Below are positions 1-64,000 of a DNA stretch of 64,000 bases, one piece after another. A program made the position numbers and the translations under genes. Under the pieces are notes generated by a model, which saw only the letters and a program-made list of their open reading frames with translations, was not told the origin of the DNA and did no database searches. Each line of letters starts with the position of its first letter. Position 1 is the first letter of the stretch. Source of the stretch: Bedellia somnulentella (Eukaryota > Arthropoda > Insecta > Lepidoptera > Bedelliidae); assembly GCA_963576735.1 (NCBI GenBank), contig OY755174.1, forward strand, positions 9,238,001 to 9,302,000, read 5' to 3'.

Positions 1-235
1 CAGCATACGCCAGTTTTGATTTTTAACCAAAAGGATTTTCGCAGAAGAACGCAGATTTTCAGGCGCTCATTTTTGTAATGGAAATTATTAAACATATAAA
101 TATATTTACAACTATTCTTGACTGTTTTGATTTATAATAATATAAAATTTTAAAAGTTCTAAATACACAATTACGAAAACATTAAAAATATTAAATTCTC
201 TCAATGCATTGCAAGGTAAGTACATTTTAATGACT

Positions 236-405
236 GAATACTAACTCAACGATTTATGAATACTACATAAAACTCATAAATAATATCCAAGACTTAGAAA
301 CAATCATTCATATTCGTAATATAAGTGTTGCCCTCAGCAGCATTCGAATCAATGACTTCGGGACCTAAAAGCTACTTACATAGCCGCTACGCAACGGACA
401 CCATC
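236..405 (-). mobile_element. SINE-C, degenerate copy
   Basis: Reads on the minus strand as a decayed tRNA-headed SINE: the tRNA-like head lies at about 330-405 and the body contains the reverse complement of the phrases GTTTCTTAGTC and CGTTGAGTTAGTAT, also found in the better copies at 45501-45755 and 47858-48034. No target duplication was found. Confidence 0.55.
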
Positions 406-936
406 CAATATTAATCATATGCTTTTTCTTTCATGTCAATAATCTTGAGTTTTGCTGTTGTAGCCAGAGCAAGAAATTAATCACTCTTCAGGCACTATAG
501 GAAGTTAACTGGGGGAAAGATGATAAAATACAAAATAAAATATGATGGGAATTCAACCACAACGCCCAAAAATTACTTCACAAAATCTAGCACCCTAAAT
601 CCTTAGTAACATGCTCGGAATCGGAGGAGATAAGGAAGTGATATTCTTAGTCGACGGTACAATGCAAATAAAAAAAGACGCAAGTTCCCTATTAACCCAC
701 AATTCTCGCCAAGTGAGATCCTCACAGATGGCTGACGCATTACGCCTACGCCTCGAAGAATTTAGATGCATAAAAATTCTTGTCCTATAAATAATTCGCG
801 AATTTTAGAGTGGAATGGATCAATCTTGCTAGCTCGTTTATTTATACCACGGGCAATGAATACGTGATCAATAGCTTGAATTCAACTCTCATATGAACAA
901 CCATATATTTTGTTAAGAAACAAATATATAAAACTC
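406..936. other. No gene seen
   Basis: AT-rich sequence with no convincing ORF. Around 440-700 a few words (AGCCAGAGC, GGAAGTTAACTGGGGAAAGATG, CACAACGCCCAAAAAT) resemble a decayed minus-strand SINE-B, but the match is patchy. Confidence 0.4.
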
Positions 937-947
937 TTCTATTCAGT

Positions 948-1318
948 GACAACCGTGATAGCCCAGTGGGTAGAACACTCGGTTATCGTGCGAGCGACTA
1001 GTGTTCAAATCCTGGGTCGGGCCTACACCAATTTGTCTTTTCTAAAGACATTTGTGTGGTTAATTTATCATGGTTGTTAACGGTGAGGGAAAACATCGTG
1101 AGGAAACCCACATGGCTGAGTTGCACTTAGTCATGTGACAGTGTATTCGTACAAAACGGCGATAGGCCTGCCCCCTATCACGTGAGTATACTGTCCATGC
1201 AAAACGTGGGTACTCTGAACACCAGGTGACAAAGTCACGTGATGTTCAGAAGTATTAGTACCTCTGCCAACCCCTTCGGGGATATTCGGCGTGAACGTTT
1301 ATGTTATGTTATGTTATG
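948..1318 (+). mobile_element. SINE-A, full-length copy with target duplication
   Basis: A 371-bp tRNA-derived SINE. The head carries an A-box-like TAGCCCAGTGGGTAGAAC and a B-box-like GTTCAAATCC. The body holds two TCACGTGA octamers (1178-1185 and 1235-1242), a CCCCTTCGGGG hairpin and GGCGTGAACG, then a (TTATG)n tail. It is flanked by an 11-bp direct repeat TTCTATTCAGT at 937-947 and 1319-1329, which fixes its ends. This is the best copy of the family in the window. Confidence 0.9.
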
Positions 1319-1329
1319 TTCTATTCAGT

Positions 1330-1957
1330 ATAAAAAGTATGTTCTAAAACAAAGGCTTATTGTTATAGGGACGGAAAATTCGCTATCCTGTTTTTTTTAC
1401 AATAAGTGCCTTTATTTTACTATTCATCGGATAGAGCATACTTTTTTATTGTCTCTATGATTGTAACTCAATAACACTATTTTTAGACTTGAGCCTCTTT
1501 CGTTCTGATAGTGCGATTTATATAAGGGAATCATTTCGTTCTATCTTTTGAATTATTTCCACGTGATGATTTCTTTTATTGTTAACAATCCTGATAAATA
1601 AACAATATACGATATAAGATTCAAAGGTTGAAGCCCGATTGAAAATGGTATCCAATATCTCTTACATCAAAAGCCGTGCTGTTTCTCACTGTGTTACCAC
1701 GGTAGTTCTCTACTACTACTAGCTACATAAAAATATGTTGGTGTTTGAAGAACTTCTACAGTTGTTTTAATAACTATTTACATAAACTTTAACATTAAAG
1801 GATAATTATCAAGGAATATTATGATTATGATTAGAGATTTGGACCAAAATGTTATCTACACTCGAAACACCGAACGTTCCAAAGCAGAACAGTTATAGTT
1901 ATATTTAAAAAACGATGACACACAAGAAGTACTGATTATTTAGTTAATTAAGCAATT
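1330..1957. other. No gene seen
   Basis: AT-rich unique-looking sequence; no ORF, repeat or RNA gene that I can support. Confidence 0.4.
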
Positions 1958-2171
1958 GCCGTGTAGTGTCGGCTTAGAATAACACTACCCCATTTCTACC
2001 CGTGGGTGATCGTAAGAGGCGACTAAAGGTATAAGGGCTTTTTAAGTGATTTTTGGGCGATGTGGTTGGAGACCCGTCACCAAAAACATTTATTGTTACC
2101 ATCTTTTCCCCAATCAACTTCCAAAAGTGGCTGAGGAATTTTTCATTCCAAAGCTCTGGTATGTATGTTAA
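1958..2171 (+). mobile_element. SINE-B, near full length
   Basis: Starts with GCCGTGTAGTGTCGGCTTAG and continues through the family core CGTAAGAGGCGACTAA, GGGCGATGTGGTTGGAGACC and AAGTGGCTGAGGAATTT. It skips the CCCC hairpin and joins directly to a TATGTATG tail, so a short 3' deletion is present. SINE-B resembles a SINE type I associate with Lepidoptera; no named family is claimed. Confidence 0.85.
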
Positions 2172-2328
2172 GCAATTTTATTGCAAACTATTCAAGTCAT
2201 CAACTGACAACGTCACTAGCTACAAAAATATTACATTCTTCCGTATGTAAAGTCCTTAAAATGTTCATACGCATGCTATTGCGTAGTATATGCTTAGTTA
2301 CCTTATAAAAGTACAAGAAAAGGACATG

Positions 2329-2622
2329 TCACAATCCCTCCACCACAATATAATTGTTTATCTGAGATAGACACCTCTTTTCCTCTTCAGTGTAGAACTT
2401 TTCATAACTATAACTATTGGATTTAAATATTTTATTACATAATTTTCGCATAGATCGTTTCACAACACTAAAATTTAATGTATTCAAGTAAATAGACGTC
2501 TTATTTTTAAATAATTTAACTTTTCTATACTTTTTACAAGTATCGCTGAAACACACTAATTTATGTACTTGTACACCGTTTTCATCTTCAGGTAAATGTT
2601 TATAAGTCACTTCTTTGTTCAT
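2329..2622 (-). CDS. Hypothetical 97-residue ORF, unrecognised
   Basis: An ATG-initiated 97-codon ORF. The protein is lysine-rich and basic, with four cysteines and an acidic stretch near the N-terminus (PEDENG). I recognise no domain, signal peptide or membrane segment. It lies between SINE copies in AT-rich DNA, with no visible promoter and no neighbouring exon in phase. It could be a small lineage-specific gene, an exon of a larger gene, or a chance ORF; at this length in AT-rich DNA chance is a serious possibility. Confidence 0.2.
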   Translation of the reverse strand: MNKEVTYKHLPEDENGVQVHKLVCFSDTCKKYRKVKLFKNKTSIYLNTLNFSVVKRSMRKLCNKIFKSNSYSYEKFYTEEEKRCLSQINNYIVVEGL

Positions 2623-3214
2623 ACTTAAATAGTTTTAATACATTAATTATTTAAAAATCATACCACTCAAATAAGTCTGAAACTTAATCAGTGACTCTTA
2701 TATTTGAACAAATGGTTTATGACATTAGTACCTAATTATCACTTAAATAAACACTGGCGACAAAATATGTCTGATATATAATTTTATGAAAATTAAATTA
2801 AATACAACACTCGATTCGTTAGTCCCGTTCAAACACCAGAATAGTATTACTAAACTGTTATCACAATTTTAGAGACACATTATTAATGTTCAATCTAACT
2901 AGTTGAAAGTAAACAATATTATCTAAGGAGTGAATATACTGCACTTGCTCAATGATATCGACTTACGGCAAACATTAAGTCAATGACTTGGTACCTAAGA
3001 ATTGTTTTGTTGCAATATTGACACTTGGTTATTGAATTTAGCTCACGAATGGGATTTATGTAAATGCATAATAGTGTTGACACTGCAATTACAAACCAAA
3101 ATATTGAAGTAATAAGTGTCTCGTGAGCATTTTAGATACATTCTTAGACTAAAACAAAACATACTTAGTTAGTACAAAAGATATTGCTAATATGTGTGAT
3201 TATATGAAATGATA
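2623..3214. other. No gene seen
   Basis: AT-rich sequence without a supported ORF or repeat. Confidence 0.4.
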
Positions 3215-3550
3215 AACCGTGCAAGCGTGGTAGGTCGGTGGGTAGAACACCGCTTACCGTGCGAACGATGAGGGTTCAAATTTCGGGTCGGGCCTATACC
3301 AATTTATCATGGTTGTTAACGGTGAGGGAAATCATCGTCTGGAAACCCACATGGCTATGTTGTACTTTGTCATGTGAAAGTTTATTCGTACCAATACGTA
3401 TACGTATAGCGATAGGCATGCCCCCTATCACGTGAGCACACTGTCCAAGCAAAACGTGGGTACTCTGCACACCAGGTGACAATGTCACGTGATCTTCAGA
3501 AGTAATAGTACCACTGCCAACCTCTTCGGGGAAATACGGCGTGAGTTTGA
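3215..3550 (+). mobile_element. SINE-A, tailless copy
   Basis: tRNA-like head with GGTGGGTAGAACACC and GGTTCAAATTTCGGG, then the SINE-A body with both TCACGTGA octamers, ending at the CCTCTTCGGGG hairpin and CGGCGTGAG. The expected TTATG tail is missing. Confidence 0.85.
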
Positions 3551-3749
3551 GTTTTTGAGAAATGAGGGACTAGGATGGCAATATTGCAAGGGTTGGATAT
3601 GGATAACTAAAGCATCAATAAAAGTAGTTTTTGGAGATATTTCTCATTCATAAAAACAAAATATATGTGTTATTAATACGAATATATAACAAAATCACGA
3701 TTGTATTTCTATTAAGCGTAGTCAAAGTTTAAGGAATATAAAATTACGA

Positions 3750-3885
3750 GGGTCGGCTAAGACTAGCAATGATACTTCATTGTTACTAAATTTTCTCCAA
3801 GAAACTTGCAAAAGTGGCTGAGGAGGCTATGGCTACCCCTTCGAAGCATTAATAGCCGTGAGTGTATGTGTATGTATATTGAAAA
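3750..3885 (+). mobile_element. SINE-B, degenerate, internally deleted
   Basis: Diverged head GGGTCGGCTAAGACTAGCA and a better preserved 3' part with CAAAAGTGGCTGAGGA, GGCTACCCCTTCGAAG, ATAGCCGTGAGTG and a TATGTGTATG tail; the central CGACTAA core is lost. Confidence 0.65.
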
Positions 3886-4186
3886 TAGTAGTATGACACA
3901 CGTAAGCAAGTAGTCATTTCATTACTCATTGCAGCGTTAGAATCCATTCCAGCTGTGATGATTAACTTCGCCTTGTTGTAATGTAACGGTCTTATGTGTA
4001 CTACAACAACATGAACAAATAAATCAATAGATAAAAACAATTGAGTAACCAGCATTACTAGAACACGTCAACTGTGACGATAATGTAAAAGAAAGTTTCT
4101 AAAATTAAATATGCATTAAGTTCAGTACAATAAAGATTGTATCTATGCACTTTAATGAATATCGATTTTGATCTATTTCAGGCGAT

Positions 4187-4260
4187 CATAACATAACATA
4201 CATAAACGTTCACGCCGAATATCCCCGAAGGGGTTGGCAGAGGTACTAATACTTCTGAAT
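4187..4260 (-). mobile_element. SINE-A 3' fragment
   Basis: Reverse complement of the last ~70 bases of SINE-A: an ATAAC-type tail, CGTTCACGCCG, CCCCGAAGGGG and GGCAGAGGTACTAATACTTC. A 5'-truncated insertion, typical of incomplete reverse transcription. Confidence 0.8.
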
Positions 4261-5003
4261 CCTTACACAATATTTACACAGATCCTATTTTATCTTTAAA
4301 ACAAAACTTAAAAGATTTGATATTAGGATTGCTTACTAGAATTGATAATATGAGCTCAGCACTTAAGAACCAGTAATATAATTTGGGAGCTCTAGCTATA
4401 GCCAAACCTGATATAGAACAGTGTAATATTTTTATCTTTCAATATTAAAATCATTCAATACCTTTTTCAGAAGGGGTTTCCCTTTGAGTGAGTTTCCCTT
4501 TGTGTTGTGTGTTTTGAAGCGGCTTAAAATCTTTAGTGGAATTAAAACCTACACAAGAATCCTTAAAAGGGAAAGTGCATACGGTCACTGACTGTTACAA
4601 AATTTATTTGATTCAACCACAAATCTGACACAAAGTAAATAATCTGTCGATCTAAGAAAGACAGTAAAATTGTAGTATTTAATTATTCAATAACTAGAAG
4701 ACAAAGGTCAATGGGCGAAATCTGACCCGGTCACTGAAAGTTTGTGTACAAAAACCAAACTAATCTTAAATTATTAAGTTACATCCCACATTTCGTAACC
4801 GGTTATTTTTTTATAAAAAAAAGGCTGTCTGTAAGTTATAATATAATATTGAAAAAATTGGATTTTTTTTTAAAATATCGTGACTAACTCTCATTTATAA
4901 ATAAAGTTATGTTTATAACTACTAGACTTTTTTGTACAGCGAGTATTGTTTACTGTCTCTCTCACACATCGGACACTTTGAGACCTGCTACTGATTATTA
5001 CTG
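4261..5003. other. No gene seen
   Basis: AT-rich sequence with homopolymer runs; nothing supported. Confidence 0.4.
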
Positions 5004-5471
5004 ATGAGTATTGCATTATTTGCATTGCAGTCCCTCGTCATTTGTCGTTGCGATCTGAGTGTTATTTTTGAGTTTTATTGTTCCTATCTATTATTTTGGC
5101 TTTTTTTACTGGTTTTGATTGTTGTTTTTACTTGCTTCTTGGATTGGATTTTTAAATGGATAGGCTTAATAGATGTGTTTTATGTGATCGTTCTGTATTA
5201 TGTCACAGAAAACATACATTTAGAAAAAGTTTATTATATGAACTTACAATACTTTTTCTGGAAGTTTATCGTGATCACGGCAGCAATCAACGCAACTCGG
5301 CGTTCGTACGACAGCAGATACGCCGAACAAATCATAAATATTATTGATGAAAATATAAATAGAGAGAATGAACAAGCTAATTATGTAACGGAGCATAACT
5401 TGAATAGGCAAAAAGTGGCTTTCATGCCAATGGATACTAATAATGCCGCTTTCGAAAATTTTCCACGATAA
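5004..5471 (+). CDS. Unrecognised 155-residue ORF with hydrophobic N-terminal half
   Basis: ATG-initiated ORF of 155 codons. Residues 1 to about 95 are strongly hydrophobic with several potential membrane segments rich in Phe, Leu, Val and Ile. Residues 96-155 are polar and charged (RRSYDSRYAEQI to AAFENFPR). The composition changes abruptly. An overlapping +1-frame ORF (5156-5347) encodes a Cys/His/basic peptide (RCVLCDRS...CHRK), so the polar half of one frame and the Cys/His piece of the other could be parts of one frameshifted coding remnant, perhaps from a transposon. I do not recognise the family, and the hydrophobic half may only reflect T-rich DNA. It may not be a real gene. Confidence 0.25.
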   Translation: MSIALFALQSLVICRCDLSVIFEFYCSYLLFWLFLLVLIVVFTCFLDWIFKWIGLIDVFYVIVLYYVTENIHLEKVYYMNLQYFFWKFIVITAAINATRRSYDSRYAEQIINIIDENINRENEQANYVTEHNLNRQKVAFMPMDTNNAAFENFPR

Positions 5472-6071
5472 ACTATCGATAATTTTTTATTTACTTTAGG
5501 AACCTATCATATACAGATAGCTCGATCATATTGTCATGAGCACATGCGAGAAAACGGTCTATACATTGTGGAACAGTATCGACATCAAGAACTGATAAAC
5601 AATAAAATACAATTGATAGCTGCGCGCATATAGCCAGCGTGGTCTATTTTTTGTCATGGGCCAGACACCATTCCAGACAGGAACAAACAGATGCCCCTGC
5701 GGCATTTTTAGATCAAATAATTGTACCCATAGACATTGATTATGTAGAATAAAACTTAAAATAATGATTTTCTTTATTTTAAGCATTTGAAAAATGTATT
5801 TGTTAATCTGTCATAAAGTGAATTGTATTGTTCTTAGAAGCTAATTACAAAAATCCTTTTTCTAAATATTGTCTTTTTTTTTCATGACAGAAGCCACAGT
5901 AATGCGCCCTATATTTCCATAAACTGGGGGCACTTAGCTATCCATTTTACCCTATTTTGTTCTTGTACGCCATGGGTATACATTTCATACTATGGTGCCC
6001 AATGACCTTTGCATTGAATTATAAGATAACTCACATATATTGTAAGAAGTTTGACATAAAGAGCTTTTATT
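5472..6071. other. No gene seen
   Basis: No supported gene. Part of 5486-5700 may continue the putative coding remnant at 5004-5471 (open stretch reading CHEHMRENGLYIVEQYRHQ), then stops appear. If the exon at 6104-6365 is real, its intron begins here and runs toward position 1. Confidence 0.3.
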
Positions 6072-6103
6072 TCACCATACAAAATAGGGCCAAAAATAAT
6101 TAC

Positions 6104-6365
6104 CTGGATTTCCTATCGGTACTGGTTGCTGCGTGACAGCTTGATGTGCTTGAAGAGGAGCATTGTAGTTCGGGTTCAGCGGTATGTACTGCATTGCCGG
6201 CTGGTAAGGTTGTGGCATCGGCACCGGCATGTTCATCGGGCCAGGAGGTGGCCCCGGATAGCCTACTTGAGGTACAAGAGGGTGCTCTTCAGGAGCTTTA
6301 GGTTGCTGATCGTAGCTTTGATTTGGCGGAAAATTTGGCGCGTAGGGGGTTTTATTATAAGACAT
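6104..6365 (-). CDS. First coding exon of a proline/tyrosine-rich protein, possibly phospholipid scramblase
   Basis: Starts at the ATG whose first base is 6365 and runs 87 codons plus one base to a splice donor AATCCAG|GTAATT (exon ends at 6104, intron starts at 6103), phase 1. The peptide (MSYNKTPYAPNFPPNQSYDQ...) is rich in Pro, Gln, Tyr and Gly, with PGPPPGPMNMPVPMPQPYQP in the middle and no cysteines. Proline-rich disordered N-termini of this type precede the folded domain in phospholipid scramblases and LITAF-like membrane proteins. I favour a scramblase, but the folded domain would be in downstream exons that I could not find on the minus strand at 1-6103. It is more GC-rich than its surroundings, in keeping with real coding sequence. 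A hAT element sits about 180 bp upstream of the ATG. Confidence 0.6.
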
Positions 6366-6543
6366 TTTGAGAACTAATGAGACTCGCAGAAAATACAATT
6401 TTCAATAAACTTTTATTTAATATAGTACACTCAACATAGGATTTAACGCAGATCAATCTGGATCGGCGCAAATAAATCACAAACTGTAAACTTTGGGCAT
6501 ATTCACTATAGTAAATAAATAAATACCGAACCGAAATTACCGA

Positions 6544-7308
6544 CAGTGTGACCATCTCAAAAATAGCTAATCTGCCACACATGGACCCAAAAATCTGCCA
6601 GAATCTGCCACCATCGACGTTACAAAATGCCAAAAATATGCCAACACAAAAATAAGTACAAAAAAACAACGTATTTTGATATTTGTTTAATTGACGACTT
6701 TAACCTTACAGAAAAACCATACACCTAATCAACATTGGCTTCAAAATTATCGTCTTCATTTTCTTTGTACATGAATTTTACCAACATACTTTTTAGGATT
6801 TCCTTGCTTGGTTTAAAAGAGGCGCAGTCTCCGTGTTCCTATATTCCAGAACTGCACTTCACAAACGCGCTAAGCTCCGTAAGAGAATGAAATAAAGTAA
6901 AAACAATACAAAGATAATTGAGAACCCAATCAAGAAAGGATATAACCATTTGAACCCTATGAGTTATCACTTAAAGACCATAATAAAATGACAATATCTA
7001 TGTATCAACAGATCAAGCGGGAAATCCCCGTGTAATCTGGGCTGGGTATCAACAAAGACGTAGGAACAGAAACAAAGGTTTCCAGATTTGGAATTAATTT
7101 TCTAGTAAATATTTTCTAATTACCTTACTTAAATTATTTATTGTTCATTTTCATGCAATTTTATTTAAAATGAGCATGATTTTACCAAAACCTTTGATAT
7201 CTGCCAAAATCTGCCAGATTTTGAAATCGTCAGCATAATATGCCACAGCTTAAATTTCGGGTCCAAATCTGCCAAAATGGCAGAAATCTGCCACAAATGG
7301 TCACACTG
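6544..7308. mobile_element. hAT-type DNA transposon derivative, 765 bp
   Basis: The ends are perfect 12-bp inverted repeats CAGTGTGACCAT (6544-6555) and ATGGTCACACTG (7297-7308), flanked by a perfect 8-bp target duplication ATTACCGA (6536-6543 and 7309-7316), the hAT superfamily size. Both subterminal regions are packed with copies of ATCTGCCA or ATATGCCA, as expected of transposase-binding clusters. A short remnant of a transposase C-terminus lies inside on the minus strand (6725-6838). It is an internally deleted, non-autonomous element, inserted just upstream of the proline-rich exon at 6104-6365. Confidence 0.85.
6725..6838 (-). pseudogene. hAT transposase C-terminal remnant
   Basis: On the minus strand about 37 open codons end at TAG 6725-6727; the peptide includes CASFKPSKEILKSM and an acidic tail. 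One in-frame stop upstream, a further open piece reads LTELSAFVKCSSGI, similar in placement to the conserved C-terminal dimerisation region of hAT transposases, just before a shortened histidine-glycine stretch. The catalytic core is absent. I infer transposase origin from the surrounding hAT ends plus this weak resemblance. Confidence 0.5.
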
Positions 7309-7316
7309 ATTACCGA

Positions 7317-8570
7317 ACCAAACGTAAGATGAGAAATATTTCATCGATGTTTTAGTATATCGATGTTCGAAAATATGAAAAGTTGAAAACATCAATGTAT
7401 TTGTCAACAATTTTGACAAAACCTCGTAATGCTGATGATGAGATCAGGAATATCAAACATATTAGTATTAGTAGATTTATATGGGGTTATTTAATAAAAT
7501 AAAATAACAAAAAGAAAGAAAATTTATTTATTTTCAAAAAATGATAACAACAATTTGGTGATATGTATGTATGCACGTAAAAACAATATATTAAATGGCT
7601 CAAAAAGTGACTCAAGCAAGACTAGCGGTGCATATTCCAAAAACATTATATTCAACTTAAAAATTGTAAGTACAGAAACGGAACGAGTATGAAAGTGTCC
7701 ACGAGCTACAAACAGAATTGACACGTGTTATTCTAAATTTCTAAATATGCGCCACACACAAGATCAAAAAAATCGTCAGAGACTGCAAAAATCAAAGGAG
7801 TACAACTTTGCATTTAACAGTGTGAGATTTATTTTGAGCGTTTGATAAATGCAATAATTTTGTAAGAAAAAAAGTTAAAATTAAAGTTTTCTTCACATTT
7901 GTGACACTGCCAACAAAAAATAAAATAATCCTTATGATGAAGCCTTTCGATTGAATTACATTTTAAAACGGGGTATTTTTTTCTTTTATAGAGGGACGAT
8001 CCTCGATTCGACCAGGTAATAAAAACTTAAAAAGAAAAATTATTTCATTAATTTTAAAATAAAATTATGTCTTCTGAGTAAAATATTCCATCCATCGACG
8101 CCATCCCACGAGTATGCCGCGTATACACCTCATCATCATCTTTAAATTTCTTTTATCCTTCATTCCCAGTTTCTAATAGTATAATAGCAAAAACATATTG
8201 AAACAGAATGACTATCAAAGATTGAAATTAAAAGAGAATAACTATTCAACAAAAACATTAATAATTTATTTATTTATTTGGGAAACAAACGGTACACAAT
8301 ATTACAAATAAGAAAAATATAAAGAGAAGTTCTTGACCTATAAAGTTTCTACCAATTGATATACAGACGATACAGAAAAACGCAAATTAAAATAACTATT
8401 GAAAACAAAACAATTATACATCGGTTGTAATATGGATTATTGATACAGATGAAATTAAGTAAGTTAAATGAATTCTATTGTCATTCCCACCAGACCAAGC
8501 AAACAATATAAGATTACAAAATATGCATAGAGATTTTAGGAAATAATGGTAACAATAATTTATGATAATA
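7317..8570. other. No gene seen; possible LINE 3' tail near 8262
   Basis: AT-rich. At 8262-8330 the minus strand would read as a segment ending in repeated AAAT units preceded by TACCGTTTGTTTCCC, similar in form to the 3' end of an insect non-LTR element, but I cannot assign a family. Confidence 0.3.
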
Positions 8571-8673
8571 CATACATATACTCACGGCTATAAATCCCTT
8601 AACGGGGTACTGGCTACGGGGTAATGAGAAATTCCTAAGCCACTTTTGGAAGTTGATTGATGATAATAAAATA
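8571..8673 (-). mobile_element. SINE-B 3' fragment
   Basis: Reverse complement of the SINE-B tail and 3' part: CATACATATACTCACGGCT, ATAAATCCCTTAACGGGG, then AGAAATTCCTAAGCCACTTTTGGAAGTTGA. Truncated before the CGACTAA core. Confidence 0.8.
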
Positions 8674-9589
8674 TACCTAAATAAGATACTTAAATACATA
8701 AATTAATAATATATAAGATAATTATGAATGAAAGTACTTAAATAGGTACTTTAATAATATAACATAATAAGTAAATATATAAATATAATATAATAAATAA
8801 ATATACATTCAAATAATTATATTAAGAGAAAATTGTATGACTCAAACATTTAGGGTTAATAATATTTATTTAATATCAAGATTCTGATAGTTTGTTTTTA
8901 TAAAAATGTATTGCTATTTAACAAAATAGATTGCTATTTAAGTTTTTTCACTGATTATCAAAACATTTCCAATTTAGCATTTTAGTAACAGTCTACCTTT
9001 CGATTTCAACATCGATGTAATTTTAATAAGATCCATCACTTTCGTTGATATTGATGTCAGAAACACACGGTCAATAAAGTACATATGTCCGGGTTGGCGT
9101 TATCCAAGTATACCGAAGTTATTTCAATTTATACTTCTTGGAAGTTATTAGGATAGGGTAAACACTTTTGACGTTTAACTTGGATGATGTTTAGTGTGCA
9201 AATAAATTACGGCTCTCATACTTGCCCACTTGGATAAATATTGTCTTAGAAATCCAAAACAATAAATATTGGATTTAGTAAACATACTCTGAAAATTTTA
9301 CTCCAGTTTTACAAGATCAAATAACGCCACATTTGTATTAAACAGAGTCAATAATGCTCAATCCAAGTTGATCTATGTATTAGTTAATTAATTTTTCATA
9401 AAATAGCATCAAAATAAAGGTAAAAAATTGTTTACTTAAATAAAATAACTTCTAAATTGAAAAGTTAAAGTCTTAGTTTGGACTTAGTATACTTGGTTAA
9501 TGTAAACCCGTCTTTAGATCGCATTGCTGTATTGATATTGAGCTACGCAGCCACAAATTTAACAGAAGAAAAAAAATATGTATGAGTCA
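8674..9589. other. Very AT-rich spacer
   Basis: 8690-8830 is almost pure A/T with many ATAAT and AATAT words; the rest is AT-rich with no supported ORF. It forms the upstream flank of the Rap2 gene. Confidence 0.4.
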
Positions 9590-9942
9590 GACAGACAGAG
9601 CGGAATGAGTTGGGTTGGAGCGATTCAGTCGGTCGAATCGAATCGAAGTTGAGTGAGCCAGCCAGTCACTCATGGTATATTTTTAAGTTCGCGTTGTCGT
9701 GGAATGTGTTCAAGAGCGAGGGTTTACTTTACGATGCAACCACAGTTGTTTTGCTACCTACCTAAAATGGCGTCTGTGTTTATCAATTAATTGCAGTTTA
9801 AGTGTTACATTCAGAAGTGATATCAAGTGAGTCATAAACGGATCAGCAATGACATTTTTATAGCGCACAAAGTGTGAATTTCCATCCAAGGTTGGATAGC
9901 CAATGTTCCATGCGCTGGCAGTGTAATTTGTAGAACGTAATA
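9590..9942 (+). promoter_or_regulatory. Likely promoter and 5' untranslated region of Rap2
   Basis: Composition shifts to higher GC at about 9590-9770, with repeats of TCGAATCGAATCGAAG and CAGACAGACAGAG. A TCAGTC word at 9625-9630 fits an arthropod initiator, but no clear TATA box or downstream element supports a specific start site. The region from there to 9942 has no long ORF in the Rap2 frame and would be the untranslated leader; an intron inside it cannot be excluded. Confidence 0.4.
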
Positions 9943-10488
9943 ATGCGCGAATTTAAAGTGGTGGTGCTGGGTTCGGGCGGGGTCGGCAAGAGTGCTCTTA
10001 CCGTACAATTTGTGTCTGGATGTTTTATGGAGAAATATGACCCCACAATAGAGGATTTCTATAGAAAAGAAATTGAAGTGGACACATCACCGTGTGTACT
10101 CGAAATTTTAGATACTGCAGGAACTGAGCAATTCGCTTCTATGCGAGATCTGTATATAAAAAATGGACAAGGATTTGTTGTCGTTTACTCTTTGACAAAT
10201 CATCAAACATTTCAAGATATCAAGCTAATGAAGGAATTAATTACACGCGTCAAAGGTTCCGAACGCGTGCCGATCCTGTTGGTAGGCAACAAGTCGGATC
10301 TGGAGCACCAGAGAGAAGTTTCAGCGGCAGAAGGAGCCGCACTTGCTCAAATGTGGGGCTGTCCTTTCGTAGAAGCCTCTGCCAAAAGCCGTACCAACGT
10401 CAATGAAATGTTTGCAGAGATAGTGCGTCAAATGAACTTTAGTCCCGAAAATGATAAGAGACCATATTGTTGTTGTACAGTGCTTTAA
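9943..10488 (+). CDS. Rap2l: Rap2-type Ras-family small GTPase
   Basis: A complete 181-residue GTPase in one uninterrupted exon. All G motifs are present: P-loop GSGGVGKS (10-17), switch [13 protein letters not shown] (33-44), DTAGTEQF (57-64), NKSD (116-119) and SAK (145-147). Phe at position 39 in the effector loop is the residue that separates Rap2 from Rap1. The C-terminus is a CAAX box CTVL preceded by two more cysteines; a terminal Leu predicts geranylgeranylation, and the upstream cysteines are candidate palmitoylation sites, so the protein should act at membranes. Rap2 proteins signal through kinases of the TNIK/MAP4K4 group (family knowledge). The ATG has A at -3. The ORF shows no frameshift or stop, the length is normal for the family, and nothing suggests a decayed retrocopy. 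Confidence 0.97.
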
Positions 10489-10870
10489 TGTTAGTGTGTA
10501 TTGTGGCATTTATTTCTCGTAAGACTGGAATGGCGAGGCCGGTAAGTGGTCCACCTCGTCAAACGACGATAGCCCAGCGCCAGCGGCGGCCCCTTGTTGC
10601 AGGCTGCCCTTTGTGGCCATGGAGCACGTCATATCATGTTGTTAATATCTTTGATACATACCATTGTCCAATTGAGGTGCTTTATCTTATATTTTCATAC
10701 TTAGTACTGGTAGATACTCCCGCAATTAGTATGTAAAGTAATCACAACAGCTGCACACTTACCTCAAATTGTGTGCTAGAGAGTATATCAAACCAGGAAA
10801 CCATGCAGAGAAAGCATTCGCATGTAATTTTGTATATAATAATAATAAATAAATGTAATGTTAGTCAACT
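10489..10870 (+). other. Rap2 3' untranslated region with poly(A) signal
   Basis: Follows the TAA of Rap2. A cluster of AATAAT and AATAAA words ends with AATAAA at 10844-10849, a good polyadenylation signal. A further ATAATAAAAG at about 11136 could be an alternative distal signal. Confidence 0.55.
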
Positions 10871-11254
10871 TTGTATACCTATGATTTCATTAGCAAAGAT
10901 TTAATTGTGGAACCAAAAGGCTCAGAAAAGTATTGAGCCACTTATATGTTTTTAATGTTCTATGACTTAATGATGGAAATGTGAACCCCTAAAGTCATAT
11001 TATGATTTACTTGTAAATTGTGTTTATAAGAGAAATCAATAATCAAAGAATTACAGTAAGATGTTCTTTTTAGCGTGATTTTGTTTAAAAAGTCTACCAG
11101 GATTTGTGATAATACATATAACAAAATATCTCTATAATAAAAGTTTTAAGTGGGAGATTATCTAGCAGTTTCATTTCTTATTAGCAACTTAGCATATATT
11201 TATAGCCTTGAGTATGCTGGGTTCATAAACTCTCCAGTTTAGATACCAGTTTCT

Positions 11255-11375
11255 TTCTAAGGGTATTGCTACAATTTTTTCCCAATAAATTTCCAAAAGT
11301 GCCTCAAGAAATCCATTTCTGAAGCTCTGCCTACCTCTTTATAGTAGTTATAGCTAGTAGTATATAACTTTCATA
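11255..11375 (+). mobile_element. SINE-B, degenerate 3' half
   Basis: TTTTTTCCCAATAAATTTCC, AAAAGTGCCTCAAGAAATCC and GAAGCTCTGCCTACCTCTTT correspond to the 3' half of SINE-B with many substitutions. Confidence 0.5.
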
Positions 11376-11992
11376 GCTTCCTCAATTTGCTCATTTTTAT
11401 TTATTTTTCATTTTAAATATGTGTCTTGTTTATTGATACAGTAATAGTAGTTAACTAAATATTTGTTTGTTCTGTAGGGTATTTGAGCTTTCTCACTACT
11501 AGAACCAATCTATAATTCTCAGCTGAGCTTCAGTATTGGTATTCCGCAGCCACATATGGAAGTTGAGTGATTGTTTTCCAGCACATCTCCCAAAAACTAT
11601 GTGCCATTGATATTTAGTTAAGCACCATTTAAAGTGTCTTATATTTTTACCCTTTGCTTATCACATCAACCAACAACCTTGATCTTGTTCCAGCCTCATG
11701 TACCCATTTTAATAGGTGTTCAAATATCTCTTATGATAATATTAAAATAGAACTTATGCCATTCCTTTGAATTTATGTGATGCCTTCCATGTTTCTTGTC
11801 AATTACTTGTCACTTGCTAGTTATTGGTTGAAACTCATTGGCGCTATATTAATACAAAACTAACCAACATAATTTGTGTTTAACTATGAAGTGAAACATT
11901 TTATCTGTCTTGATTGTCTTTATCACCTATTTATTTCAAACATTTAAAATAATTTCATTCTGCTTTCTTCTTAACCTATTCTTTGGAGGTAT
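11376..11992. other. No gene seen
   Basis: AT-rich sequence, nothing supported. Confidence 0.4.
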
Positions 11993-12002
11993 ATATTCTA
12001 TA

Positions 12003-12249
12003 CATACATACATATACTCACGGCTATAAATCCCTAGTAGGGGTAGCCAGAGCTAAGGAATCAGAAATTCCTCAGCCACTTTTGGAAAGTTAAGTGAGGA
12101 AAAGATAGTAAAATAAAGGTTGTTGGTGATAGGTCTCCAACCTCATCGTCCAAAAATCCCTTAAAAGCCCCAATACCGTTAGTTGCCTCTTACGTACACC
12201 CACCGGAAGAAATGGGGTAGTGCTATTCCAAGCCGACACTACACAGCAG
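12003..12249 (-). mobile_element. SINE-B, full length with target duplication
   Basis: Minus-strand copy running from the CATACATACATATACTCACG tail complement to the head complement AGCCGACACTACACAGC. It is flanked by a 10-bp direct repeat ATATTCTATA (11993-12002 and 12250-12259). It retains the GAGGAATT/AATTCCTC hairpin, the CCCC hairpin and the CGACTAA core in diverged form. It is one of the youngest-looking copies. Confidence 0.9.
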
Positions 12250-12758
12250 ATATTCTATATCATGAAATATTTGCTACTAGTGGCAATTTTTTTCCCATGA
12301 CATATTTTGCATCAAAATGTTCAGTCGGTGTAGGAATGCTGATGGTCAATGGCAAGATATTGCAATGGAGCTTATCTGGCTTGCTGTTGGCCAGACATAC
12401 TTACTTTCAATTATTGTAAGAACTGATCCCTTACAATAATTGACAGGCTCAGTATTTTGACTTCAAATCTTAACATTTAACAAGTCCTATTATTAGTATT
12501 TTGGTATTACTCTGATAAAATCTGTATTTTGAATTTGTAAATTGGATAAACCCACTATTCGGTATTCAAACTATATTACAGTTTAACACTTGACCTTAGC
12601 TGTTGTCTGCCATTCTGTGGTCATTGTATTTACTTTTTGCTTGATAGTTTACTCCATGTATCAAAGCGTAAATTATTAAGGATTCTATCAACTGAAGTTA
12701 ATTATATTATTTACTTCTGTTAAATAAGTTGATTCAGAGAGATCAAGTCTTTTTTATA

Positions 12759-12996
12759 AAGGTGCTCCCTCACTGGGATCATTCACTTGAACTGTAACAT
12801 TATAGATTCGTCTTTGAGCATTACATTACAATAATACCTCCCTGACTAATGAGCATCCACATGTAATGACTAGCTAATAAATAACCATTCATTTCAGGGT
12901 TTCAATTGTAATGCTCGGTTCTTCTCCTTTACTGATGTAATGCTCAAATCTGTTATGTTACATTACACTCGAATCCTCCCGGTAAGGGAGCACCTT
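12759..12996. mobile_element. MITE, 238 bp, TA target
   Basis: Ends are inverted repeats AAGGTGCTCCCTCACTGGGA and the complement of AAGGTGCTCCCTTACCGGGA (18 of 20 match), flanked by TA on both sides (12757-12758 and 12997-12998). A second inverted pair, TTTGAGCATTACAT and its complement, lies inside. It has no coding capacity. The TA duplication suggests mobilisation by a Tc1/mariner-type or other TA-targeting transposase. Confidence 0.75.
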
Positions 12997-12998
12997 TA

Positions 12999-15590
12999 TT
13001 TTATCATGAAAACCAATGGAAACATTTTTACACTGGTTAAATAATATAATCACTTTTTCATAATGCAGTCTAGGAAATGAGAGATTAAAATTAGGGTGTA
13101 ATTAATCTTCGTGAGTTTCAAAATGAACATGTTATCATATTTTTTAATTCAAGATAGCTTTTTCATCCCAATATTTCACCTAAAATACTTGCAAAGGTAC
13201 GAAAAAAGGTAAAAATAGTCTACTATTTCAGTAATGTATAGCGATGAAGTCGTCAGTCTCAATTCCCAATAACATCACAGAAACTTGTGAAAGTAAGGAT
13301 TATCGAAATAACTAAATGAGCATTTGCTCGATAAAGGTCTAGTGCACACTTTGCAGTGTACAATGAACAAGTAGATATTTGAATGAAAAGATTGTCGGTT
13401 CGTTTCTCATGCCGCGTTGTGTTCTGTATCGCGGTGTTAGGTGCCGTTACTGGCCCAGATATTACATGCGCTGAATCCCCCGGACATTGACGGCAAGTGT
13501 TGTAATACCAGATGTTGGTTTCCCTCTTTTTTCAATATGTGAAAAAACGTTGCATATATTTCTGTAATTCATTGAATATTTTAATTAGCAACTACCTACA
13601 TCTTTTGCAAGTTTTGTAACTACTTGCTTTATTATGCATTTTCGAGCTTGTTATCTAGTAATATTGTATTTACGCAATGAAAATTCGTAATACTTATTAG
13701 TAGCGCTTTTTTTAGTTTTACCCCAGGGCAACATGTGTAGTAGCTTTTGTAAAATTGTATACCGTAATTAATCTTTTCAGCGCAATGCAAGAACATAATA
13801 TTACGTAATACGTACACATACTATGTTACTAACTACTATGTTAGTATTAATATGCACCATGCGTATTAGGCGAATGTTTTTGATATAAGTCATTTTAGTT
13901 ATTTATTGTAGTGAATCTCCATGTAACTATTCCTCATACGATTAATACGTTTACTGAAGAATCGTTTAAAATAGGTTTGTCAAATTATACCACCTCAAAT
14001 GGCTTTATGATTAAAACTTTTATTGTTGCCAAGTCGGAGTGAATATGATTGTGCCTTGTGCCGCGTTTAGCTCACTATTGACCTGACTGCGGAGTTGCAT
14101 AATCACCCACCTTGACTCGAGTTGCTTTCTCGAGCCCAATATGGAATGATTGCCCAGACAGATGTTATACATAAATACTTACTCCATCTTATATATTAAA
14201 CGATTGCCACTGGTTTACAAAAAATGCCACCATTTAGTTCTTTTTGATTATTTTTTACAAACATTGCCGAGCTGAAGAGGTCCTTATACAATTGGGTTCA
14301 CTGAAGAACATTGTCCTCGTAATGTAGTCTCTTGTATTTCTTCATTAGGGCTGGATGTATTATAATACGGAGTATGGTGCCTATTCATACATCGGTCATA
14401 TGCATGTATCATGGGACAAGAAACCTTAATGGCATACAGTTAAGTTGAAAATTCGAAGAGCCAGCGTCCGAATTTCTGGTAATCGTGCATACAGATCGCG
14501 GTAGTTCTTATTGTTGGTGAATAAGTTAGGCTTTGGAGCAGTACAGTCAGTACAGTAGTTGGTGGTTGGCTGACGACACTTGGCAGCCGGGATGGGCAAC
14601 ACGTGCTGCGGACTATTCAAAATGCAGAATACAAAATGAAAGGACACCCATTGTTTGCGTATTACTGCTCGTCCTCGCTTTGCCAAACTGTGAGAAATAT
14701 TTAACAGCACATAAAAAATATACTGCATTCTAATGCATTCAATTTGCGTCTTTTGAGCAAATGTTATTACAACTTAAAAAGTTCAAACCTTTCACAAAAA
14801 CCGGCATTAGGGTAGATTAAACAGTCCACTATAAGTTAAAAGCTAAAGAATTTATTTTATTCTTACGTATTCAATAATCTTGTAGATTTTTCTGATAGTA
14901 TCCCATTCTAGGACGAGTGAACAGAATAAAGGCAACTTTTAGGCCTTATCTAAAAGTTCGGTATAACTTTCACATAAGTCTCTTGCAACCTCAATATACA
15001 TTTTTTCGGATACATGTTATAAAAAAGCCCCGACATGCAATTCAAACTATTAAGATCAATACTAGCTGCGAATACGCAAAATTAAAGACCATCTGACACA
15101 AATTTATGAATTCTTATCTTAATAAAATGTATTGTATTTTGGTGGTGAAAGTCTTAAATCGATAAAATATTATCTCTAACTAAATAATATTTAATCCGAT
15201 AAGTGGGTGGAGCGCATCTGTCATTACTACTCAAGCACTTACTACACAACAGAGCACAGACAGTCTAATTAGAACAGAGGAAGTCTTTTTTTATCAATTA
15301 AAATAGCGGGCTGCGAGTAAAAATATTTTTCCTTTAATTATTCATGCATTCGTCATACATAAATGTGAATTTGTTGGAAACGCATGCGTGAATAATATTA
15401 AAACTTTCCTCTGCCTAAATTTCACTGTCTTTTGTCTGAAGAACATTTTGGGCACTGGATCGGTGCTCTTGTTTTTAATTTATACTATTGAGAATTAAAT
15501 AATACTTTCTAATATGTAGAGTAGATTATTCTTTGATTGATTTCCTGTGTAGTGTCTGCTGTGTCTGCATTTAATAGTACCACTTTTTTA
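12999..15590. other. No gene seen
   Basis: About 2.6 kb with no supported gene. 13390-13500 and 14440-14660 are less AT-rich, and 14426-14728 has overlapping short ORFs on both strands with no recognisable product. At 15548-15587 a phrase GTGTAGTGTCTGCTGTG resembles a decayed SINE-B head. Confidence 0.35.
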
Positions 15591-15679
15591 TGCCGTATGA
15601 AAGGTATCATAAGGCCGCCCATATATTGTAAGTAAGTTTTGTTTCTAACTCGTTTTTTCCCTATTGCATAAAATATCAA
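15591..15679 (+). repeat. 89-bp dispersed repeat unit, copy 1
   Basis: TGCCGTATGAAAGGTATCAT to CATAAAATATCAA. The same unit recurs at 19182-19270 with only a few differences. It is not part of any SINE family described here and has no ORF. It may be a fragment of a larger element. Confidence 0.8.
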
Positions 15680-16281
15680 ATAACTGATTCAAACGATTTC
15701 CTCTTTTTCAATATACGAACAAACAGCGGGAAGAGCTTCGTAAAACCAGTCCCAAGCCACTTATAAAACAAAACCGGGGCAAAAATGGTTGTTGACCATA
15801 GAAATAACCTTAAAATTCCCTAATTCCCTTAGCCATCTAAAATACTATGCTTTATTCAATAAGATTAGGAAGATATACAAGTTTCTCAAGTGTCTATCGA
15901 TACAGCAGGTATGAGTGTGAGTGAATAAACCACTCATCAGAAGTGAAACCATATCGAATTGTCTATCACGAAAGCAGGCGCTTTGTACGTGTCTAATTAT
16001 TGGAGTTTTTGCGTGTGTACGTTATTATTTGTAACACGCAACGTACCTATTTAAAGATTGAGGAAACTATTACTTATTGCTGGATGATCCAACAAGTATT
16101 AGTGAAATCGGAAACATTGAATGCACCGCGACTGACATTCGCTTGTTTGAATTTATTAATTTTAAATAACTTTTTGACTTATTTTTAATGAATAAAGAAG
16201 TCGTATTTTAGATAAAAAAAAATATTATTATCTGTTTTTGGCTAGATATTCAGTTTATTTGTTGGGCTTTAATCTTTATTT
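15680..16281. other. No gene seen
   Basis: AT-rich, nothing supported. Confidence 0.4.
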
Positions 16282-16418
16282 GCTCAAAAAGGCAGGCGTC
16301 CGAATTATCAAAAAATCAAAGAGCATGTATGAAAATATCGATGGATGTAAACGAAGCTAGAGAGGTTTGTCAGGATCGCACAATGAGAAATAATGGCGTA
16401 AGTATATGTATGTATGTT
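16282..16418 (+). mobile_element. LINE-T 3' end, internally deleted
   Basis: Matches the LINE-T 3' coding end (AAAAAGGCAGGCGTCCG, GAGCATGTATGAAAA, GAAGCTAGAGAGGTTTGTCAG), then skips the TGGCGATCGATAGTCTCTGC stretch and ends TAATGGCGTAAG with a TATATGTATGTATGT tail. Confidence 0.8.
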
Positions 16419-17055
16419 TAATCTTTATGTGGCTAAATTTCTTTATATGACTATAACGATTAAAAAAATATCCTGGATGAAATTATAGATGTGTATGAAT
16501 TAGTGTATTGTCTCTACTTACCCCAAACGGAGTCTCATTGTATCACCTCGATACTTGTAAGTATGAATGTTATCTTTTATTACTACAACAACAAGATACT
16601 TGCACTAATTATGTAGCCAAAATTATCTATGCCAGTCTTATACGCTTTACAAATTATTAGTTTATTGTTGTAGGTTTATGGCTTTAAGCTTAAAAGCAAG
16701 CTGTTTTGATTCATGGCGAGACCATGTCAGGACGATGAGGGTATGGGTGCTGCCCATGTGATTTGTGTTAAGGGAATTAGGCCAAATTCCTAATACCCGT
16801 ATGACGTAAGCTTTAATAAATTGGTTTTAAACGCCTCTTAGTCTTGGCAACGGAGTTTGTTTTCATAAACACAATATAATATAATTGCAGAAGCATATTT
16901 TACTCATGTGAATTGACGCGCATATTTCATTTCATACGTTACTTCATAAACTATAATTCACCTGAATGAAACACAACGTGACGTCAATCTTGATAGAGCA
17001 ATCAAGAAACATAGAAAATGGGTTTCTATGCAGCTTATATTTATATTTATTGCAA
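16419..17055. other. No gene seen
   Basis: AT-rich, nothing supported. Confidence 0.4.
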
Positions 17056-17310
17056 GCTGTGTAGTGTCGGTTTAGAATAGCACTCATACATTCTTCCCGC
17101 AGGTGTCGAACTAGTCGAAAAGAGATTTTGAAGTTTGACGAGATTGTTTGGGCGACGTGGCCGGAAACCCATTACTACACCAGCTACACTCCTTTATTTT
17201 ATAAATGTTTTTTACTAAACTTCCTAAAGCGGCTGAGGAATTTCTTAACCCAAAACTCTGCCTACCCCTTTTTGGATTTTATAGCCATAATTGAACGTAG
17301 GTATGTATGT
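17056..17310 (+). mobile_element. SINE-B, full length, diverged
   Basis: Head GCTGTGTAGTGTCGGTTTAG, diverged core, GGGCGACGTGGCCGGAAACCC, GCGGCTGAGGAATTTCTTAA, CTACCCCTTTTTGGATTTTATAGCC and a GTATGTATGT tail. Confidence 0.85.
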
Positions 17311-17973
17311 CATTGCTTTTTATAGTTTCTGGATCCTTCCTTAATCGTTACAGTAGCCAACTTTTTAAATATTATCTCAAAGACTACTTGGATTTATTAA
17401 ACAAAATACTTATTATTTCCGCAGTGGCTAGATGAGAAGTTACTGTTACGGAATGGAACCCCAAATCATTAGTTAACAAGCATATACAACTCCTTTCAAA
17501 ATATCTAAAGGAACATACGCAATCAAGCTGTACGCATATGTTTATCATATTAAAAATGTCTTCAAAGGTCTATTGTTCAAAATATAACATCAAAGAAAAC
17601 GGAATGTGGTCCACAAATACCCATAGTTGAGTAGTCTGTTGATTGAGGATGTGGTTTAGGTCATGTTGGCCACAAGAATATAGCATGGTTGACTGCTCCG
17701 ATGAATAAACTAGTTGCGATCGATAAATAGCTTCCATGTCGTCGAGTGAGAATAGAAAATAGCTTTTAATACCTAAATAGGTTGTCATTATCCCACCCAC
17801 ATTCGCCATCAACTATATAGGTCATATCCGAAAATAAATTTGATTAATGAGCGTTTTTTATCGGTTTTAAATTACGGAATCACTGCAGTATGGTTTAAAG
17901 TAGATTAATAACGCGTTTTTATACATTTAAATGATGTCATTTATTTTGACTCTTTTTGGTATGGTCTAAGTTC
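17311..17973. other. No gene seen
   Basis: AT-rich, nothing supported. Confidence 0.4.
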
Positions 17974-18252
17974 GCCGTGTAGTGTCGGCTTCGCCGTGTA
18001 GTGTCGGCTTAGAATAGCACTACCCCGTTTCTACCGATGGGTGTACGTAAGAGGCGACCATCGGTATTGGGGCCTTCAAGGAATTTTTGGGCGATGCGGT
18101 TGGAGACCCATCACCAACAACCTTTACTTTACCATCCTTTCCCCACTCAATTTTCCAAAAGTTAAAAGGCCAGAGCTGAGGAATTAGAAATTCCTCAGCT
18201 CTGGCTACCCCTTCTAGGGATTTATAGCCATGAGTATATGTTATGTTATGTA
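17974..18252 (+). mobile_element. SINE-B with duplicated head and perfect internal palindrome
   Basis: The first 19 bases (GCCGTGTAGTGTCGGCTTC) occur twice in tandem, at 17974 and 17993, before the normal body. In the 3' part the usual CCAAAAGTGGC is replaced so that CCAGAGCTGAGGAATT is followed by its complement, making a palindrome at 18171-18204. It ends ATAGCCATGAGTATATG with a TTATG tail more like that of SINE-A. Confidence 0.85.
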
Positions 18253-18619
18253 ATTTAGTTAAACCAGTACACATATTAGATGTTAAAAAAATATATATCT
18301 GTCACTTTATACTAGATCGGTTTGAATACGATTACGAAATACTTCGATTACTTTTGATGAAATGTGTGAATCCATGGTGAAATATATTAATTTTTACATA
18401 CAGATTCAATATCTTTGATTTAAAAGTATTTGATTCAAAAGTATGACACTTGCTGAATGTGTTACTTCTCTGCGCCTGTAAATTTCTGCACGTGTATTTG
18501 ACCACTGATTCTTTCAACCATGATACTTTTTAAAGTCTGAATCCAATATCCCGTAGAGTGCCCTGCCCACATCTCAGTGGGGGATTAAGTCTGTTCATGT
18601 TTCATACATATTACTTACA

Positions 18620-18760
18620 TAACGAAACCTGGGGCTTAGTGGCGGATAGAAAGTGAGCGTGGGAGGAGCAGGTAAGTTCGGGCGCTGCATGTTGGTGACG
18701 TCATGAGCTGTTTCGACCAGCTACGTGCCGCGCTCGCCGCCGGCTTGGAGCGACCTTGAT
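18620..18760 (+). promoter_or_regulatory. GC-rich islet with splice-donor and CRE-like sites
   Basis: GC- and CpG-rich patch in AT-rich DNA. It contains a perfect donor consensus CAG|GTAAGT (18669-18677) and a perfect CRE palindrome TGACGTCA (18696-18703), followed by CGCGCTCGCCGCCGGC. This could be a noncoding first exon and promoter of a plus-strand gene whose coding exons lie elsewhere. No ORF supports it directly. Confidence 0.3.
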
Positions 18761-18917
18761 CGATATCAATACTTGCACATTTCTAACACGTCTCTCCGTT
18801 CAAATGTTACATACGTGGAATTGTTTTTCTTTTTGTTGTTTTGGTATAAGAATATAAATACATATGGATATATGGTATGGCTACTAACTCAACGATATAA
18901 TAAATATTATATAATCA

Positions 18918-19162
18918 CATTATAGTACCGGCTTAGAATGTCACTACCCCCCTCTACCCACGGGTGTCATAAGAGGTGACTAAGGGTATCGAGGCTCTTT
19001 TGAGTGGTATTTGGGCGATGCGGTTGGAAACCCTTCATCAACAATACTTTATTTTTACCATCATGTCTCTCATCAACTTCTAAATGCGGCTGAGGAGTTT
19101 CCAGCTCTAAAGCTCTGGCTACCCCTTCTTGAGATTTATGGGCGTGAGTATATATGTATGTA
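18918..19162 (+). mobile_element. SINE-B, full length
   Basis: TAGTACCGGCTTAGAATG head, CCCACGGGTGTCATAAGAGG, GGGCGATGCGGTTGGAAACC, GCGGCTGAGGAGTTTCCAGC, CTACCCCTTCTTGAG and a TATGTATG tail. Its 3' half is closely matched by the neighbouring fragment at 19271-19406. Confidence 0.88.
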
Positions 19163-19181
19163 ACCACGCAAATTATTCTTA

Positions 19182-19270
19182 TGCCGTATGAAAGGTATCA
19201 TAAGGCCGCCCATGTATTGTAAGTAAATATTGTTTCTAACACGTTTTTTTCCCTATTGCATAAAATATCA
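19182..19270 (+). repeat. 89-bp dispersed repeat unit, copy 2
   Basis: Second copy of the unit at 15591-15679. Here it sits exactly between a full SINE-B copy and a SINE-B 3' half of the same subfamily, as if it had inserted or been captured during a local duplication. Confidence 0.8.
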
Positions 19271-19406
19271 ATGAACCCTTCACCAACAATACTTTATTTT
19301 TACCATCATGTCCCTCATCAACTTCCAAATGCGGCTGAGGAGTTCCCAGCTCTGAAGCTCTGGCTACCCCTTCTTGAGATTTATGGGCGTGAATATATAT
19401 GTATGT
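19271..19406 (+). mobile_element. SINE-B 3' half
   Basis: Starts abruptly at the ATCACCAAC region and runs through GCGGCTGAGGAGTTCCCAGC and CTACCCCTTCTTGAGATTTA to a TATGTATG tail. It shares subfamily-specific differences with 18918-19162. Confidence 0.85.
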
Positions 19407-19411
19407 TTGTA

Positions 19412-19520
19412 TAATAACATATAAATAACAACCAAGAGTAAGAAACACGTTTTATGCCCATCACAAAATGTTGCTGCCAGCGGGATTCGAACCTAACCAC
19501 TCGGCCACCGACATTGTCAC
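19412..19520 (-). mobile_element. SINE-C fragment
   Basis: Minus-strand copy of the tRNA-like head (complement of GCGGGATTCGAACC and the GGCCGAGTGG box) plus the adjacent ATGGGCATAAAA and AGTAAGAAAC body. Truncated at its 3' end. Confidence 0.7.
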
Positions 19521-19537
19521 TATAACTAATTGTCTGC

Positions 19538-19775
19538 TGTGTAGTGACTGCAAAGAATCCGACTTAAGTATTTTTTTCCATGGATGTCGTAATAGGCAAC
19601 TGGGATTGCAGATCTTTTAGTGCCATTTGGGCTATGTGGGTGGGGACCCATCACCAACCATCGTTTATTTCATGATCTTTTCCCTACTCAACTTTCAAAA
19701 GCGGCAAAGGAATGACTCTTTATGTAGCTCTGGCTACCCCTTTTTGAGATTTATAGATGTGATTATTGTATGTTT
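19538..19775 (+). mobile_element. SINE-B, diverged
   Basis: GCTGTGTAGTGACTGCAAAG head, GATGTCGTAATAGGCAACTG core, GGGCTATGTGGGTGGGGACC, AAAGCGGCAAAGGAATGACT, GGCTACCCCTTTTTGAG and a degraded tail. Confidence 0.8.
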
Positions 19776-19949
19776 GTTCTTTTTGTCAAGTATTTCACTC
19801 TATTATTATGAGCAAAAAGACATAAGTTTTTAGGAGTATTTCCGTTCCCCAAAATCAATGGCTATTAATCGCGAGAGAAGAATTCCTACATATTAATTTA
19901 TATAGTCAGACGAGAGAGATGTGTCACTTTTCCGTAGATTTTCAGTTTA

Positions 19950-20170
19950 TTCATGTATGACAGTTTGACAGGGTTGCGTGAAAGTGGTTATGCACTGAGA
20001 ATTGGTAGATGCATCATTAAATGCCTTTTATACGCTGACGATCAAGTGTTACTTTCATCATTGGTGGACGAGTTGCAAGAGATGACGAATATTGATAGAA
20101 AGGGAATTGGATTAAACCAAAACCAACCATGGTTGAGGTTGGGTTTCAGTGTAGAGGAAGACCAAGGAGA
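19950..20170 (+). pseudogene. Non-LTR retrotransposon reverse transcriptase fragment
   Basis: The frame starting at ATG 19953 reads LTGLRESGYALRIGR, then CLLYADDQVLLSSLVDELQE. This is the reverse transcriptase catalytic block with the YADD motif and the conserved region after it. After about 45 residues the similarity fades. It is a short internal fragment, probably of the same element family whose 3' end is labelled LINE-T, since the two segments together match the usual order in such elements; that link is inferred. It is not functional. Confidence 0.7.
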
Positions 20171-20205
20171 ATATATTATGTTATGTAGAGTTGGGATACT
20201 ATTGC

Positions 20206-20608
20206 TGTGTAGTGTCGGCTTTGAATAGCACTACCCCATTTCTTCCGGTGGGTGTACGTCAGAGGATCATCCACGCGGCACAAAACACCAGGCTCGGCAC
20301 GCGCGGGATAGGCGTCGGGGTTTCCCCCATGGGCCAGCTTCGTCTCGGGGGGGAACGTCCCCCCCGGTCTTTGGGCACCTCCCCAGGCGATAGAGGGGAG
20401 GGGTGGCTATCCCTATTGGGGATTAGCCACTAAGGAGGGAGCCACTTTGAGGGATTTTTGAAAGATGCGGTTGGAGACCAATAACCAACAACCTTAATCT
20501 CATCATCTTTTCCCCACTCAACTTTCCAAAAGTGGCTGAGGATTTTCTAATTCCCTCGCTCTGGCTACCCCTTTTAGGATTTATAGCCGTGAGCATATGT
20601 ATGTATGT
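20206..20608 (+). mobile_element. SINE-B interrupted by a GC-rich segment
   Basis: A young-looking head, GCTGTGTAGTGTCGGCTTTG to GGGTGTACGTCAGAGG, then about 170 foreign GC-rich bases, then GGGATTTTTGAAAGATGCGG and the rest through AGTGGCTGAGGATTTTC, GGCTACCCCTTTTAGGA, ATAGCCGTGAGCATATG and a TATGTATG tail. Confidence 0.85.
20266..20437. other. GC-rich segment of unknown origin inside a SINE-B
   Basis: About 170 bases with strong GC content, including runs of seven G and seven C that can pair around GAACG, GGGTTTCCCCCATGGG and GGCACGCGCGGG. It is unlike anything else in the window. It replaces the CGACTAACGG part of the host SINE. There is no full-length ORF; it could be the 5' part of a retroelement or a gene fragment. 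Confidence 0.7.
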
Positions 20609-20724
20609 GTATGGGACACTATTATTTTTTGCGCAACTGTCTAACATTCGTTGGTAAGTATTACACAACTATTCTCGTTCCTTTTTACCTTACTTACCTA
20701 TTAAAAATATCATATAATATACCA

Positions 20725-20838
20725 TATTTTCCCCAATTAACTTCCAAAGGTGGCTAAGGCTGGCTGATTATTGTACATGCCGAGGCTCTGGCTACCTCTA
20801 TTTGGGATTCATAGCCGTGATTTTATGTATGTAATCTC
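20725..20838 (+). mobile_element. SINE-B 3' fragment
   Basis: TTTTCCCCAATTAACTTCC, AAGGTGGCTAAGGCTGGC, GGCTCTGGCTACCTCTATTT, CATAGCCGTGATTTTATG and a TATGTA tail. Confidence 0.75.
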
Positions 20839-21385
20839 GTATGTGGATTCCTAAATGACATGTTTACACTCATCGTTATCATTATGGTCGTTATTAATGA
20901 GGTAAATTAGTAAATATGAGCGCTGCCTCATAGCACAAATCATAAACTGTCATTCTATTAACTAATGGTGCACAATTATAAACGTTCAGATTCTTATCGA
21001 TTTCTCTTAGAATTATTTGATGTATTTTGTAGCAAGTTTGAATAACCACCGACTAATTAGCTCAAAACATATTAATTTGAATAGCAGTGCGAGCAGTTAT
21101 TGCATGAATTAGTCAGCGGATGATATTACAACATTGCGATTATTATCTCACCTTGCTCGGTAGTATAATAGGTACTGCTACTGACAGCGAACATACGTAA
21201 ATTCACGCCTTTGTAAATATTGGGGTGGGCAGACAATCGGTATAATTTACGTGTCGGACGGCCTAGTGGAGAGGTAAATCACTTTTGGTGTGGAGTTTGC
21301 AGAGTCAAACAAAGAATGTTAGTGTGATAACTAATTTAGTTATCTGTGTGTTATTTGATAACATCTGCTATCACTATTATTGTCT
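20839..21385. other. No gene seen
   Basis: AT-rich, nothing supported. At about 21240-21290 the words GACGGCCTAGTGGAGAGG resemble a tRNA-like A box, but no B box follows at the right distance. Confidence 0.35.
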
Positions 21386-21545
21386 TGATTTTGGGCGATA
21401 CGGTTGGAGACCCCTCACCAATATCTTTATTTTACAATCTTTTCCCCCACACAACTTCTAAAAATGGCGGGAAAATTATTACTCCAAAGCTCTGGCAACC
21501 TCTTCTAGGGATTAATAGCTGTGATATATTGTGCGTATGTATCAA
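21386..21545 (+). mobile_element. SINE-B, 5'-truncated
   Basis: Begins at TTGGGCGATACGGTTGGAGA and continues to CTGGCAACCTCTTCTAGGGA, TAATAGCTGTGATATA and a GTATGTA end. Confidence 0.8.
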
Positions 21546-21956
21546 TATTATTGCATTATCCGTTCATGATGATTAATTTTAATAGTTTTTGTTCATCAGC
21601 TGCTTGTGACAACCGACACATTGCAAAGAACATGTTTCAAAAAAGCAGAAAGTGACATTGTAAGTCATCAATTATGACTAATTGTGGGGTAACGTATATG
21701 TTAGTCACCACTTTCGAAAGTAAAAAGTGAATGGACTTGGGTATCAAAAGAATTAACTATTAATAATTAATTAATAATTAGAGTTAATCCCGTCCTTGTT
21801 CTAAATCTCATCAGCTGGTTTGAACTGAGTTCTGAACCGAATTCTGGTGTAAAGAGGATTACTAAGTTTTTTTTTAAAATGAATCTATCGCATCGTACTG
21901 AAATAGTCAATTGGTATGCGTGGTAGTTATTAAATTAAACATTTTTTTGTACATTC

Positions 21957-22203
21957 TTATATACATTTCCTCACGGCTATAAATCACCAAAAGGGGTAGC
22001 CAGGGCTTTAGAATCAGAAAATTATTCAGGCACTTTTGAAGTTACGTGGGGAACACATTGTAAAATAAATATTTTTGGTGATAGGTCTTCAACTGCATCG
22101 CCCAAAAATCAATCAAAAAGCCCCGATACCCTGAGTCGCCTCTTACGGTCATCCATAAGAAGAAATGGGGAAATGGCTAATCTAAGCCGACACTACACAG
22201 CGA
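21957..22203 (-). mobile_element. SINE-B, full length, diverged
   Basis: Minus strand: CTCACGGCTATAAATCACC, AAGGGGTAGCCAGGGC, CAACTGCATCGCCCAAAAAT, CGCCTCTTACGGTCATCC and AAGCCGACACTACACAGC. Confidence 0.85.
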
Positions 22204-22284
22204 TATGTACATATATTTTTATAACAATGCCTGTAGTTTAAAGTGGCAACTGTAAAATCTTTTCAGCCATCCAGGTTTTTTTGT

Positions 22285-22405
22285 CGGGCATGTATGAAAT
22301 ATTGATGAATGGAAATGAAACTGAGAGGAACGTCCTGGAAGATCGTTGAAAGTGCCGAGTGATAGTTTTTGTCACCCTAATGGAAATTAATGGAGTTAGT
22401 ATATA
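22285..22405 (+). mobile_element. LINE-T 3' end, degenerate
   Basis: GGGCATGTATGAAATATTGA, GAAACTGAGAGGAACGTCC, GAGTGATAGTTTTTGTCACC, CTAATGGAAATTAATGGAG and TAGTATATAAG follow LINE-T 3' order with many substitutions. Confidence 0.55.
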
Positions 22406-22704
22406 AGTGTTTGAAGTGTGTTCTTAAATAGAACTATAATCTCTCAAGCAATCTGATTACTATAGAATTGTCCATCGTAGGAAAGCATCCACAGATGATC
22501 CTCATTTCTTGTACTTTATTGTTTATACATTGTTCTTGTAAAAATCATATAATACATAAAGAACAAGTGACAAAGCTTTACACGTTGCAACATCCATCTG
22601 TTTAAGATAAATCGCGTAGAACGAAACAAAAGCATCGATTAAAAAATCCAAAACACAGCATTACTTTAGACAGATCCGAATACCTCGGCAGAAATAACAA
22701 TGCC

Positions 22705-23057
22705 GTGATAGTCCAATGGGTAGAACGACCGCCCGCCAATACAGGCAGGCGTGAGTTCAAATCCCGGGTTGGGTCTACACCAATTTGTCTTTTCTAAAGA
22801 CATATGTGTGGATAATTTATCATAGTTGTTAACGGTGAGGGAAAATATCGTGAGGAAACCCACATAGCTTAGTTTAACTTAGTCATGTGACAGTGTATTC
22901 GTACAAACTGCGATAGGCCGGCCCCCTATCACGTGAGTACACTGTCCAAGCAATACGTGGGTACTCTGAACACCAGGTGACAATGCCACGTGATGTTCAG
23001 AAGTGTTAGTACCTCTTCCAACCCTTTCGTGGATATAAAGCGTGATCCCTTGAGCTT
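22705..23057 (+). mobile_element. SINE-A, full length with target duplication
   Basis: GTGATAGTCCAATGGGTAG head with an unusual anticodon-arm region (GCCCGCCAATACAGGCAGGC), B-box-like GAGTTCAAATCCC, the full body and a short 3' end. Flanked by 14-bp direct repeats GAAATAACAATGCC (22691-22704 and 23058-23071). One of the two TCACGTGA octamers has mutated to CCACGTGA. Confidence 0.88.
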
Positions 23058-23376
23058 GAAATAACAATGCCAAAATATCTCATGACAATTTATCACTTGA
23101 AGTTCAATTTATATTCCTTTACAAGTTCCGAGAAATCAATGTAAGCATCAAACAGAGCTTTAGTTATGATGTAATGCAATTAGATGTTAAATTGGACAGG
23201 AAGTGTGGGCAAGTGCAATTTGTACGTACTCTCTATTAGATTACTTGCTACATTTAAGCATTGCATAAAGCCATTTTAATGTCAGGCTTCAAAATTTTAC
23301 TGTGATGTAAATTTGAAGAAGGTCATTTGGCATGTTTACTTCCGCATCTTCCGTTATAAAGGTAAATTTTCAACTT

Positions 23377-23587
23377 ATATACATATACTCACGGCCATAA
23401 ATCCAAATAGGGGTAGCCAGAAAAACTAGTAGAAACTCCTCAGCTACATTTGAAAGTTGATAGGGATCAAGATCTCCAGCCGCATTGCCCAAAAAACGCT
23501 TTCACAAGCACCATACCCTTAGTCGCCTTTTACGACACCTGAGGGTAGAAAGGGGTAGTGACATTCAAAGCCGGCACTACACAGCAT
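23377..23587 (-). mobile_element. SINE-B, nearly full length
   Basis: Minus strand: CTCACGGCCATAAATCCAAA, TAGGGGTAGCCAG, GATCTCCAGCCGCATTGCCC, AGTCGCCTTTTACGACACC and AAGCCGGCACTACACAGC. A short deletion falls in the middle. Confidence 0.85.
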
Positions 23588-24084
23588 GTTCAACTTACTC
23601 CATATTGGTTTATCCTCATATTGAAATGTTGAATGTGCTGTTGTGTTATTTAGTTAGTTTTGCGTTAAAATCGCAAGGCTGGTCATCATACATTAGATAT
23701 GGTATTAAAATAAACTTGATTGTTGGCAAATTGCAGTCTACCCAACTTTTTTAAGCATGTACTACTTACTTGTAAAAGCACTGGTAATTCTGCCTTACAA
23801 GAGCGCTAAAAATGAATTATTACAGGTACATATTTTTGTTAAAGGTTGATTATAAAAAAATATTATACATATATCCATTAAAACATAAACAAAAACATAA
23901 GCTTTTGGAATTTAATTCTAGGAAGAGATCAAGAGCGTATGATTGAAATGGTAACTCGTACACTTTTTTGTTACTAACTCGCAATTAATTCGTTGAAATA
24001 ATTCTAATTTAGACCACAGATACCATAACACTATGTTAGATACAACACATCCTTAACAAATCACAGGCGACTAAAACTTTAAAA
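23588..24084. other. No gene seen
   Basis: AT-rich, nothing supported. Confidence 0.4.
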
Positions 24085-24270
24085 GAGGTAGCCAGCCACT
24101 TTGGTATTTGGGAGGCTAAATTGGGCGTTGGATCAAATGAAAACGAACGTTGGAGGTTAATTTTAATTCGAACAATTATTTGGAGACGCCCGTTCTCCTA
24201 GCTGCTTCGTAAAACAACCAAATAAAGATTGGGTATAGTGATATCCAAAGCCAACAATATACGACAAAGT
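24085..24270 (-). mobile_element. SINE-B, highly degenerate
   Basis: Weak minus-strand resemblance: GGTAGCCAGCCACTTTGG, GTTGGAGGTT, GCTGCTTCGTAAAACAACC and CAAAGCCAACAATATACGAC in SINE-B order. Confidence 0.4.
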
Positions 24271-24627
24271 TCATAAAAGTTTTATAAAGTAGCATAAAAG
24301 TCGCAAGATCTAGCACCTTAAACGCCAAGATTGTCGACAGATATAAAAATGGATGTCTTTATTATTGTAATCATTAAGCCTATGTTCACGGTTTGGATTA
24401 TCTCCGCGAGACAGACAGTGGCTAGCAACACATCATATCATACAATAACAAGATCTTAGGTAGAAAAGAGATAGGCTGTCTCTCGCACTGTGTTGCTCCT
24501 ACAATACTGTAGTGGCTAATAATTATTGTAGGGTGCTTGCTTGGTTGCTGCAAAAACTGTTTGAGTAATACTAAGCTGTAAGTAATACAAGCGGCCTAAA
24601 TCCGTAAAGTAGTTATATATGTTAATG

Positions 24628-24775
24628 CTATATAGTGTCAGATTAGTGTAGCAATGACCCATTTTGACGATTTAGGGTAATGGGGCTTTTAAAGTGATAT
24701 TTGGGCGATTTGGGTGAAGACCTTTCGCCAACAACCTTTATTACACAATCATTTCCCCAATCAATTTCCACCTTT
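24628..24775 (+). mobile_element. SINE-B, degenerate 5' and middle part
   Basis: GCTATATAGTGTCAGATTAG, ATGGGGCTTTTAAAGTG, TTTGGGCGATTTGGGTGAAG and CAACAACCTTTATTACACAA, stopping before the 3' hairpins. Confidence 0.65.
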
Positions 24776-25215
24776 TTTAAGATTTGTTAACATAGCAATA
24801 AGTAAATAAATGCTGTAAGTTGTTTTACGTTAAAGAATAGGTATAAACACTTAAAGTATCGAATGAACCTGTAATTACATACTGTAAATTTCTAAGATAA
24901 AAAACGTATTTTATTAAAATTATGTACCACGGGAATAAGTGTACATTGCAGCTAAAATTCATATAGCTCTTTCTTTCCTTTCTAGCAATTTATTTAGTAC
25001 TTAGGTACTTCTACCATATTTTACCACATTTTTTACCGAATGGTATCCACATCCTAAATGAGATGAGATTTGAAGTAATAATCTTTATAAGGTACATCGC
25101 ATGTATAATATTAACTACCTTTTAAATCAAATCAAATGATTGAATATGATAACGATGGATTTAATGAATCACAAAAATGTGATTTAATGTTGGAAATCTC
25201 TATATATATTTTTGC
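24776..25215. other. No gene seen
   Basis: AT-rich, nothing supported. Confidence 0.4.
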
Positions 25216-25457
25216 GCCGTGAAGTGCCGGCTTAGAATGTCACTACCCCTTTCTACCTACGGGTGCTATAAGAGGCGACTAACGGTATTGGGCTTTTTAA
25301 GTGGATTTTGGGCGATGCGGTTTGAGGCCCATCACCAACGATAGTTTATTTCTATTATCTTGTCCCCTATCAGCTTCCAAATGAGGCTGAGGAGTGTTTT
25401 AGCTCTGAAGCTCTGGCTACCCCTTTTTGGGATCTATGGCCGTGACTATATGAATGT
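25216..25457 (+). mobile_element. SINE-B, full length
   Basis: GCCGTGAAGTGCCGGCTTAG head, GTGCTATAAGAGGCGACTAA, GGGCGATGCGGTTTGAGGCC, GAGGCTGAGGAGTGTTTTAG, GGCTACCCCTTTTTGGGATC and GGCCGTGACTATATGAATG. Confidence 0.88.
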
Positions 25458-25716
25458 ACTATATGTAGTTATGATTTTCTCATACTGTGTCACCTCTTAC
25501 TCCAATCGTGGGAAGAATTGAAGCAGTGGTTAATCAGACACTACAGGGCACGTTATTGAAAAGTAACAATATTGAAAATGAACGGATTACTTCCCACAAG
25601 GCATGGTTGATCTTTTACAATCGTATGATGGAGTCAAGCAAGTTGATGTATGAGTCACGGCCTCACGCGACGCTGATTGGTGCATCCGCCGCTGTCTGTC
25701 TGTGTACGGAGCGTAC

Positions 25717-25985
25717 TGTTATATCCACCCTATGTACCCTGTATTGCTGACCTATACTCCTTTCATTCCTTAACAGCAATAACCAACTGAACTCAACATA
25801 ATACTGACTCAGCTCCTTTTCCCTTACCGATTCCTATCCGCTCCGTTCAGTCCCGATCCAATCATCCTACGGTCAACATCAAATTCTAACGATATTCAAA
25901 GTCCAGTGTGTTCATGTACCTAGTTATTTAAAAATTCAATATAAGTTTTCTTTTTAAAAAGGGTCTCATTTTTTCATTTCTAACA
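25717..25985 (+). repeat. 5' LTR, 269 bp
   Basis: Begins TGTTATATCCACCC and ends TTTCATTTCTAACA. Same length and, by eye, same sequence as 33892-34160. A TATA-like AATATAAG lies near its 3' end; I did not assign U3/R/U5 borders. Confidence 0.97.
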
Positions 25986-25986
25986 T

Positions 25987-26004
25987 TGGTGGCAGCGGTG
26001 GGAT
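25987..26004 (+). other. Primer-binding site, tRNA-Leu type
   Basis: TGGTGGCAGCGGTGGGAT lies one base after the 5' LTR. It is complementary to a tRNA 3' end reading ATCCCACCGCTGCCACCA, which matches the acceptor and T-arm of animal tRNA-Leu (AAG type) as I know it, including the CCA. Confidence 0.8.
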
Positions 26005-26243
26005 CCGGCAAAATTACGGGTCCCTATTTTAATTGAATAAAACTCAAAAGTGTATCAAGTGCCTCAAATCAGTTGCAAATTTATAAAGAATAGTGTTCCT
26101 AATATTCAAGAAATTAATTCAAAGTTTTCGTGCTATATTCAATACCTTTTTCAATTTACAAAATAAGTGCAAAGTGGAGTGTAACAGTGAAATAATCCAA
26201 GTGCTCCGTTCTGGTTTCTACTCAATAAACCAGGGAATCATTT

Positions 26244-26284
26244 ATGCATCCAAGCAACGCCATGCTCTTAATCATCATCATCCT
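26244..26284 (+). CDS. Leader mini-ORF, likely first coding exon of spliced env
   Basis: The ATG at 26244 is the first after the primer-binding site. In unspliced RNA it opens a 14-codon ORF ending at TAA 26286-26288. That stop is inside a perfect splice donor GTAAGT (26285-26290). If the donor is joined to the acceptor at 31950, the 13 codons plus two bases here continue in frame into env. The leader codons are mostly Leu and Ile after a short polar start, so the fused product gains a typical hydrophobic signal-peptide core that the env ORF lacks on its own. No other ATG lies between this ORF and the gag ATG at 26640. Confidence 0.75.
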
Positions 26285-26639
26285 GTAAGTTTTTTCCAAA
26301 CTTTATCACTTTGTTCCTGCCTCTCTCAATACTACTTCGATTATCAGCGAGCTCAACGGATACGCCACGCATTCCACAGCGTCTAGGCGACAGTTCTACG
26401 AATTACACAGCGCCTTATCAGTGTACTCGTAGCTAGACGGTCAAGTACGAAAGTTTTTAAGTGTTAATTGGAATATTCATTGACTTTATTTTGTTCGTTT
26501 GTTTTTATTCTCGATTCTACAATACTATATTATTATTAATTTTTTTTATTGTTTTTCATAATATTCTGGTTTATTTCGTATCTGATATTTGATTTTTGAA
26601 TTATTTTAACTATTATTATTTAAAACAAAAAGCATAATT

Positions 26640-27674
26640 ATGATGGAAACCGATAAAAAAATGTCATCTTTAAGCCTAACTGATTTAGCTTCGACCATTG
26701 ATCCTCCACCAACCCCTAGTAAGGGTAAAACATCTGCATCATCAAAACCTATACCAACACTTGATATTGAGTTGAGCGTTTTACTCAAATTTATTAAACC
26801 TTTTGATGGGTCTCGTGAAACCCTAAATGCTTTTATAAATAATTGTAATAATGCTTATGAATTAGCATCAAACAGCCAGAAAATTATTATATTTAAATAT
26901 ATTTTAAGCCAACTGCAAGGTAAGGCCGAAGTAGCATGCTCCATTAAGGAATTCATTAATTGGGAACAATTAAAACAGTTTTTAGTGAATCAGTTTGCTG
27001 AGAAAAAGCACTATACACATTTGTTAACAGAACTCCAAGAAACGATTCAAGAAAATGGTGAAAGCGTTACTCAATTTTCCTTAAAAATAGAAACCTGTCT
27101 ATCCCAACTTTTAACCGAAGTTGTCCTTTCTTCATCAAGAAAGGGCGATATACCCGGTAAAACCACAGCAATGGAAGAGTTAGCCCTCCATCATTTCCTG
27201 ATGGGTTTATACCCCCACCTTTCTAATATAGTTCGAGCGCGATCTCCCAAAACTTTAAATGAGGCTATAAATATTGCAATATCGGAAGAGAAAATATTAC
27301 AATCTATTAAGAATAAGCGACCATCTCCTACCCCCCGAACCCGAACAAACAATACATTTTCTAATATAAGATCATCTAATAACTTCAATAATCATCGTCC
27401 TTTTGTCTCTAACCCTTCTCGCTCAAATAATTATTACAATGGAGGCAATCAAAATAACCCGGGACCGAGTAGCCAAATGACATGTAGATATTGCAAAGCA
27501 ATTGGTCATTCTATCGAAAACTGTCGCAAACGACAGTACAACAATTCTCGATTTCAAACAAGTGGGTTCCAAAATCGTCCAGGTCAAAGCCCTCCTCGCA
27601 GAACATATACAATTAATCAATGCGAGAATAACGACACTGAGGAAAGTCAAACGGACAGTAATTTAAACGAATAA
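26640..27674 (+). CDS. gag: Gag (capsid/nucleocapsid)
   Basis: 344 residues. The N-terminus is Pro/Ser/Thr-rich (to about 40). The helical capsid-like part, about 45-225, shows the retrotransposon-Gag pattern (LLKFIKPFDGSRETLNAFI, FLMGLYPHLSNIVRAR). An Asn/Arg/Ser/Pro-rich basic linker (226-280) leads to one perfect zinc knuckle CRYCKAIGHSIENC (C282, C285, H290, C295). It should assemble particles and bind genomic RNA. The first 10 codons contain two further ATGs; the 5'-most is used. The last codons carry the T TTA AAC shift site, and pol continues in the -1 frame. The gag ATG follows a leader mini-ORF, so its translation probably relies on reinitiation or ribosome bypass. Confidence 0.95.
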   Translation: MMETDKKMSSLSLTDLASTIDPPPTPSKGKTSASSKPIPTLDIELSVLLKFIKPFDGSRETLNAFINNCNNAYELASNSQKIIIFKYILSQLQGKAEVACSIKEFINWEQLKQFLVNQFAEKKHYTHLLTELQETIQENGESVTQFSLKIETCLSQLLTEVVLSSSRKGDIPGKTTAMEELALHHFLMGLYPHLSNIVRARSPKTLNEAINIAISEEKILQSIKNKRPSPTPRTRTNNTFSNIRSSNNFNNHRPFVSNPSRSNNYYNGGNQNNPGPSSQMTCRYCKAIGHSIENCRKRQYNNSRFQTSGFQNRPGQSPPRRTYTINQCENNDTEESQTDSNLNE

Positions 27675-27702
27675 GTTTTCCCGAGAAGTACCGCCCGGGA
27701 AA
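27662..27702 (+). other. -1 ribosomal frameshift signal between gag and pol
   Basis: The gag codons AAT TTA AAC GAA TAA contain the heptamer T TTA AAC (27662-27668) in the exact X XXY YYZ register for -1 slippage. The pol frame is closed by stops up to 27659-27661 and opens at 27662, overlapping gag by 13 nt. Eight bases after the heptamer, TTTCCCG (27677-27683) can pair with CGGGAAA (27696-27702) across a 12-nt loop. Heptamer, spacer and stem all fit the known -1 frameshift design. The loop could also form a pseudoknot, which I did not test. Confidence 0.88.
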
Positions 27703-27811
27703 CAAAATCCACATTGTTAAAAATGGTACCTCAAGTATAACAAAGTCCTTTAGTACATTTAATAATCCATCACTGAATCCGCTGAATCATAGTCCTCCCA
27801 AATTCGATAAA

Positions 27812-30800
27812 ATGATTGATACTAAAGGACTCATTCCCTCTGCATCTAACGATCTTATTTTACCTACTCCAACGTCAAAAAAAGACTCATCACTGAATCC
27901 ACTGAATCCTCTGAATCCACTGAATCCTCTGAATCCACTGAACCCTCTGAATCCTCAAATGCTTGATCTCTGCTCTTCTGAAAAAACTTGTGAATTCCCT
28001 TTGTCTCCATCAAAAGATGCCCTCTCACTAGAAAAACCTAGTAGGATATTCGAAATTTTAAAAAACTCTGATAAGAGGTACTTACCCCACATTATCATAC
28101 AAACTGTTGTATCAGATAGACCCCTTTCATTCCTTATAGACACTGGCTCATGTGTAAGCCTCATAAAACTCAATTCGATATCTAAACCACCCAAGCTGAA
28201 TAAAAATATAATTACTTTAAAAGGTATTGACTCCGGAGATAATGTTACTTCTACACTTGGAAATTTTAAAATGCCCATTTTTCCCAATTCCTCTGATACA
28301 CACGAGTTTCACGTTGTGGGAGATATAAGTTTATCACATGATGGCATAGTTGGTAATGATCTTCTAGATAGTTTTGAGTGTCAAATAGATTATGGTAAAA
28401 AGGTCCTAAAAATTGGAAACAATTTAATAAATTTAAATTTCTCAGAACCTCTTTATACTATACCCCCTCGATCTGAGTTTGTTATAGAATGTTCTGTTTC
28501 TAACCCTGAATTAAAGGAAGGGATTGTCTTCGATCAACACATTTCAGATCAAATCTTTGTATCGAATTCCATAGTTAAAGTTAAACCAAATAATAGAGTT
28601 AATATTACGATTGCTAATACTACAAATGAAACAATATCCATAAATTCCGATTTGAAACTTCATCTTGAACCTATTGATTATTCAGTTCTTACTAATTCCT
28701 ATGCTTTACCCACAAATGGTATTTCCAAAAGAACTAATGATGTAATTAACCTTCTAAGATTAAATCATCTTAATAATGAAGAAAGGGAATCCCTCATTGA
28801 CTTATGTTCGACTTATTCAGATATTTTCCATTTACCAAATGACAAACTCACACACACAACAGCTCTCACTCATAAAATTAGGACTACCACCGAAGTACCA
28901 ATTCATACCAAAACTTATCGATTTCCAGAGGTCCATAAAAGGGAAGTTGAGAAACAAATAAATAAAATGTTAGATGACGAAATAATAGCACCTTCCAAAT
29001 CACCTTGGTCATCACCCATATGGGTTGTACCCAAGAAATTAGATGCCTCAGGAGAAAAGAAATGGCGTGTAGTTATAGATTACAGAAAACTTAACGATAT
29101 AACTATAGGTGAAGTTTATCCAATTCCTCAGATAACTGAAATATTAGATCAACTCGGACATAGCAAATACTTCTCTACATTAGATTTAGCCTCTGGTTTT
29201 CACCAAATCCCTGTAGAAGATCCTGAAAAAACTGCTTTTTCCGTACCTCAGGGTCATTTTCAATTCAACAGAATGCCTTTTGGGCTCAAAAATGCTCCAG
29301 CCACTTTTCAACGCCTCATGAATTCTTGTCTCGCCGGTCTCCAAGGCTCTCGTTGCTTCGTATATTTGGACGATATCGTGATATATAGCCATGACTTAAC
29401 ATCCCATATAAACAATCTTTCACTTATTTTTGCTAGACTCAGAGAATTTAACCTTAAACTGCAACCGGACAAATGTGAATTTTTACATAAAGAAGTCGCA
29501 TACCTTGGTCACGTAATAAATGAAAATGGCGTCAAACCAAACCCAGAAAAAATTAAAGCAGTGGTAGAATATCCCATTCCAAAAACTCAAACAGATATAA
29601 AATCTTTCTTAGGTTTAATGTCCTATTATAGAAGATTCATCCCTGAATTTGCGAAATTTTCTAAACCACTTACTAACCTCTGCAAGAAAGGAGTCGCCTT
29701 TGAATGGAAAAATGAACAGCAGCTTAATTTTGAAAAACTTAAAGAAAAACTTGTTTCTGCTCCAGTCCTTATTTATCCCGACTTTACTAAACCTTTTCTT
29801 CTCACATGTGATGCTTCTCAGTTTGCTATTTCTGCTATATTATCCCAAGGTCCTATCGGTCAAGATCGACCTATAGCATTCGCATCTCGCACTTTAAATA
29901 AAGCAGAAATCAATTATTCAACAACGGAAAAAGAATGCTTGGCCATTATCTTTGGCACTCAACAATTCAGACCTTACCTTTTCGGTCATCGTTTTACTAT
30001 AATAACTGACCACAAGCCACTTAAATGGCTTTTCAACTGTTCAAAACCAGGCTCTCGTTTAGTTAGATGGCGCTTACAATTGGAAGAGTTTGACTATGAC
30101 ATTGAATATAAAAAAGGAAAAATTAATTGCAATGCTGATGCTCTATCGAGACACCCTGTTAATCCCATCTTAGTCGATGATCAATTAAATCTCAATCTTT
30201 CTAGTCCAAATCCCTCTAATGAAAGTTTACCTGCAACAAACAATGAATTTGTTAGCGTAAATGACTTACCGACACCAATTCCATTCACTGACTCTAGCGC
30301 TGAAAGTACAAATACCCAAACAGCAATTGATCCTCTTGTAGATATAGATTTTACTGACGACTCTTATTCTGATTTTCTCAAAAACACTAATGGCAAAAAC
30401 TTTGAAACTGATGTGACCATTATTGAACACAACAAGAGTATATTGGAAAGTGATTGTAAAAATTTAGTTATTCCCGTTTCAATTGACCTTGATGAAGCTA
30501 ATCCTTATATCGAACAAATTTTGGGAAATATCGAAAATACAGATGAAATCATAAACTGCGAAAGAACGCTATATTCATCTCTTAAAATTAAGTATCAAAA
30601 TAAAAATGTTTACCTTATATTTATTAAAGTACATCACTTTGATCAAGGCTCTTATGATGATATATATAAATCACTGAAAAACCTAAGGAATGAACTTATT
30701 CTACAACTCGAACTTTCTGACTTACGAATTGCTATCACTGACTTTAAAAATCCTTTTGACAAATATTTACCTTTGAAATTATATAACATGCTTTTATATG

Positions 30801-31909
30801 TGTTTAACAAAACCAAAATTGAAATTAATATTTATCATAACAATTTGATTTATCCCACATTAAGTGAAATCCCAAAAATCCTTAAAGAGAATCACGATAT
30901 ACCTGTCGCTGGTCATTTAGGTGCAAATAGAATGCTTAAGAGAGTCCAAGATCAATTTTACTGGAAACATATGAGAAATGATATTGAAAATTATGTAAAG
31001 AACTGTGAATCTTGCCAAACCAATAAAGCTTTACGCCGAATAAATCGTGCTCCCATGCAAATCACTTCCACTTCAACTCAGCCTTTTGAAAGAATTAGTC
31101 TTGACATAGTAGGTCCCCTTCCTGAAACCAATAAAAGTAAACTTCGCTTTATCCTTACCCTTCAAGACGACTTAACAAAATTTTCTACCGCTTACCCTAT
31201 TTCATCAACAACAGCTGAAGAAACCTCAGAATGTCTTATACACTTTATTTCATTGTTCGGTATCCCGAAAATGATCCTCACCGATCAGGGAACTAATTTT
31301 ACAGCAGATCTCTTTAAGAAAACCTGTCAATTTCTAAAAATCAAACAATTATGGTCCTCACCTTATCATCCTCAGACTCAAGGTGCTCTTGAACGATCTC
31401 ATTCAACTCTAAAAGAGTATCTTAAATCGTATATTAATGATAATCAAGACAATTGGCATATTTATATTTACACGGCAATGTTAGCTTACAATACAACTGT
31501 TCATTCTACGACTAATTATACTCCTTATGAACTTCTATATGGACATAAACCATTTATACCTAATTCCCTATTCACCCAAACTTCTGATGTCACTTACCCT
31601 GACTATGTTAAAGTGCTTCAACATCGTCTTGAATATTCTAGAAACAAAGCTATAGAAAATATTCAAAAGTCGAAAGAACTATCTAAGACCTATTATGACA
31701 GAAAGACCAGACCGGTTCAATATAAAGCAGGAGACTGTGTCTACCTTAAAAATCACCTACGTCTAAGAAAATCTTTATCACCCATTTGGAAAGGACCATA
31801 CAAAATTATAAAAATCCTTGGTAATAACACATTATCCCTTCTCATTAATAGACGACATGTAACACATCATTATGACGAAGTCAAACTAGCCCATTCTCAT
31901 TCTAACTAA
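27812..31909 (+). CDS. pol: Pol (protease, reverse transcriptase, RNase H, integrase)
   Basis: 1365 codons from the first ATG. The true product is probably a Gag-Pol fusion entered by -1 frameshift at 27668, giving about 1756 residues in all. Counting from this ATG: a seven-fold LNP tripeptide repeat (28-48), protease DTG (110-112), reverse transcriptase with TLDLASGFHQ (Asp458) and YLDD (518-521), RNase H with Asp667, Glu706, Asp733 and Asp776, a long linker of about 230 residues, and integrase with zinc site H1028, H1035, C1065, C1068. The integrase DD35E residues are Asp1098, Asp1158 and Glu1194 (35 residues between the last two). A WKGPYKI module (GPY/F type) follows near the C-terminus. 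No stops or frameshifts. It makes cDNA from genomic RNA and integrates it. Confidence 0.97.
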   Translation: MIDTKGLIPSASNDLILPTPTSKKDSSLNPLNPLNPLNPLNPLNPLNPQMLDLCSSEKTCEFPLSPSKDALSLEKPSRIFEILKNSDKRYLPHIIIQTVVSDRPLSFLIDTGSCVSLIKLNSISKPPKLNKNIITLKGIDSGDNVTSTLGNFKMPIFPNSSDTHEFHVVGDISLSHDGIVGNDLLDSFECQIDYGKKVLKIGNNLINLNFSEPLYTIPPRSEFVIECSVSNPELKEGIVFDQHISDQIFVSNSIVKVKPNNRVNITIANTTNETISINSDLKLHLEPIDYSVLTNSYALPTNGISKRTNDVINLLRLNHLNNEERESLIDLCSTYSDIFHLPNDKLTHTTALTHKIRTTTEVPIHTKTYRFPEVHKREVEKQINKMLDDEIIAPSKSPWSSPIWVVPKKLDASGEKKWRVVIDYRKLNDITIGEVYPIPQITEILDQLGHSKYFSTLDLASGFHQIPVEDPEKTAFSVPQGHFQFNRMPFGLKNAPATFQRLMNSCLAGLQGSRCFVYLDDIVIYSHDLTSHINNLSLIFARLREFNLKLQPDKCEFLHKEVAYLGHVINENGVKPNPEKIKAVVEYPIPKTQTDIKSFLGLMSYYRRFIPEFAKFSKPLTNLCKKGVAFEWKNEQQLNFEKLKEKLVSAPVLIYPDFTKPFLLTCDASQFAISAILSQGPIGQDRPIAFASRTLNKAEINYSTTEKECLAIIFGTQQFRPYLFGHRFTIITDHKPLKWLFNCSKPGSRLVRWRLQLEEFDYDIEYKKGKINCNADALSRHPVNPILVDDQLNLNLSSPNPSNESLPATNNEFVSVNDLPTPIPFTDSSAESTNTQTAIDPLVDIDFTDDSYSDFLKNTNGKNFETDVTIIEHNKSILESDCKNLVIPVSIDLDEANPYIEQILGNIENTDEIINCERTLYSSLKIKYQNKNVYLIFIKVHHFDQGSYDDIYKSLKNLRNELILQLELSDLRIAITDFKNPFDKYLPLKLYNMLLYVFNKTKIEINIYHNNLIYPTLSEIPKILKENHDIPVAGHLGANRMLKRVQDQFYWKHMRNDIENYVKNCESCQTNKALRRINRAPMQITSTSTQPFERISLDIVGPLPETNKSKLRFILTLQDDLTKFSTAYPISSTTAEETSECLIHFISLFGIPKMILTDQGTNFTADLFKKTCQFLKIKQLWSSPYHPQTQGALERSHSTLKEYLKSYINDNQDNWHIYIYTAMLAYNTTVHSTTNYTPYELLYGHKPFIPNSLFTQTSDVTYPDYVKVLQHRLEYSRNKAIENIQKSKELSKTYYDRKTRPVQYKAGDCVYLKNHLRLRKSLSPIWKGPYKIIKILGNNTLSLLINRRHVTHHYDEVKLAHSHSN

Positions 31910-31930
31910 TTTCACTCTATTAAAATTTCT

Positions 31931-31950
31931 TTCATTTAATTTTATTTCAG
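31931..31950 (+). other. Splice acceptor for env RNA
   Basis: A T-rich tract ending ATTTTATTTCAG|C, eight bases before the first env ATG and just after the pol stop. Joined to the donor at 26285 it removes gag and pol (a 5666-nt intron) and keeps the leader ORF in frame with env. Confidence 0.8.
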
Positions 31951-31957
31951 CATATCC

Positions 31958-33841
31958 ATGACTCAAGCCCTTCCAGATCCTGTCAAATACATTCATAATA
32001 GTTCCGGAATATATTTTGAACCCTTAGGTCCCATGAAGACAGTAAACGGTCATCTTAATATTATAATCTCTTCTGATATTGGATATTTACAACCCCATAT
32101 TAATGCTATTAATGAAATAATAGGTACCACTAGATTTCTTTGTAAATCATATAATGCTTTTAACGATTCTGAATGTCATAATATATTAGCTCCCCTTACT
32201 ACCAGATACCATGATATAATCCGAGACTTTGACGCAATTAATTATTTAACAAACAATAGAGATAAACGCTCAGCTTGGTTTGGTGGTGTTGGAACTGTTT
32301 TCAAACATATAATTGGAACACTTGATGAAAATGATGCTATTCGATACGATAAAGCTATATCATCCTTACAGAGAGATGAAATAAAATTAGCCTCTCTAGT
32401 TAAAGAAAATATTTTAGTTACTCAATCTTCCATAAATGATTTTAACAATACTTTGAATAAAATTAAAATAAATGAATTAAGATTAAGAAATGCTATTAAC
32501 TCTATCACGGATAATGTGAATAATGTAAGTTTAGTTTCGAATAAGTTAGTTTTAAGGACTATGTTTAATCATGTTTTTAACATTCTCGATAGCGCACTGT
32601 TATCATTATCTTTTAAAATTAATGATTTAATTAATAGTATTATTTCAAGCAAAAACAATGTGCTTTACCCTGCTATGTTGAGTCCTAAAGAATTATACTA
32701 CGAATTAGTTAATAATTACTTACATTTACCTGATTCCAAATATTTACCAATTGTTCTAGATTTAAGTAATGTTAATAAATTAATTGATGTATCTGATATA
32801 GTAAGCTACTATTATAATAATAAGATTAATTTTGTACTGAAGGTTCCACTTGTTAACTCTATAGAATATAATATGTATCATGCCATTCCTTTACCTGTAC
32901 CTCATAATTTATCAAAACCCGATTCATTTGTAACGATAATACCTACAAATAAATATATTGCCATATCAATAGATAAATCCGTATATACTGTTTATGATGA
33001 CATTCACAAAGAATGTAAATCTATAAATTTAATGTATTATATTTGTGAAGCTTCGATTATATACTCCTCTAATGATAATCCCATCTGTGAAAGTGAGATG
33101 TTATCCAAAAGTTTAACTACCATGCCTAAACAATGTAATTACAAAATACTATTTGGTGAATTAGATGTATGGCAACCTTTGATAAATAATAAATGGATAT
33201 TTGTTCAATCCGACTCTGTAAAATTGTCTATCAATTGTATAAATGAAACCTTAGATAGAAATATACAAGGTTTAGGTATACTTGAACTTTCAAGTCAATG
33301 TGAAGCCTATTGTAAGTATACTAAACTCATTCCAAAATCCTTTATAAATAAAATTTTAATTCAACGTCCTATAATTAACTTTAATTTAATTAATGAACCA
33401 TGCTGTAATATTGATAAGACGTATTTGTTAAAGAACAGTGTACCTCGTATTTCACTTGTTGCTACTAATCTTGATAAGATTCAAGACTATAATAGAAATA
33501 ATCAAAATGTAATTAAATCTTTGAATAAAATCATAAACAAACCTCATATTTTAAAATACGGGACACATTATTCTATTTTCATTTGGATCATATGTTTAAT
33601 AGTAATAATGATAATCATTTATATAATATTATGTACATTTAAATTCAATTTACCAATCTCTGTAAGACCAATCCATACAACAGCTCCTGTTCCTATCTCC
33701 AATCTAGATCCTGTTCCTGTCATTCCACACTGCTCTACTCCCATACCTACTCCTCGTCGTTCACACCTTCCTCCAGTTGATGGAGAATCAGCTTCTGATC
33801 TTCCTGACTCTAACTCACCTCGCATTAGATGCCGCTTTTAG
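31958..33841 (+). CDS. env: Env, F-type fusion glycoprotein
   Basis: 627 residues in one frame. A furin-like site RDKR (101-104) is followed by a glycine-rich hydrophobic stretch SAWFGGVGTVFKHIIGTL, the position and style of a fusion peptide as in baculovirus F and errantivirus Env proteins. A long Asn/Leu/Ile-rich, probably coiled-coil region follows. One transmembrane helix lies at about 540-561, then a proline-rich cytoplasmic tail of about 65 residues. There are several N-X-S/T sites. The ORF has no signal peptide of its own; the spliced leader at 26244-26284 would supply one. It should allow particles to enter cells, if expressed. I saw no breaks in the ORF. Confidence 0.93.
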   Translation: MTQALPDPVKYIHNSSGIYFEPLGPMKTVNGHLNIIISSDIGYLQPHINAINEIIGTTRFLCKSYNAFNDSECHNILAPLTTRYHDIIRDFDAINYLTNNRDKRSAWFGGVGTVFKHIIGTLDENDAIRYDKAISSLQRDEIKLASLVKENILVTQSSINDFNNTLNKIKINELRLRNAINSITDNVNNVSLVSNKLVLRTMFNHVFNILDSALLSLSFKINDLINSIISSKNNVLYPAMLSPKELYYELVNNYLHLPDSKYLPIVLDLSNVNKLIDVSDIVSYYYNNKINFVLKVPLVNSIEYNMYHAIPLPVPHNLSKPDSFVTIIPTNKYIAISIDKSVYTVYDDIHKECKSINLMYYICEASIIYSSNDNPICESEMLSKSLTTMPKQCNYKILFGELDVWQPLINNKWIFVQSDSVKLSINCINETLDRNIQGLGILELSSQCEAYCKYTKLIPKSFINKILIQRPIINFNLINEPCCNIDKTYLLKNSVPRISLVATNLDKIQDYNRNNQNVIKSLNKIINKPHILKYGTHYSIFIWIICLIVIMIIIYIILCTFKFNLPISVRPIHTTAPVPISNLDPVPVIPHCSTPIPTPRRSHLPPVDGESASDLPDSNSPRIRCRF

Positions 33842-33884
33842 AAACTCCGAGATGTTTCTTTTTCCTCGTAGTTTCCTCTTATCC

Positions 33885-33890
33885 GGGGGG
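33885..33890 (+). other. Polypurine tract (short G run)
   Basis: Six G residues followed by a single C directly before the 3' LTR TGTT. It is short for a polypurine tract but correctly placed for plus-strand priming. Confidence 0.6.
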
Positions 33891-33891
33891 C

Positions 33892-34160
33892 TGTTATATC
33901 CACCCTATGTACCCTGTATTGCTGACCTATACTCCTTTCATTCCTTAACAGCAATAACCAACTGAACTCAACATAATACTGACTCAGCTCCTTTTCCCTT
34001 ACCGATTCCTATCCGCTCCGTTCAGTCCCGATCCAATCATCCTACGGTCAACATCAAATTCTAACGATATTCAAAGTCCAGTGTGTTCATGTACCTAGTT
34101 ATTTAAAAATTCAATATAAGTTTTCTTTTTAAAAAGGGTCTCATTTTTTCATTTCTAACA
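33892..34160 (+). repeat. 3' LTR, 269 bp
   Basis: Matches the 5' LTR base for base as I read it, and is followed directly by the duplicated target GTAC (34161-34164). Confidence 0.97.
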
Positions 34161-34330
34161 GTACGTGTGTGGGTACTTGTTGCATACAACTTGACTTGAT
34201 GTATTTGTGATGAGAGTTTTGCCACCATTCGATGTATGTATTGTTTTAGAAGTTTGTAAATGCAGTGGTGATCCTGAATAGGGTTATGGTCATGTAACTT
34301 GTTTATTAAATGAACCACGAAAAATTTAGT

Positions 34331-34413
34331 TTTTCTACCTCTGAGTTTCTACCTCTGAGGCTCTGCTGGCTACCCCTTTTTGGGATTCTCAGCCGTAAGT
34401 ATTTGTATGTATG
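34331..34413 (+). mobile_element. SINE-B 3' fragment
   Basis: CTCTGAGGCTCTGCTGGCTACCCC, TTTTTGGGATTCTCAGCCGTAAG and a TTTGTATGTATG tail. Confidence 0.75.
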
Positions 34414-37400
34414 ATTAATTTAATGGTTATAAAACCACGAACTTTCAATAATCAAGGCTCAAAACTCAAAACTTATTATTTGCGTATGTAGAGCAGGCAC
34501 ACATCACAGGAGCAACCAATATGGAGTGAAAGGAAGTATCCTCTTCTTGTTTCAACATGTGTTTTTATAAAAGGAGTAGAAATGTTATGATTTTTTTAAT
34601 ATTCATAATGCTACGTTTCGTTTATATTGACCTGAAACTCCATTTTCAATTTTAAGATAAGAATTTTGAGTCATATTATTCTTGTGCTTCCTGTGTAATG
34701 TTATTGTCAAAAGCACAAACCCTATCTCTAGCCGCGGTGATGTAGAGACAAAATATCTTTGTATTCTCTTACTAAACCAAGGTCTGATATCAAAAATTCT
34801 AAAGCTCTGGTCTTTGTAAAGGATATTAACTGTCGATGTACATTTATATATGTATCATATGAAAGTAAAGTTACATTTTACCACATTGCAGATAACCAAA
34901 GCACACACATGGTCCAGACAACTAATTACCCAGATAAATCGAAGTAGTGTTAACAATGGTCAATACGTATGAATTTAGAAGGTCTTAGAACAAGTGCGGA
35001 GCGCCGACGCAGATACGGCAGCAGACACATGGCGCGCGACAAGAATAATAAGCCCGCCACTTCCTGCGATAACTATGAGAGTTTTACTGATTGACAGCCG
35101 ATGCGACTATATCTTGATGTATCTATCTACAGTCTATCCTATCTAATCGGATATATTCCAGGGAACTTTAATAGTATTGACCATTTAAATGTAGATCGGA
35201 TACTACGATGGAAAGGATCGTAGATATCGTGTGAATAAGGACGTAACCTCGTTTACCTTTGATTTGATTATCAATATCCTGACCGAATGACCAATGAGGT
35301 ACCAATGAAACGATCGAAATATAAAAAAATATATTCTTACATTAAAAAGTGTTTTGCTTGCGTTTGATTTCAGTACCCAAAACCTGTTTTTACATTTTAT
35401 ATGACTGAAATACTTTATGGTGGTCAATATTTTGCATTAGTAAATACAATTATATTTTTCAAAACACTTACATTTCTATAAAATTAATGATAACTAATGA
35501 CTATATACTGAGTAGCGAGCGGCGGCTTAGAATAGCATCACACCAATTATTTGAGGCGTCTAAAGTATTTGGCCCTATCCAGTGATGGATGGTGTGGTAA
35601 ATATCTGTCTACATTTTTAGTAAATATAATATTAAAGAAAACAAAGTTATAGGTAAATTTATAGATTTAATGAACCGTCGAAGAGATCAGATGATAATTT
35701 TGGGTTATTGAACTATCTGTGAGTGGCGTCAATGCCGTATTTATCGTCAATCTATTTCGAAACTCAGGTATATGGATAATATATAAACACATTAGAAAAA
35801 TATACTAAACGACTAACTGATAGATATTTTCTCCTATTTATCTATTCGATTGCAATGAATAATTTTTTATCTGTTTTTTTCGGAACATATTCATCAGGCA
35901 TTTATTTACTTGATATCATTCAGATGGCGTGTTTTTAACAACGGAATATTTATCAATTGAAGTTTCATTTGTTTTGAGTTGAGAAAATATAGAGCGGTGT
36001 TTCTTGTTGTTTCTTTTTCTCTCAATCTCCTTGTAAAACTAAGTTAGAATCGTTTTTGTTTCAATTTTGATTAATTTTATCTAGTTAGAGTTTAAATCAT
36101 GGATTTTGATGCAGATTTTCGTTAGTCACACTATGTTTTTTGTTTGAAGCAATTGTTTATGACCCTTTTTTTTAAAAAAAACATAGAACATGCAACAAGA
36201 TACCAAATCTGAAATATAAATGCTTCAGTATCCCCGGAATTAATTACATACTTGCCGTATGCAATTCACGAGTTGAAACTTAAGAAATAATTGAAATCCT
36301 ATGTTGACAATACGAAATTGGTGTCTTTTGGCATATTAGATTTCTAGGCGATTACCTATCATTCAATAAACAAAGTAACAGACTAAATTGAGAACCAATT
36401 AGTTGATAGTTTTCTTACAATGAAAACATTACCAAATCATGTTTAAACTAACCATGAGTATAAATTCAGTTTTATTTATTTGTAATATCTTTGTTTCAAT
36501 TAGCTCATTTATTGATAGTTTACTTGAAATAAGATGACTGTTCGGTTTGTTTTGTATCACTTGTGACTGGAAGTCATTATATACTACGTCAGACAGGTAA
36601 TTGACTAGATAAATAATTATTATGCTTCTGACTCATATCGTGACCATTCTACAGGCTTTGTTTATATTTATGCACCATTGCTTAACCCATGTGACGCAGA
36701 TTACTCATAAATAGTTTTGCAAGAAAATGGCTATTCCAATACTATTCAGCTTGTTCGGCTAAAAAATAACTGTATTGTACTGGTTTTTCAGTACAATTAT
36801 CAAATTCTATTTCTATCAACTTAGTAAAGAGACTCGAAATTAAAGACTGACAATAATTATAAGATTTAAGAATACTTAAGAAAATAGAAGTTAGGAAAAA
36901 ACCAAGTAAATGTTGATTTTTGGAATATTCTTTTTAATTTCTAGCTCTATTCCTAACAATAAAAACTCAAAATATGATATTGAACACAATTTGTATTACA
37001 GATGCTATGAATCCCATCCAGCTAGACTAGCTGGAAGTTTTGGCAAAGAATCATGTTATTCACATCTGCTCCGTGTCCGCGCGTTCACAACAAGATGAAT
37101 AGAAACCAAATCGCTTTTAATCTAACTTCCACTAATCTATTTCGGGTTCGATATTGATGTTCTCGCTACATTGGCTTGCCGCGAACACATTCGAAGTTTG
37201 AATGAAGACTGGAAATTGTATTCAAGGACTGATTACCTAGTTATATTGGTGACTTGTCAAGGTACAGAATCAGTAAAAAAAGGTTGTAGGGTTATGACAA
37301 ATAAATATTTTTGGCTCGATGATGCGTTATTGATATTGAATTTATATTGAAATACAGAAATTGTCAATGGTTGTTTTATGTCTCTATGCTTGGCACACTG

Positions 37401-37489
37401 ATTGTAACAAATATGTTTGCAACAAAGCTCCCGACGACGCGACGTCGAAAATCTTTTACTTACAAATATATAAATGTTGCAATGTTTAT
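34414..37489. other. No gene seen
   Basis: About 3 kb, mostly AT-rich. A GC-richer patch at 34985-35070 (GTGCGGAGCGCCGACGC, CATGGCGCGCGAC) could be an untranslated exon or promoter piece but has no long ORF. 35515-35600 weakly resembles a SINE-B head (GGCGGCTTAGAATAGCATCAC). A 62-codon ORF at 36910-37098 has a hydrophobic start but no recognisable identity. Confidence 0.35.
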
Positions 37490-37735
37490 ACCTATACTCA
37501 TAACTATACATTCCAAAAAAAATTTTAGCTAGAACTTCAGTATTATTAATTTACAAGCCACTTTAGAAGTTATGTGGAAAAAATATTGTATAATAAAGGA
37601 CGATTGTTAATGAGTCTTCACCCAAATTGCCCAACCATCACATGAAATATCTGAAAACTCTAAGTCACCTTGTATGATGTCCATGGGACAACATAAGTTG
37701 GTGCTATTCTATGCGGACAGTCCACTATTTTGAAT
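37490..37735 (-). mobile_element. SINE-B, degenerate
   Basis: Minus-strand order is kept: CTCATAACTATACATTCC, CCACTTTAGAAGTTATGTGG, ATGAGTCTTCACCCAAATTG, AAGTCACCTTGTATGATGTC and GGTGCTATTCTATGCGGACAG. Confidence 0.6.
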
Positions 37736-37774
37736 TATAGTTTATAAAAATGAAAATTTTCAAAAATATTTTTA

Positions 37775-38087
37775 ATTATTTAAGGATTGTTGAGATGGTT
37801 TGGTTGGACACATAGAGAGGATGTATGACAGTAAATTGGTGAAAGAGATATATAGAGCCAATGTGGAAGGTAATGTTAGTAGAGAACGAACTCGGAGGAC
37901 ACATTTGGATCAAATAGAAAATGTGCTCAAAAAGGCAGGTGTCCGCAGTATGAAGAATAAAAGAGCATGTATGAAAAGATTGATGGATGTGAACGAAGCC
38001 AGAGAGGTTTGCCAGGATCGTACAAAGTGGCGATCGATAGTCTCTGCCTACCCCAATGGGAACTAATGGCGTGAGAATATGTATTTT
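37775..38087 (+). pseudogene. LINE-T 3' coding end
   Basis: 5'-truncated non-LTR element. The frame at 37800-38066 encodes the C-terminus VGHIERM, RRTHLDQIENVLKKAGVR, DVNEAREVCQDRTKWRSIVS and AYPNGN, then TAA. The 3' end has CTACCCCAATGGGAACTAA, TGGCGTGAG and a short TATG-type tail. It is nearly identical in product to the 41062-41533 copy. Such C-terminal blocks follow the reverse transcriptase in several insect LINE clades; I do not assign a clade. Confidence 0.85.
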
Positions 38088-38393
38088 TATTTAAAGCATT
38101 CAATGTCATCAAATTATTATTCTACTAACACTTAATGAAACGACTTACATTCGAGTTAACAATAAAAAGATAATCATTTTGCTTAATTCCTAAACAAGGT
38201 TATATATGAATATGATGAAAACACAGCATATTTCTAGCTACGCCGACCTTGTATCAGCTGAAAAGTCGTTTTCTCTCAATGACTCACCTGTTAGGAAATC
38301 TTCATACACATTGAATGTTCAACAGTCGTTTAGGAACATGGATATATTTAGAAAGTGTTAATAGGTAGGTAAATATGTTTAGTAATGGAACAT

Positions 38394-38639
38394 GCCGTGT
38401 AGAGCCGGCTTAGAATGCCACTACCCTTTTCTACCCACAGGTGTCGTAAGAGGCGACTAATGGTATGGGGCTTTTTTAAGTGATTTTGGGCGATACGGTT
38501 GGAGACCCATCACCAACGATACTTTATTTTTAACATCTTCTCCCCTTTCAACTTCCAAACGTGGCTGTGAGATTTCTCATCGCAAAGCTCTGGCTATCCC
38601 GTTTAGAGATTTATAGCCGTGCGTATATGTATGTATAGA
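38394..38639 (+). mobile_element. SINE-B, full length with a 28-bp target duplication
   Basis: GCCGTGTAGAGCCGGCTTAG head, full core and 3' hairpins, and a TATGTATG tail. Flanks 38366-38393 and 38640-38667 are 28-bp direct repeats (TAGGTAAATAT...AATGGAACAT) with one mismatch, longer than the 8-14 bp seen at other copies here. Confidence 0.9.
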
Positions 38640-38667
38640 TAGGTAAATATATTTAGTAATGGAACAT

Positions 38668-39042
38668 CCACATTTAATGAAGCGGGCCGAAGCACAATGG
38701 CGGCTGTAGCGCCACCTTGACCTGCTGCGGTTGCAATTTCGATAGTTGCTTCTGTAATTAACCTGATTGTGCTAAACATCGATATAATGTATGCAATCGC
38801 CGCTTTTCATTTTTGAATATTCAATAATTTTAGTAATTTGTGTTCGAATATTCAACAATATTAATAATTCATTTCATAGAGAATACTTTGATTTTACTGG
38901 AGTCAAAGATTTATTGGAGTCAAAATTGACGTCATGTGTGATATGATATATTTATCATTGTTTTAAAATGATGTTTTGGACAACAATATCGACTATGTTT
39001 AAATCTTTTTGTTCATGAAAACCTCATGTGGGGATTATTACT
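38668..39042. other. No gene seen
   Basis: Starts with a slightly GC-richer patch (GAAGCGGGCCGAAGC, CACCTTGACCTGCTGCGG) and then turns AT-rich. No ORF. Confidence 0.35.
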
Positions 39043-39126
39043 AATAAATAAAGAATAAATAAAGGAAAGAAGCCCCGCCCCGCCTGTGTCGAAGTTTTTC
39101 TTTCCTTTATTTATTCTTTATTTATT
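39043..39126. repeat. Perfect 28-bp inverted repeat with GC-rich loop
   Basis: 39043-39070 and 39099-39126 are exact reverse complements made of AAAT- and GGAAAG-type words. The 28-base loop contains GCCCCGCCCCGCC, in sharp contrast to the arms. This could be a fold-back insertion or a transcribed hairpin. Confidence 0.85.
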
Positions 39127-39204
39127 TATATCGACTATGTTTTAACTGCTAAATTACCTAACTATAATAACTCAATGATTCCCAATTTCAGCTGTACTTC
39201 GAAT

Positions 39205-39320
39205 TTATGTATGAGTTTATACCCTTAACTGTAAATGTGAGAGAAGCAAGAGGTTTGTCAGAATCGTATATAGCAGTGATCAATAGTATCTGCCTTCCTA
39301 TTGAGCACTAATGGGGTTAT
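39205..39320 (+). mobile_element. LINE-T 3' end, degenerate
   Basis: GAAGCAAGAGGTTTGTCAGA, ATCGTATATAGCAG, GATCAATAGTATCTGCC and GAGCACTAATGGGGTTATAG follow the LINE-T 3' order without the tail. Confidence 0.6.
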
Positions 39321-39725
39321 AGAAATATCCCCGGGCGAATATAGCATTTAAATTCATACAAGTTCGATTTTCAAAATGACTTTTCAAAACAGGTTATGAT
39401 ATCGTCACAGAGCATAAATACTGCGTGTGAGTGCAACAAACGCGATTGTAAGTTAGTAACTACCGTTAAATTAACGAATGTTGGATAAGGAAAGGATATG
39501 AGCTTCAGAACTGGTTTTGGTATTGTGGAAATATAAGGAGGACATCACAGCTCGATGACACACGTCTAACGGTGATTGGCTTATTTTAAGATTCGTAAAT
39601 ACAATAAAACGAAGAGTTTTATGTTAAACGAGAATGTGATCGCAGGGATTCTGTGGGATTGGCAACAGGATTATAACGTTAGCTTCGGTTTTAGTTTATC
39701 TTAACCTAATAGATTTTTTTGTCAT

Positions 39726-39865
39726 ACATTCATACATATACTCACGCCTGCGCCATTAGTTCCCATTGGGGTAGGCAGAGACTATCGATCGCCACTTTGT
39801 ACGATCCTAGCCAACCTCTCGAGCTTCGTTTACATTCATCAATCTTTTCATACATGCTATTTTAA
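39726..39865 (-). mobile_element. LINE-T 3' end
   Basis: Minus strand: tail complement CATACATTCATACATATACTC, then GCCATTAGTTCCCATTGGGG, GCAGAGACTATCGATCGCC, TTTGTACGATCCTAGCC and CATCAATCTTTTCATACATG. Confidence 0.85.
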
Positions 39866-41061
39866 GTTTAACTTTGATATTAGAAATATAATTCAAACGT
39901 TAATGTTAGAGAACATCGGTGATTATTAGCACAATTAGTTTTTCTTTTTATGAATATGTTGAATAACTTTTCACGCTGATGTAGATTCAATAGTAAATCT
40001 CTGTATTGCACATCAAGGAGCAATATATTTAAACAGAATAATAAAACAGATATGCAAAAAAACTACAATTGGTGGTCTTATCACTAAAAGCGATCTTTGC
40101 CAAACAACATATGGAGGGAAAGGTCAATAAAGTTAAGGTCATTCTGTAAGATGTACAAAAGCATGGTTAAACAAATAATTTACCTTAACAGAGTTTATGC
40201 TAGATTTAATTAAAACCAATTTTAGATAAATATATAATAAATAATAATATATTTTTTTATAAAAATAATATATAAAAAATAAATGTACAGGTATAAACAT
40301 ATGTAAACTTAATAGTAAGTTTACACATACTTCTACTTATAATGCGATTGTTAAAAATGTGCTTTATCCTAAAATCTGCTGACTGTCAACTACTACCACG
40401 TTACATTTTCTCTGAAAGTATTTGTTAAAATCGATGAAAAGTATCCTCTTTCAAGATTTCAATCTTTCTAGTTCTGAACATAAGAGGAAGTTTAAACACA
40501 CTATTTAACACTTAGGAAGGACTTACCTCCTCTCCTACCTTCCGCTTTGAGAAACTTCGTATTTTAAGTCTCAATATTGTCGTCTTTCCTATGTCGTTTT
40601 TCTTTGTTTGAGTTGAATTAATGTGGTTGAATGAATTATTGTGGCTATTAAAACATACATACTCACGGCCATAAATTCCAAAAAAATAAATAAAGTTTAA
40701 TAAACTAAAAATCGAAGTAGTTATTTAATTAGATTGACAAGTTTAGCTTAGAACTAGGTAAGTAACATAGCAATATGTTTTAGCATGTAATGTTTGTGGA
40801 CCGGAGTTCAAACGAGATAATATGTAAAAAAAAGTTTGATCGTGTATTTCGTTTTATATTTTCGTAACGAGTAGTTTTTGATGTTCTCTTATTAAAATAA
40901 AATACATACCATGTTTTTAACTTCAAGAATATAAAATATAAGACAGACGCCCGAGTTTCAAAATCACATTGTCACCTGATGTTTAGAGTACTCTCTTTTT
41001 GCTCAGACCATGTACTCACGTGTTAGCCTATCGCTTGTTGTTTTTATTTGTTTTTCTTATA
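39866..41061. other. No gene seen; SINE-B tail stub
   Basis: AT-rich. At 40653-40680 a minus-strand stub CATACATACTCACGGCCATA is the tail end of a SINE-B that breaks off at once into AT-rich sequence. Confidence 0.4.
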
Positions 41062-41533
41062 CATACATACATACATATTCTCACGCCGTTAGTTCCCATT
41101 GGGGTAGGCAGAGACTATCGATCGCCACTTTGTACGATCCTGGCAAACCTCTCTGGCTTCGTTTACATCCATCAATCTTTTCATACATGCTCTTTTATTC
41201 TTCATACTGCGGACACCTGCCTTTTTGAGCACATTTTCTATTTGATCCAAATGTGTCCTCCGAGGTCGTCCTCTACTAACATTACCTTCCACATTGGCTC
41301 TATATATCTCTTTCACCAATTTACTGTCATCCATCCTCTCTATGTGCCCAACCCATCTCAACATTCCTTTTTCTATCTTTCTTACAATATCATCTTTTAC
41401 ACCACACCTTTCACGAATCACATCATTCCTCACACGATCACATAACCTTACATTACACACTTTTCTGAAGGATCTCATTTCTACTGCATTCACTCTACAT
41501 TCATTCACTCTTATTATATAAAACCATTTCACA
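41062..41533 (-). pseudogene. LINE-T 3' coding end, longest copy
   Basis: A 5'-truncated insertion retaining a 147-codon open frame (41089-41532), the longest piece of this element in the window. The frame includes VNAVEMRSFRKVC, RVRNDVIRERCGVKDDIV, KIEKGMLRWVGHIERM, GRPRRTHLDQIENVLKKAG, CQDRTKWRSIVSAYPNGN and a stop. This is the region after the reverse transcriptase thumb, typical of endonuclease/RT proteins of many insect LINEs. The 3' end has the CTACCCCAATGGGAAC hairpin, GGCGTGAG and a TATG repeat tail. It has no frameshift, so it is relatively young, but the catalytic part is missing. Confidence 0.9.
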
Positions 41534-42189
41534 TGAAAATGAGTTTTTTATTTATGGTGGCCCCGTTTCATACTTATTAATAAATTATATTACTATTTTT
41601 GTTTTAACAGCGGCAATGGTACTTATTTAGGGTCCTGTTCTAACTTTTTGGTAAGGCGGTTTCCTCTGAACGAATTTGGGAGTATGGAAATAGTTAATTA
41701 AAAAGAACATGTTGGCTGTGTTCCAAATTTGTATTTGGTGTGTATTCCATTAAAATTTAATGAATCAAAACTTTAGATTCACAGTTATGTATTTAAAATA
41801 TTAAAGTGGTCTGAACGTTGTAACTAGTAAGAATAAATGGATAAATAAATAAGAAAATTAATCTAATATAATATATTAATATAAAAATGTAAAATAAAAT
41901 AAAATAATCACCGAAACAAAAGTTTGGTTGGTCAGTTGGAAGTGCTTTAGTTTAAGATACAAAGATACATGCATGAAAATCCGGAATCATGCCTATACAT
42001 CTGTCCGAATCATATAAGTGGTGTTTATTAAGGTTTAACACGGAGATTAACGGGGTGCACGTCTATCACATGACTACAATGTCTAAGTTAAATTGGGTAC
42101 TCTAAATCTAAACACCAGGTAACAAAAGTTCACAAGTTTTTTGGTTGAATTAATCTTTGCCTTCCGACTTAAACTAACTTAGAGATATA
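41534..42189. other. No gene seen
   Basis: AT-rich, nothing supported. The patch at 41990-42135 has words like TAACACGGAGATTAACGGGG, CTATCACATGACTACAATG and CACCAGGTAACAAA, a possible very old SINE-A. Confidence 0.35.
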
Positions 42190-42410
42190 TACATACCTAA
42201 ACTCACGGCTATAAATCCCTTGAAGGGGTAGCCAGAGCTAGGAATTTAGAAATTCCTGAGCCACTTTTGGAAGTTGTGTGGGAAAAAGATGATGAAAATA
42301 AGGTTTTTGGTAATGGGTTTCCAACCGCATCGCCAAAAATTCAATAAAAAGCCCCAATACCGTTAGTCGCCACTTATGTACACCCACCGGAAGAAATGGG
42401 GTAGTAGTAG
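42190..42410 (-). mobile_element. SINE-B, missing its first ~20 bases
   Basis: Minus strand: CTCACGGCTATAAATCCCTT, GAAGGGGTAGCCAGAGC, GAAATTCCTGAGCCAC, GTTTCCAACCGCATCGCC and CACCGGAAGAAATGGGG, then a GTAGTAGTA run where the head should be. Confidence 0.88.
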
Positions 42411-43080
42411 TAATTAAATATAATTTTATTAAGTTTTTAATATCAAAATTCGCTTTTTTTTACGTGTTACATTTAAACATACCGTGAGATTACAATACAA
42501 TATAGTAGTATAAGATCCCCAGTGATTTTAAATAATCTAAGCACTTCCTCTATCGTAATAATTATCACCAAGTGATTGTCACAGTAATATTTACATTTTG
42601 AAACACAATCGAAGTTTTCATAACATGTCTCATTGAAAGATTCCATTGAACGCTTCCTCTCACAGTTTCTTGGATGTGAGTGAGTGTGGAATACTGCTAC
42701 ATGTAATCACAATTCCGATGATTGTTACATCACTAAAATGACACAGATTTTATGCGAGTAATTTATGATTTGACTGATTGGTTTGATGGAGACGTGTTGA
42801 ATGATAGACGAAACAATACATAATGTACAAAACATTGAGAATTGAGAACCCATTTTTTTCTTTCTACTTCTGTCGGATTCAGGGTGCGAAATGGCCATTT
42901 ATAGTCTTTGCCTACCCATATGGGATTAGAGAGGATTACCCTGAGTTAATATAGTTACTATAAATTAATGTATAATTTAGTTTATGCGCGCTTTAAGTTA
43001 AAACCTATTGTGCTTTAATAAACCACGTATAATATATAGGAAAACTAATAAAACTATAGGTATGGGTCCCATTAACAATA
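42411..43080. other. No gene seen
   Basis: AT-rich. At 42885-42960 the phrases GGTGCGAAATGGCCATTTATAG and CTACCCATATGGGATTAG hint at a very decayed LINE-T end. Confidence 0.35.
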
Positions 43081-43350
43081 GTGTTAGCTCGTGAATTTAA
43101 ATCCCGGGTCGGGCAAATTATCATGGTTGATAACGGTCAGGGAAAACATGGTGAGGAAATCCACATAGTTGTACTTTGCCATGTATGTATTCGTACAAAA
43201 CGGCGATAGGCCTGCCCCCTATCACGTGAGTACACTGTCTAAGCAAAACGTGGGTACCTTCTCTGGAAACTAGATGGCGCTGCCATGTGAGTTCAGGAGT
43301 ATTGGTACCTCTGCCAACCCCTTCGGGGATAAACGGCGTGAACGTTTATG
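43081..43350 (+). mobile_element. SINE-A, head and middle partly deleted
   Basis: Starts within the tRNA-like head (GTGAATTTAAATCCCGGGTC) and continues through the body to CCCCTTCGGGGATAAACGGC and GTGAACGTTTATG. It shares with 45898-46262 the variant TTCTCTGGA(A/C)ACTAGATGGCGCTGCCATG, so the two form a subfamily. Confidence 0.85.
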
Positions 43351-43837
43351 AATAAATATTTAATAGTACCTATTGCTTTTATAGACATAAGATCTACATC
43401 ATTAGTTCAGAAGACTCAACTAGTTTATGTAACCTGATTGCTGTTTCGAAGGATTTGTAGAGATCCAATAATAATTATAATTAGTAATCATGTCTATGCG
43501 CTACTTTTATTCTCATAACGATCGCAGCAAGAACACACGAACACTTTTGATTGACGAGCTTTTAGTCGTAGACTGCTGTATTTTTGGCATTCCCAACGTT
43601 CTGACGTAAACGAAACAACTAATCGGCGGTCGTGATCATTGAATGAAGCGGAACCTTGAAATTATATTAAATAGATAATTTCTTTGTTTCCATGTTGATT
43701 CTATCAGAATATGTATATTAAATTTATCTTATCGATGTATCAGTGCAGTGGCGGATCTTGCTTCAGTACATATCTTTAAGAATACAAACATACTTTAAAT
43801 GGGACTGACCTTGTGTTAAGAGTACTCGTACCTGAGT
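43351..43837. other. No gene seen
   Basis: AT-rich, nothing supported. Confidence 0.4.
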
Positions 43838-43900
43838 AACTGAGGAATTTCTAATTCTAAAGCTCTGGCTATCCCTTTTTGGTATTTATAGCCGTGAGAG
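43838..43900 (+). mobile_element. SINE-B 3' fragment
   Basis: CTGAGGAATTTCTAATTC, AAGCTCTGGCTATCCCTTTTT and TATAGCCGTGAGAG; no tail. Confidence 0.75.
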
Positions 43901-44681
43901 ACACTAAGTATATACCAAGAATTGGCGTTGTTCGTTTCCTCACAATATATTTCCTCATCGCAAACATTTAATTAAGCGATTTCGCTTCAGCTAACTATCC
44001 GTCCTTTAATAAATTATGCTACGAAACTCTTCAATGATCTTCACATTTACTCCCCTTTGCAATTAAAAATTTAATAATAAACCTTTACACTCATACAATA
44101 ACCACTAAACAAGGAATTGTCAAACACAGGCCAGCGAGTATCGCGCTTGTTGCAAAAGTAAATGTTAAAAAATCACACGGTACAAGATTTCTTCTATTTA
44201 TGTTGTATATTGTTGATAATCAACAGCGGTAGGTTAAATGAAAACAAAAAGAACGTAGAGAGTTATTGTTTAGGAACAAGTCGTGTGAACAGTGAGTTGA
44301 AAGCGTGCTTCTAGGCGCTTGTGTTTCACTGGTCACGGAACTATCGAGATTTGATCACTATTAAATACAACTTACACAGTAATTGCAAATACTTATATGA
44401 AAGTAATTAAGCACTTGAACTAGCGTGTATGCAGCAATTGCCATATTTGAAAATGATTGTTTTGTGGTGGCGTAACTGGCGTTGAACACGACGAATATAG
44501 CACAGGTTGATTTAAATACTGACTAAGTCTATCTGATTCTATCTACAAAACGGGATATGGCAAGAGTAGAACGCCCAAAGAAAGGCGGAAGAAACAAATT
44601 TTGTAACTTAAATTTCCTAATTGATTAATTAAGCTGTGGAGTGTTGGCAAAGTAGTTAAAATATCACTAAATCATTTCTTA
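43901..44681. other. No gene seen
   Basis: AT-rich, nothing supported. Confidence 0.4.
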
Positions 44682-44812
44682 CATACATACATACATATAC
44701 TCACGCCGTTAATTCCCAATGGGGTAGGCAGAGACTACCGATCGCCACTTCGTACGATCTTGCTTCGTCTACATCCATCAATCTTTTCATACATGCTCTT
44801 TTATTCTTCAAT
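44682..44812 (-). mobile_element. LINE-T 3' end with small deletion
   Basis: Minus strand: a CATACATACATACATATACTC tail complement, GCCGTTAATTCCCAATGGGG, GCAGAGACTACCGATCGCC, then about 15 bases are missing (the CAAACCTCTCTGG part) before TTCGTCTACATCCATCAATC. Confidence 0.88.
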
Positions 44813-44814
44813 CA

Positions 44815-45005
44815 TTTCTTCCCATGGGTATACGAGGTGACTTGGTTTTGCTGCTATAGTGATTGTAGGTTGGTACAGCTAAACACCCATGACCCTTCAA
44901 CTTCTATTTTACAATATATTCCTCCCAGAATTTCGAAAAGTGGCTGAAGAATTTTTTTATCTCAAGATCTTGTTACCGATTTTTGGGATTTATAGTTGTA
45001 AGTAT
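44815..45005 (+). mobile_element. SINE-B, degenerate
   Basis: TTCTTCCCATGGGTATACGAGG, CAACTTCTATTTTACAATAT, GAAAAGTGGCTGAAGAATT, TTACCGATTTTTGGGATTTA and TAGTTGTAAGTATAGG in SINE-B order. Confidence 0.6.
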
Positions 45006-45500
45006 AGGCTTAGGTATTATATTATTTACTAATGATACACTCCAGCATTGTTCGGGTAGCAAGCTTCTCAATTCTACGGGATACCAAATAGTCAAAGACA
45101 CACACCGAAATGGCAGACTCTTGGTGTTATTACTTATAATGGTTACTTTATTTTCAGATATTACCTTCTACAAACATTTCAACTTTACCTCTTTATAGTA
45201 TGGTATAGAGAAGCTCAGGCTGCAACTGTATATTAATCAAAACCTCATCTGTTACTATCCTACAGATAAGCAACTTCGGTGATGATTATCCATACCGGTT
45301 TGATCTTGAAATCTTCGTATGACTTGCAGATGTGAGACAGTAGACTTAAATATGTGAATATAATAGTTCGGATATATGGGTTACTTTTTTACTAACTAAC
45401 CGTACCTACCGTAATTCCGCGTAATCATTGGTCTAGATTACTTTTCAAGTTTCATCTATTTATTTAGAGTATATTGACGTATATCGAGTATTTGAGTATT
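45006..45500. other. No gene seen
   Basis: AT-rich, nothing supported. Confidence 0.4.
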
Positions 45501-45755
45501 GACGACGTCCGTGGCCGAGTGGACAGGTGACTAGCTTCTCGGTCGGAAGGTTGCGGGTTCGATCCCCGCTGAGGGCAACATTTATGTAATGAGCATAAAT
45601 GATTGTTTCTTAATCTTGGATGCTATTGATATATGTATTATATATGTTTCATATATCGTTGAGTTAGTATCCCACAATACAAGTTTAACTTAGTTAGGGG
45701 CTAGCTTGATCTGTGTTTAATATGTCCGTATAATATTAATTTATTTATTTAATAT
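45501..45755 (+). mobile_element. SINE-C, full length
   Basis: The tRNA-like head has GTGGCCGAGTGGACAGGTG (A box) and GCGGGTTCGATCCCCGC (T arm with B box), about 70 bases in all. The body runs through ATTGTTTCTTAATCTTGGATG, CGTTGAGTTAGTATCCC and GGGGCTAGCTTGATCTGTG to an AT-rich TTATTTATTTAAT end. The head is like a class II (Leu or Ser) tRNA, but the acceptor ends do not pair well, so it is a SINE and not a tRNA gene. Confidence 0.85.
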
Positions 45756-45897
45756 TGCGTAAAAATGAATGTTTGCGTATACAGATATACGTCCTTTATA
45801 GAATCGTAAAGTATGCATTTGATCATGCGATGATCTTTAGCGAATTTGTTGCGCATGAGCCGATCAAGGTTTCTCAGATGGTACCTTTTTTTCGATA

Positions 45898-46262
45898 TAA
45901 TAACATAACATAAACGTTCACGCCGTTTATCCCCGAAGGGGTTGGTAGAGGTACCAATACTTCTGAACTCACATGGCAGCGCCACCTAGTGTCCAGAGAA
46001 GGTACCCACGTTTTGCTTAGACTGTGTACTCACGTGATAGGGGGCAGGCCTATCGCCGTTTTGTACGAATACACTGTCACATGACTAAGTACAACTCAGC
46101 CATATGGGTTTCCTCACGATGTTTTCCCTCACCGTTAACAACCATGATAAATTAACCACACATATGACTTTAGAAAAGACAAATTGGTGAAGGCCCGACC
46201 CAGGATTGGAACTCACGCCCTTCTGTTTTCGGGCGGGTGTTCTACCCACTGGACTATCATGT
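45898..46262 (-). mobile_element. SINE-A, full length
   Basis: Minus strand from an ATAACATAACAT tail complement through CCCCGAAGGGG and one intact TCACGTGA to the head complement CGGGCGGGTGTTCTACCCAC and TGGACTATCATG. Same subfamily as 43081-43350. Confidence 0.88.
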
Positions 46263-46774
46263 CGTCATCATGTTTTTTCGATAGTGTTCAATTATTTTAG
46301 ATGTTGACATTGCAATTTCGGGGGTGCTGCTAATATTAAAAAAGATATCTTATTAATATTTATCTTGCGAAAAATAGTCTCATAAATTAGGTTTTGAGGT
46401 TTAGAGAAATTATATCATTCAACCTTTAATCTGTACTTACGATCCATCTCATGAAATGACATAGAGTTTTAACAATCCAATATTTTAACCCATGCATCTC
46501 CGCATCAAGGCTGTTTTCGTCCCACTTAACTAGCCAGAAAACTTGAACTTAATGAGAAACTGCCATCATTGTAATGCAGTCAGTCGATTGAATTCCAAAA
46601 CATAAAGACTATCCAAAAAAAAAACAAAGGTAGTTAAAGCTAGAAGAGATCATATTAAGGTATAAATATGTTCTTCCTGCATGAATACCTCGTAACACTG
46701 CTCCTTGTTCAGCAGCAGGTTTCTAGCATTGAAGCGTTTAGTATGCAGTGATCTCTGGTTAATTCGAGGGAAAA
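46263..46774. other. No gene seen
   Basis: AT-rich, nothing supported. Confidence 0.4.
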
Positions 46775-46905
46775 ACTAAAGAGTATGTGTGGAAAGAGAT
46801 TATAGTAAGAAGTTCCAGAGGTTCGCACGGGATCGTATAAAGTGGCGAATGATAGTCTCTGACTACCTCAATGGGAGCTAATGGCGTGAGTATGTTAGCG
46901 TATGA
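46775..46905 (+). mobile_element. LINE-T 3' end, diverged
   Basis: GAGTATGTGTGGAAAGAGAT, AGAGGTTCGCACGGGATCG, AAAGTGGCGAATGATAGTC, CTACCTCAATGGGAGCTAAT and GGCGTGAGTATG. Confidence 0.78.
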
Positions 46906-47355
46906 ATGTTTTCTATTTATGTGGAAAACATTCCTATTGTTACATTCTAAAATAGTATCAGTTTGCGTTGGTGTGCTTCATAGTATGCAAATCGTAACAT
47001 TTCTCTGAAATCCAAACACCGGAATACGTTATTACCTAATGGAACTGTCCAGCAATAATTTTACAGCTAAAGCCGCATTCTTTGAATTATTGCCAAACTT
47101 TGCCGATCAATCAAACTTACGGCTTCTAAAAACGTACTATGCGAGGGCTTTTTAAATAAAATTCTACTGAACAAATGTCAGATTTAGAGTCTTGATCGCT
47201 CGATTTAAGAGGCTTATTGAAAATGATTCAATTTGTCATATTATGATGTATTATTTTAATTCCACGTTTTATATTCCCAAGGGAATGTTTTCTTCAAGGT
47301 CATTCCTTATATATTATGTTTGTTTTTATTTGTTCTCATAATAAGTTGTCATATT
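46906..47355. other. No gene seen
   Basis: AT-rich, nothing supported. Confidence 0.4.
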
Positions 47356-47542
47356 GCTGTGTAGTGCCGGTTATGCTGTGAAGTGCCGGCTATGCGATGG
47401 GTTGGAGACCCATCACCAACAACCCTTATTTTACCATATTTTCTCCACTTAACTTTCCAAAAGTGGTTGAGGAATTTCTAATTCCTTAGCTCTGGCTACC
47501 CCTTCTAGGGACTTATAGCCGTGAGTTTATGTATGCATGTAT
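47356..47542 (+). mobile_element. SINE-B with duplicated head and deleted middle
   Basis: GCTGTGTAGTGCCGGTTAT is followed at once by GCTGTGAAGTGCCGGCTAT, two diverged copies of the head in tandem. The element then jumps to GCGATGGGTTGGAGACCC, skipping the CGACTAA core. The 3' half is well preserved (GGCTACCCCTTCTAGGGAC) with a TATGTATGCATGTATATG tail. Confidence 0.85.
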
Positions 47543-47857
47543 ATGTAATTAGTTGTGATTTCTGTGATTTTAGTAGCTAAGGGTCATGACATGAAGGCAT
47601 AAAATAGAGAAGGGGTAAGCATTGCCTATAAAATATACCCTTGAACGGGTACTTTGAACTTGAAGTTTTCATCACGCAATGTTCAAACTTCTTAAGTGTT
47701 ACCTGCGTTGTACCCTGGGTATAATAATAACTATAAAGCGAGCAGATTATTCCTTCTCCAATGTCGAGCTATAAAATCAATAATTTCGTATCCACGAAAA
47801 GACGATAATATTCAGTTCTTATGTGGGATATACATAATAACAATCGATAAGTGAAAC

Positions 47858-48034
47858 TTGTATTATGGGATACTAACTAAAAGCTAATTTATTATTATAT
47901 TATACACATTAATATCCAAGACTAAGAAACAATAATTTATGCTCATCACACAAATGATGCTCTCAGTGGGGACCGAACCCGCAACCTCCGGACCAAGAAG
48001 CTAGGCACCTATCCACTCGGCCACAGACGTCGAC
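47858..48034 (-). mobile_element. SINE-C, most of the element
   Basis: Minus strand: TATGGGATACTAACT-type body, CCAAGACTAAGAAACAATAA, GGGGACCGAACCCGCAACC and CCACTCGGCCACAGACGTCG head complement. Confidence 0.82.
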
Positions 48035-48075
48035 AATAGTACGTATAGTTATATAAATAGCACATTAGTTATTTA

Positions 48076-48323
48076 CACATACATACTCACGGCTATAAAT
48101 CCCTAGATGGGGAAGCCAGAGCTAAGGAATTAGAAATTCCTCAGTTTTTCTTTTGGAAAGTTAAGTGAGGAAAAGATGCTAAAATAAAGGTTGTTGGTGA
48201 TAGGTCTCCAACCTCGTCGCCCAAAAATCCCTTAAAAGCCCCAATACCGTTAGTCGCCTCTTACGTACACCCACCGGAAGAAATGGGGTAGTGCTATTCT
48301 AAGCCGACACTACACAGCAAAGC
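48076..48323 (-). mobile_element. SINE-B, full length with target duplication
   Basis: Complete minus-strand copy from CATACATACTCACGGC to AGCCGACACTACACAGC. The 11-bp direct repeat TTAGTTATTTA lies at 48065-48075 and 48324-48334. It is very like 12003-12249, so both belong to a recently active subfamily. Confidence 0.92.
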
Positions 48324-48591
48324 TTAGTTATTTAATTATTCAGAAAAGATGGGATAGTGGTATTCAACACACAAGTGATAATTAATGAATGACTGGAAAT
48401 TATACTGCTTAACATAGAAAACGTTGTCAGTGAATTACCATAGATAGTGGTATAATTAATTCTTCTATGTGGGCCTTGGGTTCTACGTTAAATTAATCTT
48501 GACCTATTTTTATGGCTGTTTTTGTTTCATTATTAATTCGCGGAAATGCTGTATACCTTTTGTAATTTTATTTCTTACCTTTTATTCTGTT

Positions 48592-48822
48592 CACAGATAT
48601 AAATCCCTAGAACGGGTAGCTAGAGCTGCTGAACAAGAATATCTCCGCCACCTTTGGAAGTTGAGTGGAAAAAATTTGGTAAATTAAAGGTTGTCGGTGC
48701 GGTGATGAGTCTCCAACCGCATCGCCCAAAAATCTTTAAAAAGCTCCAATACCCTTAGTCGCCTCTTACAAACACCCATCGCAAGAAATGGTATAGTGTT
48801 ATTCTACGGCAACACTAAACAG
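48592..48822 (-). mobile_element. SINE-B, near full length
   Basis: Minus strand: AGATATAAATCCCTAGAACGG, GAGTCTCCAACCGCATCGCC, TTAGTCGCCTCTTACAAACACC and GGCAACACTAAACAG. Tail missing. Confidence 0.85.
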
Positions 48823-48854
48823 TAAAAATTTCCCATACATATATGCTGTATTTA

Positions 48855-49000
48855 CACACATACATATTCTTACGCCATTAGTTCCCACTGGGGTAGGCAG
48901 AGATTATCGATCGCCGCTTTGTACGATCCTGACAAACCTCCCTAGTTTCGTTCACATCCATCAATCTTTTCATACATGCTCTTTTATTCCTCATATATTT
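48855..49000 (-). mobile_element. LINE-T 3' end
   Basis: Minus strand: ACACATACATATTCTTACGCC, TTAGTTCCCACTGGGG, GCAGAGATTATCGATCGCC, TTTGTACGATCCTGACAAACC and CATCAATCTTTTCATACATG. Confidence 0.86.
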
Positions 49001-49439
49001 GACTATATTTACTTTGTTACAAAACTATAGTAATACTCAAATATAAAAATGCTGAGTCAGAAACCTTTTTTTACCAGTGTGAGGACTAAATTTATGAATA
49101 TTTTTAGTCGTTCTTTTTTGTTTTGTATGTTGAGTATTGTATAGATCTATGTTTTGTTTTGTAAATCTTTTTATGTATGTAATGTACCATGTTTGTCCCT
49201 GAGGCAATGAATGATTAACCCCTTTCATTTTTTAGAATAAAGATTATTTGAGAATCAATACATCTTCATGATTTAGTCAGCTTGAGACTAAAGTTTTTTT
49301 TTATGAGTAAAAACAAACATTTCAAAGCATTTTATATAATTAGTAGTCTTCATTAAAATTATGTAAATCGGAGCACTTGGTGCAAAATGGAATCTGTCTC
49401 CGTTACAGGTTGATCGATAAAATATATGCCAGTTAAATA
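49001..49439. other. No gene seen
   Basis: AT-rich, nothing supported. Confidence 0.4.
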
Positions 49440-49652
49440 TTATATATGCCAAAGCCTTGGAATAAGTAATTCCTCAACAATTTCTGTAAGTTGTACGTAA
49501 AAAAGACATTGGACTAAAAAAGAATGGTGATGGATTTTCAGCCACATCACCCAACAATTATTTATTGTTTGCTAAGTCCTTAGTCGCTTCGTACAACATA
49601 AATGAGGAGAAACAGGAAGTGGTATTCTAAGCAGAAACTTCACACTTTATTC
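49440..49652 (-). mobile_element. SINE-B, degenerate
   Basis: Minus-strand order with many changes: CCAAAGCCTTGGAATAAG, ATTCCTCAACAATTTC, GGATTTTCAGCCACATCACCC, TCCTTAGTCGCTTCGTAC and GTGGTATTCTAAGCAGAAAC. Confidence 0.6.
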
Positions 49653-50278
49653 TTTACTTCATTTGAACTTTAATAATTATTCTTCATAATAGCGTGAAAA
49701 TAGATCACAGGTTGAGTGGCGTGGTTTATAAATGATTTTAGAATCCTAATATAGACATAAAATACTTATCTGTTCGATATAATTGAAAAAGGTCACATTA
49801 AAAATGACTGAATAATATATAAGAAAAAATACCTTTACATCCAAAAATAAAGCTCAGAGGCTTACCTCCCATCCTACAGTATCGCTTCAATGATAAACAT
49901 GAATTTCCTTTCAAGCGAATTAATGAGACATGAAAATTTTATTGTATGCCCATATTAATATACAGTATGGAAGTATTTGTGAGTCTATTCAAGTTGCAAG
50001 CCCATAATAAAGTGGAGATTTGAATAAGCTGTCTTGTGGGTCAACTTGCGGACGTAATGCTTTACATAATAAAACGCTTGACTTATTCAACTGGTTCTTA
50101 GAATATTTATATTTTGTATACCATTAGAATGTTGTGATGATTACAACAATTATACAGGTAGGAAATCATTTATTTTTATTACTTTACTCGCGATTTGTAT
50201 TGCCGAAATTATTTGGTTATGAATAGACGGTACTAGTAGAAACGCAATATTAATGACGTTGTATATTAGTACATGTTT
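49653..50278. other. No gene seen
   Basis: AT-rich, nothing supported. Confidence 0.4.
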
Positions 50279-50580
50279 ACATACATACCTAACTCACGTT
50301 ATTATCTACCGTTGGGGTAGGCAGAGACTATCGCCCGATTTCTGAATTGAGTATTCAATCTGAGAACGACTTAAGTATCGTTTTGTCTCATTCAGTTGTT
50401 AAGATTTCAATGCGACAGAACGATACTTAAGTTGCTCTCAGCTGGAATACTCAATTCAGATATCGGGCGTATAGATCGCAACTTTGATCGAGACTATAGA
50501 TCGCAACCTTCATACTTCGGAAGACTAACTTTTTGATCATACTCTCTATTCGGTTCAAATGGTGCTTTAGAAACTGAGTT
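50279..50580 (-). mobile_element. LINE-T 3' end split by a fold-back insertion
   Basis: Left part: TACATACATACCTAACTCACG, then TTGGGGTAGGCAGAGACTATCG. Right part from 50468: TATAGATCGCAACTTTGATCG, CATACTTCGGAAGACTAAC and GGTTCAAATGGTGCTTTAG. The intervening 134 bp are the fold-back at 50334-50467. TAGATCGCAACTT occurs twice, at 50471 and 50503, a small internal duplication. Confidence 0.75.
50334..50467. mobile_element. Fold-back (MITE-like) element, 134 bp
   Basis: Two arms of about 57 bases, starting CCCGATTTCTGAATTGAGTA and ending in the complement of CCCGATATCTGAATTGAGTA, pair over nearly all their length with a short spacer. CG flanks both ends (50332-50333, 50468-50469), too short to prove a target duplication. 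No coding capacity. Insertion into a recognisable LINE-T sequence shows it as a discrete mobile unit. Confidence 0.8.
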
Positions 50581-50650
50581 CGAGGACGCTTTATGAATCT
50601 GAGTTAGAAGCACTAAATATACAAATACCAAAATCATACATACCTACATA

Positions 50651-50988
50651 GCGGTAGAGGACTGCTTATCGTGCAGACGATGAGGGTTCAAATTCCGGGT
50701 CGGGCCTACACCAGTTTGTCTTTTCTCAAGTCAATTGTGAGGTTTATTGTTGAGAATGAACGTGCAGGGAAAACATCGTGAAGAAACCCATGTGGCTAAA
50801 GTTATACTTAGTCATGTGACAGTGTATTCGTACAAAACGGCGTTAGGCCTGCCTCTTATCACGTGAGTACACAGTCCAAGCAAAACGTGGGTACGCTGAA
50901 CACTAACCAGGTGACAATGGCACTAGATGTACATACATAAATATAAGTACCTCAGCCAGCCCTTTCGGGGATACACGGCGTGAACGTG
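50651..50988 (+). mobile_element. SINE-A, nearly full length
   Basis: Head reduced (AGCGGTAGAGGACTGC, GAGGGTTCAAATTCCGGGTC), then the body with one TCACGTGA and CCCTTTCGGGGATACACGGC, GTGAACG; no tail. It is directly followed by an RTE-like 3' end. Confidence 0.85.
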
Positions 50989-50990
50989 AA

Positions 50991-51150
50991 GATGATTCCG
51001 TGCTTCAGAGGGCACGTTAAGCCGTCGGTCCCGGCTACTATCACGGTAGTAGTCGTTAGTCTACTAACCCGCACTTGGCCAACGTTGTAGACCAGTGACC
51101 ATACAACCAAGTTGGTTGTATGGTCGCTGTTGTAGACTAAGGCTGAATCA
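50991..51150 (+). mobile_element. RTE-like LINE 3' region, fragment
   Basis: GATTCCGTGCTTCAGAGGGC, ACGTTAAGCCGTCGGTCCCGG and the following alternating GTAGTAGTCGTTAGTC match, from memory, a 3' region common in lepidopteran genomes that I associate with RTE elements. The end is obscured by a local palindrome at 51097-51125. Confidence 0.5.
51097..51125. repeat. Near-perfect 29-bp palindrome
   Basis: GACCATACAACCAA at 51097-51110 is followed, after one G, by its exact reverse complement at 51112-51125. GTTGTAGAC words lie on both sides in direct orientation. Confidence 0.85.
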
Positions 51151-52589
51151 CTCTATGTAGGGTACGCTTGATCCTTTTGGTGGGGGCAAATATGGGTTGT
51201 GCGGAAAGAAAAAGCAATATAAACGCTTTATGTACAATTTTCTGCCCTGCAGAATTAAAAAAAAAATATTGTGCGAATGCTGTACACAAAAGTTCGGACA
51301 TAGTTGGTTCACGTCTCTTAAAGCAGAAATAAAAAGTTACAAGATACTTCGCACTCCTATATGAAAACCCTCTCACACACTAGCCCCTTTTGCCAACATA
51401 CAAGTAGTTTACAAATATTTTTATACATTCGGAGATGCACCACACACGTCGTGGTCGTTCGGTAGCTGCTCCTAGTTGTTTGATGTCTTGACACTTCATT
51501 CATACCTAATGTTGAGTGATGAAGGCAAAATTTATAAAGTATCATCTTAAGTCCACTAGCTTGTCTTTTTAAAGTATAGAAAGCAAATTGGGTTGTGATT
51601 CGGTGTAGGTGAATGCTTTCGAACGAATGAATTACTAGATCTACAATTTGCCATTGCCACTTACATTTAAGATAATTATATTTGTAAAGTAAATTGACCT
51701 TCAGGACGCTATACTTAATGTGAAAGTAATATATCAATGTCGGCATAATTTTTTTACTTCAGTTTTATCAAGTTTTATCAAATATTTTCTATGAACCATA
51801 AAGCTATAAAGTTTTCGATCTGGTTGACGGCCACGGACAGTCACGGCCACCAACCGTAGAAGTTTGAACCGCTATGGTTAAAGACCGCACACGAAAGGTC
51901 GATACAGCCACAGGAGTTGCGGTCAGGATGGCCGCTTTATGTGGAGAGCTAACCTGCCAACAAATGGGCAAGTACTTTAAATACAACTACATTCGCATCG
52001 TGTATAACTTGAAATAGTTTAGCAGTTAAAGTTAAGATTATTCCCGAACGTGTTTGCTGATAAAATATCAGTGTTTGCATAGAAAGGCAAATTGGAGTAG
52101 TAGGCCGGATTAGGATAAACCGAGTCAACGGCCGGGTCAGCCAGCTATTTGCGTTCGGCTGACTACGGCTTAACCCCTCTCGGCTCCTTCCGTTCCCTTG
52201 GCCCATCTGCCCGCGCCGCGCCTATTTCTCTAAATTTAGTCACACTGTTGACATTATGTTACACATTAAAGCGCTTCAGGGAACTTGTGTGCATGCTTGC
52301 TACCGAATTATAATTAACAACTAATTTAGAACTCCGCCATCTGTGTTTGTTATGATAGCTCTACATTATTTAGCGTTAGGTGGATTTGTTTTTGATGACT
52401 TGTCTCTTTTTTGTTTACTTCCCATTTTTTACTGTGCAGTGACTTAATTATTTTATTTATTATAAGCGTGATGGGGGTCTATGTCCTGGAGTAAGGTGTG
52501 TAATAATAAAATGCGGTGTTTTTTAAGACATATAAGTGAAGAATAAATCGTTCTGTTTATTGTATTAATAAGTACTACATACATATATA
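51151..52589. other. No gene seen; GC-rich patches at 51820-51960 and 52090-52230
   Basis: The two patches are GC- and CpG-richer than the surroundings (GACGGCCACGGACAGTCACGG; GGCCCATCTGCCCGCGCCGCG), as expected of promoters or untranslated exons. Short ORFs cross them on the minus strand but none has a recognisable product. Confidence 0.3.
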
Positions 52590-52698
52590 CAAACATATAC
52601 TCACGGCTATAAATCCCAAGAAGGGGTCGCCAGAGCTAAGGAATTAGAAATTCCTCAGCCACTTTTGGAAGTTGCGTGGGGAAAAGATGGTGAAATAA
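52590..52698 (-). mobile_element. SINE-B, 5'-truncated
   Basis: Minus strand: ACATATACTCACGGCTATAAAT, AAGAAGGGGTCGCCAGAGC, AAATTCCTCAGCCACTTTTG, GTTGCGTGGGGAAAAGATGG, ending after GAAATAAAGG. Confidence 0.88.
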
Positions 52699-53134
52699 AG
52701 GAATAATAAATAAGTACTAAATCAAGTTTAATCCGATTTGGTAGGTACAACAAGTTCAATGTTTTGAATTAACTAACTAATTTGTAGAATATGAAAATAT
52801 ACATTGTAAGGTGATAAAAAATAATTATTTTCTTTTAATTGTTTGTTTGTTATTTGAATACTCTACAGAAGTATCATGCCATATACACATATTACACTTG
52901 AGTTATATGAAAGTGGAACATAGCACATAGCTAGATATCCTAGTATATAACACGGCTGAAAATGGCTTTCATTGTAGCAGTTGTCAGTTCATGATTTCTG
53001 CATGACAAGTGTATCCAATAAAACACTTATGGAGCTTAGGTGTAATAGGCGAATTGTGCTCGATTGGTTTTGAAACCAAACTCGTGGCAACGATTGCAAA
53101 AATGGGAGCTAGATTCAAAATCAACAATACTCCC
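52699..53134. other. No gene seen
   Basis: AT-rich, nothing supported. Confidence 0.4.
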
Positions 53135-53300
53135 GCGATTTTTAGAAATTAAGTGTGGAAAGGATAAGAGAAGAGAAGGTCGTGTTTGCAAGAAGGTGAT
53201 GGGTTTCAAGCCTTGTCCCTAAACAATAAATTTATACGCCTCCTACGACACCCATTAATCAGCGATGGGGTAGTTATACTCTAAGCCGACTCTCCACGGT
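53135..53300 (-). mobile_element. SINE-B, degenerate
   Basis: Minus strand: AAGTGTGGAAAGGATAAGAG, GGTGATGGGTTTCAAGCC, CGCCTCCTACGACACCCATT, GATGGGGTAG and CTCTAAGCCGACTCTCCACG. Confidence 0.65.
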
Positions 53301-53563
53301 AATTTAATTAAACTATACCTTTACAATTTGCAATAATACCTTTCAAAGAGTCTCAACATAAATAGCTGAATAAAGGTAGGTCTGGTTCGATGAACTTTTA
53401 AAGGGTTAGCAATTTCATGTTCGATTAGATTTTATTTATCGAGGTGATATCAATATTTTTGATACCAATTCGCGTGTCAATTGCTACTGCTAATGGTTTG
53501 TAAAATTAACACTATCAAAAACATACTTAGACTTGATTGATTGGGTATTTGGTATCTGATTTG

Positions 53564-53728
53564 ATACAAAACGGCGATAGGTCTGCCCCTATCACGTGAG
53601 TACACTGTCCATGCAAAACGTGGGTACTCTGAACACCAGGTGACAAAGTCACGTGATGTTCAGAAGTATTAGTACCTCTGCCAACCCCTTCGGGGATATT
53701 CGGCGTGAACGTTTATGTTATGTTATGA
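53564..53728 (+). mobile_element. SINE-A, 5'-truncated, with target duplication
   Basis: Starts at about ACAAAACGGCGATAGG and runs to the end with both TCACGTGA octamers, CCCCTTCGGGG and a TTATG tail. TGATTTGAT occurs directly before it and directly after the tail, a 9-bp target duplication. It matches the 948-1318 copy closely. Confidence 0.9.
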
Positions 53729-56254
53729 TTTGATTGTCAAAATGTACTGTGGGTTAAAGGTAAAAGAAAAGTTTGCTGTTTTGGTTGAGAATACATCAAC
53801 AGCACTGTTCCACCTCTACCGGTGGGTATGTCGTAAAAGGTAAAATTAAAGGAAGTTGGGTTAAAAGTAATTTCAACATAAAATTACCTATCCCCTGTGG
53901 CCAGTCCATCATGTCAGACTGAAATAGTTATAAATCTTTAAAAGTATAGAAAATATAGTATTCACAGTTATTTTAAATCATTTATAATATTTATTTATAA
54001 TCGTGCAGTATACATGCGCGGTCTAATAGGGTACACAGCGGGAATCCATTTCTTATAAACTAAACAACCGTATGTGAAGACAAACAGTGGTTGTCTGTTG
54101 TGAATGCTACATTGTTAGCCTGGCCCCATCACACCGACCGATACTGTTCTAATCTTGACGCCACTATCGACAGAATGTGATGCCAAAACCAATCCGACAG
54201 GTTTGCTAAGAAAAGTTTTTGTTGCGAAGTTAGTTGATTAATTGCGAGCACGTCTTGTCGACTGTGCCCTCAATATCTTATCTCTGTAATCCATCCACCA
54301 AACAGTTGATTAATATAGATATGGCATATGCGTATTTTCTAGAAGATAAGAGTCGTCCAAGTCAGCGAGTAGGCTGTACAACTTCAAAGACAACTTTCAA
54401 AAGGACATAAAATAAGTAGCTGACTACATAATTCACGAAATGACAAGGCGGAACCGCTCTGTACTGTATCCCACTTAATGCTTTATAATACGAGTAGATA
54501 GCTGTGACTACTAAGCTGAGAAAAGTGGTATCATATTTCTTTCAAATGGTAGAGTAAAAACACAGAGAGTTATCAACTTATCAGTTTGTAATAGATCAGA
54601 AGAAAAATATAGAGGAGGAAATAAAATATATAATTGTATTTGTATGTTATAATGAGTTATAAATATCTAGAAATGAAGATTGTTTTCAGTAAAATTAGTT
54701 TTTTTTTTATAAACGCATTAAGTTTATTAATCGCAAATACCATAGTTAAAGTGTTTACAATCTTTTTAAAATGCATTTATTTCTTGTGGAATATAACTAT
54801 ATAGTTGTTTACTTTCCCTATTATCCCTGTCGCTCAGTGTGTATCGTTAAAACTGTCTATAGGTTCTACAGTCTAGTCTAGACTTATTTTTTTACAAATG
54901 TCTGGAAAGAGAGCAACTAATATCAGTCTAAAAATAAACTGCAATTTTTTTTATTATAATATAAATGTACCGAAACACACAAACCGTTACTAATCGAAGA
55001 TTAAGTTCGAATCGTATATTGCAAAAAACTTTTTGCTAGTGAATGTTAGGAGGTTTGGTTACTTACAAATAATCCAAAAAATCAAAACCTATATCGCCAA
55101 ATAAACCAGATAAGCACCATTGGTATTACTTACGATTCGGTATCAAAAAAGTCAAATATGATATTGAAAATGTAGTTTAGTGAGTGCCGAATGCCTAATA
55201 AGGAGTTAAGAGTGAGGTGGGCGGTAGTCGGCCGTGAATTGCACGATTAGTCTGGCCCTCGACTGCGCTACCAGTACCACGGACCACACCTTGCCATTAA
55301 TATTCATATTGAGCTCGAATAGGTTGCATCGAAACACAATTATCTGTTTTGACATACATTGTTGCCTATAGGCTATTTTTCCAAATCATTGTGCAGTCTG
55401 TTGACATTTCTGGGGAGCGGATACTCTGAATGGGAATTTAGCCTAAGTTGTATAAGGACATAATAGAGAGAACGTTGGATAGTGATATTGGTAATATATT
55501 CATTGAAAACTAGGAGCAATTACTGGTATAACATGAGTAGAAATGAGTTGGTGGACCATGCAGATTGGTGTAGATAACAGAGGGTCATCGCTGTAAACCT
55601 ATGTAGAGACATCAGAGGGATGATAGAAGTGTATAGTATACTAACATATATATTCATGTAAATATGATCAAATTAGGCATCGTCTACTAATAAACTGCAA
55701 TATTTGGTATTGCAACAAAACACGAAACCGAACCAAGAATCTAGTGACGCAAAACCTCAGTAATGCGCGATAGAGTAATAAAAGTGGCGTCGAAAGGAAT
55801 CCGTGATGAGGCAATGAAATGAAACAGTAGAGTATTGTGATGCGAGTGTCAGGACTCAGGATAGTGTGCACAATGTGACTGAGGTTAGTGTCTGTGTCGT
55901 GTAAAGTGGTCCTGCGGGGCAGGGGCGGGGTGAACGCTCTCGGCCGAGTCGACGACACGGGCCGATAATTACTGTCGTGCTCGCGCTTACTACGCCCTGA
56001 GCCATCAGCCCTAAGCGTCTAATCATTCGGCGACAAAAACATTCAATATCCATCTTACATTAGTATCTATTTCGATAGCGTAATCTATATTGTTGTTTTG
56101 TGATCATGGGGTTTTGAGGTAAGGATAGATTGACTTGTTGAATAATGCTCGACTCACTTGCAATGCAAGATACATTGAAAAGATGATTTACTACGTACTT
56201 TCCGTCGCACTGCTAGATAAAGACACTACGCGCTGTATCATATCCTTAAAACAG
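53729..56254. other. No gene seen; GC-rich islet at 55895-56055
   Basis: About 2.5 kb. A SINE-B scrap lies at 53795-53850 (CACCTCTACCGGTGGGTATG, TCGTAAAAGG). The islet at 55895-56055 is CpG-rich (TGCGGGGCAGGGGCGGGG, TCGGCCGAGTCGACGACACG) and crossed by short minus-strand ORFs (55668-55958, 55856-56053) with no recognisable product; it may be a promoter or 5' exon. Confidence 0.35.
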
Positions 56255-56368
56255 AGTATCTTTCCCCTTTCAACTCCGAAGCCCACTCTTCCAAACCTTG
56301 CTGAATCATTATTTAAGCGGCTCTGGCTACCTCTATTCGCAATTATAACCGTGAGTAAAGATAGTTAA
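56255..56368 (+). mobile_element. SINE-B 3' fragment, diverged
   Basis: CCCCTTTCAACTCCGAAGCC, CTTGCTGAATCATTATTTAA, CGGCTCTGGCTACCTCTATTC and ATAACCGTGAGTAAAG. Confidence 0.65.
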
Positions 56369-57793
56369 AACTTGTCTCTCTAGTTAATCATGTTAAAGTT
56401 TTGAAACAATAGCGTATTGTCACCGAATAAATAAATGAAGCAATGTTTCCAAAATCCCGCGGGCACAGGTGATCTTTCATAGCGTAAATTAATCTCCGGT
56501 CATGTAATTTGTATGTCACTCACTAATTATAGTAATAGCAGATAACTAGACGTATGCAGTTATATTCATCCTTGAATGCATCTGTCCGTACAGAATTCAG
56601 ATGATCACTTGTTAAAAAACACATTTGTGCCTCTATTAAAAGTAGTCTTATTAACTTGTTGAAGTCCAACTATAATAATGGTAAATTGTCGACGTTGCGC
56701 TCAATAGTAGTAATTTAGACCGACTGGTGTCCGCTGCACCGGATTCTCTTCTTAACACTATGTTATTCTCACGAGATGAATAGTATTCTTTTAGAATACG
56801 ATTTGATGATATCAGAACACAAAGCTTTATTTAACGCTTCAAAATTTGGGTTCTTTGTATGGCGTTGGGAGAAATATTCAATGATTTACTTGATTATGAA
56901 TAGAAGACTCCATTTAATATTGCATTTTTTTTATTTAGATGGCTGATTGTTTTGCCTAGCTGCAGATGGTACGTTTATGAGTTCTATGTATTTGATTCCA
57001 AGAGATCATCAATTATGTAATTAGAATATTCTGTCACACATATAATTTTTAAGTGACGTATTACGAATTTATCAAGTTCATTTTTATTCTCGCTTTCATT
57101 TGAATTTCATGTCAGTGCTTAAATCGTCTATTTTAATGTGGTGAAAAGACAAAATAATGTCATAATCGTCGTTCTCGTATATAATTTCATTCCCGGAGTC
57201 GTGGAACTCTAATTAGTTGACAACTTCCTTTCTATATTAATCACTCTCATTAATTTGTCTTTGATCCATTTATAACATCACCTCTTCACAGTTTCATTCA
57301 GCTCTATATGTCTAAATTTAAATGTAGTTGATTATATACAAAACAAATTCTATTGAATAGTCCTCATTGGGTAGTTAACTTTTAATGGCCGTTTCAATAT
57401 TTTTGTTTTTCGATTAATGTAAGTTTTGAAACACGCCTTACGTATTTATGTATTCTCATTTTAACTTGAAGAGTATACCCCAGAGTCAAGTATCCAAAAT
57501 TTTAGTCTTGTAAATTACATACGATGTTTTTCTCACCACAGATAAATCTATTGAGTAAACCCCAAAATTTACTACGTTAGATTAGAATGCATACAATAGT
57601 AAAAGTTTTGCTCTGGAATAAAAAGAGCTTTTCTGCCACACTGCTCTTCCCATAAGACTAACAAGTTAACGGGTATTAACTTGAAATTGAGTCATGCTCA
57701 AAAAACCGACGATGGGTGAAATATGTGTTTTTATTTCTGGGCCTATTATTATAACTATATACGATTCGAATGCTTAACAAATATACTAGATTT
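56369..57793. other. No gene seen
   Basis: AT-rich, nothing supported. Confidence 0.4.
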
Positions 57794-58282
57794 GCAGTGT
57801 AGTGTCGGCTAAGTATAGCGTTAACCCATTTGTTAGCGCGATTGTCGTAAAATGCGAGGGAATTGGGGCTTTTCAAGTGATTGTTGGTTGGGTCAACCGT
57901 GATAGCTGAATGGGTAGAACACCGGTTATAGTGCAAACGACTAGTATTCAAATCCCGGGTCGGGCCTACACCAATTTATCTTTTCTAAAGACACATGTGT
58001 GGTTAATTTGTCATGGTTGTTAACGGTGAGGGAAAACGTAGTGAGGAAACCCACATGGCTGAGTTGCACTTAGTCATGTGACAGTGTATTCGTACAAAAC
58101 GGCGATAGGATCACGCGAGTACACTGTCCATGCAAAACGTGGGTACTCTGAACAGCCATCCAAAGAACTTTTGTTTTATGTTTTTTACCGTACTGAAATT
58201 CTAAAAGACGCTGAGGATTTTGCTAATCCCCCAGCTCTGCCTTCCTTTTTTCGGGTATTATAGCCTTGAGTGTATGTATGTT
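57794..58282 (+). mobile_element. SINE-B split by a SINE-A insertion
   Basis: 5' half 57794-57896: GCAGTGTAGTGTCGGCTAAG, TGTCGTAAAATGCGAGG, TTGGGGCTTTTCAAGTG. 3' half 58156-58282: TTTTTTACCGTACTGAAATTC, ACGCTGAGGATTTTGC, GCTCTGCCTTCC, ATAGCCTTGAGTGTATG and a TATGTTTG tail. The two halves are collinear with other SINE-B copies. Confidence 0.8.
57897..58155 (+). mobile_element. SINE-A inserted in SINE-B, 3' end missing
   Basis: CCGTGATAGCTGAATGGGTAG head and B box ATTCAAATCCCGGG, then the body to GGGTACTCTGAACA. The octamer is mutated (ATCACGCGAG) and CCTGCCCCCT is deleted. The CCCC hairpin and tail are absent, so a later deletion has fused it to the SINE-B 3' half. Confidence 0.8.
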
Positions 58283-59344
58283 TGTACTACATTTTGAAGA
58301 TTTCATTCAAGCACAGAATTCATCCAACAATTCTGGTAAGTAAACCAGACATATGAAAGTGTTAGCAGATGAAAACTAAATTGACAGAGCTCACTCTTTA
58401 CAAATATGTACCGAGTCTCCCGATACCGATAGCACTGTGTGGGAACGAATACGGTGGGGAAGCAGAAATCAATTTATGTTTTAGATTGATTCCATGCTAC
58501 GGTAAGGCGCATTGCAAATACACATTCTCTGCTCTCATAAATATAGTTTACTTGAAAATAATAGAAGTTTTATATCTTCTTGTGTTATGATTGTAGATTA
58601 AATAATTACTGCATTTCCCTGATTGGTTCGTCAGTATTGAGCACTTATTGTTCATAAAATAGAGGAAGAGGTGGTGATAAAATGTGGTATATTGCTAATG
58701 GCATTGCGCAATCACCTCTGTACAGCCTAGTCAGGCTCAATAATGTTTTGTTATAAATCTAATGTTGTTTTTATTTAAATAGTCTAATACCGTAGGCCCA
58801 AAACTATACAAATTAGTTATTAACTTTCTTAATTTATATTTTATATATTTAATTGAAAACGAGACGCGAAGCCCATGAAAAAAATAGTAAAAAAATAAAG
58901 GAGTATTGCTTTGTGTGTGTGAAAATGTGAGAAATACTACAACAATTTCTAAATGGTTACATGATAGAGGAACACCAGGCGACTGAGGGTACTATGGTTG
59001 TTTTAAAGTCAGCAATCTTGTTAGCACTTCGTGCTGTAGAATCCTTACTCACACCATCTTCTTCAAGTTTTAGGATCAATTCAACCTCTTCTCTTCAATA
59101 TTTGTAAATAATATAAATTTTCTTCATAAGTCTTAACTATTTGTTTCATTTCTAATTGCTAATTCAAATCATTCTTGAAATATCTTTGCGCATCAAAGGT
59201 ATACAAAAACAATGTTGTTAAATATTTTTTTCAAAATAACTGACTTATACTCAGATGAGCAGTTAAAAAGTATGAACACAATGATTATGTACTATAAATA
59301 TTAATGCTGTATAGACAAGATATTGTATAGGCTCAATCTCCATC
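58283..59344. other. No gene seen
   Basis: AT-rich; a 73-codon ORF at 58369-58590 has no recognisable product. Confidence 0.4.
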
Positions 59345-59560
59345 TAGCTAATGAGGATGGCAATATTAGTAGGGGACGACCTCGGAGGACACATTGGACC
59401 AAATAGCGAGTGAGCTTAAGAAGGCAGGCGTACGAAATGTGAAAACTAAAAGAGCACGTATGAGAAGACAGTTGGTTGTAAATGAAGCTGTCAGGATCCT
59501 ACTATCGATCGATAGTCTCTACCTATCCCAATGGGAACCAATGGTGTGAGTATATTTTAT
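59345..59560 (+). mobile_element. LINE-T 3' end, diverged
   Basis: AATATTAGTAGGGGACGACC, TCGGAGGACACATTGGACC, AAGAAGGCAGGCGTACG, TGTAAATGAAGCTGTCAGGA, CTCTACCTATCCCAATGGG and TGGTGTGAGTATATT. The reading frame is broken by small deletions. Confidence 0.82.
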
Positions 59561-59862
59561 GTTAGGTCTCTTTCTAGCGTTTTCATTTATTATTATAAAT
59601 TACTCATTACACTCTGTACAATAAAATTGGATTAATTAAGGAAAGAGGAAGTCAGGATTATTTGTAGATCCAGAAGTGCTAATGATTAAACCATTCAACC
59701 ATGTATGAAACTTTAAAAACTTTAAAGCTCAAAGTCGGAATGTTAAGTTATATTGCAAAATGCATGGGTCACTACTTTAACTGAACTAGGTCTGAGTATT
59801 AATTAAAATGTCGGTGATGTAAATGATTAATTTTTGAATACATTGATGCACTAATATAGAGT

Positions 59863-60126
59863 CTTCGATCATATATACCAAAGATACACCAACAAAGCAC
59901 GAAAAACGGCCCGGCCAAACTGTGCTTCTTTATGTGATAAGCACAGTTTCACTGACAGTCGCGTGCTGGATCTTGCAATAAATAATAGGTCTTAAGAAAA
60001 TGCGGTAAGGTCGATAATTGTAGGAAAATAAATATTTAATTGTCAAACAGTCTTGTCATTCTCGCGGTCCACTTTTGTGCGTTGAATTTGTATGAAGTGC
60101 GGCATCTTTGGTATATATGATCGAAG
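59863..60126. mobile_element. MITE, 264 bp, with 8-bp target duplication
   Basis: Perfect 23-bp terminal inverted repeats (59863-59885 and 60104-60126, starting CTTCGATCATATATACC) flanked by an 8-bp direct repeat TATAGAGT (59855-59862 and 60127-60134). Inside, AAACTGTGCTT and its complement form an 11-bp stem at about 59918-59950. No coding capacity. Eight-bp duplications fit hAT-, P- or Merlin-type transposases; the ends do not look like typical hAT ends, so the superfamily is open. Confidence 0.88.
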
Positions 60127-60134
60127 TATAGAGT

Positions 60135-61040
60135 ACTTAAAAAGAAATAGCAAAAGATACAATGTTTTTGCAACCTTCCAATGGCAGCTCAAAAGAAATA
60201 TTTTTTTATTCCAAAGTATAAACTAATAAGCCTATACACATAAAGTTGGGAAAAGAAAAAGTTAGTGAAATATATTTTCCGCGTAAGTATTTATTATATA
60301 TGTACACTGTATACTTATCCTTTCAACTGTTAATGTCTTGTTAAACACCGTCTGTACTTTCTGTAATTGACAGTGCTATTCAAAACTAAGTATATTCAAG
60401 AAATCTTATTGTGTTAAGTACTCCATTTGTATAACTAAAAAGAATATATTTTTATAACGTGTATCTCTATAATCTGTAACATTATAGTAGAACACGTTTA
60501 TGATACAAGTAGCCGGGCTCTATCTCTCCTATTATTATTCAAGTGGGGTCAGCCTATTCACTTGGGCGTACGAGCTTGATGAGATTTCTTATTCCCTTTA
60601 CTAAGAATACAAAGGAGCATTGCTACACTACACAATGATTACTTTAATAATGTACTTCATAACAGATAAGTTTCTATACTTTATAAATTTCATTATGTGA
60701 CGCATCACCCAATAGATGTAATCAAACCACAAAATAGTTTTCACAAAGTTTCGTTCTAGTGACGCCAATTGGTTTGATTAGAATCAATTAACGGTTAAAG
60801 CTCAAAGATTGGTCGAGTTAAAAAGTCCTCCAAACCTAGTTTTTAGTTTAACGAACCAACTCCGCGAACAGCTCTTCATTGATTAGCCGAGCCAGCGGGA
60901 TTCGAGTCTATATTTACCTACTTTCCATTCATCACTTCGCCAATCAAATCAAGTTAAAATCAGACCATCGATCAAAAGATAATAATTCTATTAATAGTAG
61001 ATGTTTGTAGGAAATCATTGCAAAGACCTTCTACCGAGCT
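60135..61040. other. No gene seen
   Basis: AT-rich up to about 60480, then somewhat richer in GC; no recognisable ORF. Confidence 0.4.
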
Positions 61041-61310
61041 CTACCAGCTGACTATATCACGGTCCGCTGCGTTTGTTGTTCTCCACGCTTGATAAAGCTT
61101 TATCACTTCGGCTTGATACTGTCGTTTATGCTGTTTATTATACATTCGACTAGATATTCGGTCGGTTTTGGCTTGTGTTGTGGATCGTGATGCAATGGAG
61201 AGTGACCGTGACACCGCGCGGCCGCTGCCGACGACAACTTTGCTCACTCGACCATTTGTCATACGAACTACTACAAACTGTCAAGTACTGGCGCCGCTCG
61301 ACTAGACGAC
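61041..61310 (-). promoter_or_regulatory. GC-rich islet with unrecognised 73-codon ORF
   Basis: CpG-rich relative to both flanks (CACCGCGCGGCCGCTGCCG; GGCGCCGCTCGAC). On the minus strand 61041-61262 is open for 73 codons: a basic Ser/Arg-rich peptide (MTNGRVSKVVVGSGRAVSRS...) with no family I recognise. It could be a short exon, an upstream ORF in a 5' leader, or just an open stretch in a promoter. I favour a promoter or 5' exon. Confidence 0.3.
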
Positions 61311-62239
61311 CATCTCTTCAAACTACTTACAAAAAGCGATTGCTTTCTTTTTAATACAAGGCCACTGAACGAAAGCGTATGCTCTTAAAGTGGTAATTGG
61401 ATTAAGAATAATTCTATTTTAGTTTTGTGGTAAATGAAGCAATGAATAAGGCGCTCCTAACGAGCACAACGGGGGTAAGGGGTATTGTAGGGTTGTTAGT
61501 ACATTCATTACATGTCTAGACTACTCCTAAACGACGAAAAGATATCGTTGTACAGAGCTTGCTATAAGCAACAAAAAATAATGCTTTCAACGTTTCTGTT
61601 CGGTATGCAACAAACTAGTTTGCTATAGTTTTAAGTTACTTAAATTATACGAATAGTGTTTATTTCCTATGTATCAAACAAATCGATCTAGGCTAGGTGA
61701 TTGGCCCCAAGCAGTCAATTATTTCCAATAAGTTTTATTATCAGTAGCACCTCGTACCGGACTGATAAATGACCTAGTTAAGAAAATTCCTTTGTTAAGA
61801 GATAATTTGGGAAACTTGTAATCAAACAATTTCAGAGTGCACTTGATAATTGTGTTCTACTCAAATAAACAAGAGTGCGTTGACCTTTGTGCTATTTTAA
61901 AAGAAATTTTCGTAGTCTTAGGATGTAAGAGTCAAATAATTGTAAATATTTTCATTTACAATAATTTTACTCTTACTTTTTTTAATCTGAATATAGGGTA
62001 ATATGTCCTTGGCGATATAAATAGTTATAAACAAATAAACAAAAACGGAATGTCTGTCTATGATTTGAATTTTTTTGCAGTTATTGTTTTTTGAGGTTTA
62101 CCAAAAACGTATAAGAAACAAAATATTATTTACAATGGTAATTATGAGAAAATATTAATGAATTACTTAAATGATCATTATATAATGCGCTATTTAATAA
62201 ACACTACTTGTTGTGAAGTGTTTAATAAGAATAATTTTC
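61311..62239. other. No gene seen
   Basis: AT-rich, nothing supported. Confidence 0.4.
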
Positions 62240-62683
62240 CTATAGTTTAGTACCCCCCTCGGTATAGTGTGACTCGACTAAGGGGTTTGGGGCTTTCTAG
62301 CGATTTAATGCCAATACGATTTGAAAAAAATCACTTAAAATCTCTTATTTGACCATCTTTTACCATGTTATCTTCTAAAACCCCCCATTTCTTCCGGTGG
62401 GTGTACGTAAGAGGCAACTAACGGTATTGAGGCTTTTAAGGGATTTTTGGGCGAAGCGGTTGGAGACCCATCACCAACAACCTTTATTTCACCATCTTTT
62501 CCCCACGCAACTTTCCAAAAGCGGCTGAGGAATTTTCAATTCCCTAGCTCTGGCTACCCCTTCAAGGGATCTACAGCCGTGAGTATATGTATGTATGTAT
62601 CTTTTAAAAATAGCTGAGCATATTTTAACTCCATAATTCTAGCTACCCCTGTTTAGGATTCGTAGCCATGCACATAGGTGTTT
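62240..62683 (+). mobile_element. Old SINE-B split by a younger SINE-B
   Basis: 5' part (ACCCCCCTCGG, GTGTGACTCGACTAAGGGG, TTTGGGGCTTTCTAGCG) runs to 62380. The 3' part resumes at 62601 with AAATAGCTGAGCATATTTTA, CTAGCTACCCCTGTTTAGGA and CGTAGCCATGCACATAGG. Much more diverged than the copy inside it. Confidence 0.78.
62381..62600 (+). mobile_element. Young SINE-B, 5'-truncated, nested
   Basis: Begins at CCCCCCATTTCTTCCGG and runs through GTGTACGTAAGAGGCAACTA, GCGAAGCGGTTGGAGACCC, GGCTACCCCTTCAAGGGATC to a TATATGTATGTATGTAT tail. Flanks CTTCTAAAA (62372-62380) and CTTTTAAAA (62601-62609) are the target duplication with one mismatch. Confidence 0.9.
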
Positions 62684-63491
62684 AAGTAGGTGAATTATGC
62701 AAAGTGATACATTTATTCACGGTTTTTTTTTAAGTATACTGTCTTTCTATTCTATATCTATAATTTTACTTTGTTAATTTGGAGGCCCTGTCAAATAAAA
62801 TAAAATTACAGTAAACACGGTATCATTCTCAGATTACTTAATATATTAATCTTCATTAACTTCTTTTTGATTTTAAGAATTTTGAATATATACATTATAC
62901 TTTTTTATAATAACTTATAGATTAGTGAATAAATTATCTGGTTTCATGATTTCATTGACAAGCGCAGCCGACTGCCAGAGCCAGGCCATCGGAAGCGGCA
63001 GGACGCTGCCCCTGCCTCTAACGGGGACACACACACACTTATCACAGGAAACCACACACACCACGTTTTCACTAAGTGGTACAATGTATTCCTCTTACTA
63101 AGAGCTCAAAATTTATGTTAATATTTTAACTCTACTAATTTATTTATTTTAAAGTCACTGACAGCTAGCTCAGACGAAGATTAACCTGAGCTAAGGCGGT
63201 CCAAATGTTGCTATAGGGTTTCTTGTACTTATAATGTGAAGAGAGAACTAATATACCTGTAAACAAGATAGGAATTTTTGGCGTTATGCATAAAAACTTA
63301 GAATTGACTTTTTTGGTCTGTGCAGTAGCTACAAAACTAGTAATGTACTCTACATAACATAGTATTTAGAGCCAATTAAATTTTACGAGACAAAGTTTTG
63401 TTTAAAACTCCACCATAATCATTAAAACATTTTAACAACTATCTATCCGCATATATCATTCAGAAATATTCGTACCTATTATTACTGCCAT
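62684..63491. other. No gene seen; small GC-rich patch at 62960-63060
   Basis: AT-rich apart from 62960-63060 (AGCGCAGCCGACTGCCAGAG, GGACGCTGCCCCTGCC), followed by CA repeats. No ORF. Confidence 0.35.
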
Positions 63492-63500
63492 TTTATAAAT

Positions 63501-63752
63501 GCCGTGTAGTGCCGGCTTAGAATGTCGCTACCCCTTTCTACCCACGGGTGTCGTAAGAGGCGACTAAGGGTATTGGGGCTTTTAATTGGATTTTTGGGCG
63601 ATGCGGTTGGAGACCCATCCCCAAAAACCTTTATTCTTACCATCTTTTCCCCACTCAACTTCCAAAAGTGGCTGAGGAATTTATAATTCATTAGCTCTGG
63701 TTACCCCTTCTAGGGAAATATAGCCGTGAGTATATGTATGAATGTATGTATG
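63501..63752 (+). mobile_element. SINE-B, full length with target duplication
   Basis: GCCGTGTAGTGCCGGCTTAG through GGGTGTCGTAAGAGGCGACT, GGGCGATGCGGTTGGAGACC, CCAAAAGTGGCTGAGGAATT, GTTACCCCTTCTAGGGA and TAGCCGTGAG to a TATG-rich tail. The 9-bp direct repeat TTTATAAAT lies at 63492-63500 and 63753-63761. Confidence 0.93.
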
Positions 63753-64000
63753 TTTATAAATAGTCTATTCTGATGACTTTAATTGTATCAATACTAGTTT
63801 TTTTTAACTAGAGTTTATTTTTGAAAACTATAATGTAATAGAAAAATCGCTCTTAAAACAAGTGGAGTAGGGTCAAAATAAAATTTTGACATAAATTCCT
63901 CGAATAATATGATTAAACCCCAGATATTTGTTAATAAATTAATATAAAACGAGTTTAAACTCCCATTCCACTCTCGTAAGTTTTAAGTTGTCCTCTGCGT

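What the first reader, a model, noticed from the sequence alone, without database searches (positions are those of the whole stretch)
26244..31960. Splice-built signal peptide: leader mini-ORF fused to env, with the splice donor doubling as its stop codon
Seen: the first ATG after the primer-binding site (26244) opens a 14-codon ORF whose TAA stop lies inside a perfect GTAAGT donor (26285-26290). A good acceptor ends at 31950, eight bases before the env ATG. Joining the two keeps frame and adds a Leu/Ile-rich hydrophobic segment to an Env that otherwise has no signal peptide. Inference: splicing converts a regulatory upstream ORF on the genomic RNA into the secretion signal on the env RNA. On unspliced RNA the same mini-ORF is the only ATG before gag, so it may also tune Gag translation.
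Basis: partly seen in the sequence, partly recalled or inferred. Interest (0 to 1): 0.88.

Follow-up and report, generated by a model that had tools for sequence, protein, structure and literature searches.

The report
Leader peptide spliced onto retrovirus envelope
A tiny reading frame at the start of an insect retrovirus-like element appears to be spliced onto the envelope gene to give it a start codon and secretion signal, a trick known from fruit-fly elements that here recurs, in the same reading phase, in ten element families of one genome.

Summary
An errantivirus-like element with identical LTRs has a pre-gag mini-ORF (26244-26288) running into a GTAAGT donor; the env acceptor (AG at 31949-31950) keeps frame by arithmetic. 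I tested this on other env families of the same genome. In 10 of 10 families examined (Env starts 22-48% identical to one another) there is exactly one GTRAGT between primer-binding site and gag, a hydrophobic ATG frame of 10-21 codons open into it in phase 2, and an env acceptor of matching phase; 7 of 10 env exons lack a Met before the conserved start of Env. So the mini-ORF is very probably env exon 1. That mechanism is published for Drosophila (PMC12992720). 'Donor doubling as stop' is automatic: a phase-2 intron with a GTRAGT donor always reads a stop there. What may be new: the leaders are depleted of other ATGs on both sides of the mini-ORF (19 seen, 76.5 expected; CAT control not depleted), which fits ribosomes scanning past a near-sole uORF to gag. 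Splicing and translation were not observed; no RNA data were available.

The parts
25713..25716 (.). 5' copy of the 4-base target-site duplication GTAC (other copy 34161-34164)
   Evidence: flanks printed
25717..25985 (+). 5' LTR, TG...CA, 269 bases
   Evidence: identical repeat, ends read
25987..26004 (+). primer-binding site; looks complementary to a tRNA-Leu 3' end (recalled, not tested)
   Evidence: sequence
25986..26243 (+). leader up to the mini-ORF, no ATG
26244..26288 (+). mini-ORF, 14 codons and TAA; second in-frame ATG at 26262; bases up to 26284 are the proposed coding part of env exon 1
26285..26290 (+). splice donor GTAAGT, the only GTRAGT between primer-binding site and gag; holds the TAA
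26285..26639 (+). intron side of the leader up to gag, no ATG
26640..27674 (+). gag, 344 aa
   Evidence: Pfam Ty3_capsid and Retrotrans_gag, both below the curated cut-offs
27662..31909 (+). pol frame (first ATG 27812): protease, RT, RNase H, integrase
31931..31950 (+). pyrimidine-rich tract and splice acceptor, AG at 31949-31950
31951..33841 (+). env exon: first base completes the split codon; ATG at 31958; Env of baculovirus F type, RDKR at 32258-32269, hydrophobic C-terminal stretch about 33572-33631
33892..34160 (+). 3' LTR, identical to the 5' LTR

Best explanation
The element is an errantivirus whose Env is made from a singly spliced RNA. Exon 1 ends inside a short reading frame between primer-binding site and gag; that frame supplies the start codon and most of the hydrophobic core of the signal peptide, and the env exon supplies the cleavage region and the mature protein. 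The intron is phase 2. On unspliced RNA a ribosome starting at the same AUG meets a stop inside the donor after 14 codons, and gag is reached by leaky scanning or reinitiation through a leader with almost no other AUG. Shown by sequence: frame, donor, acceptor, phase, hydrophobicity, recurrence in ten families, ATG depletion. Inferred: splicing itself, use of the AUG, signal function, and how ribosomes reach gag. The confidence given is for the env-exon part; for the scanning part I would say 0.55.
For: 10 of 10 families: one GTRAGT between primer-binding site and gag, an ATG frame of 10-21 codons open into it with two bases left over, and an env acceptor that needs one base. Each mini-peptide has a hydrophobic 7-residue stretch (best mean 1.80-3.93) though the sequences differ. 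7 of 10 env exons have no Met before the conserved start of Env. Family H: 21 of 21 copies compared keep frame and donor, donor invariant. ATG depletion: 6 seen against 45.8 expected before the mini-ORF, 13 against 30.7 between donor and gag, 0 of 3000 shuffles as low in either part; CAT 48 against 53.3 and 43 against 48.3. Spliced env from a short peptide-encoding pre-gag exon is experimentally mapped in Drosophila relatives (PMC12992720, section 7).
Against: No RNA or protein evidence. No spliced retrocopy: 17 of 17 matches run across the acceptor into pol. In B, C and F a phase-0 ATG frame is also open into the donor. In family E another frame of the same DNA is slightly more hydrophobic (2.53 against 2.46). 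The window family, D and G have a Met early in the env exon, and B2 has an in-frame ATG 17 bases upstream of the acceptor, so the spliced start is not forced in those. The families share ancestry, so ten is not ten independent cases.
Confidence: 0.88

Rival explanations
1. Env exon 1 as above, but the mini-ORF has no role on unspliced RNA: it is merely tolerated, and Gag is translated from an internal ribosome entry site.
For: Two IRESs are stated for gypsy (PMC4276936, passage). Three of 10 families keep several ATGs between donor and gag (B2 3, E 5, K 3).
Against: Leaders are depleted of ATG on both sides of the mini-ORF, which ribosomes that do not scan would not require.
Confidence: 0.3
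2. The mini-ORF is only a regulatory uORF; Env is started at its own ATG 31958 or through another junction.
For: The window's env exon has its own ATG seven bases after the acceptor; family D and G env exons also hold an early Met.
Against: 7 of 10 families have no Met before the conserved start of Env; from 31958 the window's Env has no clear hydrophobic signal; peptide sequences differ while hydrophobicity and phase are kept, as a signal peptide needs and a uORF does not.
Confidence: 0.04
3. Chance: a leader ORF and a GTAAGT that happen to be in phase with env.
For: Any single case is weak; 4.4% of shuffled leaders have an open ATG frame in phase 2 at a GTRAGT.
Against: The same arrangement in 10 of 10 families.
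Confidence: 0.01

Closest known systems
ZAM and Beagle subclades of Drosophila insect endogenous retroviruses (Senti et al., EMBO J 2025, PMC12992720; section 7 read)
   Same: [quoted passage not shown] signal peptides predicted on spliced Envs.
   Different: Junctions there were mapped by experiment; here they are predicted. Junction phase, donor/stop overlap and leader ATG content were not mentioned in the parts I read; the appendix figures were not seen.
gypsy / springer subclade (PMC2585583 passage; PMC12992720)
   Same: The env start codon depends on splicing; AT comes from the 5' side and G from the env side, which is also a phase-2 split.
   Different: Only two bases of the codon come from the 5' exon, so no signal-peptide residues do.
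Rous sarcoma virus env (recalled; nothing read, one search gave only a listing)
   Same: Env start codon and first residues come from a 5' exon shared with another reading frame.
   Different: There the 5' exon is the start of gag itself, not a separate pre-gag frame, and the Env is unrelated.

Membership tests
Errantivirus / insect endogenous retrovirus | LTR-flanked gag, pol (protease, RT, RNase H, integrase) and env | tested here: met
   gag Pfam matches are below the curated cut-offs
Errantivirus / insect endogenous retrovirus | Env related to the baculovirus F protein | tested here: met
   PF12259, E 2.2e-42
Errantivirus / insect endogenous retrovirus | RT/Pol places within the gypsy/gypsy clade | not tested
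   no tree was made
Errantivirus / insect endogenous retrovirus | env expressed from a spliced subgenomic RNA | not testable with these tools
   splice sites present; no RNA data
[quoted passage not shown]
   sequence level only, 10 of 10 families
ZAM/Beagle-type env splicing | descent from the ZAM or Beagle subclade | not tested
   no Drosophila sequences were available for a tree
Regulatory uORF | changes translation of the downstream gene | not testable with these tools
   only indirect: ATG depletion of the leaders

The most novel reading that the evidence does not exclude
Across errantiviruses one AUG serves two products and sets their ratio: on spliced RNA it starts Env with its signal peptide; on unspliced RNA the donor itself ends the frame and frees ribosomes to reach gag through an AUG-poor leader. 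Phase 2 is kept because it is the only phase in which a GTRAGT donor is also a stop, and gypsy's AT|G splice is the limiting case, a start codon across the exon/intron border that would read start-stop if its donor is GTRAGT (donor not seen). Splicing efficiency and start-codon leakiness would then be selected jointly.
Probability: 0.35. Interest if true: 0.72.

Novelty: new member of a known kind. Interest (0 to 1): 0.5.

Why it matters
Gene callers can miss the first exon: of 39 public Env homologues (of 86) whose conserved start lies within the first 90 residues, 7 have a hydrophobic stretch before it by a simple cut-off, so many listed insect Envs probably lack their start and signal peptide (inference). 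The ten-family comparison also makes a question testable: how one leader AUG can be efficient enough for Env yet let ribosomes through to Gag.

Tried and rejected
Rejected: that the donor/stop overlap is remarkable in itself. In phase 2 a GTRAGT donor always reads NNG-TRA; it is TAA in 6 and TGA in 4 of 10 families. Rejected: Env started at 31958 without exon 1, and chance; see rivals.

Led nowhere: viral contig scans with Env alone and with an alignment of 20 Envs gave no confirmed relative. No spliced retrocopy among 17 matches. Selection within families: copies of the window family are too alike; in family H the 15 minority letters of the exon piece fall 2, 6 and 7 on codon positions 1, 2 and 3, too few to call. 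The bacterial promoter scan has no meaning for an insect element. First fetches for K missed its leader; one search reached it. Papers searched for passages with little or nothing on this point: PMC6085415 (no occurrence), PMC13172572, PMC10541861, PMC8096092, PMC5803895. In the listings of ten searches I saw no title or abstract start on a uORF or donor/stop overlap in such elements; listings were capped, and only open-licence PMC papers are held.

Choices and dropped rows: families were picked by eye from 112 scored matches of 852 candidates, so more distant families are not sampled. 20 representatives' env starts were read and fell, by eye, into nine families besides the window's; one leader per family was read. 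Primer-binding sites were set by motif and are weak matches in B and E; gag starts are the first Met of the long frame, with a gag match by tblastn in B, D, F and H; in K the gag start is inferred from a damaged copy. The hydropathy cut-off 1.6 was set after the peptides had been seen, 2.5 after the window peptide had been seen. One search took 20 of 38 family H matches, the more diverged ones.

Full report
What is there. The window holds one LTR element at 25717-34160 with TG...CA ends, identical LTRs, a GTAC target duplication and a primer-binding site one base after the LTR. It has open frames for gag (344 aa), pol (protease, RT, RNase H, integrase) and an Env of the baculovirus F type with an RDKR site and a hydrophobic C-terminal stretch. 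The genome it lies in has 549 Mb in 486 contigs. Of 15 Env relatives that carry an organism name, 14 are from moths or butterflies and one from a termite (that these genera are Lepidoptera is recalled), so the host is probably lepidopteran (inference). The family is young: 17 of 17 matches across the pol/env border are 97-100% identical; of 22 leader matches 15 are 97% or more, the lowest 74%.

The observation. Two refinements: a second in-frame ATG at 26262 has the better context, and an LTR ATG at 25914 may or may not be in the RNA. In 20,000 dinucleotide shuffles of the leader 22.6% hold a GTRAGT, 4.4% have one reached by an open ATG frame in phase 2, 0.67% by the first ATG, and 0.02% by the first ATG with a hydrophobic end. 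The criteria were chosen with the case in view.

A test outside the window. A search of the same genome with a piece of Env gave 112 scored matches of 852 candidates, from 100% down to 36% identity. I read the env start of 20 representatives, which fall into nine families besides the window's, and one leader of each, from the same copy as an env start. Over about 80 residues at the start of Env the ten families are 22-48% identical to one another. In 10 of 10 there is exactly one GTRAGT between primer-binding site and gag, so there was no choice of donor. In 10 of 10 an ATG frame of 10-21 codons is open into that donor with two bases left over; in B, C and F a phase-0 frame is open into it as well. 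In 10 of 10 the env acceptor needs exactly one base to complete the codon. The peptides differ in sequence but each has a hydrophobic stretch (best 7-residue mean 1.80-3.93). In 8 of the 9 families it exceeds both other frames of the same DNA (stops left out); family E is the exception, and K was not in that comparison.

Start codon. In 7 of 10 families the env exon has no Met before the conserved start of Env; the window family, D and G have one. Of the seven, B2 has an in-frame ATG 17 bases upstream of the acceptor on unspliced RNA; in B, C and E the first in-frame ATG is 70-91 bases into the exon, and in F, H and K there is none in the piece read. An upstream exon is therefore the simplest source of the start.

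Split codon. The two bases before the donor are CT in 7 of 10. CTN is leucine whatever follows, so the split codon stays hydrophobic, and the usual AG on the exon side of a donor is missing there (inference).

The donor as stop. A phase-2 intron with a GTRAGT donor always spells NNG-TRA on unspliced RNA. The overlap is present in 10 of 10 families, TAA in six and TGA in four, and needs no special cause. Whether phase 2 was kept because of it or just inherited cannot be told from these data.

The leader as a scanned region. Outside the mini-ORF the ten leaders are poor in ATG: 6 seen against 45.8 expected from primer-binding site to mini-ORF, 13 against 30.7 from donor to gag, 0 of 3000 shuffles as low in either part. 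CAT is not depleted (48 against 53.3; 43 against 48.3). The window element has none in either part; B2 (3), E (5) and K (3) keep several between donor and gag. This fits ribosomes that scan from the cap, meet the mini-ORF and go on to gag. The first mini-ORF ATG has a purine at -3 in 8 of 10 families; in the other two, the window's and B, the second in-frame ATG has one. So the start is not generally weak, which favours reinitiation or partial leakiness (inference). An IRES for gag is not excluded; two are stated for gypsy (PMC4276936, passage).

Copies. In the window family 18 of 20 distinct copies compared keep mini-ORF and donor (21 rows, of which L019 and L020 show one stretch). L017 has an insertion that removes the donor, L021 has lost start and donor. 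In family H 21 of 21 copies compared keep frame and donor; changes from the commonest letter are 2.0% in the exon piece, 3.4% in the intron side, 1.0% upstream and 0 in the donor. No spliced retrocopy was seen among 17 matches.

What is known. Senti et al. (EMBO J 2025, PMC12992720; [quoted passage not shown] signal peptides were predicted on the spliced proteins. For gypsy the start codon is AT from one side and G from the other (PMC2585583, passage). A start and signal peptide built by splicing is thus a known kind, and this element and its nine neighbours are new members of it. Phase conservation and ATG depletion are not mentioned in the parts I read; appendices were not seen.

Verdict. 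It is not a new mechanism. What goes beyond the literature seen here is the ten-family pattern of one phase and an AUG-poor leader, which makes joint control of Gag and Env from one AUG a testable idea.

Noticed in passing
L017 (G000:C19:8445769-8446281): Insertion inside the mini-ORF that looks by eye like an inverted copy of the mini-ORF end and donor; it removes the donor in this copy, although the matching env piece (L024) is 100% identical to the window's.
   Followed up: partly
L019, L020 (G000:C7:13939051-13940637): The leader of one copy is split by about 1.1 kb; the two matches overlap by 8 bases of the query (281-288), as an insertion with an 8-base target duplication would give.
   Followed up: no
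L096, L097, L098 (families F, G, H): Primer-binding site differs from that of the window, B2, C, D and K in the same way in all three, possibly another tRNA-Leu isoacceptor (recalled).
   Followed up: no
27662-27674: Gag and pol frames overlap by about 13 bases, pol in the -1 frame; a -1 frameshift site is likely here (frame arithmetic).
   Followed up: no
9943-10488: Uninterrupted 181-aa ORF with a full Ras-family domain; intronless, perhaps a retrocopy or an intronless gene.
   Followed up: no
26291-26296: The window copy has one T more in the run after the donor than 12 close copies (L002-L013) in the alignment.
   Followed up: no
P0007, P0060: Some public Env models have long hydrophobic N-termini that may be translated polypyrimidine tract upstream of the acceptor rather than a true signal peptide.
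   Followed up: no
window family and nine others in G000: The genome is rich in env-bearing elements: 112 scored Env matches of 852 candidates, many with frames over 600 aa.
   Followed up: partly
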